Source: Methanococcoides sp. AM1 (GTDB taxonomy: Archaea > Halobacteriota > Methanosarcinia > Methanosarcinales > Methanosarcinaceae). From it: a stretch of DNA of 64,000 nucleotides. The position numbers and the translations under genes were made by a program. The stretch spans positions 186,001-250,000 of the forward strand of contig NZ_CAAGSW010000004.1 of assembly GCF_900774055.1 (NCBI RefSeq). The letters run 5' to 3'. The notes under the pieces were generated by a model. It did not search any database and was not told the DNA's origin. It worked only from the letters and a program-made list of their open reading frames with translations. Positions 1 to 64,000 of this stretch are shown one piece after another (within the stretch, counting starts at the first letter, position 1; every line of letters starts with the position of its first letter).

Positions 1-1059
1 GGAAGGTGTTATTGGATCCTCATTGAATCGACGTATAGTAAAAGTACTACCTCGGGTAGTGATCTCCCTTCCAAGTGTTAATTGTATACGTGATCCATCA
101 GGCAATGTTGCATCGAGCAACGGATTTGCGATGGAAATATGTTTTCCACATATTTGTGCAAGCCTGATAGCGAGTGGATCCAGATGATCATCCGAATCAA
201 ACAGCACATTTGAAGGAATGGACTCATGCTTCTTATGGTATATGTAGATCGGCGTATTAGGACCATCACAGGATATATCTTCTATTAGCAGATCACGCAT
301 CATGGCATCGATCTCACCATATCCGAGATAGTCACGGATGATGTAATACATGATCTTCTCCCGTGTAAGGGTAGTGAGCCGGATCCTATAATCAACAAGG
401 AAGGTATTAACGTTAGTACGAAGGTATTCTTCTGCAACTTCCCTTGACATGCTTTTCAAGTGTGCATGAAGAACCTCAGCAATACGCTCCTTTATCATCC
501 TGAACAATTTTTCTTCTTCATCAGAAAATTTTGGCTCAAGGACCTGATATTGATACTCATGAAGATCAGAATTATAAGAGATCCTAACATAAGAATAAGG
601 TGGATTTATTTCAAAGAACTCGATCTCTTCAAACCCGGACTCTTCATCCAGAGCAATATCTACAAGAGGACCATGAATGGCCACATCATATTCCTCTACC
701 TCGTATTCTTTTGTCTTAAAAGCATTGATCACTCGATGATAGAAGGGTTCTTTCTTGAAAATGAACATTGGAGTCTCTTCAAACTCCTCAACTTCTTCTT
801 CCTCTTCTGCAATCTCTTTTATCGTCTTTTCCCATAAGGATTCAATTTCCTCTGGTAGTTTGTTTTGATCCTCACTTTCATATTCTTCATCATTGGAGAT
901 GCTTTCCATGTCCTCGATATTATCACCGAGTTCTTCTGTGTAAAGCTCCCCTGAAAGAGAATCATCTTCAACTATATCTACTATATCAACGATGCCATCT
1001 TCCACAGACTCTATCTCGTCTTCCTTCTCGGCACTTTGAGGATTCAAATTTTCAACCAT
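1..1059 (-). CDS. Type II/IV secretion system ATPase (GspE/FlaI/VirB11 family), N-terminal part, truncated by the window edge
   Basis: The minus-strand frame is open from ATG at 1059 to the left edge (353 codons). I translated it by hand because it has no stop in the window. The first ~110 residues are very acidic and low-complexity. They are followed by the N2-type domain typical of archaeal secretion ATPases and then by the conserved stretch LLDATLPDGSRIQ, TLGREITTRG and STFTIRRFNEDPITPS that precedes the Walker A domain. The ATP-binding half lies outside the window. The family powers assembly of archaella or type IV-like pili at the cytoplasmic membrane. The sequence cannot tell an archaellum motor from a pilus or adhesin system. 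The start is preceded by an in-frame stop 9 codons upstream, which limits the N-terminus. Confidence 0.85.
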   Translation of the reverse strand, partial: MVENLNPQSAEKEDEIESVEDGIVDIVDIVEDDSLSGELYTEELGDNIEDMESISNDEEYESEDQNKLPEEIESLWEKTIKEIAEEEEEVEEFEETPMFIFKKEPFYHRVINAFKTKEYEVEEYDVAIHGPLVDIALDEESGFEEIEFFEINPPYSYVRISYNSDLHEYQYQVLEPKFSDEEEKLFRMIKERIAEVLHAHLKSMSREVAEEYLRTNVNTFLVDYRIRLTTLTREKIMYYIIRDYLGYGEIDAMMRDLLIEDISCDGPNTPIYIYHKKHESIPSNVLFDSDDHLDPLAIRLAQICGKHISIANPLLDATLPDGSRIQLTLGREITTRGSTFTIRRFNEDPITPS

Positions 1060-1348
1060 TATACCACGCCTTTGGTAATCGTCATTCCTGATCATAACAA
1101 CAATAAGAACTATTAAGGCCCCCATGCCAGTCCTTGATTGCTGCTAAAAAGAGTACGCATCTACGGCTTATATAGTTACCGCAAATTGTCCTCACAACTC
1201 ATCATTATCATTATAATGTTGTGTGCTATAAATCATTATTGGTTAATTCAAAAGAATGAAAGATCGAACAGACCCATAATGAGTGAGCCAATGTAAATCT
1301 ATTTATCCACAAAAACAAAAGTAGTACAGAGTTAATAAGGTGAAAAAT

Positions 1349-2869
1349 ATGCAACTAAAAGTACAACCTATTGATATCAAAGTTGGCAAATACAAAGTAA
1401 TCCTGAACACCATCGATGCAAAGGAGCTGGGTGTCAATGAAGGGGATCGCGTTCGAATAAAAGATCATGAGACGCTTACAGCCATTGTGGATTTTACCGA
1501 GGACATGATATCACCGGGAATGATCGGTCTTTACCATGAGGTCAAGGAAGCAATGCAAAAGGAATGGACCGAAAGCATAGAAGTATTCCCTGCAGAAAAA
1601 CCAAGGTCAACATACATCATCAAAAAGGTCATGGATGCTAAAAAGCTCAGCAAAGATGAGATCGAGACACTTGTTAAGGACATCGTGGAAGAAAACCTTA
1701 GTGAGATCGAACTTGCAGCATTCCTTACTTCAACATACATTAACGACATGACAGATGATGAAACGGAATGGCTAACAAGAGCAATGATCGAAACCGGAGA
1801 TCAGCTTGAGTTCGACACCCATCCCATCATGGATAAACATTCCATCGGCGGAGTGCCGGGAAACAAGATATCCCTTCTCATAGTGCCTATTGTTGCAGCC
1901 AATGGACTTGTTATACCAAAAACCAGTTCAAGGGCAATAACCGGAGCAGGCGGGACTGCTGATCTTATGGAGATCCTTGCACCGGTCGAATTCGACGCTG
2001 ATGAGATTAAGAGGATGACCGAAAAAGTTGGTGGTGTTCTTGTGTGGGGTGGTGCCACAAATATCGCACCTGCTGATGACAAGTTGATCAAGGTCGAGTA
2101 TCCACTTTCCATTGATCCACATTGCCAGATGCTGGCATCCATTATGGCAAAAAAAGGTGCAATTGGTGCAGACCACGTTGTAATGGACATACCAACCGGA
2201 CCAGGTACAAAGATACCAACTGTCCAGGAAGGAAGAAAGCTTGCAAGGGACCTGATCAATTTGGGAGACAGGCTTGGAATGGACGTAGACTGTGCTTTGA
2301 CCTACGGCGCATCACCTGTCGGACGTACAGTTGGGCCTGCACTTGAGGTCATTGAAGCATTAAAGGTCCTTGAGAATTTCGACGGTCCTAACAGCCTGAT
2401 AGAAAAGAGTGCAGCACTGGCAGGAATGCTTCTTGAAATGGGTGGAGTGGCAACTAAGAATCAGGGATATGATCTCGCTATCGAAACCCTGAAGAATGGA
2501 AAAGCCCTTGAAAAGTTCAAGCAGATCATCGAGATACAGGGTGGAAATCCGAACGTAACCCATAAGGATATCGCAGTGGGTGAATTCACTGCAGATATTC
2601 TTGCCCCTACTAATGGATATATTCTTGAACTTGATAACAAAAGGCTGGTTCAGATCGCGAGGATCGCCGGTGCTCCAAATGACAAAGGAGCAGGTTTGTT
2701 GCTTCACAAAAAACTTGGTGAGCCGATCAAGGAAGGAGAAAAATTGTTCACCATCTATGCTGAAAAAGAATCAAAACTCAACACTGCTCTCAAAAATGCG
2801 AAGGCAAAACCACCATTCATCGCAGAGGGAATGCTTCTGGAACGTATCCAGAGCTTTAAGGAGATCTGA
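1349..2869 (+). CDS. deoA: AMP phosphorylase
   Basis: Phosphorolyses AMP to adenine and ribose 1,5-bisphosphate in the archaeal pentose-bisphosphate nucleotide salvage route, whose product normally feeds R15P isomerase and type III RuBisCO. The 506-residue protein has the archaeal N-terminal extension (about residues 1-85) and then the thymidine-phosphorylase-like fold with the motifs KHSIGGVPGNK, KTSSRAITGAGGTADLMEILAPV and YGASPVGRTVGPALE. A GTG at 1340 is in frame, but AGGTG at 1338-1342 is well spaced for the ATG at 1349, which I prefer. The gene ends 5 nt before trm56, so the two are probably co-transcribed. No partner gene of the salvage pathway lies in this window. Confidence 0.95.
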   Translation: MQLKVQPIDIKVGKYKVILNTIDAKELGVNEGDRVRIKDHETLTAIVDFTEDMISPGMIGLYHEVKEAMQKEWTESIEVFPAEKPRSTYIIKKVMDAKKLSKDEIETLVKDIVEENLSEIELAAFLTSTYINDMTDDETEWLTRAMIETGDQLEFDTHPIMDKHSIGGVPGNKISLLIVPIVAANGLVIPKTSSRAITGAGGTADLMEILAPVEFDADEIKRMTEKVGGVLVWGGATNIAPADDKLIKVEYPLSIDPHCQMLASIMAKKGAIGADHVVMDIPTGPGTKIPTVQEGRKLARDLINLGDRLGMDVDCALTYGASPVGRTVGPALEVIEALKVLENFDGPNSLIEKSAALAGMLLEMGGVATKNQGYDLAIETLKNGKALEKFKQIIEIQGGNPNVTHKDIAVGEFTADILAPTNGYILELDNKRLVQIARIAGAPNDKGAGLLLHKKLGEPIKEGEKLFTIYAEKESKLNTALKNAKAKPPFIAEGMLLERIQSFKEI

Positions 2870-2874
2870 CAAAA

Positions 2875-3411
2875 ATGCCAAGAGTAGTCATACTCCGCCT
2901 AGGCCATCGTCCTGAGAGGGATAAAAGAATAACCACACATGTCGGACTGACAGCCAGAGCACTTGGTGCAGAAGGAATGCTCCTAGCCTCCAATGACAAA
3001 GGCATTAAGAATGCCATCGAAGATGTTGCAGACCGATGGGGAGGCAGCTTTTATGTCGAGAACGATGTCAACTGGAAAAGCGAGATAGAAAAATGGAAAG
3101 AAGAAGGCGGCAAGGTCTGCCATCTTTCCATGTACGGGATAAACCTGCCTGATGCAACTGAGGATATCAAAGGCTGTGAGAAGCTCATGATCGTTGTAGG
3201 TGCCGAAAAAGTACCTACTGAAATATATGACATGGCAGACTGGAATGTTGCGGTAGGCAACCAGCCACACTCAGAAGTAGCTGCAGTTGCCCTTACCATG
3301 GACAGGATCGCACAGAATGAACCTTTAAGGCAGGAGTTCACAGATGCAGAATTAACTATCATACCCACGGAATACGGAAAAAGGGTAATTGATAATAAAA
3401 GTAAAGAATAA
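2875..3411 (+). CDS. trm56: tRNA (cytidine(56)-2'-O)-methyltransferase, Trm56
   Basis: SPOUT-class enzyme that 2'-O-methylates C56 in the T-loop of archaeal tRNAs using S-adenosylmethionine. At 178 residues it matches the usual family length. It opens with the typical VVILRLGHRPERDKR segment and carries the knotted SAM-binding region MIVVGAEKVPTEIYDMADWNVAVGNQPHSEVAA near residues 105-140. It starts 5 nt after the AMP phosphorylase stop. C56 is absent from the decayed tRNA-Cys copy near 30.4 kb, so that copy would not be a substrate. Confidence 0.95.
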   Translation: MPRVVILRLGHRPERDKRITTHVGLTARALGAEGMLLASNDKGIKNAIEDVADRWGGSFYVENDVNWKSEIEKWKEEGGKVCHLSMYGINLPDATEDIKGCEKLMIVVGAEKVPTEIYDMADWNVAVGNQPHSEVAAVALTMDRIAQNEPLRQEFTDAELTIIPTEYGKRVIDNKSKE

Positions 3412-3489
3412 GACTTGAAAAAGTTAAAAAACAACAGGAACAAATTCTTAGATATAAGAGATCAAGCATATTGGGAACAGATATCACGT

Positions 3490-3566
3490 TCCATTTAATC
3501 CTGATATCGTTCCTGTTTTGTTGTTCCATTTATCCTGATATCGTTCCTGTTTTGTTATTCCATTTC
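3490..3566. repeat. Two and a bit tandem copies of a ~34 bp unit after trm56
   Basis: The unit CCTGATATCGTTCCTGTTTT plus GTTGTTCCATTTA occurs twice in tandem with one or two differences, and a partial third copy (TTCCATTTAATCCTGATATC) starts it. Each unit has a T-rich run, and the segment AACAACAGGAAC at about 3428-3439 is complementary to part of the unit. It may serve as the transcription terminator between trm56 and the converging 3594-3809 gene. No coding role is visible. Confidence 0.6.
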
Positions 3567-3593
3567 TTTTTCCGATATCAATAATTCTTATTT

Positions 3594-3809
3594 TTATTCT
3601 TCTTCTTCATCATCATCTTCTTTTTTACTTTGTTCTTTGTCGGAATCAGAACTGACTGCTACTCCCCGGTTGACAGGAGGTTTGTCAAACTTCCCATAAC
3701 CTCTGTGCTTTTTACACCCTGGAGTTTTGGACTGTTCCATCATCAGTTCATCCAGTTCATCGTCCGTCAGTTCATCGCCCTCCAGTCCCTCTTCTTCTTT
3801 TGCGCTCAT
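3594..3809 (-). CDS. Small acidic protein of unknown function
   Basis: 71 residues with an acidic N-terminus (residues 1-23), a short basic centre (KTPGCKKHRGYGKFDKPP) and a tail of Ser, Lys and Asp/Glu ending in DDDEEEE. No catalytic motif or known domain is recognisable and it is probably mostly disordered. Its ATG begins immediately after the TGA of the NIF3-like gene (no spacer), so it is very likely translated from the same mRNA. The coupling suggests a real gene rather than a chance frame, but I do not know its role. Confidence 0.65.
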   Translation of the reverse strand: MSAKEEEGLEGDELTDDELDELMMEQSKTPGCKKHRGYGKFDKPPVNRGVAVSSDSDKEQSKKEDDDEEEE

Positions 3810-4550
3810 TCATAACACTCCGATAAATGGGTCATTGTCAATAAATTCCACATCAATGTTGAGCATGTTCTTCAGGCGCCCACAAAGTGCTTCCATTGCC
3901 GGGTTCTCTGTAGCATAATGAGTGGCATCCACAAGCAGGATGTCATCATAATTGCGCAGGATATCATGTTTAAGTTCAGCAGAAACATATGCATCGACAT
4001 TGTGTTCCCTTGCTATGTCAAGGAAATCATCCTTAAAACCACTGCCACCAAAAACCATTACATTTGAAATGGAATCTTTCCCACCCACATATTGAAGATG
4101 AGTATTAAGGCTCTTTGAAACATGGTTCACGAAAACATCAGCAGAGCACTCATCGATCCTGCCGATCCGACCCATGCCTACATCCTTCACATCAACAAGA
4201 CCAAGACGCCGGGCAAGGACGTCATTAACACCACCCTCGGCCCGGTCATAGTTCGTATGCATGGAATAAAGGGAAATACCATTATCAAGAGCGATCTTTA
4301 AAAGACCTGCAAGCTCTTTTGAGATCAGGTTCACAGAATGGAATATTAGCGTGTGATGGGTGATAAGCAAGTCCGCACCGATCTGGGCTGCACGCTTCAA
4401 GACATACTCCGTAGGATCAAGTGCAACCGCTATTCTGTTGACATCATTGTCCAGATCAAGAGTAAGGCCGATCCTGCCAATATCGAAATCCTCTGCAAGT
4501 TCAGGAGGTGCGATCTCTTCCAGTATTTCTACTATGCGTGATAGTTCCAT
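3810..4550 (-). CDS. NIF3-like (DUF34) metal-binding protein
   Basis: About 246 residues of the NIF3/DUF34 family, often annotated as GTP cyclohydrolase 1 type 2 homologue. Family motifs for the dinuclear metal site are visible: ITHHTLIFHSV in the N-terminal half, and GGSGFKDDF plus LLVDATHYATENPAMEAL in the C-terminal half. The true biochemical role of the family is unsettled. A TTG 30 nt upstream extends the frame, but MELSRIVEILEEIAPPELAEDFD is the usual N-terminus, so I start at ATG 4550. A TATA-like run at 4611-4622 lies at promoter distance. The small acidic gene follows without a gap. Confidence 0.9.
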   Translation of the reverse strand: MELSRIVEILEEIAPPELAEDFDIGRIGLTLDLDNDVNRIAVALDPTEYVLKRAAQIGADLLITHHTLIFHSVNLISKELAGLLKIALDNGISLYSMHTNYDRAEGGVNDVLARRLGLVDVKDVGMGRIGRIDECSADVFVNHVSKSLNTHLQYVGGKDSISNVMVFGGSGFKDDFLDIAREHNVDAYVSAELKHDILRNYDDILLVDATHYATENPAMEALCGRLKNMLNIDVEFIDNDPFIGVL

Positions 4551-4689
4551 GCTATAGCAATAATTTTTTGGAAATATCAATTTATCGGAAAAAGGTCCGA
4601 GATCAAATCGATAAATATATATCCGTTATGTTCATTCATACATAACGCTGACATAACGCTCATCCCAGTGTATGAGATCAAATAAACAA

Positions 4690-4945
4690 AAATGCACATT
4701 AGACCCGAACATCACACTGATATGATCGGCCCTCCCCGTACCACGCCCCTATCCACTGCATAAACTCATCTACTCCGGCAGTGGAATAAGGATTATCTTG
4801 AACAGGGTAACAGGACCATCACATATGTGCAGGCACCGAAACGGTGCTTAAGCGTAGAAGCCAGGTATAGGAAAGGATCGCAGAACATTTGGCGTGCTTG
4901 CTGCCAGAATTGCGATCATTTCCATACCGGCTCTACAAGACTCTT
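4690..4945. ncRNA. Candidate structured RNA with a 25-bp bulged hairpin; orientation uncertain
   Basis: The intergenic stretch of about 570 nt between the NIF3-like gene and the ModD-like gene has no plausible ORF but strong secondary structure. The arms 4854-4882 and 4911-4936 pair over about 25 bp, interrupted only by single bulged A residues (4859, 4863, 4869) and one mismatch. The tip contains TGGC/GCCA. A GCACC-GAAAC-GGTGC hairpin lies at 4833-4847, and an 8-bp hairpin TCCACTGC/GCAGTGGA lies near 4752-4786. On the minus strand the region ends in a T-rich run (TTTTTGTTTATTT near 4680-4693), which would suit an archaeal terminator. I could not match it to RNase P, SRP RNA, a riboswitch or a tRNA. 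Confidence 0.5.
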
Positions 4946-5147
4946 TCTAATACATAAAAAAGGAAATTAAAGGAGCTATGCATCCAGCGAAAATACAAAG
5001 ATGACTTTCTGAAATAATAAAATAACAGCGTTAATTTCAGAAGAAGTTAGCAAGATATTTATAGACCATATCAATACTTGCAATTCAGACGCAGGAATCA
5101 ATGCAATAAGACATCGACTGTATTAACATATCATAATAGGTGACAGA

Positions 5148-5942
5148 ATGATCGAACCATTTGAACATTATTTACTGGAAGATTGCCCCTATGGGGATGA
5201 GACCACTGAGATCCTTCAGATCGAAGGAGAGGGGGCTCTAAAAATAATATCAAGAGATGCAGGCATTGCAGCCTGTGCAGATGACCTTGCCGAGTTCTAT
5301 GAAAAAAAAGGACTGAAAATAATTTCATTTCTGGACAACGGGGAAAAGTTTGACAAAAATTCTATATTATTAGAGGCAGAAGGCGACCTTAGAACTATCT
5401 TCAAATTATGGAGAATATCACAGACATTCCTTTCCATGACCTGTGCCATCGCCACAAAAACAAAAAAGGTTGCAGATGCTGCAAAAGCTGTCAATCCTGA
5501 TGTAAAGATCGCCACCAGCAGAAAGACACACCCGGGTTTTCGTAAATATGAACTTAAGGCAGTCAGGGCAGGAGATGGGGATCATCACCGAAATTCCCTG
5601 AGCGATTCGATCCTTATTACACAAAATCACTTCAATGTAGTAGGTTCTTTCGGGAAGCTTAGTTCCATGAGAAAGATCGAGATCGAACCAAGGACAAAGG
5701 AAGAGGTCTTCGAATACGCACCTATTGCAGACATACTGCTTCTTGATCACTACACCCCGGAGGAGCTAAAAGAAGTGGCACCTGAGCTTAAAAAGCTCAA
5801 CCCGAAACTTGAGATCGCAGTTGGCGGCATTGAGTTCAAGGATATACCAAAATATGCAGCAGCTGTTGATATTGTTGTGACCACCGCGCCATATTACGCA
5901 AAACCTTTTGACCTAACAACAAAAATAGACCGGCTCGGATAA
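5148..5942 (+). CDS. ModD-like / nicotinate-nucleotide pyrophosphorylase family phosphoribosyltransferase
   Basis: 264 residues of the quinolinate phosphoribosyltransferase fold. The N-terminal LLEDCPYGDETTEIL, the central SRKTHPGFRKYELKAVRAGDGDHHRNSLSDSILI and the C-terminal IADILLLDHYTPEEL and IAVGGIEFKDIPKYA are in family order. GDHHRNSLSD and the short length resemble ModD, a QPRTase paralogue often found with molybdate transport genes, more than classical NadC. The substrate is unknown. The ATG at 5148 has GGTGA 8 nt upstream. The DUF364 gene starts 22 nt later, so they are probably an operon. A link to molybdenum or tungsten cofactor supply for FMD is an inference only. Confidence 0.8.
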   Translation: MIEPFEHYLLEDCPYGDETTEILQIEGEGALKIISRDAGIAACADDLAEFYEKKGLKIISFLDNGEKFDKNSILLEAEGDLRTIFKLWRISQTFLSMTCAIATKTKKVADAAKAVNPDVKIATSRKTHPGFRKYELKAVRAGDGDHHRNSLSDSILITQNHFNVVGSFGKLSSMRKIEIEPRTKEEVFEYAPIADILLLDHYTPEELKEVAPELKKLNPKLEIAVGGIEFKDIPKYAAAVDIVVTTAPYYAKPFDLTTKIDRLG

Positions 5943-5964
5943 GAGGCTGACAGGTGGAACTAAA

Positions 5965-6762
5965 ATGGGAAATAATTCTTTAATGGAAATGTTGCTTGAA
6001 CAGATCAGGCAGGAACTCGAAGAAAAACTGGATGACATCTATGTGGAAGATATCAGGGTTGGTGTCGTCTATAGCGGAGTAAGGATCACGGGCGGTTATG
6101 GAGGAATTGCAGCCACACAACCCCAATCATCCCAATCGGATTCAGCTCATTGTTCAACACTACCAAAGGCGGGCGATATGACCGGCAGGCCTGTATCAGA
6201 GATCATGGAAATGGCACTATCAGATAACACGCTCAAGGCTGTTGTCGGAGTGGCAACCGTAAATGCCCTTGCAACCATGATATGCGATAAAAATCCTGAG
6301 AAGTATAAATTCTCTGATGCTGATGTTCTTGACCTGATAAAGCCTGGTGACAAAGTTGGAATGGTAGGCCATTTCAGTCCTATGATACCAAGGATACTGA
6401 AGATCACTGAACAGCTTACAGTGATCGAAAAGAAGGAAATCTTTGATGACCGCATAACTGTGGTTCAGGAGAGTGACGCTTCAGAAGTACTTTCCGGATC
6501 AGATGTTGTCATAATAACTGCCAGCACACTGGTGAACGGGACAACGGATGAATTGATATCCATGAAAGGAAATGCACGCGAAGCCATACTTCTCGGACCT
6601 TCTGCGGTGATGTTACCGCAGCCATTCTATGACAAAGGGTTTACGGCGGTGATGGGAACACGAATAAACGATGCTGACACTATGTTAAAGATAGTCAGTG
6701 AAGCAGGCGGAACTAAGCATTTGCTTAAAAAATGCGGTGAGAAGGTCTCATTCGTTAAATAA
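5965..6762 (+). CDS. DUF364 / putative heavy-metal chelation protein
   Basis: 265 residues with a DUF4213-like N-terminal part (about 1-95) and a C-terminal Rossmann-like DUF364 part (about 120-265) with DKVGMVGHFSPMIPRI, SDVVIITASTLVNGTTDELI and LLGPSAVMLPQPFYDKGFTAVMG. The family is described as putative heavy-metal chelation and is frequently found beside metal-uptake or molybdenum genes. The reaction is not known. ATG 5965 follows the ModD-like gene closely on the same strand, which supports a joint function. Confidence 0.8.
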   Translation: MGNNSLMEMLLEQIRQELEEKLDDIYVEDIRVGVVYSGVRITGGYGGIAATQPQSSQSDSAHCSTLPKAGDMTGRPVSEIMEMALSDNTLKAVVGVATVNALATMICDKNPEKYKFSDADVLDLIKPGDKVGMVGHFSPMIPRILKITEQLTVIEKKEIFDDRITVVQESDASEVLSGSDVVIITASTLVNGTTDELISMKGNAREAILLGPSAVMLPQPFYDKGFTAVMGTRINDADTMLKIVSEAGGTKHLLKKCGEKVSFVK

Positions 6763-6811
6763 AATAATCAGATTAGAAGATAAAACCTTCACCGGTAAAA
6801 GGAATTACAGA

Positions 6812-7552
6812 ATGGATACTTTCAAGTTCTACACAAGGGAAGACACACCCTCAGAGACGATCAGACCGATCATCGACTCACTGGAGAATATCAGAGATAG
6901 CCATCAATGCAACTTTGAGATACTGGCTATAGAAGATCTCAGGGATGATGAAAAGGAAGAACTTATCGAATCCATCCGTGTTATCAGCAGGAAGAATGCC
7001 ATCGGCGTTGTCAGCAAAGGCAGGGGATCACTTCCCATCTCACGCAAGAAGAACCTGAGCAACGTAGGCATTCTCATCCATTCCCGGGATGGAAAGGATA
7101 TTTCCGTCCACCCCAATGTGAAGAACAACAAATTAACGACCGCAATCCAATACCTGAACCTTATCCAAAATTCTTCCAGTGTGGAGGAAGCACTGGAATC
7201 GAACCATATTACCGAAGATGACATCTCAAGGATGATCACCAGCCTGCCGGAGCTTATCGAACCCGGACTGACATTCCACGAGATAGAAGTAGAGGTCGAT
7301 GGCGGCAGGATAGACGCGGTCTTTATCGATGAGCAGGAAAAGCACTTTTTGATAGAGATCGAGATCAACGCAAGAGACAATGCCATCGGTCAGGTGCAGA
7401 GGTTCAAGCTGCCTTATGCTGAAAAGTACGAAGTTGATCCCGAGGATATACGTCTGGGTATCGTCTGTGCGAGTATTGACAACAGCAGGATGACAGCATG
7501 CCGTGGTGCGGGGATCGAGGTTTACTGCCTTTGTCTGAAGAAGATGGAATGA
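6812..7552 (+). CDS. Two-domain protein with a C-terminal EndoMS/NucS-like nuclease fold, catalytic lysine apparently missing
   Basis: 246 residues from ATG 6812 (AAGG upstream). The in-frame extension to 6698 overlaps the previous gene and is unlikely. Residues 1-90 form an unrecognised alpha/beta domain (VVSKGRGSLPISRKKNLSNVGILI). Residues 150-240 resemble the C-terminal nuclease domain of archaeal EndoMS/NucS: GGRIDAVFIDEQEKHFLIEIEI, then DNAIGQVQRFKLPYAEKY. In the PD-(D/E)XK motif Asp168 and Glu182 are present, but the usual E-x-K reads E-I-E, so Glu184 replaces the lysine. It may be an inactive or altered nuclease. It lies 49 nt after the DUF364 gene. Confidence 0.7.
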   Translation: MDTFKFYTREDTPSETIRPIIDSLENIRDSHQCNFEILAIEDLRDDEKEELIESIRVISRKNAIGVVSKGRGSLPISRKKNLSNVGILIHSRDGKDISVHPNVKNNKLTTAIQYLNLIQNSSSVEEALESNHITEDDISRMITSLPELIEPGLTFHEIEVEVDGGRIDAVFIDEQEKHFLIEIEINARDNAIGQVQRFKLPYAEKYEVDPEDIRLGIVCASIDNSRMTACRGAGIEVYCLCLKKME

Positions 7553-7623
7553 CGAAAATAAATTGTAAAATCGTCATCTGACAAGACATGACAGGATAAA
7601 TATCAGCCATACCATCGTATGGA

Positions 7624-8238
7624 TTATAATGAAACAGTTATCTTGTTCGTGTTTCCATAAGGCTTTCTTTCTACCAGGGATTTATCTTCAAGCTTTTTGA
7701 GTATACGGCTTACCTTTACTTTGGAAAATCCGGATTCCAGAACCAATTCACTCTGGAGGATCTCTTCTTTTTCAGCTATGATCCTGTAAAGCTTTCGTGA
7801 ATCCCCATCAAGAACTCTTGCAACAAGGTCCTTTTTGTGTTCAGTGGCATCTGGATTCACAACATTACTGACCGGATTGACCGATGATGATATGTCGTTG
7901 GATGAATTGTCGAATTCTGGAAGGGAATCAGTATCATTGAATGATGTGGAGCTAATAATGGGATCAGAAAGATACTGCCCGATTTCAGGCAAATTCTGTT
8001 TATCCGAAGTGAATATGTCCGAAGTGAACATCGTAGCACAATAGGTTGCAGCCGATGCCATCATAAGCATCAGAAAGACCGAATTTACCGGGAACATAAG
8101 AGGAACCTCAACTCCTACAGTGCTACCATCCTTAAGAGAAACAGAAAGACTGGACATTCCCTGTGAAAAAAGAAGCAGTGATAAAGAAAACAGAGATACT
8201 GCAAGGATTATCGCAAAAAATGTATCTTTCTTTTCCAT
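7624..8238 (-). CDS. Membrane-anchored winged-helix (MarR-like) transcriptional regulator
   Basis: 204 residues. Two hydrophobic segments (about residues 6-25 and 48-68) bracket a short outside loop. A low-complexity Ser/Asn/Asp linker follows (about 75-130), and then a cytoplasmic winged helix at about 140-204: LYRIIAEKEEILQSELVLESGFSKVKVSRILKKLEDKSLVERKPYGNTNKI. The start is ATG 8238 with GAGGGG 8 nt upstream; the TTG at 8253 sits inside that ribosome-binding site. It follows the 8261-9151 gene after 22 nt, suggesting it responds to or regulates that exported protein. The signal is unknown. Confidence 0.8.
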   Translation of the reverse strand: MEKKDTFFAIILAVSLFSLSLLLFSQGMSSLSVSLKDGSTVGVEVPLMFPVNSVFLMLMMASAATYCATMFTSDIFTSDKQNLPEIGQYLSDPIISSTSFNDTDSLPEFDNSSNDISSSVNPVSNVVNPDATEHKKDLVARVLDGDSRKLYRIIAEKEEILQSELVLESGFSKVKVSRILKKLEDKSLVERKPYGNTNKITVSL

Positions 8239-8260
8239 GCCAGATCCCCTCAATATTAAT

Positions 8261-9151
8261 TCAGATAATTCCTATACCGACAGCAGTGCCAATCTCTACA
8301 TTGACAATGTTACCTGAAGTACTGTTCATGTTCTCAAGGACCGAGCTGTAGTGCTCGATAGTTTCTTCATCGCCTTCGATCAGCTTTTCAAGTTCATCGT
8401 AGGAAAGTATCACAAAACTTCCCCCGTCGATCACATCAACTTTGCTCAATAGACCCCTGTTATAGAAATAAGTATAATCTTCCGAATACAACAGGGTATC
8501 ATCTTTAAAGACATTCAGTGTTATAGTCTCTTCAGCCCCATCATCGCCCTGATCCCACTCGAAACTTGATCCGGTCGAAAAATAAACATTGTTGAAGTCA
8601 TTTATTGGCATTCTTCCGGAGATCATGATCGGATCAGCGGATATATCAACAGCATCTTTATAAGTTGAATTTAGCTCAACTAGTATGGAACTGATGTTCT
8701 CATTCAGGAAGCTTTCCGGAATAAACAACTTTTCAGTGATAGTATCGTCAGAAAGGTAATATTTGGTCAGGTCCTGAGAGTATTTGATATTACCATCACT
8801 TACAATATATTCAATTCCCACAGGTGCTGCTACAGCCTGAACTTCATTAAACCTGACTCTATCGGTAAAATAGAATTCATCAAATTCATTTACAGCTGAA
8901 CCCATAAGGATAAAACCATCATCAATAATCATAACATTGTCCGGATTTGACCTTTCCAGATCCTGAATAATGAGCCCTACATCATCGTTCACAAGTGAAC
9001 CGGGAATTCGTAATTCCTCTTTAACAGGCTTATCGGAATTATCGTCATCCAGAAGAAACTGGCTGGTCGCAGCTCCTGCGATCGCAGCTAATAGGCACAT
9101 AGTAATTAATAGAACAGCCGTTTTACCAGTATTGCGATCCATCATAAGCAT
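8261..9151 (-). CDS. Exported protein of unknown function
   Basis: 296 residues with an N-terminal signal/anchor (TAVLLITMCLLAAIAGAATS, about residues 11-30) followed by a soluble extracytoplasmic region. That region holds two similar halves, each with a segment like LFIPESFLNENISSILVELN and LRIPGSLVNDDVGLIIQDLE, indicating an internal duplication. No known family is recognised. AGGGGT lies just upstream. The ATGs at 9151 and 9145 are both possible, the latter better spaced. It is the first gene of a two-gene operon with the membrane wHTH regulator. Confidence 0.7.
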   Translation of the reverse strand: MLMMDRNTGKTAVLLITMCLLAAIAGAATSQFLLDDDNSDKPVKEELRIPGSLVNDDVGLIIQDLERSNPDNVMIIDDGFILMGSAVNEFDEFYFTDRVRFNEVQAVAAPVGIEYIVSDGNIKYSQDLTKYYLSDDTITEKLFIPESFLNENISSILVELNSTYKDAVDISADPIMISGRMPINDFNNVYFSTGSSFEWDQGDDGAEETITLNVFKDDTLLYSEDYTYFYNRGLLSKVDVIDGGSFVILSYDELEKLIEGDEETIEHYSSVLENMNSTSGNIVNVEIGTAVGIGII

Positions 9152-9394
9152 AAACCCCTTTTATTTAATAATATATAAGATAATGTATTTTAGCTACAGG
9201 AACATTGCTTCAAGGAGATACATCCAGAGCAAGTGAACGAGAAACATTTGAAACGCCTAATATTTACATTTTTGATCCGGAGTTAAATTAAACCATTATA
9301 GACATCACAGAGTCCGAGGACTAATAACGGGAAGAAGACATGCCATTATTAGCCCTTGATCCCTATCAAGCAATCAAGCAATCAATCGATCATA

Positions 9395-10447
9395 TCACCT
9401 GATGTCCTGTCTCATAAAGACATAATAAGTCGCTATGAGAGAAACTATTGCCCAGAGGAACATGCTGACCAGATTTGTCATTTTACCCATGAGGATCTCA
9501 AAGACCGAAAGGTCTTGTGTCGGATCATTGCCCACAAGTGAAAATTTATCCCCCGAACTTCCCAGAATAGCATTTGCCACCTGCTCATAATTCAGACTGG
9601 GCGAGATCAAAGCTTCGATCATATTCTGGACCTTCCACTTCTTTTCATAACTATCAAAGCCATCCATCCCTAATCCCTGGGACGCATCTTCAAAGTCTGA
9701 CATGTCAAATTTTGAACCAGTATCTCCGGATACGATGAAAGATACGCTATTAGAACCCTGAGCTTCCGGAACCATGGTGTCTGCAACCAAACCCGAAACT
9801 GAAGTTATTAGTATCGCACTGACGATCCAGAACATAAACGAGTTCAGCATCGAGCTGGTCTCATTTTTGGAAACAGTCGAGAAGAATATGCTTATTCCTA
9901 AGAATGTTACAAGATAAACTATGGAAACAGCCATGAACAACATCAGTTTAATGATATCGTCACCTGTCGGGACCAGACCCATGATCAATGCAACAGATAC
10001 CGATATAAGGGTGGTTATCACCAGTGTCATGACAAGTACTGCGATCTTTCCAAGGAACTTGCCATTGATAACATCGTCCCTGTAAAGAGGATAGGACAAC
10101 AGTAATTTCAGGTTTCCTCTTTCTTTTTCACCGGAAATAGCATTATATCCAAGCATTATTGCCAGTATCGCACCCATCACTGCAATGTTCGACACGATAT
10201 TTCCAAAAAGTACAGACATCAGTTCCGGTTCGGGAAATGATAAGAATATATCACTGCTTTTCACATTTCCAAAATTCGCCATATTTTCCTGATAGCTCTG
10301 AAGATCCTCATTATATTGATTTACACCGGAAATTGAAGATGTTAATATCAGTACTAAAAAGATTCCAAATACGATAGCAAAAGACCTGCTCTTCACACTA
10401 TCAAAGAACTCTTTTTTTGCTATGGTCTTTATTTTATTGAAGTTCAT
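9395..10447 (-). CDS. ABC-2 type transporter permease
   Basis: 350 residues with the ABC-2/NosY-like layout: TM1 near 22-42, a long extracytoplasmic loop, a cluster of TMs from about 85 to 225, a second loop, and a last TM near 322-345. The conserved cytoplasmic segment YNAISGEKERGNLKLLLSYPLYRDDVINGKF is present. Its ATG abuts the stop of the ATPase gene with no spacer. With the ATPase and the NEW3 surface protein it forms an exporter or membrane-remodelling module. The substrate cannot be told from sequence. Confidence 0.9.
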   Translation of the reverse strand: MNFNKIKTIAKKEFFDSVKSRSFAIVFGIFLVLILTSSISGVNQYNEDLQSYQENMANFGNVKSSDIFLSFPEPELMSVLFGNIVSNIAVMGAILAIMLGYNAISGEKERGNLKLLLSYPLYRDDVINGKFLGKIAVLVMTLVITTLISVSVALIMGLVPTGDDIIKLMLFMAVSIVYLVTFLGISIFFSTVSKNETSSMLNSFMFWIVSAILITSVSGLVADTMVPEAQGSNSVSFIVSGDTGSKFDMSDFEDASQGLGMDGFDSYEKKWKVQNMIEALISPSLNYEQVANAILGSSGDKFSLVGNDPTQDLSVFEILMGKMTNLVSMFLWAIVSLIATYYVFMRQDIR

Positions 10448-11356
10448 TTAATCCACCTGATAATATTTTCCAAAGATATCGAAAAGATCCTCAGTTTCAT
10501 ACCTGAGGTTCAAAATAATGACACCTATGCTACTCAGTTCCGAGCTGATCCGTTCCCTGACATCCTCTTCAGAAGTTATCCTGAAGATATTGCCTTCACG
10601 AACAAATTTGATAGAATCGATCGAACTGAGGACTTCCATTGTGCTCTCCGGATCTTTTGTCTCCAGCAGGATGATATTGCTATTTTCCTTTCTGCGGAGA
10701 TTCTCTAGTGTATCAAAAGCAACAAGCTTCCCCTGTTTCATGATAGCAATCTTTGAGCAGATATCCTTGATCTCCGATAGTACATGGGAAGAAATTACGA
10801 TCGCGATTCCCCTGTCATTAAGCTTCTTTAAAAGCTGGTTCATCTCTACCCTTGCTTCGGGATCAAGACCTGATGTAGGCTCATCAAGGAAGATGACCTT
10901 CGGTTCCTTTACAAGAGCCTGTGCGAATCCTACCCTCTGCACCATTCCCCTGGAGAACTCACCGACTTTCTTGTCTGCCCACTTGCTCATCCCTACGATC
11001 TCAAGAAGTTCCGGGACCTTTGAACGATCTGCATCCGCCAGATCGCAGAAATATTCCAGGTTCTCTTTTGCGGTCAGGTTCTCGTAGTAAAGTGTGTTAT
11101 CCGGAAGAAAACTGATGTTCTCCTTTAACATCATCATGTTCTTCCCGATATCCTCACCAAGTACCTTTATACTCCCTGATGTTTGTATTGTAAGCCCTGT
11201 GAGCATTACAAAAAGAGTTGTTTTTCCTGCACCGTTGTGGCCCAATAACCCGATAAGATCCCCTTCATTGATGTCAAGGGACACATTATCAACTGCCTTA
11301 AAGCCATCATATGTTTTCGTTAAGTTCTGTATTTCAAGTATTTTGTCCATACTCAT
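10448..11356 (-). CDS. ABC transporter ATP-binding protein
   Basis: 302 residues with Walker A GHNGAGKTT, Q-loop region, signature FSRGMVQRVGFAQAL, Walker B VIFLDEPTSGLDP and the switch histidine in ISSHVLSE. It has a C-terminal domain typical of ABC-2 exporter ATPases. The ATG at 11356 overlaps the TGA of the upstream NEW3 gene in an ATGA arrangement. An ATG six nt later also has a good GGGAG spacing. It pairs with the adjacent permease. Confidence 0.93.
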   Translation of the reverse strand: MSMDKILEIQNLTKTYDGFKAVDNVSLDINEGDLIGLLGHNGAGKTTLFVMLTGLTIQTSGSIKVLGEDIGKNMMMLKENISFLPDNTLYYENLTAKENLEYFCDLADADRSKVPELLEIVGMSKWADKKVGEFSRGMVQRVGFAQALVKEPKVIFLDEPTSGLDPEARVEMNQLLKKLNDRGIAIVISSHVLSEIKDICSKIAIMKQGKLVAFDTLENLRRKENSNIILLETKDPESTMEVLSSIDSIKFVREGNIFRITSEEDVRERISSELSSIGVIILNLRYETEDLFDIFGKYYQVD

Positions 11357-12531
11357 CTTCTCCCATATTTTTTGGCCGCAAAGACCAGACCTACAACCAG
11401 AAGAATTATTATCAATAATCCGATCCATGCTGAGTTCGAGCTGCTCTTGACATTGACACGCAACTTCGTCTCGTCAGCCTCAACATCACCGGATTCCGCG
11501 CTGATATCTACAAAATAATCACCATTCTCAGCCTCTGAAGGAATCCTGATATTAAGATCAACATTCACATATTCTTCTGAATTAATCCTGTCAATGTCAT
11601 TTTCTGAAAACTCAAGGTCCCAGTTGTTTCCCGGAGAATCTGTGTCAAGATCGATATCTTCAAGATCGACATTACCTGAGTTGAGCACCCTTACAGGTAC
11701 AGTGACCTCTGAACCTGCCTCACCGGAAACATAGAGACTTGAAAGCTGCATCGTCAGTTCCGGGTCACTCGTAGTATTCAGGTCTTCCGTAACGCTAAAA
11801 GGTAAGTACAAAATATCTGAAGTCCTTCCTGAACCACTTATGCTTAAATTGTAATCTCCAGCCGGACAATTCTTATCGATGTGAAGTTTGAGTTCCAGGT
11901 TTTCCACATCTCCGGAATCCACGTTTATTCTGGATACTTTATAGCCATTAGAAACAAATTCATAAGAATAAAATCCCGGCCCATTTACTCCAAGATCAAA
12001 TGTTTCATCAATGGAACCGGAGTTATTTATCTCTAAAGGGATGCTAACGGATTCGTCTTTATAGAACTGGACGAATTCAGGAACATCTGTGAATATCTCA
12101 ACATCTAAAAAAATATCCTCATTCGACCAGACCGTCAGCTTAAGGCCGTCATCATCAATCTCATCTATCCGGAATGCCAGTGATGAGCGTTCAATAAAGA
12201 TGACCTTTCCTTTGAGATCATAGATATCTTCATGACCACTGAAATCTGCTATCTGATAGAACCTCTCATTACCGGCAGTATCTGTCCTTTTTTCCTGAAT
12301 GGTCAGATCTTCGACAAAAGGACCGCCATTTTGAGGATAAATGTAATTTAAACTGTAGTTGCCTAATTTGATCTCCTCATTGGCTGAAAGTTCGATCTCT
12401 TCTTTGAGCCAGCCTTCATAGTCAATATCATCAAGATCAGATACTTCTACGGAATTAGTTACAGCCAGTGAAGGAACAGCAAGTACAAAAATTGCCATAA
12501 TAAATGACAACACCATCATCTTTCTGTTCAT
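11353..12531 (-). CDS. NEW3-type (COG1470-like) surface protein of an ABC exporter operon
   Basis: 392 residues from ATG 12531, with GGGAGGT about 10 nt upstream. Upstream in-frame codons lack a ribosome-binding site. It has a signal peptide (MNRKMMVLSFIMAIFVLAVPSLA), Ig-like repeats rich in Asp/Asn, with two NEW3-like domains at about 165-265 and 280-365 (VPVRVLNSGNVDLEDIDL, ISAESGDVEADETKLRVNV), and a single C-terminal TM with a basic tail (WIGLLIIILLVVGLVFAAKKYGRR). It is membrane-anchored with the bulk outside. Translational coupling to the ABC ATPase suggests it is the exporter's extracellular subunit. Confidence 0.8.
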   Translation of the reverse strand: MNRKMMVLSFIMAIFVLAVPSLAVTNSVEVSDLDDIDYEGWLKEEIELSANEEIKLGNYSLNYIYPQNGGPFVEDLTIQEKRTDTAGNERFYQIADFSGHEDIYDLKGKVIFIERSSLAFRIDEIDDDGLKLTVWSNEDIFLDVEIFTDVPEFVQFYKDESVSIPLEINNSGSIDETFDLGVNGPGFYSYEFVSNGYKVSRINVDSGDVENLELKLHIDKNCPAGDYNLSISGSGRTSDILYLPFSVTEDLNTTSDPELTMQLSSLYVSGEAGSEVTVPVRVLNSGNVDLEDIDLDTDSPGNNWDLEFSENDIDRINSEEYVNVDLNIRIPSEAENGDYFVDISAESGDVEADETKLRVNVKSSSNSAWIGLLIIILLVVGLVFAAKKYGRR

Positions 12532-13132
12532 CAAGCCCAAACCTCCCGGGAAATTGCCAATAAGAACAGGTAAGATCGTTTTTCCAATAACATGTGATTT
12601 TGATTCATTTAATCCATCCTTGTCAGTTATGATCAAACCACAATAGGCTGAAACGGTATTTTGAATTAGCCTGAAACACGTTGCATCAATGCGAAAAGAG
12701 GTTATTGGAGAGCGACACAGTATTTAAGTGAAGCAATTATATTCGGAAAAAATAGAAAAAACTCAGATATTTGCCCATTATTCCAAGACGCACAACATTT
12801 TATTTTTCCACAAGTAACTGATCCGGTAAGTGCATGCTCAAAAACAGAGGCCCACACGTGAAAAGACCTTTACTTATGTAGCAAAACAAACCAGAGAGAT
12901 GCAGAAAATAGATTGAAAATACAGTTAATAATACTTCACGACAAGTGACAAGTCAACCGAAAGGGCAAAATTCACACCCCATAAAAAACAGCATGCTACG
13001 ACCAATTGAGATGAAGGGTTTCACAATATTGAAACCTGTTTCATCATTGATAAGTCTCCAAAAAGAAAAATAGACCCATAAATTGGCACTATACCCGATA
13101 GTCAAAACAATAGTCTCGAAGATAACGACTAA
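12532..13132. other. 600-bp intergenic region without a recognisable gene
   Basis: No ORF with a credible start and ribosome-binding site is visible on either strand. It is AT-rich. A TATA-like CTTAAATACT (minus strand, about 12723-12732) could drive the NEW3-ABC operon with a long leader. A short inverted repeat GGTTTCA/TGAAACC lies at 13017-13036. Confidence 0.5.
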
Positions 13133-13642
13133 TCACGCAGTCGCAAAGCTGACCCCATAATATTCATCCTCCACCTTGATATCACAGGATCCCTTTTCTT
13201 CAAGGAACTCAATTGTTCGCTCCCATTCCCCGGGACTTGCTTTCACATAGCTCTGAGTCTCAATGGTTTCCTTCAGGGCAGGATATTCTTTCAGCTCCTC
13301 TTCCGTTACAACGACAAAATCCTCAGGAGTATAGTCCAGCAGCTCAGCATCTATCGTTTTAGAATACATATGGCTGTGAGCACTCCATGCAAAGAAACCG
13401 GCAGAGATCAGAAGTAAAGCCACAAACGAAATTACAAATGCATTTACGACAAAAACACTGGATATTTCTCTGCTGGCCACTACACCGATACCAAAAAGTA
13501 TCAGGAAAATGAGTAGCATCAAATAGATGTTCTGGGGTGGATGGAAGCCTCTGAGAACATAACCACTTAGATAGAAGGCAAAGATACCGAGGCAGAAGAA
13601 AATAATGTATTTCTTTTGTATACTAGTTAAACTGTCCATCAT
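13133..13642 (-). CDS. Membrane protein of unknown function
   Basis: 169 residues from ATG 13642 (a second ATG at 13639 follows). Three or four hydrophobic segments fill the first ~95 residues (KYIIFFCLGIFAFYLSGYVL, IYLMLLIFLILFGIGVVA, VFVVNAFVISFVALLLISAGFFAW). They are followed by an acidic soluble C-terminal domain of about 75 residues. No family recognised. It begins 1 nt after the stop of the 75-residue membrane protein, so the two are translationally linked. Confidence 0.7.
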   Translation of the reverse strand: MMDSLTSIQKKYIIFFCLGIFAFYLSGYVLRGFHPPQNIYLMLLIFLILFGIGVVASREISSVFVVNAFVISFVALLLISAGFFAWSAHSHMYSKTIDAELLDYTPEDFVVVTEEELKEYPALKETIETQSYVKASPGEWERTIEFLEEKGSCDIKVEDEYYGVSFATA

Positions 13643-13643
13643 T

Positions 13644-13871
13644 TTACAATGCTCCAAAAGATTCCTTTACGAAAAATATTGATGCCACAAGAAATACAAA
13701 GCCGATACCAAAACCTGTCCAGATAAGAAGCGGTCCAAAAAGATATTCCTGGTAAAAGATGTGTGATGTCAACATTTGCCCAATAGAAGCCAGAAATAGA
13801 TTTGCACCAATGACTGCACATACAAATGCATATATTATGTAGTTCAGCTGTATTTTACCAGGATTATTCAT
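13644..13871 (-). CDS. Small two-TM membrane protein
   Basis: 75 residues with two predicted membrane helices (about 8-30 and 43-66) and no soluble domain. It heads a two-gene operon with the 169-residue membrane protein. A TATA-like ATTATATTT (minus strand, about 13922-13930) lies upstream, and two copies of the operator-like repeat sit immediately upstream of that TATA element, which suggests activation by the local membrane wHTH regulator. Function unknown. Confidence 0.65.
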   Translation of the reverse strand: MNNPGKIQLNYIIYAFVCAVIGANLFLASIGQMLTSHIFYQEYLFGPLLIWTGFGIGFVFLVASIFFVKESFGAL

Positions 13872-13936
13872 AAGCTCTTCATCCTACTTTTTTTTAATGA
13901 TTATATTCGATGACATCAAGCGAAATATAATAGTTA

Positions 13937-13990
13937 TATGTCCATTTCATCGAACTAAGATTAGAAAATGTCCGATGAAATGGACATAAA
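13937..13990. promoter_or_regulatory. Pair of inverted operator-like sites (A and B) upstream of the 13871 promoter
   Basis: Site A (13937-13956) contains ATGTCCATTTCATCGAACT. Site B (13971-13990) is its reverse complement over 16 bp, giving a perfect 16-bp inverted repeat with a 20-nt spacer. The same sequence recurs at 15189-15210 and 16111-16132, each time upstream of a promoter. It could also form a hairpin at the 3' end of the gene ending at 14007, but recurrence at other promoters favours a protein-binding site. Confidence 0.65.
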
Positions 13991-14006
13991 AAACAACTTA
14001 ATCAGA

Positions 14007-15095
14007 TCAGACCATGGATTCCGCCACTTTCACGATCTCATCTTTATCCTCCATCCCCAGTATGCTCAGTTCAATATCCCCTGTTGTCCATCTTAAAAGA
14101 TTGGTTTGAACAAAAGCTACAAATTTTCCCTCGGAACCATTGATACCAACTGTTTCCGCATCATCTAAGTCAGATATATCCGAAGAACCGGTTTCATAAA
14201 CTACTTCTGATATACGGATCCAGTCATCTCCCTTATTGTATACCAATATGACCTTTTCAAAAACATCTTCTTCAAACGTAGCACTATTGTTGAAGATCAG
14301 TGCACAATCAAACTCATAGCCTTCCGGAATATATGAAGGTAAAAGTAAGTCAAAACCTGCAGTATCCTCAGCCTCTTCCAATGTGACCTCTTCCGGAGCT
14401 GCAATTTCATTCATATCAATAGGATCAATGACCTCTACCTCTGCACCTTCCGGGATTTTAAACTCGAATTCATCATCTGAAATGCCGGTGTTTACCTTCA
14501 GGTTCCGAATCTCAAATGAGATCATCGGATTTTCATCCTCATCGTACATTTCATATTTTAGCGGCATCCAGGTTTCTTTATCAATCCAAGCTTTTACGTT
14601 ACTTCCAAAGAAGGGAGTTTCAGTCTCTTCTTTCGGCATCATCCTTATTACATAAACTGTCCTGCTATCAAATTCATCAATACCCAAAAACGAAATATCG
14701 CTCTCATTCAGGATACCGCCGATCATACCGACATAATCCATTTGGGCATCCTCCGAAATGTCAGGCATTTCTATTTGCATGACCGTGTTCTCATTTGGAA
14801 TATATGTCCAGATGGTCTCTCCGTCTGAAACTGTAAGACTTCCTGCCTCCTCAGCAGGTTGTATTACAACTGACTTCATCTTGCGTGGTTCTTTAAAGAG
14901 CATTTCACTTTCCAGAACATAATCCTCTCCGTCTAAAGAAGAGGTAATGTACATTGTATACGAGTAATCCTCAATATTCTCTGATTTCTGCTGCATTTGC
15001 TCTGCGATCTCTTCTGCCGTGAGCTGCTCATCCACACATCCCGCTGAGAACAATGCAGAACACATCAATAGCAATAAAAGTAATATTTTAGTCAT
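14007..15095 (-). CDS. LolA-like / DUF4367 lipoprotein
   Basis: About 362 residues with a lipoprotein signal peptide ending in the lipobox LFSAGC, so it is anchored outside the membrane. Residues ~20-225 resemble the LolA-like outer-membrane lipoprotein sorting fold found in archaeal secreted proteins (MQQKSENIEDYSYTMYITS, SDGETIWTYIPNENTVMQIEMPD). Residues ~240-362 match DUF4367 (LLPSYIPEGYEFDCALIF, GSEGKFVAFVQTNLLRWTTGDIELSILG). I prefer ATG 15095 because GAGGGA is well spaced for it. The ATG at 15110 is also possible. Operator copy C lies upstream of its TATA-like element. Confidence 0.8.
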   Translation of the reverse strand: MTKILLLLLLMCSALFSAGCVDEQLTAEEIAEQMQQKSENIEDYSYTMYITSSLDGEDYVLESEMLFKEPRKMKSVVIQPAEEAGSLTVSDGETIWTYIPNENTVMQIEMPDISEDAQMDYVGMIGGILNESDISFLGIDEFDSRTVYVIRMMPKEETETPFFGSNVKAWIDKETWMPLKYEMYDEDENPMISFEIRNLKVNTGISDDEFEFKIPEGAEVEVIDPIDMNEIAAPEEVTLEEAEDTAGFDLLLPSYIPEGYEFDCALIFNNSATFEEDVFEKVILVYNKGDDWIRISEVVYETGSSDISDLDDAETVGINGSEGKFVAFVQTNLLRWTTGDIELSILGMEDKDEIVKVAESMV

Positions 15096-15188
15096 TTTCA
15101 AGTCCCTCATCCTCCAATTTACACCATTACTAATTCGACAAAAATTTTTATTATGTGTGTCAATATACCTGTTTTCTTTTATAAATTA

Positions 15189-15210
15189 TTTATGTCCATT
15201 TCATCGAACT
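15189..15210 (+). promoter_or_regulatory. Operator-like site C between divergent genes
   Basis: Carries ATGTCCATTTCATCGAACT and is identical over 22 bp to site D at 16111-16132 (opposite orientation). It sits just upstream of a TATA-like TTTATAAA (minus strand, about 15178-15186) for the DUF4367 lipoprotein. It is about 60 nt upstream of the TATA-like GTTTATACAT (15269-15278) of the wHTH regulator gene, so it could serve both divergent promoters. Confidence 0.65.
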
Positions 15211-15303
15211 GAACGATGTACATGAAATTCATAGAGATTATTTTTAGACTAATGCTTGAAATTTGAGAAATGTTTATACATTAAAAAGTCTTATACGAAC
15301 TAA

Positions 15304-16053
15304 ATGAACAAATGGATACTAGCAATCCTGATCTTATTTTTAGTACCACTTCTGGCATGCGGGGTCGTATATGTGGAATCCGAATACAATACAGCCGAAA
15401 GTGAATACATCATAGTACCAGCCAGCGAGGAGCTTTATGAGCCAGGTTACCATTATGAAGGAGCATCCAGCACCTTAACTTTCTGGGAACTTCCTTTAAA
15501 ATTGCAGATGATACATATCTTTACCGTGTTCTTGGCAGCTATTGGGCTTGCTAAAATATCCCCCATAATACTGGCACAGTTCAATCTGATATTTGCAAAT
15601 AAGAACAGAAACTATGTTTTTGATCATATCGTAAGTAATCCGGGATGTAGTGTAGCTGATATATCACATGATCTTGAGCTAAACCGCGGTACTGTAAAGT
15701 ACCATCTGAAAAGGCTGCACAGCGAACACAAGATCATTGTATCCGATCATGGAAGCTCTCCAAGGTTCTTTCAGAATAATTCGACATACAGCGAGCAAGC
15801 CCGGATCATAGCTCCCTTTTTGCAGGATGCAAATCAGAAACGTATCCTCCTGATGATCAGGGATAAGCCAGGCATGACAAACAACGAGATCTCACAGGCT
15901 TTGAGCATCACTAGCAGCACGGTCTCATACCACTTGAGAAAGATGACCACAAAAGAACTGCTGTTGGCAGAAAAGGATGGAAGATACAGAAGATATTCTC
16001 TGGACCCTCGGATGGAATCGGAGCTGGACACAGTAATTCATGCTGAAATATGA
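15304..16053 (+). CDS. Membrane-anchored regulator with two winged-helix domains
   Basis: 249 residues. An N-terminal TM (about 5-25) and a second TM (about 66-90, MIHIFTVFLAAIGLAKISPIILA) enclose an extracytoplasmic loop of about 40 residues. Two tandem ArsR-like winged helices follow in the cytoplasm: NRNYVFDHIVSNPGCSVADISHDLELNRGTVKYHLKRL (about 100-140) and QKRILLMIRDKPGMTNNEISQALSITSSTVSYHLRKM (about 178-215). This is a one-component sensor that would act on DNA from the membrane. The TATA box lies about 30 nt before ATG, so the mRNA is probably leaderless. Four operator-like copies surround it, which makes it the obvious candidate binder. A remnant of a paralogue's 3' end lies at 16392-16514. 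Confidence 0.85.
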   Translation: MNKWILAILILFLVPLLACGVVYVESEYNTAESEYIIVPASEELYEPGYHYEGASSTLTFWELPLKLQMIHIFTVFLAAIGLAKISPIILAQFNLIFANKNRNYVFDHIVSNPGCSVADISHDLELNRGTVKYHLKRLHSEHKIIVSDHGSSPRFFQNNSTYSEQARIIAPFLQDANQKRILLMIRDKPGMTNNEISQALSITSSTVSYHLRKMTTKELLLAEKDGRYRRYSLDPRMESELDTVIHAEI

Positions 16054-16110
16054 GAAACATTAATCATCAGAAGTTAGAGTAAATTCCAAGCTGATGTAGC
16101 GATTGGAACA

Positions 16111-16132
16111 GTTCGATGAAATGGACATAAAG
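16111..16132 (-). promoter_or_regulatory. Operator-like site D
   Basis: Reverse-orientation copy, identical over 22 bp to site C. It lies about 45 nt upstream of a TATA-like AATATTATATAAAAG (about 16174-16188), itself at promoter distance from the 50-residue membrane protein gene at 16243. The arrangement repeats that of sites A-C: site upstream of TATA, as expected for an activator. Confidence 0.65.
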
Positions 16133-16242
16133 ATAATAATAAATCACAAACATTATTTTTCTTTAATAAAGCAAATAAATATTATATAAAAGTATTAATC
16201 CTGCCGTAAAAAAGCAATAATAAATTGAAGAGGTAGTTATAC

Positions 16243-16395
16243 ATGGAACAGAGTTATGCTGTAGGATGGGGGACTCTTGCATTAATAAATGCAGGAATTG
16301 CCCAAAGTAAGAATAAAAAAGGTCTCAATTGGTTTCTCATTTCCTTATTGCTTGGACCCATAGCTACCTTAATTCTGGTTGCTACTAAATCATGA
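16243..16395 (+). CDS. Small membrane protein, 50 residues
   Basis: ATG 16243 to TGA 16395, with GAGG about 9 nt upstream. Two hydrophobic stretches (GWGTLALINAGIA and NWFLISLLLGPIATLILVAT) are separated by a basic turn (QSKNKKGL). The GLNWFLISLLLGPIATLIL pattern is common in small phage- or stress-related membrane proteins. It has operator D and a TATA box upstream, so it is probably a member of the local regulon. It overlaps the first codon of the regulator remnant. Confidence 0.6.
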   Translation: MEQSYAVGWGTLALINAGIAQSKNKKGLNWFLISLLLGPIATLILVATKS

Positions 16396-16514
16396 AGAAG
16401 TATTCTCAAAAACCCCGAATAAAATCGGAACTTGACAATATAATATATGCCGATATTTGAGGGCCGTAGTCCATCAGTGCTGGTTTAAATTTTAAGTTGA
16501 TGTAGAGATTGGAA
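16392..16514 (+). pseudogene. Remnant of a duplicated copy of the wHTH regulator's 3' end
   Basis: The frame 16392-16460 reads KKYSQKPRIKSELDNIIYADI and a stop. It aligns with the last 21 residues of the intact regulator (RRYSLDPRMESELDTVIHAEI and stop). The flank after the stop is also duplicated: 16487-16514 matches 16082-16109 in 24 of 28 positions. The upstream part of the second copy is gone, replaced by the 50-residue ORF. This indicates an old tandem duplication followed by deletion. Confidence 0.75.
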
Positions 16515-16578
16515 AAATAATTTGAGAATACCAGGTTGACTAAGGAGAAAATATCGTAAACATGTGGTAGTCTAAGAT

Positions 16579-17640
16579 ATGAAACTAAAAGTATGTTTTG
16601 TTATAGGTATTCTTTTTTTGGCAATGAACGCAGGCATAGCAGCTGCCGATATCCCTCCACTAAAATATAAGGATCCTGATTATCAGGGGCAACCAGCAAT
16701 CTATGAGAACAAGGTTGTATGGCACGATTACCGCAATGGGAGTATGGACATATACATGTATGATCTTGCCACAGGAATAGAGAACCCCATATGCACAGCT
16801 GCTGGTTATCAGGGTAGTCCCGGAATTGATACAAACTACATCGTCTGGGAAGATCATCGCAATGGGAATTATGACATCTACATGTATGACATTTCCACAG
16901 AATCAGAAACTCCAATATGTACAGATTTAGCTGATCAGGAAAAACCTGCAATCGATGGAAATCACATCGTCTGGCAGGATAATCGCAATGGACAATGGGA
17001 TATTTACATGTATGACCTTGTTACAGGAAAAGAGACACAGATATGCACTGCTCCCGGTGATCAGGAAGAAACCGAAATTGATGGGAATTATATTGTCTGG
17101 CAGGATAAACGCAATAGCTATCGTATCATCTACATTTACGGGATTTCCACAGGAGTGGAAAAACAACTCACGAACATGACCGATAGTAGAAACCCTGCAA
17201 TCCATGGAAACTATGTTGTATGGCAGACATTCAATCACGAAGATGTGGAGTGGAATATTTATATATATGATATTTCCACAGGAAAAGAAGAACAGCTTAT
17301 AACCGATACTGCCTCCAAATTGAACCCTGCGATCTATGGCAACTATGTCGTGTGGGAGGGTGTGAAAAATGGTGATACTGCCATCTTCATGTACGACCTA
17401 ATTACCAAAGTATCAACATCGATAAGCGAAGTTTCTGGTCAGCATGGATATCCTGCAATACATGATAACTACATAACATGGAAGAACGAATACAATGATG
17501 TCTACATGTATGATATTTCCACGGATACAAAGATCACGATCTCAAAGGAACCTCGTGTAAGCACGTTCTCAACGATCAGTATCTTTGTAATTTTCTGTCT
17601 AGCAGCAATTTTGTATCTCAGGAAAAGGTCCCGGGAATAA
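16579..17640 (+). CDS. Cell-surface beta-propeller protein (TolB-like repeats)
   Basis: 353 residues. Signal peptide (about 1-24, GILFLAMNAGIAAADIP) and about seven 45-residue repeats of the form PAI.GN.IVW.D.RNGN.DIYMYDISTG.E, typical of TolB/PQQ-like propellers in Methanosarcina surface proteins. There is one C-terminal TM with a basic tail (ISIFVIFCLAAILYLRKRSRE). It is predicted to be membrane-anchored and exposed on the outside. Substrate or partner unknown. It follows the regulator island, but no operator copy is visible directly upstream. Confidence 0.85.
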   Translation: MKLKVCFVIGILFLAMNAGIAAADIPPLKYKDPDYQGQPAIYENKVVWHDYRNGSMDIYMYDLATGIENPICTAAGYQGSPGIDTNYIVWEDHRNGNYDIYMYDISTESETPICTDLADQEKPAIDGNHIVWQDNRNGQWDIYMYDLVTGKETQICTAPGDQEETEIDGNYIVWQDKRNSYRIIYIYGISTGVEKQLTNMTDSRNPAIHGNYVVWQTFNHEDVEWNIYIYDISTGKEEQLITDTASKLNPAIYGNYVVWEGVKNGDTAIFMYDLITKVSTSISEVSGQHGYPAIHDNYITWKNEYNDVYMYDISTDTKITISKEPRVSTFSTISIFVIFCLAAILYLRKRSRE

Positions 17641-17641
17641 C

Positions 17642-18004
17642 TCAAAAAAGAGAAAACAAATATACTCCTGCCAAAAAGGAAGCAAGATTACAGATGAAGG
17701 AGAAGAAAAGTGCTTTTTCCATTCTGACCTTCAATATAAAATAGTACATCACAGCTTCCACAAGGACCACTGAAATCTCTCCGATGGCAACCAGATGAGA
17801 ATATGTTCTGATGAACACTGGTAGTACGAACCAGAGGTACGGAAGTGTCGAGAAGGAACAAAAAGTTCCTGTGAATAGCAACAATGAATCAGGGATCGTT
17901 GCCCGATCTATTTTGAAGAGATAACGGACAAGTGCAAAGAGCATCGTTGTCTCCACCATTACAGTAACCAGCAATGCAAGCAAAAAGTGATATTCATAGA
18001 TCAT
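17642..18004 (-). CDS. Four-TM membrane protein of unknown function
   Basis: 120 residues, nearly all hydrophobic, with about four membrane helices and only short loops. No motif recognised. It starts 5 nt after the stop of the exported protein gene 18010-18684, so they form a two-gene operon. It converges with the beta-propeller gene with a 1-nt gap between stops. Confidence 0.65.
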   Translation of the reverse strand: MIYEYHFLLALLVTVMVETTMLFALVRYLFKIDRATIPDSLLLFTGTFCSFSTLPYLWFVLPVFIRTYSHLVAIGEISVVLVEAVMYYFILKVRMEKALFFSFICNLASFLAGVYLFSLF

Positions 18005-18009
18005 TCATA

Positions 18010-18684
18010 TCACTTAATGTTGAATAGATCCTTAAGAAAACGAATTATGGAAACCAAGATCCCCTCATCGTTTACTTCTCCCTCACCCATAGGCATATCT
18101 TCTCTTATGGAAGATATGTTTTCTTCTACAGAAGAGGCGTTTTCTTTTATCGTCGCTCTTATACCCGGAATATCGGGTTCTTCAAATGTTTCGATCCGAT
18201 CCGGGCTGCCATCATTGTATTTTGAAACTTTTTTTGATGTATAGGTGATCAACCTGTTTTCTGAAAACCCGGCTATGGAATATTCGACCTCTTCCCTGAT
18301 GAGCGGATCATTTTCATGTACAACATTTATATCAGGAACGACACCAACTTCAAATGAACAAAGGTTCGGATCTGTTTCCAGATCGATATTTTCAAGCCCT
18401 TTGGCCTCCAGATAATCTTTGTCTATCGCATAGATTGTCAGGTCATTGGCCACATAATACTGAGTCAGGCATGTATCCGAACTGATTATGTAAGGATTCT
18501 CACACTGGATTATAGGGCCTGTAATGTGTCCGACCAGCACAATTTCCGGGAACTCATCCAGGTTCACTATTTTCACACATCTGTCAATCTCACGTGTATC
18601 GAAAACTGGTACATCCGCACATGCATTTAATGTCAGTGCGGATAGAATTAGAAGAAAGATCATAATTTTAATATTCAATTTCAC
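18010..18684 (-). CDS. Exported protein of unknown function
   Basis: 224 residues from GTG 18684, with AGGAG 7 nt upstream. The longer frame to 18705 starts ahead of that site. Signal peptide (KIMIFLLILSALTLNACA) followed by an extracytoplasmic domain with paired cysteines (DRCVKI, IIQCENP, DTCLTQ, NLCSFE) that could form disulfides. The C-terminus is acidic with a short hydrophobic tail (ILVSIIRFLKDLFNIK). No family recognised. Operon with the four-TM protein. Confidence 0.65.
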   Translation of the reverse strand: MKLNIKIMIFLLILSALTLNACADVPVFDTREIDRCVKIVNLDEFPEIVLVGHITGPIIQCENPYIISSDTCLTQYYVANDLTIYAIDKDYLEAKGLENIDLETDPNLCSFEVGVVPDINVVHENDPLIREEVEYSIAGFSENRLITYTSKKVSKYNDGSPDRIETFEEPDIPGIRATIKENASSVEENISSIREDMPMGEGEVNDEGILVSIIRFLKDLFNIK

Positions 18685-18736
18685 GAGATCAACTCCTGTT
18701 GACACATTACTTCAAATTTCTCAATATGGTTCTGCA

Positions 18737-19627
18737 TCAAAATACCATACCCCGCATTTTACGTATTATAAAGAGAACAAACACTGCTGAAAGTATAATC
18801 AGAGCTATTGAGATTTTAAAAGATCTTTCTTCCTTTTCCTCTCGAACTGTGATCTCATTATTGTAGATATGGTTCACAGCATTACCATCCACCTCAATAC
18901 CTTTCAAATTATCAGAAAGAGAGTTGTTCGTTATTATATTTCCCTGACTAAAAGAAACAAGATTTATACCAATCTCATTTTGTGAGATATGGTTATTGTC
19001 CAATGTATTATTACTGGATATCTGGAGAGAAATACCCATATCATTATTTGAATTTACAACATTGTTGGACAAAACATTGTCATCCGAAATATAAAGCTTG
19101 ATGCCGATATCAGCCGGATTCTGGCCGGAGGAGCTATACACCTTATAGTTATCCGGATTGATAGTGTTGCCAGCAATTGTATTATTACTGGAATTCAACA
19201 GGCAAATACCATACTTCAAGATCACAACATCGTTGTTTTCAATTAAATTTCCAGAGACCTCATCGAGAAATATTCCCGCCTGATTATATTCTTCAACACC
19301 CAATAATGCAAACCCGCGGACAGTAACATTATCTGCATTTATATGGATAACAGGGTCATCAGGATTGGTTGCATAGACATAGACTTCATCATGATCGTTT
19401 GAATCCGATATCAATTTAATTTCTTTATCAACATACACGTTCTCGATATATGAACCGGGATAGACCACAATAGTATCACCATTTTTTGAAGAGTTAACAG
19501 CATCCTGTATGGAAATGAAATATGCAGCTCCATCGTCATCATCTACAGTAATCTCTTTAGCTGTAACACTGGAACTGGCTACAATTAAAAATATCAGGAA
19601 TATCGTGCAGTAAATATTAAATCTCAA
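18737..19627 (-). CDS. NosD-like right-handed beta-helix surface protein
   Basis: About 296 residues. Signal peptide (IYCTIFLIFLIVASSSVTA), a short N-terminal domain (ITVDDDDGAAYFISIQDAVNSSKNGDTIVVYPGSYIENV), then NosD/PbH1 repeats (NNTLDNNHISQNEIGINLVS, NNTIAGNTINPDN) and a C-terminal TM with basic residues (ALIILSAVFVLFIIRKMRG). It is predicted to be a membrane-anchored extracellular protein. TTG 19627 has AAGGGGT at proper spacing; the frame extends to ATG 19681. A degenerate match to the operator (ATGAAATAGACAT, 19749-19761) lies near the predicted transcription start. Confidence 0.75.
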   Translation of the reverse strand: MRFNIYCTIFLIFLIVASSSVTAKEITVDDDDGAAYFISIQDAVNSSKNGDTIVVYPGSYIENVYVDKEIKLISDSNDHDEVYVYATNPDDPVIHINADNVTVRGFALLGVEEYNQAGIFLDEVSGNLIENNDVVILKYGICLLNSSNNTIAGNTINPDNYKVYSSSGQNPADIGIKLYISDDNVLSNNVVNSNNDMGISLQISSNNTLDNNHISQNEIGINLVSFSQGNIITNNSLSDNLKGIEVDGNAVNHIYNNEITVREEKEERSFKISIALIILSAVFVLFIIRKMRGMVF

Positions 19628-19892
19628 TATAGTACCCCTTAATAAAGCACTGTAACAACCGGTTCTGGCAGTAAAGCACATCTTGTTGCTTCAAAGCATG
19701 ATACAATTTCCATCCAGATCGATGAATATCGATACTAAACAAAACCATTATGAAATAGACATGCCGACTATATAAAATTAATTATGTCACCTAAAAATAA
19801 GTAATGCTAGTGGTTGACAGTATAGAAAATGGATCTTAAGAGAATTCAGCAAAAGAAGTGAACAATAAGTAAAAAGGATATTACAAATTCTC

Positions 19893-20741
19893 TCAAACAA
19901 TCCTCTCGATGCCGTTATATACATACATATGAGGAGGACGGACAAAACCTACCAGTGTCAGCCCTGTTGCCCTTGCAAGATCGATCCCTTCATTAATAGG
20001 ACCTGCTTTGCTGGCAAGTACGGAAACTCCTGCATTGATGGCCTTGGAGACCATTGTGACCGACAGCCTTCCGGTAGCGACCAGTGCACAGTTTGACATA
20101 TCAACACCTGCAAGGGCTGCTTTGCCAACTGCCTTATCAACTGCTGAAGCCCTGCTTACGTCTTCACAGAATGCAAGGATCTCGCCCTGGCTGTCACAGA
20201 CAATGACCGAGTGTGTACCTCCGGTACGTCTCCATGTCTTTGCATCCTTTTTGAGGTGTTCGACTGCCTTGAAGAATACTTTCCGGTCAAATTTAAGATC
20301 GGTTTCGCTTCCGATCTTTTTACCGCATGGCCTGGAACCAATAGCACAACTGCAAAAATCGAATCTTGAGTCCGGGTCGATATCCCGCCTGGTCTTTTTG
20401 ATGCGGTCCGGGCAGATATCCGCATGACATAGCAGTTTGTCATCTTCGACCTCAACTGAGATGATATCAATGGCGTGATCAATAAATCCTTCACATAATA
20501 AGAATCCCACAGCGAGTTCCTTAAACTCCCTTGGGGTAGCAAAAAAAGAAGCAAGTGGGACATCATTGAGAGAAAGATGGAATTCTTTCTCAACGATGAC
20601 ATCCACGTCTATTTCGTTATTGCCATCTTCCGTAAGCTCGACACATTTGTAAGGAAGATAAGGAGCGGAAACATCCCTCTCCTCATCCCGCCAGAAGTTG
20701 TTCTGACCGATCTTCCTCTCGACGTGCCAATCCAACGGCAT
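19893..20741 (-). CDS. fdhD: FdhD-like sulfurtransferase
   Basis: 282 residues. FdhD transfers sulfur from a cysteine desulfurase to the bis-MGD molybdenum or tungsten cofactor of formate dehydrogenase-type enzymes. Family motifs include FHLSLNDVPLASFFATPREFKELAVGFLLCEGFI and RRTGGTHSVIVCDSQGEILAFCEDVSRASAVDKAVGKA. The usual CxxC region reads FCSCAIGSRPCGKK, so the exact cysteine pattern looks atypical. It starts 2 nt after the fmdB stop, so it belongs to the fmd operon. No formate dehydrogenase gene is in the window. The likely client is the formylmethanofuran dehydrogenase B subunit. Confidence 0.9.
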   Translation of the reverse strand: MPLDWHVERKIGQNNFWRDEERDVSAPYLPYKCVELTEDGNNEIDVDVIVEKEFHLSLNDVPLASFFATPREFKELAVGFLLCEGFIDHAIDIISVEVEDDKLLCHADICPDRIKKTRRDIDPDSRFDFCSCAIGSRPCGKKIGSETDLKFDRKVFFKAVEHLKKDAKTWRRTGGTHSVIVCDSQGEILAFCEDVSRASAVDKAVGKAALAGVDMSNCALVATGRLSVTMVSKAINAGVSVLASKAGPINEGIDLARATGLTLVGFVRPPHMYVYNGIERIV

Positions 20742-20743
20742 GA

Positions 20744-22051
20744 TTATGCAATTTCCTTTATCTTTGCGAAGAGCTGCTTGAGTGTGTCTTCGTTGCTCTG
20801 GGTGAACTCGAATGGAGGTTTTGTGAATGGCTTGAAGTACATTGGCACGTTGTCGAGCCTGTAGAATGTACCATCATTCTCCATTGCGTCAATGACACCA
20901 GGAAGAACAACATCTGAAGCAGTGACTGTTGGACATGGTGCAATATCCAGGCAGGTCATTGGGATCTCTGCCAGGTATGATGCAGCATCTGCAGGGATGT
21001 GGTTGACAAGGTCAGCACACATTACGAATGCAGCGTCTACGTCCTTCTCCCTCAGAACATCCACGGTTGTGGTCTCTCCAGGGTTGTACCTTGGGTATCC
21101 TCTTGAGAAGTCGATACCGAATGGGTATCCGTACAGGTATGATGCGATCTGGTTGAAACCTGCTACATTACAGTGACCTCTCAGTGCACCGAGTACGAAC
21201 TTTGTTCCGTGGTTGTTGTTGAGCTCTTTGACAAGGTTAAGTCCAAGCTCCACGTTCCTGTGTTTACCGATAGATGAACCAAGACCAAGACCAACGGAAA
21301 TGCTACCGAAGTTTGCATTGACCATCGTCTCGACCATATCTTCCATAACAGAGATTGGCACACCGGTGATCTGCTCGACAGATGGGTGTGGCCTCTTGCC
21401 ATTTAGAAGTGTCAGCAGTGCGCTGAGAAGCTCATAGTCAGTGTTCGGGTTGAGCTGGACGTGAAGATCTGATGCTATTGCAGTGTCAGTTACCCTTGGG
21501 TCAACTGTGATGACCTTACGGTCAAACCTGCCTTTCTTGGACCAGTAGCCTCTTGGGAAGACAGCATATTTTGACATGTGTCTTGGCATGGATGCCAGAG
21601 GGTTGGTTCCCCAATAGATGTTAACGTCAGCCCTGTTCTTGGTCTGACCTGCTGTTGCTGCAGGACATCCGCTTTCCTGGATACCCATGACAGTAGGACC
21701 GTGGCAAATGGTAGCGTTGGAATCTGCTACACCACCAAGGTACTCTGCGATGTGAAGACCGACTTCCTGTGCTTCACATGAGGTCTCACTTCCGAGGAAG
21801 AAAAGAGGTCTCTCAGCGTTTACAAGCATCTCTGCTGCCTTTGTAATTGCCTCGTCCCATGCAGCTTTCTGAAGCTTTCCGTCTTTCCTGACCTGAGGGT
21901 CTTTAAGACGGTGTTTGCTTACGATCTCCTGGAACTTTCCATTACCCATCTTACATGCGTTCTTGACAGTGATCTCGCCGTCCCCGAGCTCTACCTGAAT
22001 ATCATCACATGATGCTCCGCAAACCGGACACATAATGTTCTTAAAAACCAT
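20744..22051 (-). CDS. fmdB: Formylmethanofuran dehydrogenase subunit B
   Basis: 435 residues from ATG 22051, with GGAGGT upstream. It is the catalytic subunit that binds the Mo/W bis-pterin cofactor and a [4Fe-4S] cluster and reduces CO2 to formate, or oxidises it in methylotrophic growth. N-terminal CPVCGASCDDIQVELGDGEITVKNAC gives the Fe-S ligands. CHGPTVMGIQESG supplies the presumed metal-ligand cysteine (Cys, not selenocysteine), followed by IYWGTNPLASMPRHMSKY. Whether the metal is Mo or W cannot be settled from sequence; I use fmd because the E-F-A-C-D-B order matches the Methanosarcina fmd operon. Confidence 0.95.
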   Translation of the reverse strand: MVFKNIMCPVCGASCDDIQVELGDGEITVKNACKMGNGKFQEIVSKHRLKDPQVRKDGKLQKAAWDEAITKAAEMLVNAERPLFFLGSETSCEAQEVGLHIAEYLGGVADSNATICHGPTVMGIQESGCPAATAGQTKNRADVNIYWGTNPLASMPRHMSKYAVFPRGYWSKKGRFDRKVITVDPRVTDTAIASDLHVQLNPNTDYELLSALLTLLNGKRPHPSVEQITGVPISVMEDMVETMVNANFGSISVGLGLGSSIGKHRNVELGLNLVKELNNNHGTKFVLGALRGHCNVAGFNQIASYLYGYPFGIDFSRGYPRYNPGETTTVDVLREKDVDAAFVMCADLVNHIPADAASYLAEIPMTCLDIAPCPTVTASDVVLPGVIDAMENDGTFYRLDNVPMYFKPFTKPPFEFTQSNEDTLKQLFAKIKEIA

Positions 22052-22052
22052 A

Positions 22053-22442
22053 TCAGTTACCTCCCATGTATAGTTTAAGGACAACATCCTCTGCGCTTAG
22101 CACCTCACCCTCACCTGCTTCTACAGTTACAGGATTACCCTTGTAGAGAGGAGAACCTGTTGAGAAGGTGTCAGGGTCAATGACCACGTTGGACCAGATA
22201 GCCCTTGGCATGAATACATTTCCATCCATTACAGCATCTGTGCACTTTGTGAAAACTATGATGGAATGTTTTTCGTCCTTACTTGTTACTTTTACTTTTT
22301 CCGGGCTTCCAAGAGTTGCAAAATCACAAGGTGAGATCCAGCATACAGCACATTCCTGTCTGTAATCTTCTGTATATTTGTCACCGCCTTTTGCAAGCCT
22401 GCCCTCGTCAATGGTACTTCCTGTGTTAAGTAATACTTTCAT
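22053..22442 (-). CDS. fmdD: Formylmethanofuran dehydrogenase subunit D
   Basis: 129 residues forming the molybdopterin-dinucleotide-binding barrel domain that complements FmdB. It contains MKVLLNTGSTIDEGRLAKGG and FMPRAIWSNVVIDPDTFSTGSPLYKGNPVTVEAG. ATG 22442 is best spaced from GAGGTG (22448-22453); an ATG and a GTG lie just before it. The TGA ends 1 nt before the fmdB ATG, so the two are tightly coupled. Confidence 0.93.
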   Translation of the reverse strand: MKVLLNTGSTIDEGRLAKGGDKYTEDYRQECAVCWISPCDFATLGSPEKVKVTSKDEKHSIIVFTKCTDAVMDGNVFMPRAIWSNVVIDPDTFSTGSPLYKGNPVTVEAGEGEVLSAEDVVLKLYMGGN

Positions 22443-22451
22443 CATCACACC

Positions 22452-23261
22452 TCACAGATCCATGTTTGCTGCCTGATTGACATAGAGTGTGCCTTTTGGC
22501 CTCTTTGTGATAGCATTGTCACCGAGGAACTTCTTGAAGTTACCAGGGCATTCTATATCATCGAACTTAAGGTCGCTTTCGTTTGTTACATATTCGAATC
22601 CAGGTGAGAACCTTTCGATGGTTCCGTTAACAACCATTGTACCGGCTGTCATCTCAGCAGCAACTGCGCGGATCGCATTTCCTTTTACAGCGATCAGACC
22701 GCCGTTCTGGCGAATACCACAGTAGTGACCGACATTTCCACCAACAACGATCTCTCCGCCGCTGATGCCGCCACCAAGGTTGTTGCTCACATTGCCATCG
22801 ACGACGATGCGTCCACCGGACATTCCTACCCACTTTCCACGGTATGCGCAACCTACGTGGTCCTTAGCATTACCTTCGATGTGGAGGAGTCCGCCCTTCA
22901 TCTCCATTCCTGCCCAGGAATCAGCGTCGCCTTTTACAAGGAGTTCGCCGCCTTCCATCTGGGAACCTACGTGCATACTTACAGATCCCTCAACGGTGAT
23001 CTTGCCTGCTGTCATCTTTTCACCGATGCGCTTCACTCTGGAAGTGTCACCTTTGATGACAATAGAAGTGTCCTCTGCGGAACTTCCTGCATCACCCTCT
23101 ACATCAAAGAAGGAAGAGAGTGGGAACTCTTTTGGTCCCTGCCATACCAGCAGAGACTCGATCTCACTTTTGTTTTTACCGGCGAATGTATCAGGAGTGA
23201 TAACATCTGCCTCTATTTTGATACCGATCTCAGTATTTACTGTAAGAATAACTTCTGCCAT
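22452..23261 (-). CDS. fmdC: Formylmethanofuran dehydrogenase subunit C
   Basis: 269 residues with the GltB-type right-handed beta-helix made of G-x-M-x-G-x-I repeats (MEGGELLVKGDADSWAGMEM, GGRIVVDGNVSNNLGGGISG, GGEIVVGGNVGHYCGIRQNG). It is a structural subunit that ties the A and B/D parts together. It lies 4 nt after fmdA and 9 nt before the fmdD ATG in the same operon. Confidence 0.95.
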   Translation of the reverse strand: MAEVILTVNTEIGIKIEADVITPDTFAGKNKSEIESLLVWQGPKEFPLSSFFDVEGDAGSSAEDTSIVIKGDTSRVKRIGEKMTAGKITVEGSVSMHVGSQMEGGELLVKGDADSWAGMEMKGGLLHIEGNAKDHVGCAYRGKWVGMSGGRIVVDGNVSNNLGGGISGGEIVVGGNVGHYCGIRQNGGLIAVKGNAIRAVAAEMTAGTMVVNGTIERFSPGFEYVTNESDLKFDDIECPGNFKKFLGDNAITKRPKGTLYVNQAANMDL

Positions 23262-23265
23262 GATA

Positions 23266-25020
23266 TCACTGCTCCGTGTTTACCTTGATCGCTGTTGGGT
23301 TCACGAGGTACTTCTCAGGTGTTGGATAGTGGTTGAAACCGTGTGAATAATACCTGAACCATTCCTGCACATCCTTGAGCATTTCCTTCTCGTTTGCGTC
23401 CGGAACACTCGCATCGGTGTAATAGGTCCTCTTCTCAGGGATCATGGTGATCTCACCGTTGTGGCAGACGATCTGTCCGTCCTTGACGGTGTATTCAGCG
23501 GTGCTGAACTTGTTGATCAGGTCGGAGTATTCCCTTGTGTCGATCTTACTTGGATCAATATCGTAGATAGTAACATCACCGTCTGCACCGACACCGAAGC
23601 TACCCTTCCTGTGTGCCATACCAATGGTCTTTGATGTGTTAGCACGGGTCATGATAGCAATATCGTAAAGGGACATTTCCCTGTCGACCCCACCGAGTGT
23701 GCTTCTGTCGTTTGCCCACTTGTGGCATTCACTGAAAGTCTGGTCCCTGAACTTCTCGGACATCAACCAGCTCATAACGAGTGGGTATTTGGTGAACGGT
23801 CCACCGTTTGGACTGTCGGTTGTCATGATAGCCTTCCATGGATCATCGATCAGGAGGAGGCATTCAAGACCCATTGCCCACTGGGTACTGTGAACAGGGT
23901 TGCTCTTAAGGTATGTGAATGGACAGACACCTGAACCACATTCGAGTTCAACATCTGTGTTTGACCATTTGCCACCGGTAAGCACTGAGAGATCGTGGAT
24001 GGAAGGACCATCACCAGTCATACATGTTGCTTCACCGAATGGTACACAACCACTGTCAATTACAATGTGGTCTGTGCTGTTGATGTAATCAGTAAGAGGT
24101 TTGACACCGGACTCAAAATCACGCCAGGATGTACCGCCAAATGCGTTGAACATCATGTGTGTGAGGTACACGGACTGGTCCCTGCTTGGGTCGAGCTTTG
24201 TCTCTGCCCATTCGACACCCATGTCCTGCTTTGCTTTCACACTTTTGGACATTTTCAGGGATTCCTTTGTTGTTTCAAAGTTTCCTGGATGACCAAGGTT
24301 GTTTGCGTGAAGGTGCATTGACATTGGCATACCGAGCATCTCATTGACCTCGGTAAGTCCATCGATCATCTCTCTTGGAGTTACCTCGAAGTGGATATTC
24401 GCTTCGTCAAGGGAAGATACGTTCTTACCCCATCCCCAGTTCTCAACACCAGCCGGGTTGACACATTTGATACCATAGGTCTTGTGTGTCTTCATCATCC
24501 AGGAGACGTATGCTGCTGCCTTTTCAATGTCGCCTTCCTTGAGGTAGCGCATCATGAACCAGTTGTTACCGAGAACAAGATATCCACCCATATCGAGCAT
24601 TGGAATGGAGCGCATCTCTTCGTGTGTGTGGCGTGCTTCCATTGGAGGAACAGCTGCCTCGAAGACGGTTGTGTATCCCATCTGTGAGTATTCGTATCCT
24701 TCCATGTAGACAGATGGCACGGTCTCTCCTGATCCGGAGTGTGTAATGTCTGTCTTTGTCATGGTTGCCTTGTAACCATCCTCTGGACGCATCATCCTAC
24801 CGACATTTACCTTTGCACCGGCAATGTGTGAGTGAGAGTCAACGCCACCAGGCATTACGGTCTTGCCTGTTGCATCAATGACCTTAGCATCTCTCATATC
24901 AGCATCTGAAAGCTCAGATACGACCTTACCGTTCTTGATGAAAATGTCCTGCTTGTCACCGTTCACTTCATTGAGCGGGTCATAGACAGATCCGTTTTTA
25001 ATTACAATAGTTCCAGCCAT
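23266..25020 (-). CDS. fmdA: Formylmethanofuran dehydrogenase subunit A
   Basis: 584 residues of the amidohydrolase superfamily. It carries the binuclear-metal site that condenses formate with methanofuran at the end of the internal tunnel. Visible ligands include DSHSHIAGAKVN near residue 58 and HLHANNLGHPGNF near 240, with the later NSTDHIVIDSGC and MTTDSPNGGPFTKYPLVMSWL typical of the family. Its ATG overlaps the fmdF stop by one base (TAATG). Confidence 0.95.
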   Translation of the reverse strand: MAGTIVIKNGSVYDPLNEVNGDKQDIFIKNGKVVSELSDADMRDAKVIDATGKTVMPGGVDSHSHIAGAKVNVGRMMRPEDGYKATMTKTDITHSGSGETVPSVYMEGYEYSQMGYTTVFEAAVPPMEARHTHEEMRSIPMLDMGGYLVLGNNWFMMRYLKEGDIEKAAAYVSWMMKTHKTYGIKCVNPAGVENWGWGKNVSSLDEANIHFEVTPREMIDGLTEVNEMLGMPMSMHLHANNLGHPGNFETTKESLKMSKSVKAKQDMGVEWAETKLDPSRDQSVYLTHMMFNAFGGTSWRDFESGVKPLTDYINSTDHIVIDSGCVPFGEATCMTGDGPSIHDLSVLTGGKWSNTDVELECGSGVCPFTYLKSNPVHSTQWAMGLECLLLIDDPWKAIMTTDSPNGGPFTKYPLVMSWLMSEKFRDQTFSECHKWANDRSTLGGVDREMSLYDIAIMTRANTSKTIGMAHRKGSFGVGADGDVTIYDIDPSKIDTREYSDLINKFSTAEYTVKDGQIVCHNGEITMIPEKRTYYTDASVPDANEKEMLKDVQEWFRYYSHGFNHYPTPEKYLVNPTAIKVNTEQ

Positions 25021-26042
25021 TATTCCACCTCTCTCTTCTCAAGCCATATTGCGGATGTCGGGCAGATCAGTGCACAGGCACCACATGAGCCACATGCTTC
25101 CTGGTCGATGACCTTGATGCTACCGTTCCTTACCTCAAGCAATGGTTTCTCGTCAATATCGTTGAGTGCACCAGCTGCGAGGAACTTTGAGGAATTAGCA
25201 TTGACAGGGCACATGATGACACAGTTACCACAACCAAGACATGCATCTTCGTCAGTCATGAGCACTGATGTCAGAACAGGTGTTGCTGAAGGCTTATTGA
25301 CAAGTTTCTTCTCGAAGACGGCCTTCTTTTCCATAGCTGTAAGGATCTCGGTCTTCTGAACGTCAATAGCATCTACCGGACATGCGACTGCACATGCACC
25401 ACAGTAGAGACATGCATCAGGACGCTGTGCGACCTTGTCAACCCTCTCACCAATATCCCATTCAGGATTGAAGAGTGCATTGCATGGACAAACATCCACA
25501 CATGTGCGGCATGCCTGACAGACATCCTCGTCGCGCATCCATGTACCTGCAAAAGGCTTCTGGACTGTAATAGCATCTTTTGGACATACCTCAGCACACC
25601 ATCCACAGTGTACACAGTCGTTGTTGTCGATGATCGTCTTACCATCTACGCGTGCACTGTTGTCATTTGAAAGCCATTGCTGGACCTCTATAGCACCCTG
25701 TGGACAGATCTGTTCACAAAGACCACAGTGAACACAGTCATCGTTAACAGTTGTTGGTGCGATAGTGCTGCAAAGGAAATTGTCGTTGCACACAGGCTTT
25801 CCATCTTCTCTCATCTCAAGAGCGCCTGTTGGGCATATCTTGGTACACATTCCACATGTAATGCAGTTGTCTCTTATGTCCAGGAAATCCTTGTTGATAA
25901 GTCCCCTGGCAACAGGTCCCACGGAACCTATGATCAGGGTGTCCTTAGGACAGACCATTGTACAGGTTCCACAACCAATGCACTTGTGTGGCATGTAGAC
26001 CACTTGCTTGTTATCTTTTGTCGAAACCACTATTTCGTTCAT
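25020..26042 (-). CDS. fmdF: Formylmethanofuran dehydrogenase subunit F, polyferredoxin
   Basis: 340 residues containing eight CxxCxxCxxxCP motifs (from CIGCGTCTMVCP to CGSCGACALICP), so eight [4Fe-4S] clusters that wire electrons to and from the FmdB active site. The domain order is four ferredoxin-like modules in tandem. It starts 16 nt after fmdE and overlaps fmdA by a single base. Confidence 0.96.
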   Translation of the reverse strand: MNEIVVSTKDNKQVVYMPHKCIGCGTCTMVCPKDTLIIGSVGPVARGLINKDFLDIRDNCITCGMCTKICPTGALEMREDGKPVCNDNFLCSTIAPTTVNDDCVHCGLCEQICPQGAIEVQQWLSNDNSARVDGKTIIDNNDCVHCGWCAEVCPKDAITVQKPFAGTWMRDEDVCQACRTCVDVCPCNALFNPEWDIGERVDKVAQRPDACLYCGACAVACPVDAIDVQKTEILTAMEKKAVFEKKLVNKPSATPVLTSVLMTDEDACLGCGNCVIMCPVNANSSKFLAAGALNDIDEKPLLEVRNGSIKVIDQEACGSCGACALICPTSAIWLEKREVE

Positions 26043-26058
26043 CTAATCTACTCCGTAA

Positions 26059-26652
26059 TTATTGCTCATGTCTGCATGCTTCACAAAGTGCTTCGCCTTC
26101 GTACCAGACAAAGCTCTCTCCACATTTGTCACAAAGCTTTACTTGCTTGCGTTTCTTGATCGGTACTTCGATCTCTGTAAAAGAATAAGAATAAATGTTC
26201 TCTCCCGCCTCAAGGACGATCGGAACAACTACCTCATGAGGTACTTTCTCAGTGTTCATGTACCATGCATAAAGCTTTGGATATGCCTTTGTCTTTTCAG
26301 GATCAAGATATATCCTGACAGCAGGCATTGTTTTCTCACCAGGCGCACCACGCTTGTTGACAGTAACAGCCATCTTTCCGTAATCCTTCACCTTAAGCCC
26401 CTTGTTTCCGGTGGTAGCACCTTCAAGGATCTGGAAAGGATCTGGAACACAGTTGTACGTCTCTGCTGTAGCGTAGATACGTTCACCTTCCTTAACATCA
26501 AGGAGTCTCTTTGACATATTGAGCATCTGCAGGCCAATAAGTGCCCCTGTGCTCAAATAGCCGTGGAAAGGAATGATCTTCTCCACCTGTAAAAATAGCT
26601 CTGGATCTTGTTCTTTAATCTGTTTTAGAATATTATCCATTTCATCATCCAT
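26059..26652 (-). CDS. fmdE: FmdE, formylmethanofuran dehydrogenase-associated protein with C-terminal zinc ribbon
   Basis: 197 residues. The FmdE domain (about 20-150) includes IIPFHGYLSTGALIGLQM, AETYNCVPDPFQILEGATTGNKGLKVKDYGKMAV. A short domain ends in a zinc ribbon with CDKCGESFVWYEGEALCEAC. The protein co-purifies with or is encoded with FMD but its role is not firmly known. ATG 26652 is preceded by AGAGGT. It is the first gene of the operon; a TATA box lies about 105 nt upstream. Confidence 0.92.
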   Translation of the reverse strand: MDDEMDNILKQIKEQDPELFLQVEKIIPFHGYLSTGALIGLQMLNMSKRLLDVKEGERIYATAETYNCVPDPFQILEGATTGNKGLKVKDYGKMAVTVNKRGAPGEKTMPAVRIYLDPEKTKAYPKLYAWYMNTEKVPHEVVVPIVLEAGENIYSYSFTEIEVPIKKRKQVKLCDKCGESFVWYEGEALCEACRHEQ

Positions 26653-26754
26653 ATGAAGACCTCTTGAATATGAAAGTAGTGCATAGGATCGGCCGGATCC
26701 TTAACAGACAGTTCTATAGCACCGCCTGTAATGCTAAGGAACATAATGGTGAAA

Positions 26755-26765
26755 ATTATATATAG
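26755..26765 (-). promoter_or_regulatory. Predicted TATA box of the fmdEFACDB-fdhD operon
   Basis: On the minus strand CTATATATAAT lies at 26755-26765. A start site about 25 nt downstream would give a 5' leader of roughly 80 nt before fmdE. The assignment is from position and base composition only. A second, weaker TTAAATA lies near 26800. Confidence 0.5.
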
Positions 26766-26919
26766 TTTATCGTTGCCGGTAAAAACATGGCAGGGATGCT
26801 TAAATACTCAGGTTTGTTGAGTTGAATGAACGGCTTGCATAGATTAAAATGAAAAAATAAAGAAAATTAAAAAGATAGATTTTATGAAGAATGTTTAATA
26901 CTGCTCTTTAAAAAATAAC

Positions 26920-27207
26920 TCATTCCACAAGCTCAGCTATTCGATCCAGCAGACCCTTTGCAACTTTCTCACTCGCAGCATGCCTTACAGTGATCTTGCC
27001 ACTCTTGTAAATAAGGACCATCATAGCACCGGACGTGAAACGGATAGCTCCAAGCTCCTCAGAACAACGCAAAAATTTGATCATTTCCCCTTCCTCTGTT
27101 TTCAGAGCTTCACATGCCTTTGCAATATCTATCTCATTGTCAAGCTGCGCTATCACATGCTGAATATCCGGACCACTCTTACAGGGAGTAATAGACCTTA
27201 TTTCCAT
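26920..27207 (-). CDS. Conserved small protein of unknown function
   Basis: 95 residues from ATG 27207 (an in-frame TTG lies at 27216). Alpha/beta composition with AIRFTSGAMMVLIYKSGKITVRHAASEKVAKGLLDRIAELVE at the C-terminus, which faintly recalls half a TBP-like repeat (strand, SGK turn, strand, helix). I cannot prove this. It stands between fmdE and the IscU fusion gene on the same strand but separated by gaps of 60 nt or more. Confidence 0.6.
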   Translation of the reverse strand: MEIRSITPCKSGPDIQHVIAQLDNEIDIAKACEALKTEEGEMIKFLRCSEELGAIRFTSGAMMVLIYKSGKITVRHAASEKVAKGLLDRIAELVE

Positions 27208-27267
27208 AGTTACCAAAAACCCGTTTTAAAAATTTAAATTAAAAATAAAAAAGTCAAAAAGAAACTA

Positions 27268-27903
27268 TCAGGAGATGAAATCCACCGTGACGCTTTCAAC
27301 ATCCCAGAGAGCTTCCAGTTTCTCAACGATATCCTCTTTTATTGCAGCTGCAAACTGGTGATGGGACGGAAGGTCAAGCACTACACGCACATTACCTTCA
27401 TCGACCGTGATCTTCATCACAAGTTCGGTTCTGATGATATCCAGGCCCTTGATAGGGTTCATCACATGTTTCAGGCGCCTTTTGACAACTTCCTCATCGG
27501 TTGTTTCTTTCTCAACGACCAGACCATGCTTTTCTTCATAGTCACGTATAGCGGACCTAAGACCTTCTACTGCCAGGACAGAACAATGCGCTTTGACCGC
27601 AGGAAGCCCTCCAAGTGCTTCTGCAGCCTCCTTCCATGTGATCTTCTTAGCATCCTCCAGGGTCTTTCCTTTTGCAAGGTCAGTAATAATAGAAGCTGTA
27701 GCAATGTTGGATGCACAACCATATGATTCGAAGGAAATATCTTCGATCACAAGGGTATCCGTATTCACTTTCAAGTAAACAGCAACCATATCCCCGCATG
27801 CTGCACTGCCTTCGAGACCCTTTCCATCCGGATCATCCATCTTGCCCACGTTATGCGGGTTTTTGAAATGCTCAAGTACCTCTTTACTATAAGGGAAATT
27901 CAT
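27268..27903 (-). CDS. IscU/NifU-like Fe-S scaffold fused to a MIP18 (DUF59)-like domain
   Basis: 211 residues from ATG 27903, with AGAGGTGG upstream. The IscU domain (about 1-125) keeps the three cluster cysteines, Cys36 (AACGD), Cys63 (YGCASN) and Cys107 (AHCSVL), and Asp38. Residues ~135-211 (VKRRLKHVMNPIKGLDIIRTEL to WDVESVTVDF) look like a MIP18/FSCA domain of the kind found in late Fe-S carriers. The scaffold therefore appears joined to a targeting or transfer domain in one chain. It lies directly downstream of the NifS-like gene (31 nt). Confidence 0.85.
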   Translation of the reverse strand: MNFPYSKEVLEHFKNPHNVGKMDDPDGKGLEGSAACGDMVAVYLKVNTDTLVIEDISFESYGCASNIATASIITDLAKGKTLEDAKKITWKEAAEALGGLPAVKAHCSVLAVEGLRSAIRDYEEKHGLVVEKETTDEEVVKRRLKHVMNPIKGLDIIRTELVMKITVDEGNVRVVLDLPSHHQFAAAIKEDIVEKLEALWDVESVTVDFIS

Positions 27904-27934
27904 ATGACCACCTCTTGTATTTCTCGATATTGAT

Positions 27935-29104
27935 TTACTCATCTGCTGACAGCGGGCTTATAGCCCTGAGATTAGCAACAACTTCCTTCAATGCATCAAT
28001 AATAGCATCTGCATCTTCCATGGAATTAAACCTTCCGAAACTAAAACGCAATGAACCGTGGGCCCGCTCATGGTCGCCACCGATACCAAGTATCACATGG
28101 CTTGCCTCAAGGGAGCGACTGAAACATGCTGAACCCGTGCTCACGGCAAATCCCATCATATCCAGATGCAGTGTGATAGATTCACCTTCAACATAATGGA
28201 ATGTCAGATTCGCGTTCTGTGGTAGCCTGCTTGTAGCACTGCCATTAAGCGTAACGCTGGATATCTCAGCTTGTACCCGCTCGATAATGTGATCCCTCAT
28301 CGTTTTAAGCTGCTCATTCTCCTCAGGGGTTACCAGTTCGACCGCAGTTGCAAATCCTACAGCACCAGGAATGTTCTCAATGCCTGCTCGCAGGTCGAAC
28401 TCCTGGAAGCCACCATCCATCCATTTATTGATAGGCGTACCTTCCCGGATATACAAACCACCAACCCCACGAGGACCGTGGATAGTATGTGCTGAGACCG
28501 TTACAAGATCAACAGGGATCTCGTTCACATCAAGTGGGATCCTTGTGAAACTGTGAGTTGCATCAGTATGCAGCAGGACTTCATTTTCTTTACAGATGTC
28601 TGCTATGGCCTTAATATCCTGCAATGTGCCGATCTCCTGATTTGCATGCTGGATAGATACTAATGCAGTCTGCGGAGTAATAGCAGCCTTAAGCATTTCA
28701 AGATCAAGAATTCCTTCACTGTCAACGTTTATGAAATCTACTTTATAGCCCTGCTTTTCAAGCATTTTCGCAGTATTCAATACGGAAAAATCTTCCAGCC
28801 GGGATACGATGAGGTGATCATCCTTCTTACCCTTCAATGCAGAAAGAACTCCCTTTATTGCCATGTTGCTCGATTCGGTGCTTCCCGAAGTGAACACTAC
28901 CTCATTGGCATTTGCACCAAGAGCAGATGCAATTATCTTCCGGGACCTTTCAAGTCCTTCCTTGGAATCAATGCCCATTGAATAACCAAATTCAGAAGTA
29001 GCAACTGCATAAGTATCAAAAAAATACGGATTCATTGCCTCAAGTACCCTCTCATCCAGTCGGGTACTGGCAGCATTGTCAAGATATACTGTCTTATCGA
29101 ACAT
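27935..29104 (-). CDS. Cysteine desulfurase-like protein (NifS/IscS family) lacking the PLP-binding lysine
   Basis: 389 residues from ATG 29104, with AGAGGTG upstream. The overall fold is IscS: YLDNAAST at the N-terminus, FTSGSTESSNMAIKG, DATHSF, and the catalytic-loop STGSACFSRSLEASHVILG with Cys327. However, the Schiff-base lysine is Thr207 (SAHTIHGPRG; the family has SAHKIYGPKG). The PLP-stacking His is Asp (SRLEDFSVLNT), and the Gln after DAT is His. I checked the codon (ACT) on the DNA. Classical desulfurase chemistry is therefore unlikely. A structural partner that offers Cys327 to IscU next door is more plausible. I recall the Archaeoglobus homologue also lacks this lysine. Confidence 0.88.
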   Translation of the reverse strand: MFDKTVYLDNAASTRLDERVLEAMNPYFFDTYAVATSEFGYSMGIDSKEGLERSRKIIASALGANANEVVFTSGSTESSNMAIKGVLSALKGKKDDHLIVSRLEDFSVLNTAKMLEKQGYKVDFINVDSEGILDLEMLKAAITPQTALVSIQHANQEIGTLQDIKAIADICKENEVLLHTDATHSFTRIPLDVNEIPVDLVTVSAHTIHGPRGVGGLYIREGTPINKWMDGGFQEFDLRAGIENIPGAVGFATAVELVTPEENEQLKTMRDHIIERVQAEISSVTLNGSATSRLPQNANLTFHYVEGESITLHLDMMGFAVSTGSACFSRSLEASHVILGIGGDHERAHGSLRFSFGRFNSMEDADAIIDALKEVVANLRAISPLSADE

Positions 29105-29320
29105 CTGGCAAACACCTCTTTGATCAAATAAATATACAAATATTAAACTCACTCTGCACAGATATAACAGATGACTGCAACAAGCAGCCGTAGCAGAGAG
29201 TAAATGATATAGAGAGATTATATTGACAACTGTATAAAGCGTTAACTATTTACTGTAAAATTACAGCATAAAATAATAGGGAGAGGGATGGAACAACACA
29301 AGTTGCCCATCCACAAAATA

Positions 29321-30112
29321 TTATCTGGATCTTACGATCTCTTCAGCGATCTTTGCAGCTTTTACACCGGACTCCAACATGCCACCGAAAGTAGGGCCCA
29401 TTCTGGAAAGACCAAAACATGTAGCTGCGGCCATTCCTGTAACTACGAGTCCCGGGAAAAGCTCTGAAGTGTTGTTCACCACAGCATCTTCGGAATTATC
29501 AACATCCATTCCTAAGAAGCCTTTAAGGTCTACCAGACCACGGTTTGCAAGGGAGTTGGCTACGACTGCATCATGTCCTGTTGCATCAATAACGCATTTA
29601 GTCTCGATAGCCACCGGATCCACACAGGTTATGGCGCGTGGTAATGCCGATACAGGTGTCCAATTGGTAACAGCACCGCAAACACGTCCGTCCCTGAGAA
29701 CAACATCATCGAACTTGTTCATGTTCAGCATAAAAGCACCTGCATCACAGGCAGCTGAGATCAACTTGGAACAGGCAGACGGTGCATCTGCAACATAGAG
29801 ACCTTCCTTTATATTAGGTACTTCCTTGTAAGGAACACCAAGCTGGTCAAAGATCCTCTGTGCAGGTGCTCTTACTGTAACCTTGTTCATCAGGTACCCA
29901 CCTAACCAGAAACCGCCACCAAAGTAATTGTTGCTCTCAAGCACAACGGTCTTTATACCCTTAGATGCAAGGTCCCTTGCTGCCACAAGACCACTTGGCC
30001 CTCCGCCAACAATGATCACATCACTTTCAATGTGATTAAGGAAATCTCCAAGGAATTCTTCAACTATCGAACGCGTAATATCTTTTTCAGTTGCTTGTGC
30101 GAATTGATTCAT
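29321..30112 (-). CDS. thi4: Thi4-type thiazole synthase (ADP-thiazole or sulfide-dependent)
   Basis: 263 residues. It makes the thiazole moiety of thiamine from NAD, glycine and a sulfur source. N-terminal dinucleotide site SDVIIVGGGPSGLVAARDLASKG, then ESNNYFGGGFWLGGYLMN, and the C-terminal GHDAVVANSLANRG and SRMGPTFGGMLESGVKAA are typical. The position that is the suicidal cysteine in yeast Thi4 is Cys163 here (LPRAITCVDP). Some methanogen homologues are known to have His there and use sulfide. Alone between the NifS-like gene and tRNA-Cys. Confidence 0.93.
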   Translation of the reverse strand: MNQFAQATEKDITRSIVEEFLGDFLNHIESDVIIVGGGPSGLVAARDLASKGIKTVVLESNNYFGGGFWLGGYLMNKVTVRAPAQRIFDQLGVPYKEVPNIKEGLYVADAPSACSKLISAACDAGAFMLNMNKFDDVVLRDGRVCGAVTNWTPVSALPRAITCVDPVAIETKCVIDATGHDAVVANSLANRGLVDLKGFLGMDVDNSEDAVVNNTSELFPGLVVTGMAAATCFGLSRMGPTFGGMLESGVKAAKIAEEIVRSR

Positions 30113-30213
30113 TTATTCACCTTTGTATAGAGATGATCGGTAAATTATCAGAAGAGGTAAGCCAATCTGGTTCACAAAATAAACCAAATGCTAAACCTTA
30201 CGTCTTATTTCAA

Positions 30214-30284
30214 AGGCCGGAGTGAGAATCGAACTCACATACTCCGATCTGCAGTCGGACACATAACCACTCTGCCATCCAGCC
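30214..30284 (-). tRNA. tRNA-Cys (GCA)
   Basis: 71-nt cloverleaf on the minus strand. The acceptor GGCTGGA pairs with TCCGGCC, the anticodon arm is CCGA-CTGCAGA-TCGG with anticodon GCA, and the T arm GTGAG-TTCGATT-CTCAC has the conserved C56. The discriminator is T and CCA is not encoded. A TATA-like CTATATATAG (30338-30347) and two inverted repeats at the predicted start site lie upstream. Confidence 0.95.
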
Positions 30285-30296
30285 AAGATGCGATTG

Positions 30297-30324
30297 TTCA
30301 CTATTGTGAAGTCACAATCGTGAA
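30297..30324. promoter_or_regulatory. Two adjacent inverted repeats at the predicted tRNA-Cys transcription start
   Basis: TTCACTATTGTGAA (30297-30310) is followed directly by GTCACAATCGTGAA (30311-30324). Each is a TCAC-N4-GTGA inverted repeat. They fall about 20-45 nt downstream of the TATA-like element, where a bound protein would block initiation. The first 14-mer recurs exactly at 33414-33427 at the predicted start of the HTH gene 33015-33335. Confidence 0.5.
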
Positions 30325-30405
30325 TATATGTCAATTCTATATATAGATTATGTTGTAAGCAACTTGAGAAGAAGGTAAACAAAGAACGAAAACAATTTTG
30401 TCAAA

Positions 30406-30476
30406 AGACCGAAGTGAGAATCAAATTCACATATTCCGATCTGCAGTCGGACGCATAACCACTCTAACATCCAGCC
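30406..30476 (-). pseudogene. Decayed duplicate of tRNA-Cys
   Basis: Offset 192 bp from the intact tRNA-Cys. The anticodon arm (CTGCAGA loop) is intact, but the acceptor gains extra wobbles, the D stem is broken (TTA for GCA) and the T stem has an A-C mismatch. The T loop is TTTGATT, so C56 is lost. Flanking DNA is duplicated too, and the upstream inverted repeats are degraded (TTTACCATTGTGAA). Relatives carry several tRNA-Cys isoacceptors, so a functional divergent tRNA cannot be fully excluded. Confidence 0.75.
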
Positions 30477-30660
30477 AATAGTTGTTTGTTTACCATTGTG
30501 AAGTCTTGATGATGAATATATGTCGATTCCATTTAGAAGTAATGAGCAAAAAAGGAGAAGAATAAGCCACAAGACAATATAATTTCAAGTACTATAACAA
30601 ATATAATATTAAATTATAATGATTTATTTCACTTGCCTTTTAAGAATAGGAGTGTATTGA

Positions 30661-32955
30661 GTGGGCCTAAAAAATATTACACTTAGGCAAAAACTTACAG
30701 TGTATATTGCCATAGGAACATTTCTTGTATTCATTGCATCTACTTTTCTAATAATCTCAACTACAACATCCCAACATGAAGAACTCGCATACCAGCAATC
30801 TATAGAGACTGCAAGCAAATATGCCAATGAATTCAATGCGGACCAAGTTAAATATCGTGCAATTTCAAAGACAATTGCAGACACTATATTTGAAGATCGG
30901 ACATGCGATCGGGAAGAAATTAATCTGATCCTGAAAGAGATACTCGTAAAAAATCCGGAACTTATTGGGACATACGTTTGTTTTGAACCTGATGCATATG
31001 ATGGAAGAGACAGTGAATATGCAAATACGACAGGTCATGATTCCACTGGAAGATTTATTCCCTACTGGAATAAGCTGGACGGTAATATTAGTCTTGATCC
31101 TTTGAAAGATTATGAAGAACTTGACTACTACATGTTACCAAAATCTACAGGAAATTATGTTCTTACAGAACCATACTGGTACTCAGAAAAAATCATTATA
31201 AGTCACTCAACACCTATCTTCCACGAGGGACACTTCATTGGAATTGGAGGAGTTGATGTAACACTAAATGGCCTGGACGCAATCGTAAGCAATATTACAG
31301 TATTTCAGAATGGATATGCCATACTAAGCAGCAACCAGGGAGTTATTCTTTCACATCCAACCAAAAAAGAATGGATCGGTGAAAAAACACTTTACGATCT
31401 CAATGATGAACTTGCAAAGATGGCAGATGACATCAAAGAAGGAAAAAGTGGTCACATCGAAACAATAGATCCGGTTACCGGAAAGCAGGTTGTCGCATTT
31501 TATGAACCTACAAAAGAAGGTAACTACTCATTCATACTTGTAGTCCCAAAAGAGGACATGCTTGAAGGCGTCGTGGACCTGAGAAATGAGTTGATCACAA
31601 TTTCCGTGATCGCAATATTGTTCATGGGATTAGTTGCATTCTTTACAGCAAACACTGTGAGCAAAAACATAGGAAACATCATCGATGATTTTAAAAATAT
31701 TTCGGATTCCGCCTTAAACGGGGATTTTGATACTCGAGCAAACACCGATATAGATATTGATTTTAAACAGTTTACGATCGGATTGAATCATCTACTTGAC
31801 AATCTCCAGCTCTCAAATGAACTTAATGAAGAGATGGGAAATATTATAGACCATAGTCCCGTGACCGTCTTTAAATGGAAGAATGAAAAAGGATGGCCGG
31901 TAGAACTCGTATCCGGAAACATAACTCAATTCGGATATGTTGCTGATGACTTCGTATCAAAATTCATAAATTATGCAGATATAATCCACCCAGGTGACCT
32001 TAAACGTGTTGAAGATACACTCTCAGAGAATATCATAAAGAGAATTCCGCATTTCATCAGCCAGTACAGGATAAGAACAAGATCAGGAGAGATCCGTTGG
32101 ATTGAAGAACAGACACTTTTACGATTTGACAAAAATAATAATATAAACTACCTGCAGGGAATAATCGTTGATATATCAGAAAGAAAAAATGCTGAAGACC
32201 ACGTAATAAAAGCAAAAATGGATGCTGAAGCCGCCAACCAGACCAAGAGCGAATTCCTTGCAAACATGAGTCACGAACTAAGAACACCACTTAATTCAAT
32301 TATTGGTTTTTCAGACATAATGCTCGAAAAAATTGCAGGCCCCATTAATGAAAAGCAGGAGAAGTACATTGTCAATATACGGAACAGTGGAAAACACCTT
32401 CTAAACCTTATTAATGAGATCCTTGACCTTTCAAAGATCGAAGCCGGAAAAATGGAAGTTCATTATGAGCTCTTTTCTGTCAGAGAAGTTGCAACAGATA
32501 TTGTAACCATCATAAAGCCACTTGCACTAAAAAAGAAAATTGAATTGAAGGTCGATATTGAAAAGGACATATCAACTATAAATGCAGACAAAACTAAATT
32601 CAAGCAGATACTGTACAACCTTCTAAGCAATGCGATCAAATTTACAGATGAAAACGGAAAAGTACACCTAACAGCAGCCTGTGAGGGTGATCAGCTGACG
32701 TTCAGCATTACTGATACAGGTATTGGGATATCACCGGAACATATCGAAAAGATATTCCAGCCATTCAGGCAGATCGATTCAGATAATTCCAGAAATTATC
32801 AGGGGACCGGACTTGGACTTGTTCTTGTCAAGAACTTTGTGGAACTACATGGCGGGAACATTCGTGTAAAAAGTAAAAAAGAAGCTGGAAGTACATTCAC
32901 TTTCACCATACCGGTTGATGAGATGGGCGCTTCAGAAAAAGAACAGAATGACTAA
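30661..32955 (+). CDS. Sensor histidine kinase, Cache-PAS-HisKA-HATPase
   Basis: 764 residues from GTG 30661, with AGGAG upstream. TM1 (about 13-34), a double-Cache-type extracytoplasmic sensor (about 35-300, with YWNKLDGNISLDPLKDYEELDYY and ISHSTPIFHEGHFIGIGGVDVTL), TM2 (about 305-327) and a HAMP-like linker. A PAS domain (about 395-510) is followed by HisKA with SHELRTPLNSIIGFSD and HATPase with N box LLSNAIKF, G1 DTGIG and G2 GTGLGL. No receiver domain is attached and no response regulator is nearby. The ligand is unknown; Cache folds often bind small organic molecules. Confidence 0.93.
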   Translation: MGLKNITLRQKLTVYIAIGTFLVFIASTFLIISTTTSQHEELAYQQSIETASKYANEFNADQVKYRAISKTIADTIFEDRTCDREEINLILKEILVKNPELIGTYVCFEPDAYDGRDSEYANTTGHDSTGRFIPYWNKLDGNISLDPLKDYEELDYYMLPKSTGNYVLTEPYWYSEKIIISHSTPIFHEGHFIGIGGVDVTLNGLDAIVSNITVFQNGYAILSSNQGVILSHPTKKEWIGEKTLYDLNDELAKMADDIKEGKSGHIETIDPVTGKQVVAFYEPTKEGNYSFILVVPKEDMLEGVVDLRNELITISVIAILFMGLVAFFTANTVSKNIGNIIDDFKNISDSALNGDFDTRANTDIDIDFKQFTIGLNHLLDNLQLSNELNEEMGNIIDHSPVTVFKWKNEKGWPVELVSGNITQFGYVADDFVSKFINYADIIHPGDLKRVEDTLSENIIKRIPHFISQYRIRTRSGEIRWIEEQTLLRFDKNNNINYLQGIIVDISERKNAEDHVIKAKMDAEAANQTKSEFLANMSHELRTPLNSIIGFSDIMLEKIAGPINEKQEKYIVNIRNSGKHLLNLINEILDLSKIEAGKMEVHYELFSVREVATDIVTIIKPLALKKKIELKVDIEKDISTINADKTKFKQILYNLLSNAIKFTDENGKVHLTAACEGDQLTFSITDTGIGISPEHIEKIFQPFRQIDSDNSRNYQGTGLGLVLVKNFVELHGGNIRVKSKKEAGSTFTFTIPVDEMGASEKEQND

Positions 32956-33014
32956 TGAAAGAAGAAACAGAATCGAAATAATTGCTTTTCGATAATTTCG
33001 AGATGAGGAAGACA

Positions 33015-33335
33015 TCAATCTTCCGCAGGGCAGGCGCCCTCACCTCTTCTTAAATCCCTGCATATCCCACAGATCTTTGCAGGGACATTATCCACCTTGC
33101 CCTCCTGTATCTCAAGAGCAAGACGGGAAATCGATCCTTTTACATCGTCATCAAATTCTATACGGTAGCCTCGTTTTTTTGTCAGGTACTGAGATACGGC
33201 AGAAGGGGCCATTCCAAACATCTTTGCAACTTCTTTCTGTGAGATCCCGTTTTTTACAAGTTCCATTGCAAGCGCTGCACGGATAGCCGGGAGGATATCC
33301 CATACAACTGCCTGACAGGGAGTTTCCAGATTCAT
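33015..33335 (-). CDS. XRE-like HTH regulator with a C-terminal cysteine motif (COG2522-like)
   Basis: 106 residues. The helix-turn-helix spans about 30-55 (GISQKEVAKMFGMAPSAVSQYLTKKRG). The tail has CGICRDLRRGEGAC, a Cys-x2-Cys-x8-Cys pattern that might bind a metal or Fe-S cluster. Archaeal genes of this type are usually orphan regulators. Its promoter has a TATA-like TATTTATAT (minus strand, about 33445-33453) and the inverted repeat TTCACTATTGTGAA at the predicted start, suggesting autoregulation. Confidence 0.82.
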   Translation of the reverse strand: MNLETPCQAVVWDILPAIRAALAMELVKNGISQKEVAKMFGMAPSAVSQYLTKKRGYRIEFDDDVKGSISRLALEIQEGKVDNVPAKICGICRDLRRGEGACPAED

Positions 33336-33413
33336 AATATCACTTACGCTATGCTATAACACATTACAATGCTATATAGCTTTCATAATATGGCTTTGTA
33401 ACATATATATGTA

Positions 33414-33427
33414 TTCACTATTGTGAA
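33414..33427. promoter_or_regulatory. Inverted repeat at the predicted start site of the HTH gene
   Basis: TTCACTATTGTGAA, identical to 30297-30310 upstream of tRNA-Cys. It lies about 25 nt downstream of the TATA-like element and about 80-90 nt upstream of the gene's ATG. Confidence 0.5.
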
Positions 33428-33614
33428 ATTCTATAGAGTAAATAATATAAATAGAAGATGTTTGTAAAGATGTATCGATCTGGAAGTAGTTACTCTTATG
33501 TAGCTACATTACAGGTATAAGAGTTAAATAAAATATGATATTATATATTGTCAATTGATAAATAAAAGATATAGATCATAATCTCAAATAGTTAATCATT
33601 AAAAGAGGGGTCCC

Positions 33615-35207
33615 ATGTTCAGGAAAGCTTTGATCATACTACTAATGGTGCTTTGCATATTGTCATTTACAGCATCTGCATATACGCTTGACGATATCGA
33701 ATGGAAGTCTACAGAAACAGCCACACTACACTGGGGGCATAGTTTCGAAAATGGAGAAGCAAAAGATGATTCTTATGACACATATGTGATCAAAGCAGAG
33801 GATTTTTCAGTTGATGGTTTTGTATCCTTATCCTTGTCAAAAGATGGACAGCTCAAAGAAATCGCCTCCCTCGGCTTCGCTGACAGCTGGGATTACAGGG
33901 ATGAAGAGAATGGCCAGGATGTTAAACTCGTCATCAAGGAACTAAAGACCAATGTCGATCAGTGGACCGGTAACATGGAAGACCCTACTGTGAAGATCGA
34001 AGTATACAGAAGAGGCGTTCCTGATTTTGACATTACCATCCAGACGGAAAAGAACGAGTATGATCCAAGGTCTCCGAGCAATCCAAAAGAAGTGGTAACT
34101 ACCATCACTGTAAAAAATAAAGGATATGCAGAAGCAGAAGATGTTGAGGTCATCGTTGATCCTGCAGGAATGGAGCTAGCCGATGGAGATCTCAAGACCC
34201 ACATAACAACATTAGCCACAGGCGAGACCTCTGAAATCATAGAGGTAGACCTTGAAGTGCCGCACCTTTGGGAAGAGACCGATCTTGATATAAATGTAAC
34301 AGTGCGAGCCAAAGATATTAATGGTGACATCCACGAAGACAGTAAGGTAAAAGAAATAACTGTACTCCCAAAAGCTGAGCTTCTACTTACAAAATCCATT
34401 GCCGAAGAGCTCTACATGGATGAGACTGCATATGTTACAGTAGCCGTCCGCAATTATGGGATCTACACCATGGACTCAGTTACAATAAAAGACACTGTAC
34501 TTTCCAGCATGGAACTTAAAGACAGTGTAACACTTGAGAAAACGGTGTCATTCAAGCCAGGAGAAACCATTGAAGTATTCACCTATGCACTAAAACCCAT
34601 CAAACCTGGAAGTTACACATCACCTAAAGCAGTTGCAACATTCTCAGCTTCTAATGGTAAAACCTACACATATGAATCAGAAGATCCAAAAATAGAGATA
34701 AATGGACCTTACATCACCCTAACCCAGAGCATAGACAAAACAAAAGTAGAGCCAGGAACCGAGGTTAAAGTCACTGTAACAGCAAAGAACGAAGGTAACA
34801 GGGATGCGAGCACCAGAGTATCTTCTACTGATTTCCCGGAAGGCACCAGTTTTGTGAGTGGTGAAACTGCCTATGATAAGGTACTGGGAAAAGGTGAATC
34901 CGGAAGCTATTCATACATTCTGAAGATGAATGATGAAGGAACCTTCAAACTTTCACCTGCAACTGCAACTTTTATAGATATGGAAAGCTACAAAGGTGAA
35001 AAGATATCGAACATGCCTGAAATAACAGTCGAAATTCCGGAACCTGAGGAAAGCTCAACATCATCAAGTACAAGTAACCCATCGAACGAAGATAGTTCAC
35101 AAGCAGGAACTGAATCAAATGAAGAGGTCGTGGAACCTGGCTTTGAATCGATCTTCGCAATTGCAGCGCTTGCTGGTGTCTATCTGGCAATAAGAAGGAG
35201 AAAATAA
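33615..35207 (+). CDS. Surface protein with CARDB/DUF11-like domains and a PGF-CTERM sorting signal
   Basis: 530 residues. Signal peptide (about 1-22, IILLMVLCILSFTASAYT), an N-terminal domain (LHWGHSFENGEAKDDSYDTYVIKAEDFS), then three Ig-like repeats (ITVKNKGYAEAEDVEVIVD, VAVRNYGIYTMDSVTIKD, VTAKNEGNRDASTRVSS). A Ser/Thr/Asn-rich stalk (about 475-505) is followed by PGFESIFAIAALAGVYLAIRRRK, a clear PGF-CTERM signal for an archaeosortase. The protein should be lipid-anchored after cleavage. GAGGGG lies upstream of ATG 33615. A related gene follows after 7 nt. Confidence 0.88.
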   Translation: MFRKALIILLMVLCILSFTASAYTLDDIEWKSTETATLHWGHSFENGEAKDDSYDTYVIKAEDFSVDGFVSLSLSKDGQLKEIASLGFADSWDYRDEENGQDVKLVIKELKTNVDQWTGNMEDPTVKIEVYRRGVPDFDITIQTEKNEYDPRSPSNPKEVVTTITVKNKGYAEAEDVEVIVDPAGMELADGDLKTHITTLATGETSEIIEVDLEVPHLWEETDLDINVTVRAKDINGDIHEDSKVKEITVLPKAELLLTKSIAEELYMDETAYVTVAVRNYGIYTMDSVTIKDTVLSSMELKDSVTLEKTVSFKPGETIEVFTYALKPIKPGSYTSPKAVATFSASNGKTYTYESEDPKIEINGPYITLTQSIDKTKVEPGTEVKVTVTAKNEGNRDASTRVSSTDFPEGTSFVSGETAYDKVLGKGESGSYSYILKMNDEGTFKLSPATATFIDMESYKGEKISNMPEITVEIPEPEESSTSSSTSNPSNEDSSQAGTESNEEVVEPGFESIFAIAALAGVYLAIRRRK

Positions 35208-35214
35208 ATCGATC

Positions 35215-36474
35215 ATGCGTGTGAGAATACAAATCTGCCTGATCATTTTATTTGTCACATTCCTATGTGTAAATACAGCCATCGCCTCGTCCGATGAGGA
35301 TACGAACTGGAACGAATCGGCTAACTATACCCTTTACTGGGGAGATAGTATAGAGGTAGATGGCTTTTTGATCAAGGCGAACGATTTCTCAAAAGCAAGA
35401 CCTTTCGATATTGATACAGATTACGTAATGCTTACCATCAACTCCGATGAATCGAAAGAATGGACTGCCCTGCTCTCGGTCAACAACAGCCAGATACCCA
35501 ACACCAAGATCTTTGGTGAAAGACTGAACATAACTGCTTTTGAAATCATTACGGGAAATGATATTCCGGCACCATATACAAAAATAGAGGTTTCTACACT
35601 TAACGTTACAGAGGAAGAGATGGATAGCTGGATCAATAACACCATCTCTGTGACCAAGACAAAGTACAAAGATACCTACATTGATGAAAGGGTCTTCATT
35701 GCAATCCAGATAAACAATCTTCGGAACCTTGAATTTCAGAGTGTCCTGATAAACGAAACGTTACCTGAAAATATTCTAATAGACCCTGATATCAATGTGG
35801 ACCAAACGATCAATATAAGCCCATATTCAAAAAACACTATTCAGTATTCTGTCAAAGCATTACGTCCTGGAAACTACACCATCCCACCAACTGAGATCGA
35901 AATTACAGACAATGGGATAAAGTATTACCAATACACCAACTCAACAGAACTGGTTGTATACGGACCATACATCAATGCTACAAAGACAGTCACAGTTGAT
36001 GGAAATAATCCACAAATTTATGATATTACTATAAAAGTTAAAAATGAAGGTAATCGTGCAGCATATCTAGAGATCAAAGATGAAATGTTGCCAAATTCAG
36101 TTCTTATGGAAGGAAAAACAGCAACTGAGATGGTCATTTTCCCTGATAAAGTCAAAACCCTGGAGTATTCCATAAGGATAGAGGATATTAAAGTAAATCC
36201 AATAGTTCCTTCGGCAGAAGTATACTTCTCAGATTCAAAAGGATATTCTGACACTTTGAAAACGAAAAGATTCTACTTATTCGAAGAAGGAGAAGAAGTA
36301 CCAGATCCCATTGAAGAAATGCCGGAAGATGATCTGGAGACAGAAGTTTCTGAAAACATCACTGAAAGTGATGGAGAGGACATTGAATACCCTTCATTCG
36401 GACGTATTCGATCTGTAAAGGACATCATCGATAACACGATGAGAATAATTAATGAAGCGCTTGAATACAAATGA
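35215..36474 (+). CDS. Secreted paralogue of the PGF-CTERM surface protein, without a sorting signal
   Basis: 419 residues. Signal peptide (about 1-25, ICLIILFVTFLCVNTAIAS), an N-terminal domain with YTLYWGDSIEVDGFLIKANDFSKA matching the neighbour's LHWGHSF region, and two repeats like its partner (VYGPYINATKTVTVDGNNPQIYDITIKVKNEGNRAA). The C-terminus is acidic and then amphipathic (IRSVKDIIDNTMRIINEALEYK), with no TM and no PGF motif. It may bind the anchored partner. 7-nt spacing suggests an operon. Confidence 0.8.
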   Translation: MRVRIQICLIILFVTFLCVNTAIASSDEDTNWNESANYTLYWGDSIEVDGFLIKANDFSKARPFDIDTDYVMLTINSDESKEWTALLSVNNSQIPNTKIFGERLNITAFEIITGNDIPAPYTKIEVSTLNVTEEEMDSWINNTISVTKTKYKDTYIDERVFIAIQINNLRNLEFQSVLINETLPENILIDPDINVDQTINISPYSKNTIQYSVKALRPGNYTIPPTEIEITDNGIKYYQYTNSTELVVYGPYINATKTVTVDGNNPQIYDITIKVKNEGNRAAYLEIKDEMLPNSVLMEGKTATEMVIFPDKVKTLEYSIRIEDIKVNPIVPSAEVYFSDSKGYSDTLKTKRFYLFEEGEEVPDPIEEMPEDDLETEVSENITESDGEDIEYPSFGRIRSVKDIIDNTMRIINEALEYK

Positions 36475-36543
36475 GTATTCATCTTCCATATAGAACGAAA
36501 TCTTTTTAGCCATCTCAATAGTTTAAGGCTACAGGAATGAGAC

Positions 36544-37167
36544 ATGAAAAAAGAACAAGGATTTGAAAAAGCTAAGTTCGAGATAATACTTTCGGGAAGA
36601 TCAAATGTTGGAAAATCGTCCATCATACGAGAGCTTACAGGTAAAAAAGTGAAGATTGGTAAACGCCCGGGAGTTACATTAAAGCCTGCCCATAGCCTGC
36701 GTTCTGATCTGTTAATTACAGATCTTCCCGGATTCGGATTCATGAGCGGGGTCAAAGATCGAAAGCAGGACATCGTGAAGGACCAGATCGTACGTTACAT
36801 AGAGGATAATGCCGACAGAATAAAGATAGCAGTCCTTGTCACTGATGCAGTTTCATTCATAGATGTGGTCGAACGCTGGGAAAGCCGTAATCAGATACCT
36901 ATTGACATCGAAATGTTCGATCTTTTCAATGAACTTGGATTTGATACCATTGTTGCCATAAACAAGATGGATCGGATAAAAGACGTAGAACAGCAAGAGA
37001 GACTTGATGGCATCGTTGAAAAACTTGGCCTGACCCCACCCTGGAACCAGTGGAATTACATAATTGCTCCAACAAGTGCAAAAAAAGGAGATGTCAAAAC
37101 ACTTAAAGGGCTACTCCGAAAGCGTCTTCACGATATTAAAAGAGATGACCTTTTCAAATACATCTGA
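36544..37167 (+). CDS. engB: EngB-type GTP-binding protein
   Basis: 207 residues of the TrmE-Era-EngA-EngB GTPase class. G1 GRSNVGKSS (about 18-26), G3 DLPGFGFMSG, G4 NKMD and G5 SAKKG are all present. In bacteria YsxC/EngB helps 50S assembly; in archaea a ribosome-related role is assumed but not proven. Single gene between the surface proteins and the converging radical SAM gene. Confidence 0.9.
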   Translation: MKKEQGFEKAKFEIILSGRSNVGKSSIIRELTGKKVKIGKRPGVTLKPAHSLRSDLLITDLPGFGFMSGVKDRKQDIVKDQIVRYIEDNADRIKIAVLVTDAVSFIDVVERWESRNQIPIDIEMFDLFNELGFDTIVAINKMDRIKDVEQQERLDGIVEKLGLTPPWNQWNYIIAPTSAKKGDVKTLKGLLRKRLHDIKRDDLFKYI

Positions 37168-37276
37168 GATAATTATCAATTAAATATGATACAACTATGA
37201 GCTAACTATAGGTAAATGAAATTAAGCTTCACTTACCTACAATTTAATTAGATCCATAACTTACTTACATTTTATT

Positions 37277-37897
37277 TTACCTTACGCGGAACACGGCACC
37301 GATATCAAGTGCTATCTTTTCACATTTTTTAATATCGATGTCATTAAAGCCCACAACGGTCATACGGGTATGAATACCCGCCGCAATGGAATCTCTTGCA
37401 AAATCCAGCATAGCATTATAGGAACCCTCAAAAGCAGGCCGGCAGATCTCATTATATTTGCTCTCAGATTCTGCATTAAGGCTCACAGACACCTCATCAA
37501 GGCCCGCTTCCTTCAACTCTGCCACAACATTCCTTTCAGGATAGATCAACTGTGCATGACCATTGGTATCAAGCCTTACCTTTACGCCACGTTCCTTGAG
37601 CCAATGAGTGACCTCCAGAAGAACATCAAAACGGAGCGTTGCCTCGCCGAACCCTGTAAATACTACTTCCCGATATTTACCCAGATCAAGAGACTCGAGC
37701 TTTTCTAATATTTCCTCAACAGAGGGTTCTTTTTTGAGGCGCAGATCGTAACCATAAACTCCATCTGAAACATCACGTATGCAGAAAACACAACTTGCAC
37801 TGCATCTGTTAGTTATGTTAAGGTACAGGTTGTCATGCCCTTCGTAGCAAAGTGTACCAACATTCTCAAGATTCCCATCAAATTCGTTTTCTGTCAT
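37277..37897 (-). CDS. Radical SAM protein, TatD-associated type
   Basis: 206 residues. N-terminal LYLNITNRCSASCVFCIRDVSDGVYGYDLRL gives the CxxxCxxC [4Fe-4S]/SAM motif. VVFTGFGEATLRFDVLLEV and VRLDTNGHAQLIYP complete the half-barrel. The short length and sequence match the radical SAM group that often neighbours TatD nuclease genes; no TatD gene is here. Its ATG overlaps the TGA of the UAG-containing gene upstream (ATGA), and AGAGG in that gene's 3' end serves as ribosome-binding site. Confidence 0.88.
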   Translation of the reverse strand: MTENEFDGNLENVGTLCYEGHDNLYLNITNRCSASCVFCIRDVSDGVYGYDLRLKKEPSVEEILEKLESLDLGKYREVVFTGFGEATLRFDVLLEVTHWLKERGVKVRLDTNGHAQLIYPERNVVAELKEAGLDEVSVSLNAESESKYNEICRPAFEGSYNAMLDFARDSIAAGIHTRMTVVGFNDIDIKKCEKIALDIGAVFRVR

Positions 37898-38268
37898 TTA
37901 CAACCTCTTATGTTTACATTATTGTCTTCCCAGTAACCTGACCCCATAACAGGATATTTTTCATATGGAACATTCGGCGAAAGGAAATACATGTCTGCTT
38001 TAGAGCCATTGTCCAACAAAACATCCTCCCTGAAGAACCACTACCCTTCAAGATCATCGATGATATCTAACGTTTCACTATCCACGTTAAAAAGTTCACC
38101 GGAGATCCTTGATTCAGGTTCACTCATCACCACTCCGGGAAACTCATTCATGTCAAGCATACGAAATCTTTCCTTTGTATAGTTCTTAGATACAAGAACA
38201 GAATCACCAAGCAGATGATGATTACAATATCCACATTTCAAAGTGCCGTAAACAAATAAAAGGCTCAT
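37894..38268 (-). CDS. Gamma-glutamylcyclotransferase-like protein with an in-frame UAG (candidate pyrrolysine)
   Basis: Up to the UAG at 38041-38043 the frame encodes only the first 75 residues of a GGCT/AIG2-like fold (LFVYGTLKCGYCNHHLLGDS to SGELFNVDSETLDIIDDLEG). Beyond the UAG the same frame continues with WFFREDVLLDNGSKADMYFL and EKYPVMGSGYWED, exactly the C-terminal half expected for this family. It stops at TGA 37894-37896, overlapping the next gene's ATG. Reading UAG as pyrrolysine gives 124 residues, a normal family length, with Pyl at position 76. ATG 38268 has GGTGGG upstream. A nonsense mutation is the alternative. The substrate is unknown. Confidence 0.75.
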
Positions 38269-38277
38269 TTTACCCAC

Positions 38278-38758
38278 CCAGATGCCTATTTTTCTGTTTT
38301 ATTTTTCATAATACATCCAAGCACCACGATTAAACGACTATATACATAGATAGAGGATTTATACTAAACGCCTTGTAACCACATTTTGACATGGTCAAAA
38401 ATTATCGATCACAAGCTCAAAAAGCATTGCATAAAGTGACTATTTCACCAAAGCCCTAATTGAATGTTTATATGATTTTGCACAGATTTAGACTTCAAAC
38501 CCATCTTTATGTGAGAACTATGGATCCCAAACTATTTGAATGATATGAAAATATATAAAAATCAATATGCATCAACCTACCGCAAAGAGTTTTAGGTAGA
38601 AACTCTTACTTTTATAAGGGTGGGAGATAAAGGTGGATTTCCCCAGGTTGATCTTGCATCACCACACATTCACTCCGGAAAAACCACTCCAAATACCCGT
38701 ATATCCTCCATGAAAAACTTCCCCATCCTCTCACCCATCCACTTGAAGTAAAGAACGC
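38278..38758. other. 480-bp intergenic region without a clear gene
   Basis: AT-rich. A perfect 8-bp hairpin AAGAGTTT/AAACTCTT lies near 38588-38610, followed on the plus strand by ACTTTTATAAGG. On the minus strand, about 38670-38755 can be read as a short frame (VLYFKWMGERMGKFFMEDI and so on) without a ribosome-binding site. It may be a gene remnant, but I could not identify it. Confidence 0.4.
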
Positions 38759-39949
38759 TTATTTTATTCCAAAGTTCATCTTGATGAGGCCTTTCCTGAC
38801 AGCATCCGGCAACTGCCCGCACTGTAGCGCCTTCATATGTTCAGGATCGATCATTTTGATCGCTGCAGACATCATTGAATCGGAGCGCATGAGGTTATCC
38901 ATCAGCTTTCTCACATAGACCGCGGTCTTGATCTCAAGTCCCATCTCCCTTCTCCAGCGCTCATCATAATCTGTCAGCTTGCATTTGCCCTCAAGGAAAT
39001 CAACGGCAGTCTGACCAGCTATTTTTCCACCGACCATTGCAGTAGATATGCCTCCACCATTGGTAGCTATGATGTGGCCGGCAGCATCACCGGCAACCAG
39101 CGTATCCTTTGTAGAGGTCACTTTAGGAGCACCACCAACAGGCACAAGCCCGGAAACAACGGAAATGATAGAACCGCCAGTCAGTTTTTTACTGGCAATT
39201 GGGTGCTCATACATGAACCTTTCAAGATAATCCCTTGCAGACATGCCATTCCTGAAAAGGACTTCCCTGATACCCACACCTATATTAGCAGTATCGCCTC
39301 CCTGTGAGATCACCCAGGCATAGCCGCCGGGAACATAATCTTTTCCAAAGTACATCTCTACAGCATCCCGGTCAACATCCACACCGCTTACCTCATACTC
39401 AAATGCTGTACCTGTACCCATTGGATCAGGATCACGCACAAGTCCCTTTGCTTTACCAACGATCGAATTAGGACCATCCGCACCAATGAGAACTTTTCCA
39501 TGGATCGTATGTTCGCCGAAAACACCATCTACCTCAACTGTCGTACCGTTTACCTCAAGGACATTGGTACCTGCCATGAGTTGTGCTCCGGATTTGCCTG
39601 CCTCCTTTGCAAGGTACTTGTCAAACCTGCGCCTGTCGATCGCATCAGCATCGACCTCAAATTCCTTGGAATTACCATTGGGAGCGATAAAGCGCTGTAC
39701 ACTGCTTGAAGCATGGATACAGTCCGAAGGTATGGACTCAAGAGTAAAGGGAAGCTCAGCATTTGGAACAAGCTCCTGCAAAGTATCAAGATGAGGAAGG
39801 AAACCACCACATTGGAGTGGTATACCAATATCCTTCTTTTTATCTATGAGAAGTACGGATGCACCTGCCTGAGCTGCATAGGTTGCAGCTGTAGAACCGG
39901 CAGGCCCTGCACCGACAATGATCAGATCATATGAGTTTTCAGGCGTCAT
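38759..39949 (-). CDS. Geranylgeranyl reductase family flavoprotein
   Basis: 396 residues. FAD-binding YDLIIVGAGPAGSTAATYAAQAG at the N-terminus, then KKKDIGIPLQCGGFLP, and the second FAD motif KDTLVAGDAAGHIIATNGGGISTAMVGGKIA (about 290-320). This family hydrogenates the isoprenoid chains of archaeal membrane lipids or of menaquinone/methanophenazine-type side chains. Which of these is the target cannot be told. Upstream and downstream genes are unrelated, so it is probably monocistronic. Confidence 0.9.
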   Translation of the reverse strand: MTPENSYDLIIVGAGPAGSTAATYAAQAGASVLLIDKKKDIGIPLQCGGFLPHLDTLQELVPNAELPFTLESIPSDCIHASSSVQRFIAPNGNSKEFEVDADAIDRRRFDKYLAKEAGKSGAQLMAGTNVLEVNGTTVEVDGVFGEHTIHGKVLIGADGPNSIVGKAKGLVRDPDPMGTGTAFEYEVSGVDVDRDAVEMYFGKDYVPGGYAWVISQGGDTANIGVGIREVLFRNGMSARDYLERFMYEHPIASKKLTGGSIISVVSGLVPVGGAPKVTSTKDTLVAGDAAGHIIATNGGGISTAMVGGKIAGQTAVDFLEGKCKLTDYDERWRREMGLEIKTAVYVRKLMDNLMRSDSMMSAAIKMIDPEHMKALQCGQLPDAVRKGLIKMNFGIK

Positions 39950-40042
39950 GGGAATGTGTTCTATAAGAGTAATATATTATAAATCTGTTTCAGCGATCAA
40001 TCCACCAAATGTTAGTGAGTGATTGAAGTACTCAGCTAAACC

Positions 40043-40066
40043 AGTAAGTAAGTAAGTAAGTAAGTA
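40043..40066. repeat. Simple tetranucleotide repeat, six AGTA units
   Basis: Six perfect AGTA units in the gap between the geranylgeranyl reductase start and the TRAM gene stop. No gene reads through it. It is a candidate for length variation between strains, but nothing suggests phase variation. Confidence 0.8.
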
Positions 40067-40193
40067 GGAAAAATAGATCAGTAAATAAGAGGATGAAATT
40101 AGAAAAACCAGGGAAATAAGTAGGAAATTAGAAAAAAACGTTGTGTAAAGAATAATTTGATCTATCCTTCACATCAAAAAAGAAGCTGAGAAA

Positions 40194-40400
40194 TTAGTCA
40201 GCTACTTCACCGAAAGCGAACTTGCGCATTACTTTGGTGACCTTGATAGTCACTTCATCGCCAACGGAGGTGGCAGGTACAAAGATGACAAAACCGCTTA
40301 CTCTTGCGATGCCGTCTCCTTCCTTTGCAATATCTTCAATTGTTACGTCGTATGTTTCGCCAGCTTCTACTGGAGCAGTTGATTCCATGTTGTTGAACAA
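40194..40400 (-). CDS. Single TRAM-domain RNA-binding protein (copy 1)
   Basis: 68 residues if it starts at TTG 40400 (reading MFNNMESTAPV), or 64 from ATG 40388. GGATGTGA 6 nt before the TTG resembles the Shine-Dalgarno sequence, which is why I prefer it. The TRAM beta-barrel spans GETYDVTIEDIAKEGDGIARVSGFVIFVPAT to VMRKFAFGEVAD. Stand-alone TRAM proteins of methanogens act as RNA chaperones and are linked to cold response. A second copy is at 63284-63487. The two share a perfectly identical 79-nt block at the 5' end. Confidence 0.9.
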   Translation of the reverse strand: MFNNMESTAPVEAGETYDVTIEDIAKEGDGIARVSGFVIFVPATSVGDEVTIKVTKVMRKFAFGEVAD

Positions 40401-40599
40401 ATATTTCACATCCTTTTTGTGATGCTTGAAAGGACTAACTAAGCTGAAAAACATAATGGAAAAAGAAGCACATACTTGAGTAAATACCACCTAATACCTT
40501 ACGTTCGAAGCAAAAAGTTATACTTTAAAGCATTAATTAAATTGCATGGATGGGATATAAGGATTCTGGTCTAAAAAAACGTAAAGGAAGACATCGGAA

Positions 40600-41058
40600 T
40601 TAATAGCCGCCGCCTACCTGCAAAAGTTCGAAATCCATCTCATCCGGAACCTCTGCCTTGAAAACAAAGACATTACACCTCAGATTCCTTGCCTCTGTAA
40701 TAGCACGCTTCTGGGTGTCCGTGATCTGACCATCAGAAGTAGCGATGCAGAACATCTTCCTGTCATTGTTACTAACAAGGAAATCAAAGTCATCTGAATA
40801 AGCTTTCAGGAAATCCACAAACGTTTTGAGCTCATCCCATTTACTGCATAGGTGAATATTCTTTGATGCAGAGTTCTCCACATACCAGTCCTTGCTCATA
40901 TAAGGATAAGCATTATACTGGTCTTCGAGCTCTTCAAAGCTCTTGTAGATCCGACCCACATCACGCCTGAGACTTATCCATTTCCAGCCCTGATCTGCAA
41001 AGTATCTTGCTGCCAGTATCTCAACAATTGCTTCTTTATCGTTAATTTCCAGTTTCAT
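40600..41058 (-). CDS. Conserved protein of unknown function, possible degenerate nuclease fold
   Basis: 152 residues from ATG 41058 (an ATG also at 41061; AGGTG upstream). The pattern DFDFLVSNNDRKMFCIATSDGQITDTQKRAITEARNLRCNVFVFKAE resembles the core of PD-(D/E)XK nucleases (D, then a strand with E-x-K, then a Gln helix). Here the E-x-K position reads I-A-T, so it would be inactive. This is tentative. It sits 15 nt downstream of the DHPS-like gene and is probably co-transcribed with it. Confidence 0.6.
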   Translation of the reverse strand: MKLEINDKEAIVEILAARYFADQGWKWISLRRDVGRIYKSFEELEDQYNAYPYMSKDWYVENSASKNIHLCSKWDELKTFVDFLKAYSDDFDFLVSNNDRKMFCIATSDGQITDTQKRAITEARNLRCNVFVFKAEVPDEMDFELLQVGGGY

Positions 41059-41073
41059 CATAACACCTAAAGA

Positions 41074-42540
41074 TCAAAGATCATCATCCTGCGAATAGCT
41101 CCTTCCAAGACGAAGAGCTATTTCAGCTTTTTCAAGTTCACATCCGAGATAGGATGCATGGTCCACCTTTGATATGAGCTTCATCTTCATAATAGTGTCC
41201 ATTATATCTCTTGCATTCTGCCCCACGATCGTTGCTTTTTCATGTTGTGCGACAATAACGCCACCATCATCATCTGCAGCTGTACCTATCCTGAAAGGAC
41301 CTAACGGGTCAAGTTCCCATCCGGCAAACTTCTGCGCCATGACATATTTTTCCGGAACTTCAACATCCGGACGCCTTCGTTTTTCTTTAAGGCATAGAAG
41401 ATCGATCCCCAGGTCCTTTGGAGAGCTTTCCCTTTCCTTTGCAAGGGCCATCATCTTTGCTGCTGTATTAAGTTCACTTATGGAACCACGTGTTTTCTCA
41501 CTGAACTCAGGCGTGAACAAAATGCATGAACCCACATCTGCAGCAATTCCACAAAGGGTTGCATTGACCCCTACAGAATCAGCATCAATGAGCTCAGTTA
41601 CATTCCCAGCCCCGAAGAACACAGGAACGTCAGGATACTCTTCATGGAATCTGGAATACCTTACGATCGATCTTGAGATGCCATGTCCTATGGGATCAAG
41701 CACAGGATCGGCAATAATATTACTAATTCCTGCTGATCTGGCTGCATCGATGTTTTTTAAAAGGCTTCCTAAGCCTCCCCCTGCATCCGGAATTATGACT
41801 GCTGCAACTCCTGCACGAGCAACATCCCCTGCTACTTCATCAATGTTACTGGAATTCAGGCTCAACACAAGATCGACACCCTCAGCCAGTGCAGCTTTAA
41901 TTAACTCCGATCCAAGCGTGTCAATGCTTATAGGAACAGTGGATACTTTACGAGCCACACGCACAGCCCTCTTTACATCTTCTGAAGATGCAGTGAGTGA
42001 TGCACCAAGATCTATAATGTCAGCACCTTTTTTGATGAACGAAGTGATCCTGTTAGAAAGTGTTTCCTCATCAAGGCCAGTTGCATTCACAACCTCGGCC
42101 ATAACCTTCATTCGGGAATCGCCACCAAGCTTCACATTTATAAGGTTCATAAGCGGTTCAGCATTTTCCTCGATCCCATCAAGGGTTTCAAGGGCAATAT
42201 CCCTCCATACATCGGAGAGAAGTTCGCATGCAGGAACCTCCAGCGAGAATTCCATCTCGTCGACAAATCGAAGTACGCTACTGAGATCATAAGCATGTTT
42301 GGGACCAAGGAAGATCTTGCACCCCAGCTCCTTTGCAACAAGTGAAAAATCTCCGGTACAAAAACCCGGTATAAAGATCACATCATACTTCTTCTGCTGC
42401 ATTTTAAGGGCAGAGAGCAACCTGTGAGGAGTAAGAAATGCGGCTACTTCAATATCCAGAACAAGAACATCGGCATTATCAACTACAGAGTAACGTACAG
42501 TTTTCTCTGCAAGCTTACCGGTTGCGACCAGAATTTCCAT
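41074..42540 (-). CDS. Dihydropteroate synthase-related protein
   Basis: 488 residues. A methanogen-specific N-terminal domain (about 1-130) precedes a DHPS-like TIM barrel (about 150-370: MKVMAEVVNATGLDEETLSNRI, ADIIDLGASLTASSEDVKRAV, VPISIDTLGSELIKAALAEGVDLVLSLNSSN). A C-terminal domain follows (about 400-488). Archaeal proteins of this kind are suggested to take part in tetrahydromethanopterin or sarcinapterin synthesis, the C1 carrier used with the FMD operon product. The exact reaction is not established. Confidence 0.87.
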   Translation of the reverse strand: MEILVATGKLAEKTVRYSVVDNADVLVLDIEVAAFLTPHRLLSALKMQQKKYDVIFIPGFCTGDFSLVAKELGCKIFLGPKHAYDLSSVLRFVDEMEFSLEVPACELLSDVWRDIALETLDGIEENAEPLMNLINVKLGGDSRMKVMAEVVNATGLDEETLSNRITSFIKKGADIIDLGASLTASSEDVKRAVRVARKVSTVPISIDTLGSELIKAALAEGVDLVLSLNSSNIDEVAGDVARAGVAAVIIPDAGGGLGSLLKNIDAARSAGISNIIADPVLDPIGHGISRSIVRYSRFHEEYPDVPVFFGAGNVTELIDADSVGVNATLCGIAADVGSCILFTPEFSEKTRGSISELNTAAKMMALAKERESSPKDLGIDLLCLKEKRRRPDVEVPEKYVMAQKFAGWELDPLGPFRIGTAADDDGGVIVAQHEKATIVGQNARDIMDTIMKMKLISKVDHASYLGCELEKAEIALRLGRSYSQDDDL

Positions 42541-42655
42541 GACCTAAGATTAGCTGCATTATAAAAAAGAATATCTATTGCAAGAAAAGCAGATCGATCA
42601 AAAAATAGATGGAACAGGATCGGTGATATTCCACACCGACCCATGAAAAAGGAAC

Positions 42656-43840
42656 TTACTGGATGATGTCAATAATTGAACCGCCGTGTGATGCCTGTGC
42701 ACCTATTGGTTCAACTATTGTACGACGTCCCCGTTCGACCCGAGAAAAAGAGGAGGACCTCGATGTGTTTGTATTTGTATTTGTGTTCTCAACAATACCT
42801 GATTGGGACTGAGGACCAAGAACCTGTGCAGACTGTACACCGGTCATGATGGCCATAACACGCACTTTGCCTTCGTAATCGTCCCTGATACGTGCTCCCC
42901 AGATGACATTTGCATTTGGTGAAAGCTCATAGGTAAGGGATGCTGCGATCTCTTCTGCTTCCTTCAGGCTAAGATCCGGACCACCTGTGATGTGTACAAG
43001 GCTGCCTGTTGCGCCTCTGTAGTCAACATCAAGGAGTGGGTGATTAAGTGCTGTGCGAACAACGTCGTTGCTCTTGTCCTGGTTCTTGCTGTCTCCGACA
43101 AGCATGACAGCAACGCCACCGCAGCCCATGATAGCACGAATATCTGCGTAGTCAAGGTTGATGAGAGATGGCTGTGTGATAGTCTCTGTGATTCCTTTTA
43201 CGGTCTCAGCGATAAGCTGGTCCATCACGGAGAATGCCTGCTCGATAGGCAGGTTTGGAACATAATCAAGAAGCCTGTTGTTGTCAAGAACGATTACAGT
43301 GTCAGCTGCCCTGCGGAATTCCTCAAGACCTTCCTCAGCTTTTACGGTACGTGCACGCTCTACTCTGAACGGACTGGAGACCATACCTACTACGATAGCG
43401 CCCTGTTCTTTTGCGATCTCTGCAACAACAGGTGCTACACCAGTACCGGTTCCTCCACCCATACCAGCTGTTACGAAAACAAGGTCACTTTCCTTGAATA
43501 TCTCTTCAAGGGTACCGCGTGCAAGCTCTGCAGCTTTTGCGCCAACTTCAGGATAACCGCCAGCACCAAGACCTCTTGTAAGGGTCTTACCGACAAGGAT
43601 CTTCTTGTCAGCACGGATGTGATCCAAATGCTGTTTATCGGTGTTAATAGCAATAGTTTCTGCACCTTCAATACCGATGTTGTACAAACGGTTGATGGTG
43701 TTGTTTCCAGCACCGCCACAACCAACTATGGTGATCCGGGGCATTCCGAACCCATCGAACTGGTCGTCTGCTGATACTGATTGCCTGTACTCTTTCTCTT
43801 TCTCTGTATGTCTTAATGCTTCTTGTACTATAGACTGCAC
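42656..43840 (-). CDS. ftsZ: Cell division GTPase FtsZ
   Basis: 394 residues from GTG 43840 ([18 protein letters not shown]), with GAGAGGGG 6-9 nt upstream. ATGs at 43846 and 43867 are in frame, but the nearer one abuts the ribosome-binding site. FtsZ signature: [17 protein letters not shown], the GTP-binding [39 protein letters not shown] and the T7-loop-type [15 protein letters not shown]. It polymerises at midcell. The long upstream region contains several hairpins and a palindrome. Confidence 0.96.
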
Positions 43841-43874
43841 GTTCATCCCCTCTCTTGGATATTGCATTCTGCTG

Positions 43875-44130
43875 CAATTTGCGTGTGTTAAACACGCCGA
43901 CTGTAGTTTAGATCAATGTTATGCTCCCTACGATTATTTCAGGAGGCTTTACTCTCTCTTGTCCGCAAGCATCCCTGCGGCCGTCCGTGTTGTAAGCGAA
44001 CGGTTATATTCCGGCAAAAATGAAGTAGTCTATAGTAGTCACTGACTGAGTTACTACTACCGGGAACCCCGATAACGTTCTTCACATCACCCTCTCTTGC
44101 TGTCAGAAATAAATCTGACATATGAAACAG
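43875..44130 (-). promoter_or_regulatory. Hairpin-rich leader region of ftsZ
   Basis: No convincing gene in the 650 bp between ftsZ and the AIM24 gene. On the minus strand several stems follow in series: TGTCAGA/TCTGACA (44101-44120), TAGTAGT.AC/GT.ACTACTA (44027-44053), CCGT/ACGG (43981-44003), CCGCA/TGCGG (43963-43980) and GCGTGT/ACACGC near the start codon (43881-43897). A 60-codon frame (43939-44121) crosses them but has no ribosome-binding site. I read the region as a structured 5' leader or small RNA. Confidence 0.4.
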
Positions 44131-44403
44131 ACCAAACTGACAAAAACCTAAGTATTTGTCGGACCTATTCCAATATGACTGTCGTCTAAAAATACTATTT
44201 ATAGATATTGATATATAAGGTTATCGACAATTGTCGCAAAGCACTTGGACATCACTGCAATCGATTTGATATTTAGCACTATTTAGAATTCGAATATTGT
44301 CGAACTTTTGTATTTAAAAGAAAAAGCATACTTTGCAAATATTGTAAAATAAATATTATACTGAACTTTATTATATAACCTGATCAATAATCACTTGTAA
44401 AGT

Positions 44404-44460
44404 TCCAGAAAGTACTTGCTATCAATTATAAATTTGAATAGATAGGAAGTACTTTCTGGA
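44404..44460. promoter_or_regulatory. 14-bp perfect inverted repeat bracketing the AIM24 gene's TATA box
   Basis: TCCAGAAAGTACTT (44404-44417) and its exact reverse complement (44447-44460) are 29 nt apart. Between them lies TTATAAAT (about 44426-44433), placed to be the TATA element, with the predicted transcription start inside or next to the right arm. The arrangement is typical of an operator for a dimeric repressor or two dimers. Confidence 0.6.
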
Positions 44461-44494
44461 TAAAAGAAGATATCAGATAACAGGGAATGATCAC

Positions 44495-45193
44495 ATGGGA
44501 AGATATTCAGTAGAAGAATTTATTGAAATGACCGGTCAAAAGGACCTTGGAGAAGGTTTATTTGAGCTTGAAAGGGACAGGATGCTTGAGCTTAACCTTA
44601 ATGGAAGGGTATGGACAAAGCGTGGCTCAATGGTAGCGTACCTTGGTGACGTGAAGTTCACAAGAGAGGGCGTACTCGAACATGGTGTTGGAAAAATGCT
44701 AAAAAAGGCAGTCACCGGAGAAGGTGTCAGCCTTACAAAAGCAGAAGGCCAGGGAAAAGTTTACCTTGCAGATGAAGGCAAGAAGATCTCCATACTCAAA
44801 CTTGATAACGACTCCATTTTTGTCAATGGCAATGACCTTCTTGCTTTTGAAGATGGAATAAACTGGGACATCAAGATCATGAAAAAGGTTACCGGAATGC
44901 TCGCAGGAGGACTTTTCAACGTCAAACTTGAAGGTACCGGAATGGTAGCGATCACAACACACTATGATCCACTGACACTTAAGGTAACAAAGAACAGACC
45001 GGTCTTCACTGATCCAAATGCAACAGTTGCATGGTCAGGCAACCTGAAACCGGACCTTAAAACCGACATATCCCTCAAGACGCTTGTCGGACGTACAAGC
45101 GGGGAAAGTGTACAGATGGCTTTCAAAGGAGAAGGCTTTGTGGTAATACAGCCATATGAGGAAGTACCTTTCCAGGCAGCACCCCCTTCTTAA
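44495..45193 (+). CDS. AIM24 family protein (DUF124)
   Basis: 232 residues of the AIM24/TTC-like double beta-helix family: [85 protein letters not shown] and [12 protein letters not shown]. The molecular role of the family in prokaryotes is unknown. The ATG has GGAATGATC upstream. The gene has its own promoter within a perfect inverted repeat, so it is probably tightly regulated. Confidence 0.88.
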
Positions 45194-45247
45194 AAATAAA
45201 GAGCATAAAATAAGCGAAGGTGCAGCAATGCGCCTTCCAAATTAGAT

Positions 45248-45961
45248 TTATCCCTTGGTAATGCACTCATATCGCACATCAGCACGACTTATTTTTGGTA
45301 CATTACCCCACATTCCCATATATTCCCCCTGGACCACCAGAGCACCATCTATACCAGGAATACCTTTTACGACCTCGAATGCTTTCTCAACAGCATCCCG
45401 TCCGGTATCAGTTGAATTTGAAAGGGCGGTAGCCGCAGAGTCCGCCAGCGAGATATCATCCGAAAATATGACAGCAGCATCTGCCTGACCAAAACTTATG
45501 GATGGACCCACAGTACCAGAAGAAGTGCAGATCCCACGAATTTTTGAAGAAGGTTCAATTACAAGTCCTATATCCTTTATTGAAGAAGTTCCTGCATATA
45601 TGCCAATGACAACCTGCCGGTCATTAATGATCGCAATGTCTCCGCCATTATCAACTATCGCATAAGAGGCACCTGCACCCACCATCGCTTCAACAGCAAG
45701 TGCTGATATTGTACCGGCAACGGCGCTCATGGGACCAATACCCATAATATTGCCTGCCTTTACAAGCCTCCTGACGACTTCCGGTGCATCCTCACTGCAT
45801 TCATAGGATTCCAGTGTTATCTTAAAATAAGGATCCCGGAGGATATATCCCTCCAGTTCTGCCCTATGCAGAGCGATAGCATGCTTTGCTGCATCAATAT
45901 GAGACTGCTCGTCACCAACAATGGTGACAATGGTCTCCTTGAGCTGAAAATGCTCTTTCAT
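45248..45961 (-). CDS. UPF0280 / COG2122 protein of the homocysteine cluster
   Basis: 237 residues of the ApbE-like UPF0280 family: [38 protein letters not shown] and [37 protein letters not shown]. Genetic work in Methanosarcina links COG2122 with the DUF39 and NIL-ferredoxin proteins in sulfide-dependent homocysteine formation. A role in sulfur relay has been proposed. It lies 9 nt after the ferredoxin gene in the same operon. Confidence 0.9.
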
Positions 45962-45970
45962 GATCCCGAA

Positions 45971-46357
45971 TCACTGGCCAAGGGCCAGGGCGTTATGTGG
46001 GCACATTTTTAGACAGGTACCACACTGGATACATTTATCAGAATCTACCTCAATGCTCCAGTCATCTGCGAATGAGAATACCTTCACCGGACAGACAGAG
46101 ATACAAGCACCACATTCCACGCACTCGTCCTCATCCCTATGTATCGGAGTATCAAGTACCACGACCTCAGCACCCCTGCTAACAAGGGAATCACGGATCT
46201 TCGTAAGCTGATCGGAAGGGATCTCAGCCACAACTTCACCGTGGATCGGATCAAAGTGTGCCTGGGAGATGTTCAGTAATGAACCTGTTTCTATAATCGC
46301 TTCTGCGAGGATAGGTGTTGTAACGATATCCGCAGCCAGATTTATTTTGATCATCAT
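45971..46357 (-). CDS. NIL-domain ferredoxin, reductase partner in homocysteine synthesis
   Basis: 128 residues. An N-terminal NIL domain (about 1-70) is followed by two [4Fe-4S] motifs, CVECGACISVCP and CIQCGTCLKMCP. The protein supplies electrons for reduction of the thioaldehyde or perthio intermediate made by the DUF39 protein. ATG 46357 is preceded by GGAGG at 8 nt. It is 2 nt downstream of the DUF39 stop. Confidence 0.92.
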   Translation of the reverse strand: MMIKINLAADIVTTPILAEAIIETGSLLNISQAHFDPIHGEVVAEIPSDQLTKIRDSLVSRGAEVVVLDTPIHRDEDECVECGACISVCPVKVFSFADDWSIEVDSDKCIQCGTCLKMCPHNALALGQ

Positions 46358-46359
46358 GT

Positions 46360-47862
46360 TTAGTGCCTCCTTGCGAGCAATTTGCTGATATCATCACTTG
46401 TGACTATACCTACAACATGCTTATTAGAATCGATCACAGGAAGTGCCGAAACATTATTGCTATCCAGTTTGAAAGCGGAAATGTCGATAGCTTCGTCAGG
46501 ACTTGTTGTGACAACATTTCGGGTCATTATATCCTTAACAAGATCATATTCATCTTTTGCCACAGCCTTTGATATATCCCATGAAGTAACGATTCCTACA
46601 AGATGATTCCCACTATCTACTACAGGCAGATGGTTGAATTGCTTTTCCATGATAATCTTGGCAGCATCATGAAAACCTGCATCATCATGGATAGTTGTAA
46701 CATCCGGGGACATTATATCCAGCACAAGTGGATTCACATTGCTCTGTTTCATTGCATTGCATGGTGTTGTCGTAGGGAGACGTTCCACAGGCATGCTTAC
46801 AAAGAAATCACCGGCTTTGATCCAATCCTTTAGTTCATTGGCTATCTGACGCGATTTCTTGAAACTTGACATCGGAGAGGTCGGAACTTCTTTTCCGTCA
46901 ATGTCTATAGAGCCTGAACGAAGTTCTCCATATGTGACTGTCCTGAGTGCCGGTCTATCCCTGCTGGGGATTCCGTAGTCAAGCAGGTTAGTGACAATAT
47001 CATCATCTGTTATTGCAGTGGCTTTTGCGAGATCTTCATTGAGAATAGGGATTGGTATGCCCATTCCCACATAAAGTGATGTGCCATACCCTTCGAATGT
47101 TGCAGCACGTATATATTCAGAACTCATTTTCTTGAGGTCGCCTTTTAGCATCAGTGTCCCAAAACCTGCTGCAGGGGAGTGCTGTGTTCCTTCACCCACA
47201 ATATACCCCTGAGTACCGCCCAGGAAAATACGCGTACCTGTACCAATGGTCTCATAGTTCGGATCATTGTGCATAGGTGAAAGCACCCCGGCACCGGAGT
47301 ATGTAACATTTCCATAATGTGGTAGCAGGGAACCCATATAAGTGTGCAGAGTGTGATTTGTGCTGTTGGTCGCAGCATTATATTTCTGATAGGAATTACG
47401 CGGATTCAGCATGATCGCCTGATTCAGGTCATAGATATTGATGGTTGTATCAATAACCTTTCTTGGATAGCAATCAGTACCAGGAGATGTACCGTGCAGA
47501 TCAATGGAATTACCGCGGATCAGATCCTCAATTACATGTGCACCGCCATATTCAATGCCCTTTGACCCGGATGGCTGTGTCGCACCTATATAGGCATCTA
47601 CGGCAGCAACACCGGAATATGCTTCCACATCATTAAGCCATAGCTTGCCGATCCTGATAGGAGGTTCCGAGTGACCAAAGTTCAGCCAAACGCCTGAGGA
47701 GCACATGGCACCGAAGGTACCGGTTGTAACAACATCTACTTCTTTAGCAGCACCTTCTGCCCCTAATTCACCTACAATATCCACCATTTCCTCAGCAGTT
47801 ACAACGTTAACGCTACCATCACGTATCCTGCCATTGATCTCATGAATTGATTTTTTGACCAT
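46360..47862 (-). CDS. DUF39-CBS protein, L-aspartate semialdehyde sulfurtransferase
   Basis: 500 residues from ATG 47862, with GCAGAGGT upstream. The DUF39/COG1900 domain (about 1-360) contains the Cys-bearing MCSSGVWLNFGHSEPPIR and DLHGTSPGTDCYPRK regions. Two CBS domains (about 380-500: IMEKQFNHLPVVDSGNHLVGIVTSWDISKA, LDSNNVSALPVIDSNKHVVGIVTSDDISKLL) end the chain and probably sense an adenosine ligand. With the following ferredoxin it converts aspartate semialdehyde and sulfide into homocysteine. First gene of the three-gene operon. Confidence 0.92.
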   Translation of the reverse strand: MVKKSIHEINGRIRDGSVNVVTAEEMVDIVGELGAEGAAKEVDVVTTGTFGAMCSSGVWLNFGHSEPPIRIGKLWLNDVEAYSGVAAVDAYIGATQPSGSKGIEYGGAHVIEDLIRGNSIDLHGTSPGTDCYPRKVIDTTINIYDLNQAIMLNPRNSYQKYNAATNSTNHTLHTYMGSLLPHYGNVTYSGAGVLSPMHNDPNYETIGTGTRIFLGGTQGYIVGEGTQHSPAAGFGTLMLKGDLKKMSSEYIRAATFEGYGTSLYVGMGIPIPILNEDLAKATAITDDDIVTNLLDYGIPSRDRPALRTVTYGELRSGSIDIDGKEVPTSPMSSFKKSRQIANELKDWIKAGDFFVSMPVERLPTTTPCNAMKQSNVNPLVLDIMSPDVTTIHDDAGFHDAAKIIMEKQFNHLPVVDSGNHLVGIVTSWDISKAVAKDEYDLVKDIMTRNVVTTSPDEAIDISAFKLDSNNVSALPVIDSNKHVVGIVTSDDISKLLARRH

Positions 47863-48082
47863 ATAAATTACCTCTGCATTATATGGAGTAATAATCAATC
47901 GTGCATATATTACTTCCGGTAATTTAAAAATTCAGGCAAATTAGCTTCAAGATCAAAAAAGAGACGAGGAAATTGATAATTTACAAGCTGGAAGCTGGAA
48001 GGAAAAATTTAAAATTAAAATTTGAAACTTAAATATCAAAAGTCAAAACCTGAAAATTAAAAGGAAAAAGAGAAAGAAAAAA

Positions 48083-49759
48083 TCATTTTGGTAATGTTAT
48101 ATGTACAGTAGTACCAAAACCTTCCAGACTCTTCAACCATATCTTACCATTGTGGACATCAACTATCCTCTTGGACACATGCAGACCCAGACCTGTACCG
48201 CCATATATCCGTGTAAGAGACCCATCCACCTGATAGAAACTTTCAAAGACCTTATCCACCTTATCCTTGGGAATTCCAATACCATTGTCCTTCACACGGA
48301 TATGAATATGATCAGCTTCATCCTGAACGGAAATTGATACCTCTCCTTCAGACATGAACTTGACCGCATTATCCAGAATATTGTTCAATGCAGTTGTCAG
48401 ACGTTCTTCGTCACCACAGATGTTTGGAATGTTATCAGGGACTTCTTCTTTGAAGATTATATTATTTGCACCTACCTGGGCACGTGCACCCTCAATAGAA
48501 TTGAGGATAAATCTCCTGACTGAAACTGTTGTGAAATTGTATTTGTATTTGCCTTCCTTTTCCATGCTCATGTAAAGCAAGGAATCAATAAGGCTTCTCA
48601 GTTTCTCAGCGTTTCTTACAACAGCATCGTTGGCTCTTTTCTGTTCGACGCTTAGCGGACCGAATTTCCCCTCACCCAGAAGTTCACTGAAACCTTTGAT
48701 CGATATCATAGGCGTCTTCAGTTCGTGGCTGAGGTTTGCAAAGAACTCATTCTTCATTTTGTCGACGGATCGGAGATCTTCATAATCACCCTGCGTCTTC
48801 TCGAACAACTGGGCATTCTCGATGGCAATACCAATGTGTTTTCCCACGTGTTCAAGGACTTTTATGTTCTTCTCATTAATTGATTCATCGTCCGATATCT
48901 GCAAAAGAACAAAACCAATTACCTTATCCCTGGAATAGAGATAGAAGGTGAGATTACTTCTTGTTACAAAGCGGGAATCTTTCCTGACAACCTCTTCTGA
49001 GATAATGGCATGCTTTGGAAGGTCTGCAACATCCTTGAACATATCCTCTTCCTTAGAGTAAGAAATGTTGGATGCAAGATCATCTTCAGGTCCAATATGT
49101 GCCCTGAGGTTGGCCTCCCTTTTATCGTGATCGATAATATATACTCCACCTGAATCGATATCCAGAAGATCGCCGATCTCCATCAGGATCTCCGAAAGCA
49201 GGTCATCGATATCCAGTGACTCAGAAGCAAGTGTGACTGCAGAATAGAGGACTGAAATGTCACGCTCGTTGTCCGCGATCTCCATTTCGGCAAGCTTGCG
49301 ACTTGTTATATCAAAAATGATACCATAAAAGTGGCTGATACTTTGATCACTATTCCTTTCGATCAAAGTGCTCTCGTATACCCATCGGACATCATTAGAT
49401 TCTGTCAGAAGCCTGTATTCATAGTTGAACTGTTCTTTTCCTTCAGAAACAGCTTCATCGATCAGTTTCTGGACATTTTCCCGATCATCCGGATGCAATA
49501 TATCATGATAAAGCAGAGTTCCGGATACAAAGTCCTCCTCAGTATACCCGAACTTTTCAACATTTTCGGTCACAAATTCTACAGGGCGACCTTCTTGCGC
49601 AGACCAGAAAAATATTGCTGCAGGACTCCTGTTAATGATAGACTCCAGCCGGACCCTTGTCTCAGCTGAATCTTTTATTTCTTCAAGAGACTGTTTCAGG
49701 ATCGATTCCAGATCGACCTTTCCACGAATTCCCATAGATGTATCTTGTTCTTCATTCAT
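48083..49759 (-). CDS. Soluble sensor histidine kinase, PAS-GAF-HisKA-HATPase
   Basis: 558 residues without a membrane segment. PAS (about 40-155, AAIFFWSAQEGRPVEFVTENVEKFGYTEEDF and IIFDITSRKLAE), GAF (about 165-315), HisKA with NLSHELKTPMISIKGFSEL and HATPase with N box NNILDNAVKF, G1 DNGIGIPKD and G2 GGTGLGLHVSK. No receiver domain and no neighbouring response regulator. The upstream AT-rich gap holds no gene. Confidence 0.92.
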   Translation of the reverse strand: MNEEQDTSMGIRGKVDLESILKQSLEEIKDSAETRVRLESIINRSPAAIFFWSAQEGRPVEFVTENVEKFGYTEEDFVSGTLLYHDILHPDDRENVQKLIDEAVSEGKEQFNYEYRLLTESNDVRWVYESTLIERNSDQSISHFYGIIFDITSRKLAEMEIADNERDISVLYSAVTLASESLDIDDLLSEILMEIGDLLDIDSGGVYIIDHDKREANLRAHIGPEDDLASNISYSKEEDMFKDVADLPKHAIISEEVVRKDSRFVTRSNLTFYLYSRDKVIGFVLLQISDDESINEKNIKVLEHVGKHIGIAIENAQLFEKTQGDYEDLRSVDKMKNEFFANLSHELKTPMISIKGFSELLGEGKFGPLSVEQKRANDAVVRNAEKLRSLIDSLLYMSMEKEGKYKYNFTTVSVRRFILNSIEGARAQVGANNIIFKEEVPDNIPNICGDEERLTTALNNILDNAVKFMSEGEVSISVQDEADHIHIRVKDNGIGIPKDKVDKVFESFYQVDGSLTRIYGGTGLGLHVSKRIVDVHNGKIWLKSLEGFGTTVHITLPK

Positions 49760-50144
49760 ACGACCTCATCCCATTGGCCAGATTGTAGACTGTATATAAT
49801 CAATTGTGATACGCATATATAAATATGTATATGTTGAGATTTGTATAATAATAAATATACACCGATTGAGTTACGATTGTTAGCCAATTAAATAATTATT
49901 ATAATTATGATGAGGCTGGTGCTGATAATTATACAATTAACCAGAAAAACACAGGAAAAGACAGGGTAAATTTTTAGAAGAGTGTGTCCAGATAAAAGTT
50001 GGATCCATTTATTGAATGGTATCATCCGGAAATTATCCCAAAAACTTATTAAAGGCAAAAGAGTATAGCCAGAAGAAATTCTTTACATCAATCAAACGCT
50101 TGGACATTAACTAAATACTTACAAATTTAATCGAGTTGATTATA
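49760..50144. other. 385-bp AT-rich intergenic region
   Basis: Divergent promoter region between the sensor kinase and FKBP genes. A short frame near 50000-50060 (KLDPFIEWYHPEIIPKTY) looks protein-like but has stops around it and no identifiable family. Nothing else is recognised. Confidence 0.4.
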
Positions 50145-50867
50145 GTGGCAATAGAAAAAGGAGACGTTATTAAGCTGTCATACACCGGAAAGTTCGATGC
50201 AAACCAGATCTTTGATACAACCAATGAGGATCTTGCAAAACAAAACGAGATCTACAACCCACGCGGCATGTACGGTGGCGACATAGTTATCGTAGGCGCA
50301 GGACACACCATTGCAGGTCTTGACGCTGATCTTGCAGGCAAGGAAGTTGGATACAGCGGAAACGTTGTTATCGCACCAGAAGATGGATTTGGCGAACACG
50401 ACCCAAAACTTGTTGAGAACATTTCCATTACAAAGTTCAAAGACCAGAAAGCATACCCTGGCATGAACATCGAGATCGACAACAAGAGAGGTACCGTCAC
50501 AAAGATCATCGGACGCAGGGTACGTGTTGACTTCAACCACCCACTTGCAGGCAAGGAAGTTTACTACGAGTACACCATCGATGAGAAGATCGAAGACGTT
50601 GCTGAGAAGGTAAAAGGTATTCTTGCACTCTACACCGGAGTCCCAGACCTTGAAGTAGAGGTCAATGACAATAAAGTATCCATTGAAGTACCAGCAATGC
50701 TTTCATTCAACCAGCGCTGGCTCATGTCAAAGGGAAGAGTTGCAGATGAACTTGTAAAGTACGTAGGTCTTGAGAAAGTAAGCTACGTTGAAACCTACCC
50801 GATTGAGACCCCGGCACCTGCTGTAGAGGCAGAAGCTGAGGAAGAGATCACAGAAAGTGAAGAGTAA
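50145..50867 (+). CDS. FKBP-type peptidyl-prolyl isomerase (SlyD-like)
   Basis: 240 residues. N-terminal MAIEKGDVIKLSYTGKFDANQIFDTTNEDLAK with an inserted IF (chaperone) domain (about 75-130, VVIAPEDGFGEHDPKLVENISITKF) is the SlyD-like arrangement. A C-terminal archaeal extension of about 85 residues with an acidic tail follows. It accelerates proline isomerisation and acts as a folding chaperone. The frame is open from TTG 50136, but GTG 50145 gives the family N-terminus. Confidence 0.92.
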   Translation: MAIEKGDVIKLSYTGKFDANQIFDTTNEDLAKQNEIYNPRGMYGGDIVIVGAGHTIAGLDADLAGKEVGYSGNVVIAPEDGFGEHDPKLVENISITKFKDQKAYPGMNIEIDNKRGTVTKIIGRRVRVDFNHPLAGKEVYYEYTIDEKIEDVAEKVKGILALYTGVPDLEVEVNDNKVSIEVPAMLSFNQRWLMSKGRVADELVKYVGLEKVSYVETYPIETPAPAVEAEAEEEITESEE

Positions 50868-50956
50868 ACCTCTTCATATTCTTTTCTGAAGATCCGATAC
50901 CGCATATCGGAGCAAAAGTATTATACCTGAAAACACTATTTAGGAACCATTCAATT

Positions 50957-51042
50957 GCTGAGGTAGCCAAGTGGACTACGGCGCCGGTCTTGAAAACCGG
51001 TAGTGCTAACGCGCTGCAGGAGTTCGAATCTCCTCCTCAGCG
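50957..51042 (+). tRNA. tRNA-Ser (TGA)
   Basis: 86-nt tRNA with a long variable arm. Acceptor GCTGAGG/CCTCAGC, anticodon arm CCGGT-CTTGAAA-ACCGG with anticodon TGA, variable arm TAGTGCTAACGCGCTGC, T arm GGAG-TTCGAATC-TCC with the consensus loop. Discriminator G; CCA is not encoded. The decayed integrase starting 88 nt downstream fits an old integration at this tRNA. Confidence 0.95.
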
Positions 51043-51129
51043 TAAAATCAGCAGTTCGATGCTTACACACTTTCACCCCATCTGGATCCTGTATATATTA
51101 CAGAATTTTGATCGCTGAAGGTGGTAAGC

Positions 51130-51366
51130 ATGGAACTGTATAAATATGAAAAGAAAATATCAGCAGCTGAAAAGCAAATTGCTGATTCCCCTTATTCTGC
51201 TACGAATAAATAACTTATTTTTGACTTTGAAAATACTATCTTTGCCGAAGGTCTATCCAATGCAAAGGTTCTCAAACATCTAAGTCAACTGCATAACCTG
51301 ACACGTGTCGAAACGTTTGTATTTTGTGGAAGCATGAAAAGACGGCATGACAATTATTTAAGTTAA
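51130..51366 (+). pseudogene. Remnant of a tyrosine recombinase (integrase) N-terminal domain
   Basis: The frame from ATG 51130 reads MELYKYEKKISAAEKQIADS, a TAA at codon 28, then LIFDFENTIFAEGLSNAKVL and KHLSQLH. NK-LIFDFENTIFAEGLSNAKVLKHL is the SAM-like DNA-binding domain common to archaeal XerD-type integrases. The catalytic domain is missing. Position beside tRNA-Ser supports a dead integrated element. I found no second copy of the tRNA 3' end in the window. Confidence 0.7.
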
Positions 51367-51408
51367 AAGTGTATATACTAATCAAAGACACAAGCAGAGG
51401 CAATAATT

Positions 51409-51549
51409 ATGATGACCTTAGATTCAAACTTCTTTGAGCAATACATGTGGTATATACTGGGAGCAATCGCCTTTGCATTTGGGATTGGCTTGTTAGTACT
51501 TTATTTCTATTTGGATATGGTGAGATCGAGGAAGCAGAAGCGATGGTGA
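51409..51549 (+). CDS. Small single-TM protein, 46 residues
   Basis: ATG 51409 with GAGG 8 nt upstream. One membrane helix (MWYILGAIAFAFGIGLLVLYFYL) is followed by a basic cytoplasmic tail (DMVRSRKQKRW). No family recognised. It lies just after the integrase remnant and may be part of the same accessory segment. Confidence 0.5.
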   Translation: MMTLDSNFFEQYMWYILGAIAFAFGIGLLVLYFYLDMVRSRKQKRW

Positions 51550-51726
51550 TAGTGATGGTGATTGATGATATCACCATAAGGCACGTCATTATACTACCCT
51601 GACAGAAACCATCTTTATTTTGTGGACACTTGAGGTTCGAGCCTTATCCTCACATGATATCTCGGGAATATAGGTAACGTGACAAAAACGAACTACCAAT
51701 ATTTTCAAATTCATATTGTCTTTATC

Positions 51727-52944
51727 TTAATTTTCTGAATCTATATGTGTTACAATATCCCTTAATGCAAATGCTACCTCCACAAGTTTTTCGTATTCAA
51801 TGATATCCGGTGTATCCTTTTCTGTATGTGTAATTGTTTTCATCAAAAAAGGTATGCTCTCCGAGGTAAATGCCATTGTTTCTTTGAGATCTTGCGCAAA
51901 TATCATGTGGTCCCCGCTGTACCAGGAATCTCCCTCTGTTAAGCCTTTGTGTTTCGATAAAATTTTAGAAATGTTTTGTTTTGTTTCATCTGAACATTCA
52001 TAGAATGAATAAGCAGTTTTACCTTTTTTGAAACCAACATCATCTATATTGATTGCCAGAATTATTTTATCAAACTCTTTTTGATACTTATGCAGGTAAT
52101 CCATCTGTCCTGCTACACTGTAGTGATCCTCACCATTAAAAGCTACTATTTCAATACAAATATTGCTTTGATAATCGGAAAGCATTTTAGCAAGAAGTAG
52201 TAGTACCACGGTTCCTGAAGCATTATCCGATGCACCTGGTGTGCTGGCTCTTGCATCTATATGTGCACAAATGACAATTTTTTTATCGGCTTCTGAATTT
52301 TTCCGTGCAATAACATTACAGGCAGTTGAAGGAATTCTTTTGGAATTGATTTTTAGTTTAAACAGGTCCCCTGTTCTTTTTGCTATTTCTTTTCCAACAG
52401 TATCTTTACAATATCCAGAAGGAATGTCAAAATCACCATCTTCTATAAGAGGATAGGGATATATTGCCCCTACAAGGTCCGGATTGCGTTCTGTCGCAGT
52501 AATAATAGCTGCTGGTTTTTTTGTCTCCAAAAGGGAATATATTTTTTTGTGATGTTCCGGGTTATAGAAAACAAAATTTTTTGGCATCAGCTGTTCATCA
52601 CAGATTTTACCTTTCATTAATAGGATCTTGTCTCCGCATTTGCATTTTTCTAATTCTTCAATGGTCGAAACTGTTTCTAATTCCGATTCTACATTGCATT
52701 CAAGAGAAAAAGGGCTTGGAAAAATTTCAAAAGATCCATCCCCGGATCCAAATGAAGATTTTCCACTCTCAAAATCCATGCAATTAAAGGAATCGCTTTC
52801 AATTGCATAGTCATAAGGCCTAATTATTTTTGCAAAGAAGTCCGTTGCTTCACGATTACCTGCCGAACCAGTGCTTCTGGTTGGTTTTACATCACATAAA
52901 GCGTTCAAATATACCTTGGCATTTTCTGAATATTCAGTATCCAT
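51727..52944 (-). CDS. M28 family zinc aminopeptidase
   Basis: 405 residues. A first half with a PA-like insert (about 75-190) is followed by the M28 catalytic domain. Metal ligands can be read as VICAHIDARASTPGASDNASGTVVLL (His and Asp), the Glu pair in EIVAFNGEDHYSVAGQ, INIDDVGF, and the C-terminal ITHTEKDTPDIIEYEKL. No signal peptide, so it is probably cytoplasmic. Codon use is more T-rich than in neighbours, which with the nearby integrase remnant hints at acquisition. Confidence 0.88.
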   Translation of the reverse strand: MDTEYSENAKVYLNALCDVKPTRSTGSAGNREATDFFAKIIRPYDYAIESDSFNCMDFESGKSSFGSGDGSFEIFPSPFSLECNVESELETVSTIEELEKCKCGDKILLMKGKICDEQLMPKNFVFYNPEHHKKIYSLLETKKPAAIITATERNPDLVGAIYPYPLIEDGDFDIPSGYCKDTVGKEIAKRTGDLFKLKINSKRIPSTACNVIARKNSEADKKIVICAHIDARASTPGASDNASGTVVLLLLAKMLSDYQSNICIEIVAFNGEDHYSVAGQMDYLHKYQKEFDKIILAINIDDVGFKKGKTAYSFYECSDETKQNISKILSKHKGLTEGDSWYSGDHMIFAQDLKETMAFTSESIPFLMKTITHTEKDTPDIIEYEKLVEVAFALRDIVTHIDSEN

Positions 52945-53090
52945 CCTTTTTAGCCCCCACTCATTTAACTAAAATTAACATTGTTATATACCACGGACAT
53001 CTTTAAAATTATTTCCCTGTGCCATAATCTCATTACTATCACTCACTGACCAGCTATTCACTCACATGCGCATTGAGAGTTAACGGCTTA

Positions 53091-53210
53091 TCATTCCGCC
53101 ATCCTACCTATTGTTGTGATTTGATCCAGCACATCAAGCTTGATATGGCCATGTACTACCCCGATCATCGGCATCTCTATTTGTAAAAGCTTAATGTTCG
53201 ATTTTCCCAT
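53091..53210 (-). CDS. Short orphan frame, 39 residues
   Basis: ATG 53210 reads MGKSNIKLLQIEMPMIGVVH and GHIKLDVLDQITTIGRMAE, then TGA. The composition looks protein-like and may be a gene fragment, but no family is recognised and no ribosome-binding site is evident. It lies in the gap between the M28 peptidase and the acetyltransferase with the YnfA fragment. Confidence 0.25.
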   Translation of the reverse strand: MGKSNIKLLQIEMPMIGVVHGHIKLDVLDQITTIGRMAE

Positions 53211-53254
53211 TTGTCGGATCAAAGTGCGTTTTTGTTCGATCTACTCACATTACG

Positions 53255-53380
53255 ATGAGGTCTAGTCGTGTTGTTGGATGGGGATTTGTTGTTGATAAGA
53301 AAGATCCGGATCGATATGAGATCATAGGAGCATTGATCGCACTTGTGGGAGTTTTTGTCATGTTCTATATACCGCGTTGA
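53255..53380 (+). pseudogene. C-terminal fragment of a YnfA/UPF0060 membrane protein
   Basis: The 41-codon frame reads VVGWGFVVDKKDPDRYEIIG and ALIALVGVFVMFYIPR, which fits the last two fifths of the four-TM YnfA family (typically about 107 residues, ending in W-x-W-x-VDG-x-RPDR-x-D-x-IGA-x-I-x-L-x-G-x-x-I-x-x-x-x-PR). The first two or three helices are absent upstream. It is therefore a 5'-truncated remnant, possibly still expressed. Confidence 0.6.
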
Positions 53381-53463
53381 ACATATTCCTGATATATTAA
53401 GAACATTTATTAAATATTACTACGAGGCCTTAAATTTACGTATTTAATTGAGGTAGAAAGACT

Positions 53464-54072
53464 ATGAAAATTTTAATTCGTCCGGAAGAAGAATGTGATA
53501 TCAAAGAGGTAGAGAACATGACAAGGGAAGCATTCTGGGATCTGTATAAACCGGGATGTGTTGAACATCTTATTGTACACAATATGAGAAGATCATCTGA
53601 TTTTGTAAAAGAATTGGATCATGTTGCATGTGATGGGGATAAGATCATTGGCAGTATTATCTATTCAAAAGCAAAAGTGATCAATAACGAAAACAAAGAA
53701 TTCGAAGTTCTGTGTATGGGTCCTCTCGGAGTATTGCCATCATATCAAAATAAAGGCGTAGGCTCATTGCTGATGGAGCATTCCATTGAAAAAGCAAAGC
53801 ATTTGGGATACAAGGCCATAATTATTTTTGGCAATCCGGAATACTATAAAAGATTTGGTTTCAAAAATGCCACAGAATATAACATTCAAACATCTTCCGG
53901 TGAGAACTTCGAGGCTTTTATGACATTAGAACTCTATGATGAGAGTCTGGATACGATATCCGGAAAGTTCTATGCATCAGATTCTTTTGAAATAAACGAG
54001 GAAGATCTGGATAATTTTGATAAGGGCTTTACCCCTAAAGAAAAACACGTTCTTGATACTCAATTATTTTAA
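53464..54072 (+). CDS. GNAT family N-acetyltransferase
   Basis: 202 residues. IRPEEECDIKEVENMTREAFWDLYKPGC at the N-terminus, and the acetyl-CoA loop MGPLGVLPSYQNKGVGSLLMEHSIEKAKHLGYKAIIIFGNPEYYKRFGF (about 80-130) are typical of the YhbS-like GNAT group. The C-terminal ~60 residues are a family-specific extension (ALYDESLDT-type). GAGG lies upstream of ATG 53464. The acceptor substrate is unknown. Confidence 0.9.
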   Translation: MKILIRPEEECDIKEVENMTREAFWDLYKPGCVEHLIVHNMRRSSDFVKELDHVACDGDKIIGSIIYSKAKVINNENKEFEVLCMGPLGVLPSYQNKGVGSLLMEHSIEKAKHLGYKAIIIFGNPEYYKRFGFKNATEYNIQTSSGENFEAFMTLELYDESLDTISGKFYASDSFEINEEDLDNFDKGFTPKEKHVLDTQLF

Positions 54073-54202
54073 ACGAATGACCTATTTTCTATTAAGTATA
54101 GCAGAAAAGAGATCGCTTTTTGAGATTTGTTCATTCATAAAAGATCAAAAAGAGTGGTCCTTTTCGTGAAACACTCTTTTTCCTTCATTTTTCTATCCAT
54201 AT

Positions 54203-54691
54203 TCACTCAACAGCCATACAGATATCCAGAATATGATGCTTTTCCGGATGGTCCTCAGGATTATTCAGATATATCTCATAACTTGGCCTTGACATATCGA
54301 TCTCAAGATTATTCTGCATCAGCCACTCAACGATCTTTTCCCATGCAGGACCATATTCTTCTGCTCCTGTCAGTTCTGCACGCATTACTACATATTTTCC
54401 ACCAGGAAGTTTCTGCTTCTTGACCTCCCCCTCGACTTCAACATCATCGTCGATGGTCATGCACGCATCCAGCTTAAGTTCTTCCGGAGGTGTAACACCT
54501 GGATCATCATAATAAGCAGACATAAAAAGAGTATCCTGTCCCATCAATTGTTTCTGACCTGCCCAGTTGCCCAATTTCCCGAACAGCTCTGCAAAGACCT
54601 CGACATTGCCCACATAGTTGCCGACAAAGGAAACATATGCTACGGTTCTCCCCTCTATTTCTGCTATCCCTGGTTCGTTTATAATTTCCAA
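54203..54691 (-). CDS. GyrI-like small-molecule-binding protein
   Basis: 162 residues from TTG 54691 (AGGTGA at 6 nt; an in-frame GTG lies inside that site). The GyrI/AraC effector-binding fold shows VAYVSFVGNYVGNVEVFAELFGKLGNWAGQK, ACMTIDDDVEVEGEVKKQKLPGGKYVVMRAEL and the C-terminal DMSRPSYEIYLNNPEDHPEKHHILDICMAVE. There is no DNA-binding domain. Such proteins bind or hydrolyse hydrophobic or cytotoxic compounds. Single gene. Confidence 0.85.
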   Translation of the reverse strand: MEIINEPGIAEIEGRTVAYVSFVGNYVGNVEVFAELFGKLGNWAGQKQLMGQDTLFMSAYYDDPGVTPPEELKLDACMTIDDDVEVEGEVKKQKLPGGKYVVMRAELTGAEEYGPAWEKIVEWLMQNNLEIDMSRPSYEIYLNNPEDHPEKHHILDICMAVE

Positions 54692-54767
54692 ACTTATCAC
54701 CTACTTTTAATTTCAAACTATTTTCTGTAATATGCACTATAAAAACTTATAGTAAGAGACGAACAGA

Positions 54768-54923
54768 TCAACATTCTCCCCACATCTCCAGCCTCACCCC
54801 ATGGTCTGCAATGTCCTTGTTCTCAACGATCAGTACTGCACCGTCGACCTGCAGCTTGGGAACAGCGGTTATAATAGTAAGAAGCAGAAGGCATAAGATA
54901 GCAATCATCACGATTACAACCAT
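54768..54923 (-). CDS. Small membrane protein, 51 residues
   Basis: ATG 54923 to TGA 54768. One N-terminal TM (VVIVMIAILCLLLLTIITAV) is followed by a short soluble part (PKLQVDGAVLIVENKDIADHG). The frame stays open upstream to RRNPVM, so the start is uncertain. It lies on the same strand 45 nt after another small membrane gene and probably belongs to the same transcript. Confidence 0.45.
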   Translation of the reverse strand: MVVIVMIAILCLLLLTIITAVPKLQVDGAVLIVENKDIADHGVRLEMWGEC

Positions 54924-54968
54924 GACTGGATTTCTTCTTTGAATAATTCTACCTCAAGAATGAATCTT

Positions 54969-55127
54969 TCAAAGCAAGTTCCCTATGAACGCTCCAATAG
55001 TCATACCAATTGCCATAACTAAAGCAAATTTCCATTTTATTTCACTGAACATGAAATAACTGACAGGAATCGCAAGAATGAATGTCATTGCACCCCAGAT
55101 CAATGGGTGAAAATGTGTCCCTGGCAT
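54969..55127 (-). CDS. Small two-TM membrane protein, 52 residues
   Basis: ATG 55127 (GATGAT upstream) to TGA 54969. Sequence MPGTHFHPLIWGAMTFILAI then VSYFMFSEIKWKFALVMAIG shows two membrane helices joined by a short charged loop. It begins 27 nt after the stop of the exported protein gene 55155-55937. No family recognised. Confidence 0.55.
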   Translation of the reverse strand: MPGTHFHPLIWGAMTFILAIPVSYFMFSEIKWKFALVMAIGMTIGAFIGNLL

Positions 55128-55154
55128 AATATCATCCGGTTAGTGTTCCATAGT

Positions 55155-55937
55155 TCAGATCGTATCCAGAAGCTCATCCAGAGTAAGCGGTTCGCCGAAA
55201 CTGGTAGCCTTCCCATCATCAGTCAATGTGAATTTACCCTGCGAAACACCAGTGACCATAAAGTGTTCAGGACCATGATCCATAGTATCGACCCATGTGT
55301 CATTTTTCAGGTAAAGGAATACTTTTTCCTCAGGCTTGAAGGAAGGCTCGTCCTCCACATCTATGACGACAATATCATCTTCGCCGCCCTGTGTTCTGAC
55401 TATGATTTCTTTATCGACCAGTGGATTCTTGAGATACTCGTCCACAGTTATCACTACATCGGTATAGAGAACATCATGCCATCCCAATTCACTGATATCA
55501 TCGGGCGGCCTCTCACCATCTTCAGTGTTCCATTTGCTTGGCAGGATCTCCTTTACCGTACCTATAAGGATCACGTCGGACCGATCGCTCATCTCTTCAG
55601 GACTCACATATTCAAGCTCAGCACTGATTGACATCGTAGCTTTATCTCTGTTCTCACTTGATTGATCGGTCGCTGTTTCATTAGCTGGTCCAGTGCTTTG
55701 CTCGCCTTCTGTGCTGATGCTGGTGTAAAGAGCATCTTCACTTGACCCTCCTGCTGTTGATACTATATCACTGTTTTCAGCATGGATATCATCAGACACT
55801 TCGACAAGGGACTCAACTCCGGTTTCGTTCCCATTCTGTTTTGCGATCTCAAGTCCTGCAGATGCTAAAATCATCACACATACCAACAGCAATCCAAAAA
55901 TTAGCAGGTATCTTTCCTGAGTTCCAATCTTTGACAT
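55155..55937 (-). CDS. Exported or membrane-anchored protein of unknown function
   Basis: 260 residues. An N-terminal TM (about 10-28, LLIFGLLLVCVMILASAGLEI) is followed by a Ser/Thr/Glu-rich linker (about 40-105) and a compact C-terminal domain (about 108-240: SDVILIGTVKEILPSKWNTE, DVVITVDEYLKNPLVDKEIIVRTQGGE, KPEEKVFLYLKND). That domain looks like a beta-barrel found in other secreted archaeal proteins. The binding partner is unknown. It is the first of three probable co-transcribed genes. Confidence 0.7.
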   Translation of the reverse strand: MSKIGTQERYLLIFGLLLVCVMILASAGLEIAKQNGNETGVESLVEVSDDIHAENSDIVSTAGGSSEDALYTSISTEGEQSTGPANETATDQSSENRDKATMSISAELEYVSPEEMSDRSDVILIGTVKEILPSKWNTEDGERPPDDISELGWHDVLYTDVVITVDEYLKNPLVDKEIIVRTQGGEDDIVVIDVEDEPSFKPEEKVFLYLKNDTWVDTMDHGPEHFMVTGVSQGKFTLTDDGKATSFGEPLTLDELLDTI

Positions 55938-56145
55938 TTTGATCTAAACTCCCAATTTCACATTCAAAAACAATGTAAAAATATTCCACTATTTTATTTA
56001 ATAATTTTGCTAATGTCTTGATTAATAGTTTTGTCTAAAATAGCTATTGAAACATGAAACCGAACATTAACCGGATTGATCAAACTGTTTGTGAGGAAAA
56101 TGTTAAGAGACAGAAGAACAAAAATAAATATGTGAGGTATCACGA

Positions 56146-56343
56146 ATGGAAAACAGGAATATCTTCTGGATCTTTGGGATCCTCCAGAGCATTACACTCG
56201 GAGCAATAATTTATCTGATCTTCAGGTCACTGAACATGATAAGCGAGATCGAAGTGATCGGGGCGGATACTCAGATCCTGCTAAGCACTTTGTTCCCACT
56301 GTTCTTGCTGATCGTGGAATATACCATATATTCAAAGGACTAA
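56146..56343 (+). CDS. Small two-TM membrane protein, 65 residues
   Basis: ATG 56146 with GAGG at 8 nt. Two membrane helices (FWIFGILQSITLGAIIYLIF and ILLSTLFPLFLLIVEYTIY) flank an outside loop with SEIEVIGADTQ. No family recognised. It converges with the sulfite-oxidase-like gene. Confidence 0.6.
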   Translation: MENRNIFWIFGILQSITLGAIIYLIFRSLNMISEIEVIGADTQILLSTLFPLFLLIVEYTIYSKD

Positions 56344-56365
56344 AAGGAAAAAGTGCAGAGGAGCC

Positions 56366-57037
56366 TCAGCCAAACCGAGGTCCGCCTACATCAGCATTAT
56401 TGTTGTAGCCCCGGGATTCCCAGTATCCTTCATAAGGTTCATCTGTGACCTCGATGCTGGTTATCCATTTTCCCCATTTATAGCCATACTTTCCTTCTGC
56501 CACAAGCTGGAATGGGAAACCTCTATCCTCTGGAAGCGTCACATCATTCAGCTTATACCCGAGGATGATGTTGTTGTCAACAAGATAGTCCAGATCATGA
56601 GCTGTGGAATAGCCATCTTCGGAATAGAATATCACAGTGGTAGCCCCGTCCTGCACACCTGCTTCATCAAGAAGTGTCTTTACAGGAACACCAGTCCATT
56701 TTGCAGTAAAGCCCCAGCCTTCGACACAATCAAGGATCACAACCTTTGAAACGTTCGGGTATGAAGTAACCTGACCATAGGTAAGAGATTGAGGATCATC
56801 CACCATTCCATCGATCCTTAGCAGGTATGTGTCCTCATTTATACGCTGAGTCCCCTCTATGGCATTGTTCCTCTGTTCACTAATCGGTGTAAGCTCTACT
56901 CCCTGATATTCAAGGATTTCCACTTCATCCCCATAGACCCCATCATTTCCATCATCCGTATCCGAAGATACACAGCCTGAAGATAATATTACCAGAGATA
57001 CAAGAAATACCATAATTACATTAACTGTCCAATTCAT
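56366..57037 (-). CDS. Lipoprotein with sulfite-oxidase-type molybdopterin domain
   Basis: 223 residues. A lipoprotein signal (MVFLVSLVILSSGC) is followed by an acidic linker and the oxidoreductase molybdopterin-binding domain (about 60-205: YLLRIDGMVDDPQSLTYGQVTSYPNVSKVVILDCVEGWGFTAKWTGVPVKTLLDEAG, and KLNDVTLPEDRGFPFQLVAEGKYGYKWGKWITSIEV). Cys in VILDCVEGWG is the expected metal ligand. It would be anchored outside the membrane. The electron acceptor and substrate are unknown. GGGAGG lies upstream. Confidence 0.88.
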   Translation of the reverse strand: MNWTVNVIMVFLVSLVILSSGCVSSDTDDGNDGVYGDEVEILEYQGVELTPISEQRNNAIEGTQRINEDTYLLRIDGMVDDPQSLTYGQVTSYPNVSKVVILDCVEGWGFTAKWTGVPVKTLLDEAGVQDGATTVIFYSEDGYSTAHDLDYLVDNNIILGYKLNDVTLPEDRGFPFQLVAEGKYGYKWGKWITSIEVTDEPYEGYWESRGYNNNADVGGPRFG

Positions 57038-57185
57038 ACGCGAACCCTCCCTAAGAAGGATTGATGCTTATGGATAAAATATCTTTTGTGAAAGATCTTC
57101 GTTGAAGGGGTCTGTGAAAGGACTGATAAATTTGAAGGACGAAACTAAATATACCATATGAACAGAATTTGTGTGGGGAATCAGA

Positions 57186-57806
57186 GTGGCAGAAACAAAA
57201 GAAGTGCTTCATCGATATAACCGCTATTCACATGTTTACGACCTTTTTGAAGGCATAATGGAAAGGCTCGTCTTTAAAAGATGGAGACCCGAGGTATTCT
57301 CAAAGATCGAAGGCAAATACCTTGAAGTGGGATTCGGAACAGGAAAGAACTTTAGCTATTATCCAAGGTCCGAAGGTGTGCATATGGTGGCCATCGACCT
57401 CTCCCCCGGAATGGCAGCAAAATCAAAGAAGAGAGCCACAGGAATCGATGTCGATCTGATACTGATGGACGCACAGAATCTTGCATTCAAGGACAATGTA
57501 TTCGATTCTGTCGTCACGACCTTTGTTCTTTGCTCAGTTCCTGATCCGGTAAAAGGTGTAGAAGAATTTGTGAGGGTGTGCAAACCTGACGGGAAGCTCA
57601 TCAATCTGGAGCATGTCCGCACAAGGAACCTCCTGATAGCTTTTATGCAGGATATCATGAACCCTGTAACAAACGGCCTTTTCGGCTTCAATGTGAACCG
57701 CGACACAAGGACAAATATAGAGAAAGGTGGAGCAACGGTCATAGAAGATAAGCATATGACCATTACAGACATATTCAGGCTTTTCATTAGCAAGCCAAAT
57801 AAGTAA
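57186..57806 (+). CDS. Class I SAM-dependent methyltransferase (UbiE/PmtA-like)
   Basis: 206 residues from GTG 57186 (GGGGAATC upstream; the frame also opens at 57171). SAM motif I is YLEVGFGTGKNFSYYP, then VAIDLSPGMAAKSKKRATG, and motif II/III VVTTFVLCSVPDPVKGVEEFVRVCKPDGKLINLEHV. It resembles UbiE or phospholipid N-methyltransferase-like enzymes. The substrate, possibly a quinone-like carrier or a lipid, cannot be decided from sequence. Confidence 0.9.
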   Translation: MAETKEVLHRYNRYSHVYDLFEGIMERLVFKRWRPEVFSKIEGKYLEVGFGTGKNFSYYPRSEGVHMVAIDLSPGMAAKSKKRATGIDVDLILMDAQNLAFKDNVFDSVVTTFVLCSVPDPVKGVEEFVRVCKPDGKLINLEHVRTRNLLIAFMQDIMNPVTNGLFGFNVNRDTRTNIEKGGATVIEDKHMTITDIFRLFISKPNK

Positions 57807-57919
57807 CTCAAAAATGCTCATAACTGATAGATGTAACATATCGAAAACGATAGTGTTATAAATGATTAATCATTATAGATATCTTCGCTCAACTATAGAA
57901 CAGAAGAGGTGAAAAGTAA

Positions 57920-58237
57920 ATGGAAGACGATTACGATGAACTTGATGATATGATAATGCAGAAACCTTCAGAAGGAGAAAGGGTAAAGAAAGAGCATGAA
58001 ATGCTTGACAAAGCAGCATCCCACCCCATAAGAAGGAAAATGGTTGGTGCCATCGGTGCTTTCGGTAAACCGGAAGACCAGCTCAAAGCAGAAGTCGAAG
58101 TTGACGACAATTCCTTCAAGTACCACATGGACTTCCTGAAAAATGCCAACATCGTAGTGATCAAAGAAGACATCTACAGACTTACTGATGCCGGTATTGA
58201 CCTGTTGGCGGCAACCGAGCACCACAGGGACTCCTGA
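57920..58237 (+). CDS. Small ArsR-like winged-helix protein
   Basis: 105 residues. An acidic N-terminus (about 1-30) is followed by a winged helix (ASHPIRRKMVGAIGAFGKPEDQLKAEVEVDDNSFKYHMDFLKNANIVVIKEDIYRLTDAGIDLLAATE). AGAGGTGA lies 9 nt before ATG. No ligand-binding cysteines of the classical ArsR metal sensors. Orphan regulator upstream of a sensor kinase. Confidence 0.85.
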   Translation: MEDDYDELDDMIMQKPSEGERVKKEHEMLDKAASHPIRRKMVGAIGAFGKPEDQLKAEVEVDDNSFKYHMDFLKNANIVVIKEDIYRLTDAGIDLLAATEHHRDS

Positions 58238-58488
58238 AGAAGCTATTTACGAAAGGAGGATGTGTATGCATCCTTTTTTTGTTGATTATTTTTCTACATC
58301 ATTCGTGAAGAAGAGTTTATACGTTGCATTTTCTATACTGAGCAGTTACATGTACATGTGTGATAACATCACGACTGATGAATTAGGAAAGAGATTTTTC
58401 ACAGTGTCCTTTTTCGGAAATCTATATATTTACTGCCAGAGATACTTTATTGGAAATATATTTTAGTCTTATGTGCTGGTGGGAATAA

Positions 58489-59958
58489 ATGGAGAAATTT
58501 TTTGAAACTATATTTAATTCCGTAAACGATGGAATTCTTATCTACGACCTTGAAGGACGTTTTTTGGAAGTAAACCAGATAACTTGTGATAATCTGGGAT
58601 ATCAAAAGGATGAATTGTTGCAAATGACGGGAATGGATATAATACCCCCAGAACTTGGAGAAAAATTCATTGGGCAAATTTTTGAAAAAATGAATCAAGG
58701 GGGCGGAATTATTGAAACTATGGGTCGATGCAAAGACGGTTCATTGGTACCAATTGAATTTAATATTCGCCCAATTAAATACAAAGGAAACCCTGCCATT
58801 CTAGCCGTTGTCAGAGATATAACCGAACGCAAGAAAGCAGAAAAGGATTTGCGAGAAAGTGAATATAAATTCAAAACATTGTTTGAAAATGCCAATGATG
58901 CAATTTACTTAACTGGCCTTAATGGTCAATTATTGGAAGTTAATCAGATGGCTTGTGACCAACTGGGATACAGCCGAAGTGAGCTTCTCCAGATGAAACC
59001 ACAGGACATAGATGTAATTGATGATTTAGAAAAGGTCGGGGCTCGAATCAATAAGATACTTCAGGATGAACATATCATCTTTGAAACAACTCATGTTCGA
59101 AAAGATGGTTCCCTTATGCCGGCTGAGATTAGTTCTCGACTTATTGACTATAAGGGGAAAAAGGCTATTCTTGGCATCTCACGAGACATTAGCAAACACA
59201 AGAAAGCAGAAGAAGCAATGATCAATTCCAAACTTGCTGCGGAGGCTGCTAACCATGCCAAATCAGAATTTCTCACAAATATGAGCCATGAACTAAGAAC
59301 CCCTCTCAATTCGATCATCGGATTCTCGGATATACTTTGTAGTGAGGACTTTGGTGCCTTGAATGAAACCCAGAAACACTATCTATATAACGTTAATAAA
59401 AGTGGTAAGCATCTTTTGGAACTGATCAATGATATGCTGGATTTGTCAAAGATCGAAGCTGGCAAGATGAAGCTATTTCCCGAAAAGTTTGTTGTTCTTG
59501 ACACCATCAATGGAATAAAATCTACAATGTTACCTCTTGCAAAAAAGAAGGACATTGACCTTAAATGCAGCATCAATATCGAAGATTCTATAATAGTCGC
59601 AGATGCATTGAAGTTCAAGCAGATACTGTATAACCTTGTAAGCAATGCAATCAAGTTCACAAATCGTGGAGGATCTGTGACGATCGGAGTAGACAGATCT
59701 GATGATCAAATTTTTATTTTTGTAGAAGACACCGGATCAGGTATCTCACAAAATGACCAACAAAAACTGTTCGATCCATTTATCCAACTGAATTCATCAC
59801 TATCAAAGGAATATAATGGCACAGGCCTAGGTCTTGCCCTTGTAAAATATTTTGTCGATATGCATGGCGGGAAGGTTTGGGTAGATAGTGAAGTTGGAAA
59901 AGGAAGCACCTTCGGGTTTAGCATACCAACAAATTTAGAAAATACATCTAGTTATTAA
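58489..59958 (+). CDS. Soluble sensor histidine kinase, PAS-PAS-HisKA-HATPase
   Basis: 489 residues, no membrane segment. Two PAS domains (about 1-120 and 125-240), both with similar LNGQLLEVNQMACDQLGYSRSELLQM-type segments and IV.DITERKKAE endings, indicate duplication. HisKA carries NMSHELRTPLNSIIGFSDIL. HATPase shows NLVSNAIKFTNRGGSV, DTGSGISQ and GTGLGLALVK. Its transmitter is close to that of the 30661-32955 kinase. No receiver domain. GGTGGGA upstream. Confidence 0.92.
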   Translation: MEKFFETIFNSVNDGILIYDLEGRFLEVNQITCDNLGYQKDELLQMTGMDIIPPELGEKFIGQIFEKMNQGGGIIETMGRCKDGSLVPIEFNIRPIKYKGNPAILAVVRDITERKKAEKDLRESEYKFKTLFENANDAIYLTGLNGQLLEVNQMACDQLGYSRSELLQMKPQDIDVIDDLEKVGARINKILQDEHIIFETTHVRKDGSLMPAEISSRLIDYKGKKAILGISRDISKHKKAEEAMINSKLAAEAANHAKSEFLTNMSHELRTPLNSIIGFSDILCSEDFGALNETQKHYLYNVNKSGKHLLELINDMLDLSKIEAGKMKLFPEKFVVLDTINGIKSTMLPLAKKKDIDLKCSINIEDSIIVADALKFKQILYNLVSNAIKFTNRGGSVTIGVDRSDDQIFIFVEDTGSGISQNDQQKLFDPFIQLNSSLSKEYNGTGLGLALVKYFVDMHGGKVWVDSEVGKGSTFGFSIPTNLENTSSY

Positions 59959-60262
59959 TGTTATAATATTAGATCGAATACACCTGCTTTAGTAAATAGA
60001 ACCTTATATTTTGTTAGCAAACGCGAACATTAATCGTTCTCTTTTCCTACTTCGATCTCAAATAGCCTGCGACAACAGCTACAATGTTGTATATGGCTGC
60101 TATGATGAAACCTAAATGGTTTATAGGATGTCTGGAGGATAGGGACTATTAGTATCGATCCAATGCAAAGTCAGAGTTCATACTATCCCCATATAAACTT
60201 GATCCATCCAGGGAAGCAACGTCAATTATTTTTTGGAATTGCTGGAATGTTACCAACCTGCC
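59959..60262. other. 300-bp intergenic region with a possible membrane-protein fragment
   Basis: On the minus strand about 60046-60135 reads HLGFIIAAIYNIVAVVAGYL and RSK before a TAG, with stops upstream and no start codon. It may be the tail of a lost membrane-protein gene. Otherwise no feature is recognised. Confidence 0.3.
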
Positions 60263-60967
60263 TCACAGCAGTATCTTAGCCAGTATCGGAGCAAGGAACA
60301 CAGTCACCAATCCGGCAATACCAATAGCAAGTCCACTCATGGCCCCTTCCGCCTCTCCCATCTCAACGGCCTTGGTCGTGCCCAGGGCATGAGATGAAGT
60401 TCCTATGGCAATTCCGATAGCCACCTTGTCTTCTATTCTGAACAACTTGCATATCAGGGGACTAAGCAGAATACCTGCTATTCCGGTGAAGATTATGCCT
60501 GCAACCGTTATGGATGGCATACCGCCAAGCTGGTTCGATATCTCTATTCCGATGGGCGTTGTAACTGATTTTGGAATCATGGAGATGCTTAGTAGATGAT
60601 CAAGCCCGAACATCCTGCACATGACAATTATGCTCACAATACCTGCTGTTGAACCTACAACGATCCCTGTAATTATTGGAACGACATTTTCCTTAAAGAT
60701 ACTAATTTTCTTATACAGAGGTACCGCCAGGATGACAGTAGCAGGGCCAAGGAAGAAAGATATGAACTGCCCTCCCCTGTTGTAATCATCAAAGGTTATA
60801 TGAAAACTTAATAGAAAAGCCATTATCACCAGCATGCTAAGCACGAGAGGGTTTAGCAGGGGAGAAACTGTCTTTTTGTAGAGTAAGCTGCCTGCATAGA
60901 ATGTTAATAAGGATATACCAATACCAAAGATCGGAGATCTCACCAGGGAAGAAATTATTTCACTCAA
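60263..60967 (-). CDS. lrgB: LrgB-like membrane protein
   Basis: 234 residues with six or more TMs and the LrgB/CidB signature around PKSVTTPIGIEISNQLGGMPSITVAGIIFTGIAGILLSPLI and GTSSHALGTTKAVEMGEAEGAMSGLAIGIAG. The family pairs with LrgA and is associated with control of murein hydrolases in bacteria and with glycolate/pyruvate transport in plants and some bacteria. Archaea lack murein, so a transport role is more likely here. TTG start at 60967, with AGGAGG 9 nt upstream, overlapping the LrgA stop. Confidence 0.9.
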   Translation of the reverse strand: MSEIISSLVRSPIFGIGISLLTFYAGSLLYKKTVSPLLNPLVLSMLVIMAFLLSFHITFDDYNRGGQFISFFLGPATVILAVPLYKKISIFKENVVPIITGIVVGSTAGIVSIIVMCRMFGLDHLLSISMIPKSVTTPIGIEISNQLGGMPSITVAGIIFTGIAGILLSPLICKLFRIEDKVAIGIAIGTSSHALGTTKAVEMGEAEGAMSGLAIGIAGLVTVFLAPILAKILL

Positions 60968-61316
60968 AGGATTTCCTCCTTTTCATCAGTATCTGTACCG
61001 TTATACCGGTCACAACTACAATGATGATGGTCGAGACCACAGATATGAACAACAAGGCAGTCCATTTTCCTTCTAGTATGGAGAAACAGGTTATCAACCC
61101 CACAGCTGCCGGTATGAAAAAAAATGAAAGATGCTTTAACAAGAAGTTGCTTACATCTTCGATCATGGATAGCTTAAGGATACCAGTCAGTAGCAGTGCC
61201 AGTAATAGCAGCATACCCAACACACTTCCGGGAATCGGAAGGTTAAGGAAATTATGGATAGTATCACCCACAAAACATATAGCGAGAATTATAACGAACT
61301 GAACGATACGCTTCAT
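60960..61316 (-). CDS. lrgA: LrgA/CidA-like membrane protein
   Basis: 118 residues with four TMs and the holin-like family pattern NFLNLPIPGSVLGMLLLLALLLTGILK, with LSFFFIPAAVGLIT. First gene of the two-gene operon with LrgB, which it overlaps by 8 nt. Confidence 0.9.
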   Translation of the reverse strand: MKRIVQFVIILAICFVGDTIHNFLNLPIPGSVLGMLLLLALLLTGILKLSMIEDVSNFLLKHLSFFFIPAAVGLITCFSILEGKWTALLFISVVSTIIIVVVTGITVQILMKRRKSFE

Positions 61317-61442
61317 TGAATCACTTTCATAATATGTGCAAACTCGAAGATATTGGTGTTAGGCGGGTGTAAGGTCAGTAGCAGACAATAGAAGTTTCGG
61401 TCCATGCATTAATTCATGGACCTGATGAAAGAAAGTGCTCAA

Positions 61443-62891
61443 TTACTGCTGATTTCCGGGCTTATCTGAATTTCGACCAGAGCTTCTATTTGGACTTTGA
61501 CCAGACTTTTTCTTTGTCTGATTTCGACCCTGGCTTCTATTGGTATTTTCTGATCGTCCAGTTTTGCTTTCTACCTTTTTAGCCTTGAAATTTCCTTTTT
61601 TAGCTTTGCCTTCTACCTTTTTAGGCTTGCTATCTCCTTTCTTAGCTTTACCTTCTCCCTTTTTGCCTCTGCCCCTGCCTTTACCTCCGGTGCTTCCCTT
61701 TCGCCCTCTCTGTTGTTTTGGAGCTGGCTTTGCTGCATCACCTGTGGCATTCTTTGCCTTTTCAGAATGATAATTATGTTCAGCGACCTCGATATCCATG
61801 TTGGTAAGCTTTTCGATATCACGAAGGAAGTCACGCTCATCCGCTGCACAGAAAGAGTATGCTGTTCCGTCAGCTCCTGCTCTTGCTGTACGTCCTATGC
61901 GGTGCACGTAGCTCTCAGGGATATTCGGCAGGTCATAGTTAATTACATGTGATATGTCCTCGATATCGATGCCACGAGCAGCTATGTCTGTTGCGACCAG
62001 TACACGCAGGTTTCCGGACTTGAAACTCTGAAGTGTTTTTGTACGGTGGGTCTGGGACTTGTTACCGTGAATAGCCCCGGCAGGAACATTGTTCTTGTTG
62101 AGCATCTCAGTGACCTTGTTAGCACGGTGCTTTGTGCGTGTGAATATGAGAACACACTCCAGATGCTCACCCCTTAGTAAGTGTAACAGTAATTCGTTCT
62201 TATCTTCAGAATCCACGAAAAATATGAACTGGTCTATGCGTTCAACAGTTGTTGCCTGGGGAGTGACCTCTACATGCGCAGGATTCGTTAGCAGTTTTCT
62301 GGCAAGAGTGGATATATCCGGGGACATAGTAGCTGAAAAGAAAAGCGACTGACGCTTTTTTGGCAGCATTCCAACAACTTTGTAAACATCATTGAGAAAT
62401 CCCATGTCAAGCATTCTATCTGCTTCATCAAGTACAAAGTATTCCACATTTGAAAGGTTGACATGTCCCTGCTCTATCAGGTCCAGCAGTCTGCCAGGAG
62501 TTGCTACAAGGGAATCCACACCCTTTGAGAGAGCTCTTACCTGTGGTGTCTGACCAACCCCTCCGAAGATCACGGTATGCTTGAAACGGGTGAATTTGCC
62601 ATACGTAGCAAAGCTATCCCCGATCTGTGCTGCAAGTTCCCTTGTAGGTGCAAGCACAAGCACCCGAGGAAATCTAGGACGTGGTGCCTTGTAAGATGCA
62701 GACATATTGTGAAGAATTGGCAATATGAATGCAGCTGTCTTGCCTGTACCTGTCTGAGCAATACCTATCATATCCCTGCCATTCAACAGATGGGGAATGG
62801 ATAGTTCCTGAATAGGAGTAGGTGTTGTATACCCTTCCTCGGACAATGCCCGCTGAAGCGGGAATATTAAATTTAGATTCTCGAATGACAC
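61443..62891 (-). CDS. DEAD-box RNA helicase with a long basic Lys/Gly tail
   Basis: 482 residues from GTG 62891 (GAGGT upstream). All helicase motifs are present: Q motif TPTPIQELS, I AQTGTGKT, Ia PTRELA, II DEAD, III SAT, V ARGIDI and VI HRIGRTARAG. Residues ~385-482 form an unstructured tail of repeats such as KGDSKPKKVEGKAKKGNFK and KGRGRGKKGEGK that would bind RNA non-specifically. In cold-adapted Methanococcoides such a helicase is induced by cold, and the TRAM gene lies upstream, consistent with a shared role in RNA unfolding. Confidence 0.95.
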   Translation of the reverse strand: MSFENLNLIFPLQRALSEEGYTTPTPIQELSIPHLLNGRDMIGIAQTGTGKTAAFILPILHNMSASYKAPRPRFPRVLVLAPTRELAAQIGDSFATYGKFTRFKHTVIFGGVGQTPQVRALSKGVDSLVATPGRLLDLIEQGHVNLSNVEYFVLDEADRMLDMGFLNDVYKVVGMLPKKRQSLFFSATMSPDISTLARKLLTNPAHVEVTPQATTVERIDQFIFFVDSEDKNELLLHLLRGEHLECVLIFTRTKHRANKVTEMLNKNNVPAGAIHGNKSQTHRTKTLQSFKSGNLRVLVATDIAARGIDIEDISHVINYDLPNIPESYVHRIGRTARAGADGTAYSFCAADERDFLRDIEKLTNMDIEVAEHNYHSEKAKNATGDAAKPAPKQQRGRKGSTGGKGRGRGKKGEGKAKKGDSKPKKVEGKAKKGNFKAKKVESKTGRSENTNRSQGRNQTKKKSGQSPNRSSGRNSDKPGNQQ

Positions 62892-63283
62892 GTTATACCT
62901 CGGGTTAAAGTTAAAACTCGTTGAAAATTGATCCGACTCATCTTATCTGATAAGAAAAGATCATGCTGATTTATGGGTAAACCCTTACAGTTAATTGCGT
63001 ACAGTAAAGGCCTGTGAATTTAATGATAATATTATTGAACACTTTTAATAATATCAAACAGGAATCACAAAGCAGATCCTATAGGTCCGATCATTAAAAG
63101 TTACCATATGTATGCTTGTATCTCCCTCATGAGTAAATGATCGACCACTTTTTGCTTGTTGATTCTGATAAGTAAATGTTTAACAGAACAAAATGTCCAG
63201 ATAAAAATAATAAAAATGTAAGAAAAATAAGAATGGAAGATCAAAAACTTGATCTGCCAAACGTGTTTAATTAATTAGAGTAA
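62892..63283. other. 390-bp intergenic region upstream of the DEAD-box gene
   Basis: No gene seen. Contains AT-rich inverted repeats ATATTATT/AATAATAT (about 63030-63055) and CTTATC/GATAAG near 62943-62955, within what would be the helicase leader or promoter. A long 5' leader is known for a cold-induced helicase of this genus, so a regulated leader is possible. Confidence 0.35.
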
Positions 63284-63487
63284 TTAAACGAGTTCGCCAA
63301 ATGCGAATTTTCTCATTACTTTGGTAACTTTGATTGTTACTTCGTCGCCAACTTTTGTGCTTGGGACAAAGATTACAAAACCGCTTACTCTAGCGATTCC
63401 ATCGCCTTCTCTTGCGGTATCTTCAATTGTTACGTCGTATGTTTCGCCAGCTTCTACTGGAGCAGTTGATTCCATGTTGTTGAACAA
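63284..63487 (-). CDS. Single TRAM-domain RNA-binding protein (copy 2)
   Basis: 67 residues from TTG 63487 (MFNNMESTAPV), with GGAAGTGA 6 nt upstream; 63 from ATG 63475. TRAM barrel GETYDVTIEDTAREGDGIARVSGFVIFVPSTKVGDEVTIKVTKVMRKFAFGELV. About 90 percent identical to copy 1 at 40194-40400; differences are concentrated in the 3' two thirds of the DNA. Predicted RNA chaperone. Confidence 0.9.
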   Translation of the reverse strand: MFNNMESTAPVEAGETYDVTIEDTAREGDGIARVSGFVIFVPSTKVGDEVTIKVTKVMRKFAFGELV

Positions 63488-63760
63488 ATATTTCACTTCC
63501 TTTAAAGTGCTTAAAAAGATAATAAACAGACTCTAGTAAACATACGAAAAAATAGTAAATACAGTTAAGGAAATACCATCTAGACCTATAATTTATTAAA
63601 TTAGTTTTTGCCTCTAAAAGCACTCCTACCAAGTAATCATAGTATATAACTCTTTTGCACAACAACTCCATAGTTCATACGGTTATTAGAAAAGGTAGCA
63701 TTGGGAAAAATTAAATTGCATGAATTAAAATTGTATAAATTAAAAGAGGCCTTTTAGGAT

Positions 63761-64000
63761 TTATACGTCATTAGCCTCTTTTTCGTTTACTTGCTCATCA
63801 CTAACTAAAATACCATCTTCAAGAGTAATAACCCTGTCAACATACTCAGTATGCCACGGTTCATGTGTTACCATTATAATTGTCTGTCCATAATTGTCAT
63901 TCAATTCTTTGAACACATCCAGAACTTGTTTTGAGTTTCTGGTGTCCAGATTTGCACACGGCTCATCAGCAAACATTATATCAGGCTTTTTGGCTATGGC
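63761..64000 (-). CDS. ABC transporter ATP-binding protein, C-terminal part (MacB/LolD-like), truncated by the window edge
   Basis: 80 codons are open to the right edge. Walker B PDIMFADEPCANLDTRNSKQVLDVFKEL and the switch histidine in TIIMVTHEPWHTEYVDRVITLEDGILVSDE match the MacB/LolD-like group. The Walker A and signature regions lie outside the window. The usual permease partner is not visible in the 260 bp downstream. Confidence 0.88.
   Translation of the reverse strand, partial: AIAKKPDIMFADEPCANLDTRNSKQVLDVFKELNDNYGQTIIMVTHEPWHTEYVDRVITLEDGILVSDEQVNEKEANDV

Follow-up and report, generated by a model that had tools for sequence, protein, structure and literature searches.

A GGACT-family gene with an in-frame TAG codon, probably read as pyrrolysine, in Methanococcoides sp. 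AM1

Organization of the TAG-containing gene

The gene under study is located on the minus strand of the window, that is, the whole 64-kb stretch of Methanococcoides sp. AM1 DNA analysed here. Reading from 38268 to 37894, translation gave 75 codons, a TAG, 48 codons and a TGA, corresponding to 124 residues plus the stop when the TAG is read through (MSLLFVYGTLK...LDIIDDLEG-TAG-WFFREDVLLDNG...YWEDNNVNIRGCK-TGA), and this CDS (37894..38268) was assigned to the GGACT (gamma-glutamylamine cyclotransferase-like) family from its translation and its match to PF06094 [translation of 37894-38268 on the plus strand is meaningless]. The TAG, which forms codon 76 and is proposed to specify pyrrolysine (Pyl), lies at 38041..38043 on the minus strand, two codons past the catalytic-type Glu74 (38047..38049, minus strand). 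The earlier note, which gave no strand, had correctly placed the UAG directly after LDIIDDLEG, and the 48 sense codons beyond it (37897..38040, minus strand) are indeed family-like, being homologous in all 10 congeneric genomes.

Downstream of the GGACT gene is an intact radical SAM gene (37277..37897, minus strand) of the TIGR04038-like type (NCBIfam TIGR04038, E=3e-63), the ATG of which overlaps the GGACT TGA as ATGA, as described before. The GGACT and radical SAM proteins probably work together. Elsewhere in the 64-kb window no TAG-interrupted gene with evident coding potential was seen, and for genes of this kind the GGACT gene is the sole case, as had been claimed.

Family assignment and structural model

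The read-through protein matched the Pfam GGACT profile (PF06094) over residues 4-114 with E=2e-19 and 70.7 bits (cut-off, 22.8), while the 75-residue piece ended by the TAG scored 57.5 bits by itself, indicating that the post-TAG part contributes to the match; the previous statement that read-through gives a family protein of normal length, 124 residues, thus holds. With the profile match, the YGTLK motif and the catalytic-type Glu, the product is a predicted enzyme of the GGACT family. Glu74, invariant in the alignment, was aligned by phmmer with the catalytic Glu82 of human GGACT (3jub), for which 3jud is the structure of the E82Q mutant protein. Also invariant in this alignment are Y7, G8 and L10 in the pre-TAG part, and R80, Y94, F95, L96, G111 and W113 in the post-TAG part.

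In an AlphaFold model (pLDDT 89) obtained with a 17-sequence alignment as input and with Lys placed at 76, this residue is in a short loop joining helix 64-74 and strand 78-85, and the post-TAG codons account for two strands of the GGACT fold, 78-85 and 90-96. Foldseek search with the model retrieved PH0828 (1v30), YkqA and human/mouse GGACT (E 6e-8 to 5e-7). Termination at the UAG would keep Glu74 and remove these two strands together with the invariant residues from R80 to W113 listed above, and because of this loss the 75-residue stub would probably not fold. The fold, the YGTLK motif and the catalytic-type Glu are all common to the GGACT/YtfP-PH0828 family (PF06094; 1v30, 1xhs, 3jud), whereas the UAG so close to the Glu and the coupled radical SAM gene set the present gene apart.

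Pyrrolysine system of the genome

Pyrrolysine, the 22nd amino acid, is an N6-acylated lysine. The genome that includes the window is a draft of 2.48 Mb in 46 contigs with completeness of 99.9%. The search for pylTSBCD proposed in the earlier note identified the complete system as a single cluster (locus L025) in the order pylT, pylS, pylB, pylC, pylD, with a methyltransferase-like gene next to pylD. Among the Methanococcoides genomes, pylS was detected above the curated cut-off in 11 of 11, and the gene for tRNA-Pyl (pylT) is located directly upstream of pylS, with 94% identity in most of them to an approximate M. barkeri query sequence. Two MtmB genes carry one internal TAG each, and the MtbB and MttB frames likewise continue through a TAG. 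The decoder of UAG in this organism would be tRNA-Pyl, with its CUA anticodon, after charging by PylRS.

Some other genes of methylamine metabolism and of the cluster itself were noted in passing. Two MtmB homologs without TAG are present on contig C4 of this genome (G000:C4:32090-33439, L023; and 364686-366047, L024); MtqB, a non-Pyl MtmB homolog of M. methylutens, is known to act on tetramethylammonium and choline (PMC13044021). The pylB gene ends with TAG (L025:5913-5915, minus strand) in all six Methanococcoides genomes checked, and is then followed by 42 open codons overlapping pylC; a TAG at the same place of pylB has already been noted for M. burtonii (PMC2933860).

Usage of TAG as terminator and inside genes

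Stop usage was measured on 816 kb, or 33% of the genome, for a total of 678 ORFs with best-frame coding potential. These gene-like ORFs end with TGA (351), TAA (312) or TAG (15; 2.2% of 678), whereas TAG makes up 17.9% of the stop trinucleotides in the same 816 kb. Furthermore, at least 10 of the 15 TAG "ends" lie inside evident genes, including five methyltransferase genes [two for MtmB, one for MtbB and two MttB-like, of which one is truncated by the edge of its stretch] and five others, i.e., the genes for GGACT, a P-type Ca-ATPase, a PAS histidine kinase, a second histidine kinase and an acidic protein. Apparent true TAG ends are those of pylB and a macro-domain gene, and the remaining three are ambiguous or probably antisense. 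As a control, the scan for coding sequence flanking a stop gave 29 TAA and 26 TGA cases, among which no gene evidently interrupted by TAA or TGA was seen; as judged by eye, without homology case by case, these are ordinary boundaries with a nearby start, or antisense frames. The scarcity of TAG termination and the presence of internal TAGs in unrelated genes indicate that UAG is ordinarily readable here, and together with the full pyl system they support the earlier proposal that the host decodes UAG as Pyl.

The PAS-domain histidine kinase gene (L040:13803-17558, G000:C5, plus strand) carries TAG at codon 588, followed by 663 further codons. The identical codon is TAG in two congeners, G004 (L086) and G003 (L087), of which the proteins are 78% and 66% identical to that of this genome (G000), and it is TCA for Ser in G006; this kinase is a better candidate than GGACT for a maintained Pyl site. 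In the P-type Ca-ATPase gene (L028:1651-4248, G000:C4, minus strand), TAG is at codon 79 with 786 further codons, and all the congeners read have CAG for Gln at this position [the gene of G010, the nearest congener, is frameshifted just past the codon]. The acidic protein, without Pfam match (L104:15750-17051, G000:C2, plus strand), has TAG at codon 163; it is 81% identical to the uninterrupted G010 protein, and codon 163 is AAG for Lys in the three nearest congeners, a change identical in kind to that of GGACT. In the second histidine kinase gene (L108:24-980, G000:C3, plus strand), the TAG is within the HATPase_c domain. Since several genes carry such a TAG, and one of these TAGs is common to three species, internal TAG codons belong to the biology of the genus.

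Codon 76 among relatives

Orthologs of the GGACT gene are open across codon 76 in all 10 congeneric genomes, with 51-82% identity, post-TAG part included; the nearest congener shows 82% identity over the whole protein. Homology of the post-TAG codons in all 10 excludes a chance reading of this segment. Conservation of UAG in close relatives, for which a check had been proposed, was not found: codon 76 is a sense codon in 10 of 10 congeners, eight of which have Lys (the nearest with AAG, seven others with AAA), one GAA and one AAC, and the other family members read likewise have a sense codon. Position 76 is variable across the family (K, E, D, N, S, V, I or P), and UAG was found at this site in none of the GGACT orthologs read, as opposed to the pattern of a conserved functional Pyl site. 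Two TAGs found in other GGACT sequences were set aside: that reported in G109 is at the natural gene end, and that in G066 (L062, G066:C35:51500-53800) is at another position, in a broken, decayed fragment from another genus.

A TAG private to the species, at a variable site, with AAG in the nearest congener, suggests a recent and tolerated change of AAG to TAG. On the sequence comparison, the GGACT UAG is a one-step, species-private change at a variable site, and the pattern points to the lack of a functional role of Pyl. The gene probably gained its UAG recently, when one AAG became TAG in the variable loop that links the helix of the catalytic Glu to the following beta strand. In a pairwise comparison with the nearest congener, dN/dS was 0.25 before the TAG and 0.13 after. 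Changes unique to the species were 5 synonymous and 5 non-synonymous before the TAG, and 4 and 7, respectively, after, all being very small counts. A GGACT match was absent from 49 of 112 family genomes, indicating that the gene is dispensable in some.

Read-through of codon 76 and its alternatives

With the complete pyl system, the internal UAGs and the near-absence of UAG as terminator, codon 76 is most likely read as Pyl, at least in part, to give the 124-aa product, and we consider this probable. Pyrrolysyl-tRNA and release factor would compete at UAG 76; Pyl would replace Lys76, and at least some rounds of translation would yield the full-length enzyme of 124 residues. Pyl insertion, its efficiency and the enzyme activity are what we infer from the sequence. 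No recoding structure (PYLIS-like element) was detected 3' of the UAG beyond chance (z = -0.14), and Rfam gave no notable match; such a structured element is not required, Pyl insertion being regarded as the outcome of Pyl-tRNA competing with the release factor (PMC9499178). For a UAG introduced in M. acetivorans, Pyl read-through of 20-30% has been observed, and in archaea of this kind UAG appears to act both as a sense codon and as a terminator (PMC2933860).

The TAG could instead be a nonsense mutation at the onset of gene decay, by which mostly the 75-residue stub is made and full-length product is negligible or unneeded. The lack of the TAG in all 10 congeners, the excess of lineage-specific non-synonymous changes past it (7 versus 4 synonymous, though in small counts), the 49 of 112 family genomes without GGACT match and the known decayed fragment in G066 are in line with this explanation, but the frame is otherwise intact up to the ATGA overlap, dN/dS against the nearest congener is no looser after the TAG than before, and TAG recurs in several unrelated genes, with none evidently interrupted by TAA or TGA as judged by eye. 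We therefore regard decay as unlikely. An error of base calling, the true codon being AAG, is conceivable for a draft assembly of 46 contigs, and the AAG of the nearest congener is one base from TAG; the genome completeness of 99.9% and the TAGs in other genes, one of them at the identical codon in three species, make such an error very unlikely. ATG/GTG/TTG-type codons are present 7 and 8 codons past the TAG, and could allow two products through termination followed by internal re-initiation, but the post-TAG part consists merely of the last strands and the tail of a single compact fold, and in none of the genus genomes is the ortholog split at codon 76, leaving this explanation scarcely credible.

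The reading as a Pyl protein proposed in the earlier note thus stands as far as the complete pylTSBCD, a UAG inside a frame homologous on both sides, the UAG in other intact genes and the rarity of TAG ends are concerned, but a special role of Pyl is not supported: codon 76 is sense in 10 of 10 congeners, which under the refuting condition set in that note makes the UAG a recent mutation private to the species. The substitution of Pyl for Lys76 is probably close to neutral, and a functional need for Pyl in GGACT is not supported. GGACT-family enzymes handle gamma-glutamyl-amines, and the imine of Pyl76, an electrophile, would be only two residues away from the catalytic Glu; a functional Pyl76 that binds, for instance, methylamine or ammonia as a sensor or substrate handle is nevertheless highly improbable. 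If true, Pyl would be of importance here in an enzyme that has no part in methyl transfer.

Comparison with known UAG-containing genes

The closest precedent is Thg1 of M. acetivorans, in which the amber codon was acquired in that species only, is translated as Pyl and is dispensable for activity (PMC2933860). Both Thg1 and GGACT are widespread non-methyltransferase genes with a UAG gained in a single species; for Thg1, translation as Pyl and its dispensability have been shown, whereas GGACT is another gene of another genus, known from its sequence. Have et al. also described in-frame UAG in Methanosarcinaceae genes other than those for methyltransferases, in their case a cluster of histidine kinases, a gene family different from GGACT, and proposed neutral fixation of UAG for Pyl organisms (PMC3639795). 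MtmB, MtbB and MttB share with GGACT a UAG read, in our interpretation, as Pyl in the same genome, but their UAG is ancient, conserved and catalytic, while that of GGACT is species-private at a variable site. A Science 2025 paper on the 'Pyl code' reportedly described some archaea, with M. burtonii among those studied, that read all TAG as Pyl; this would cover Methanococcoides and predict read-through of GGACT.

The GGACT UAG adds one small case to a phenomenon already known, without new mechanism. Standard annotation would label the gene as a fragment or pseudogene. GGACT, the Ca-ATPase, both histidine kinases and the acidic protein together show that UAG recurs in ordinary Methanococcoides genes. 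It arises mostly in individual species, out of an AAG or CAG codon, a pattern to be expected if UAG has in effect the status of a sense codon. The find is of value mainly as part of a group of candidate Pyl proteins of Methanococcoides that can be tested, with concrete peptides to seek.

Arrangement of the GGACT and radical SAM genes in other genomes

The GGACT and radical SAM genes overlap or abut each other in most of the congeners, with the radical SAM start further downstream in L006 and L007. A single ORF of about 330-340 aa combines the GGACT domain with the sequence downstream of it in the related genus g11 and in one genome of g9 (loci L044, L048, L052, L058, L065 and L077), and in L044 the fused part is clearly a radical SAM protein.
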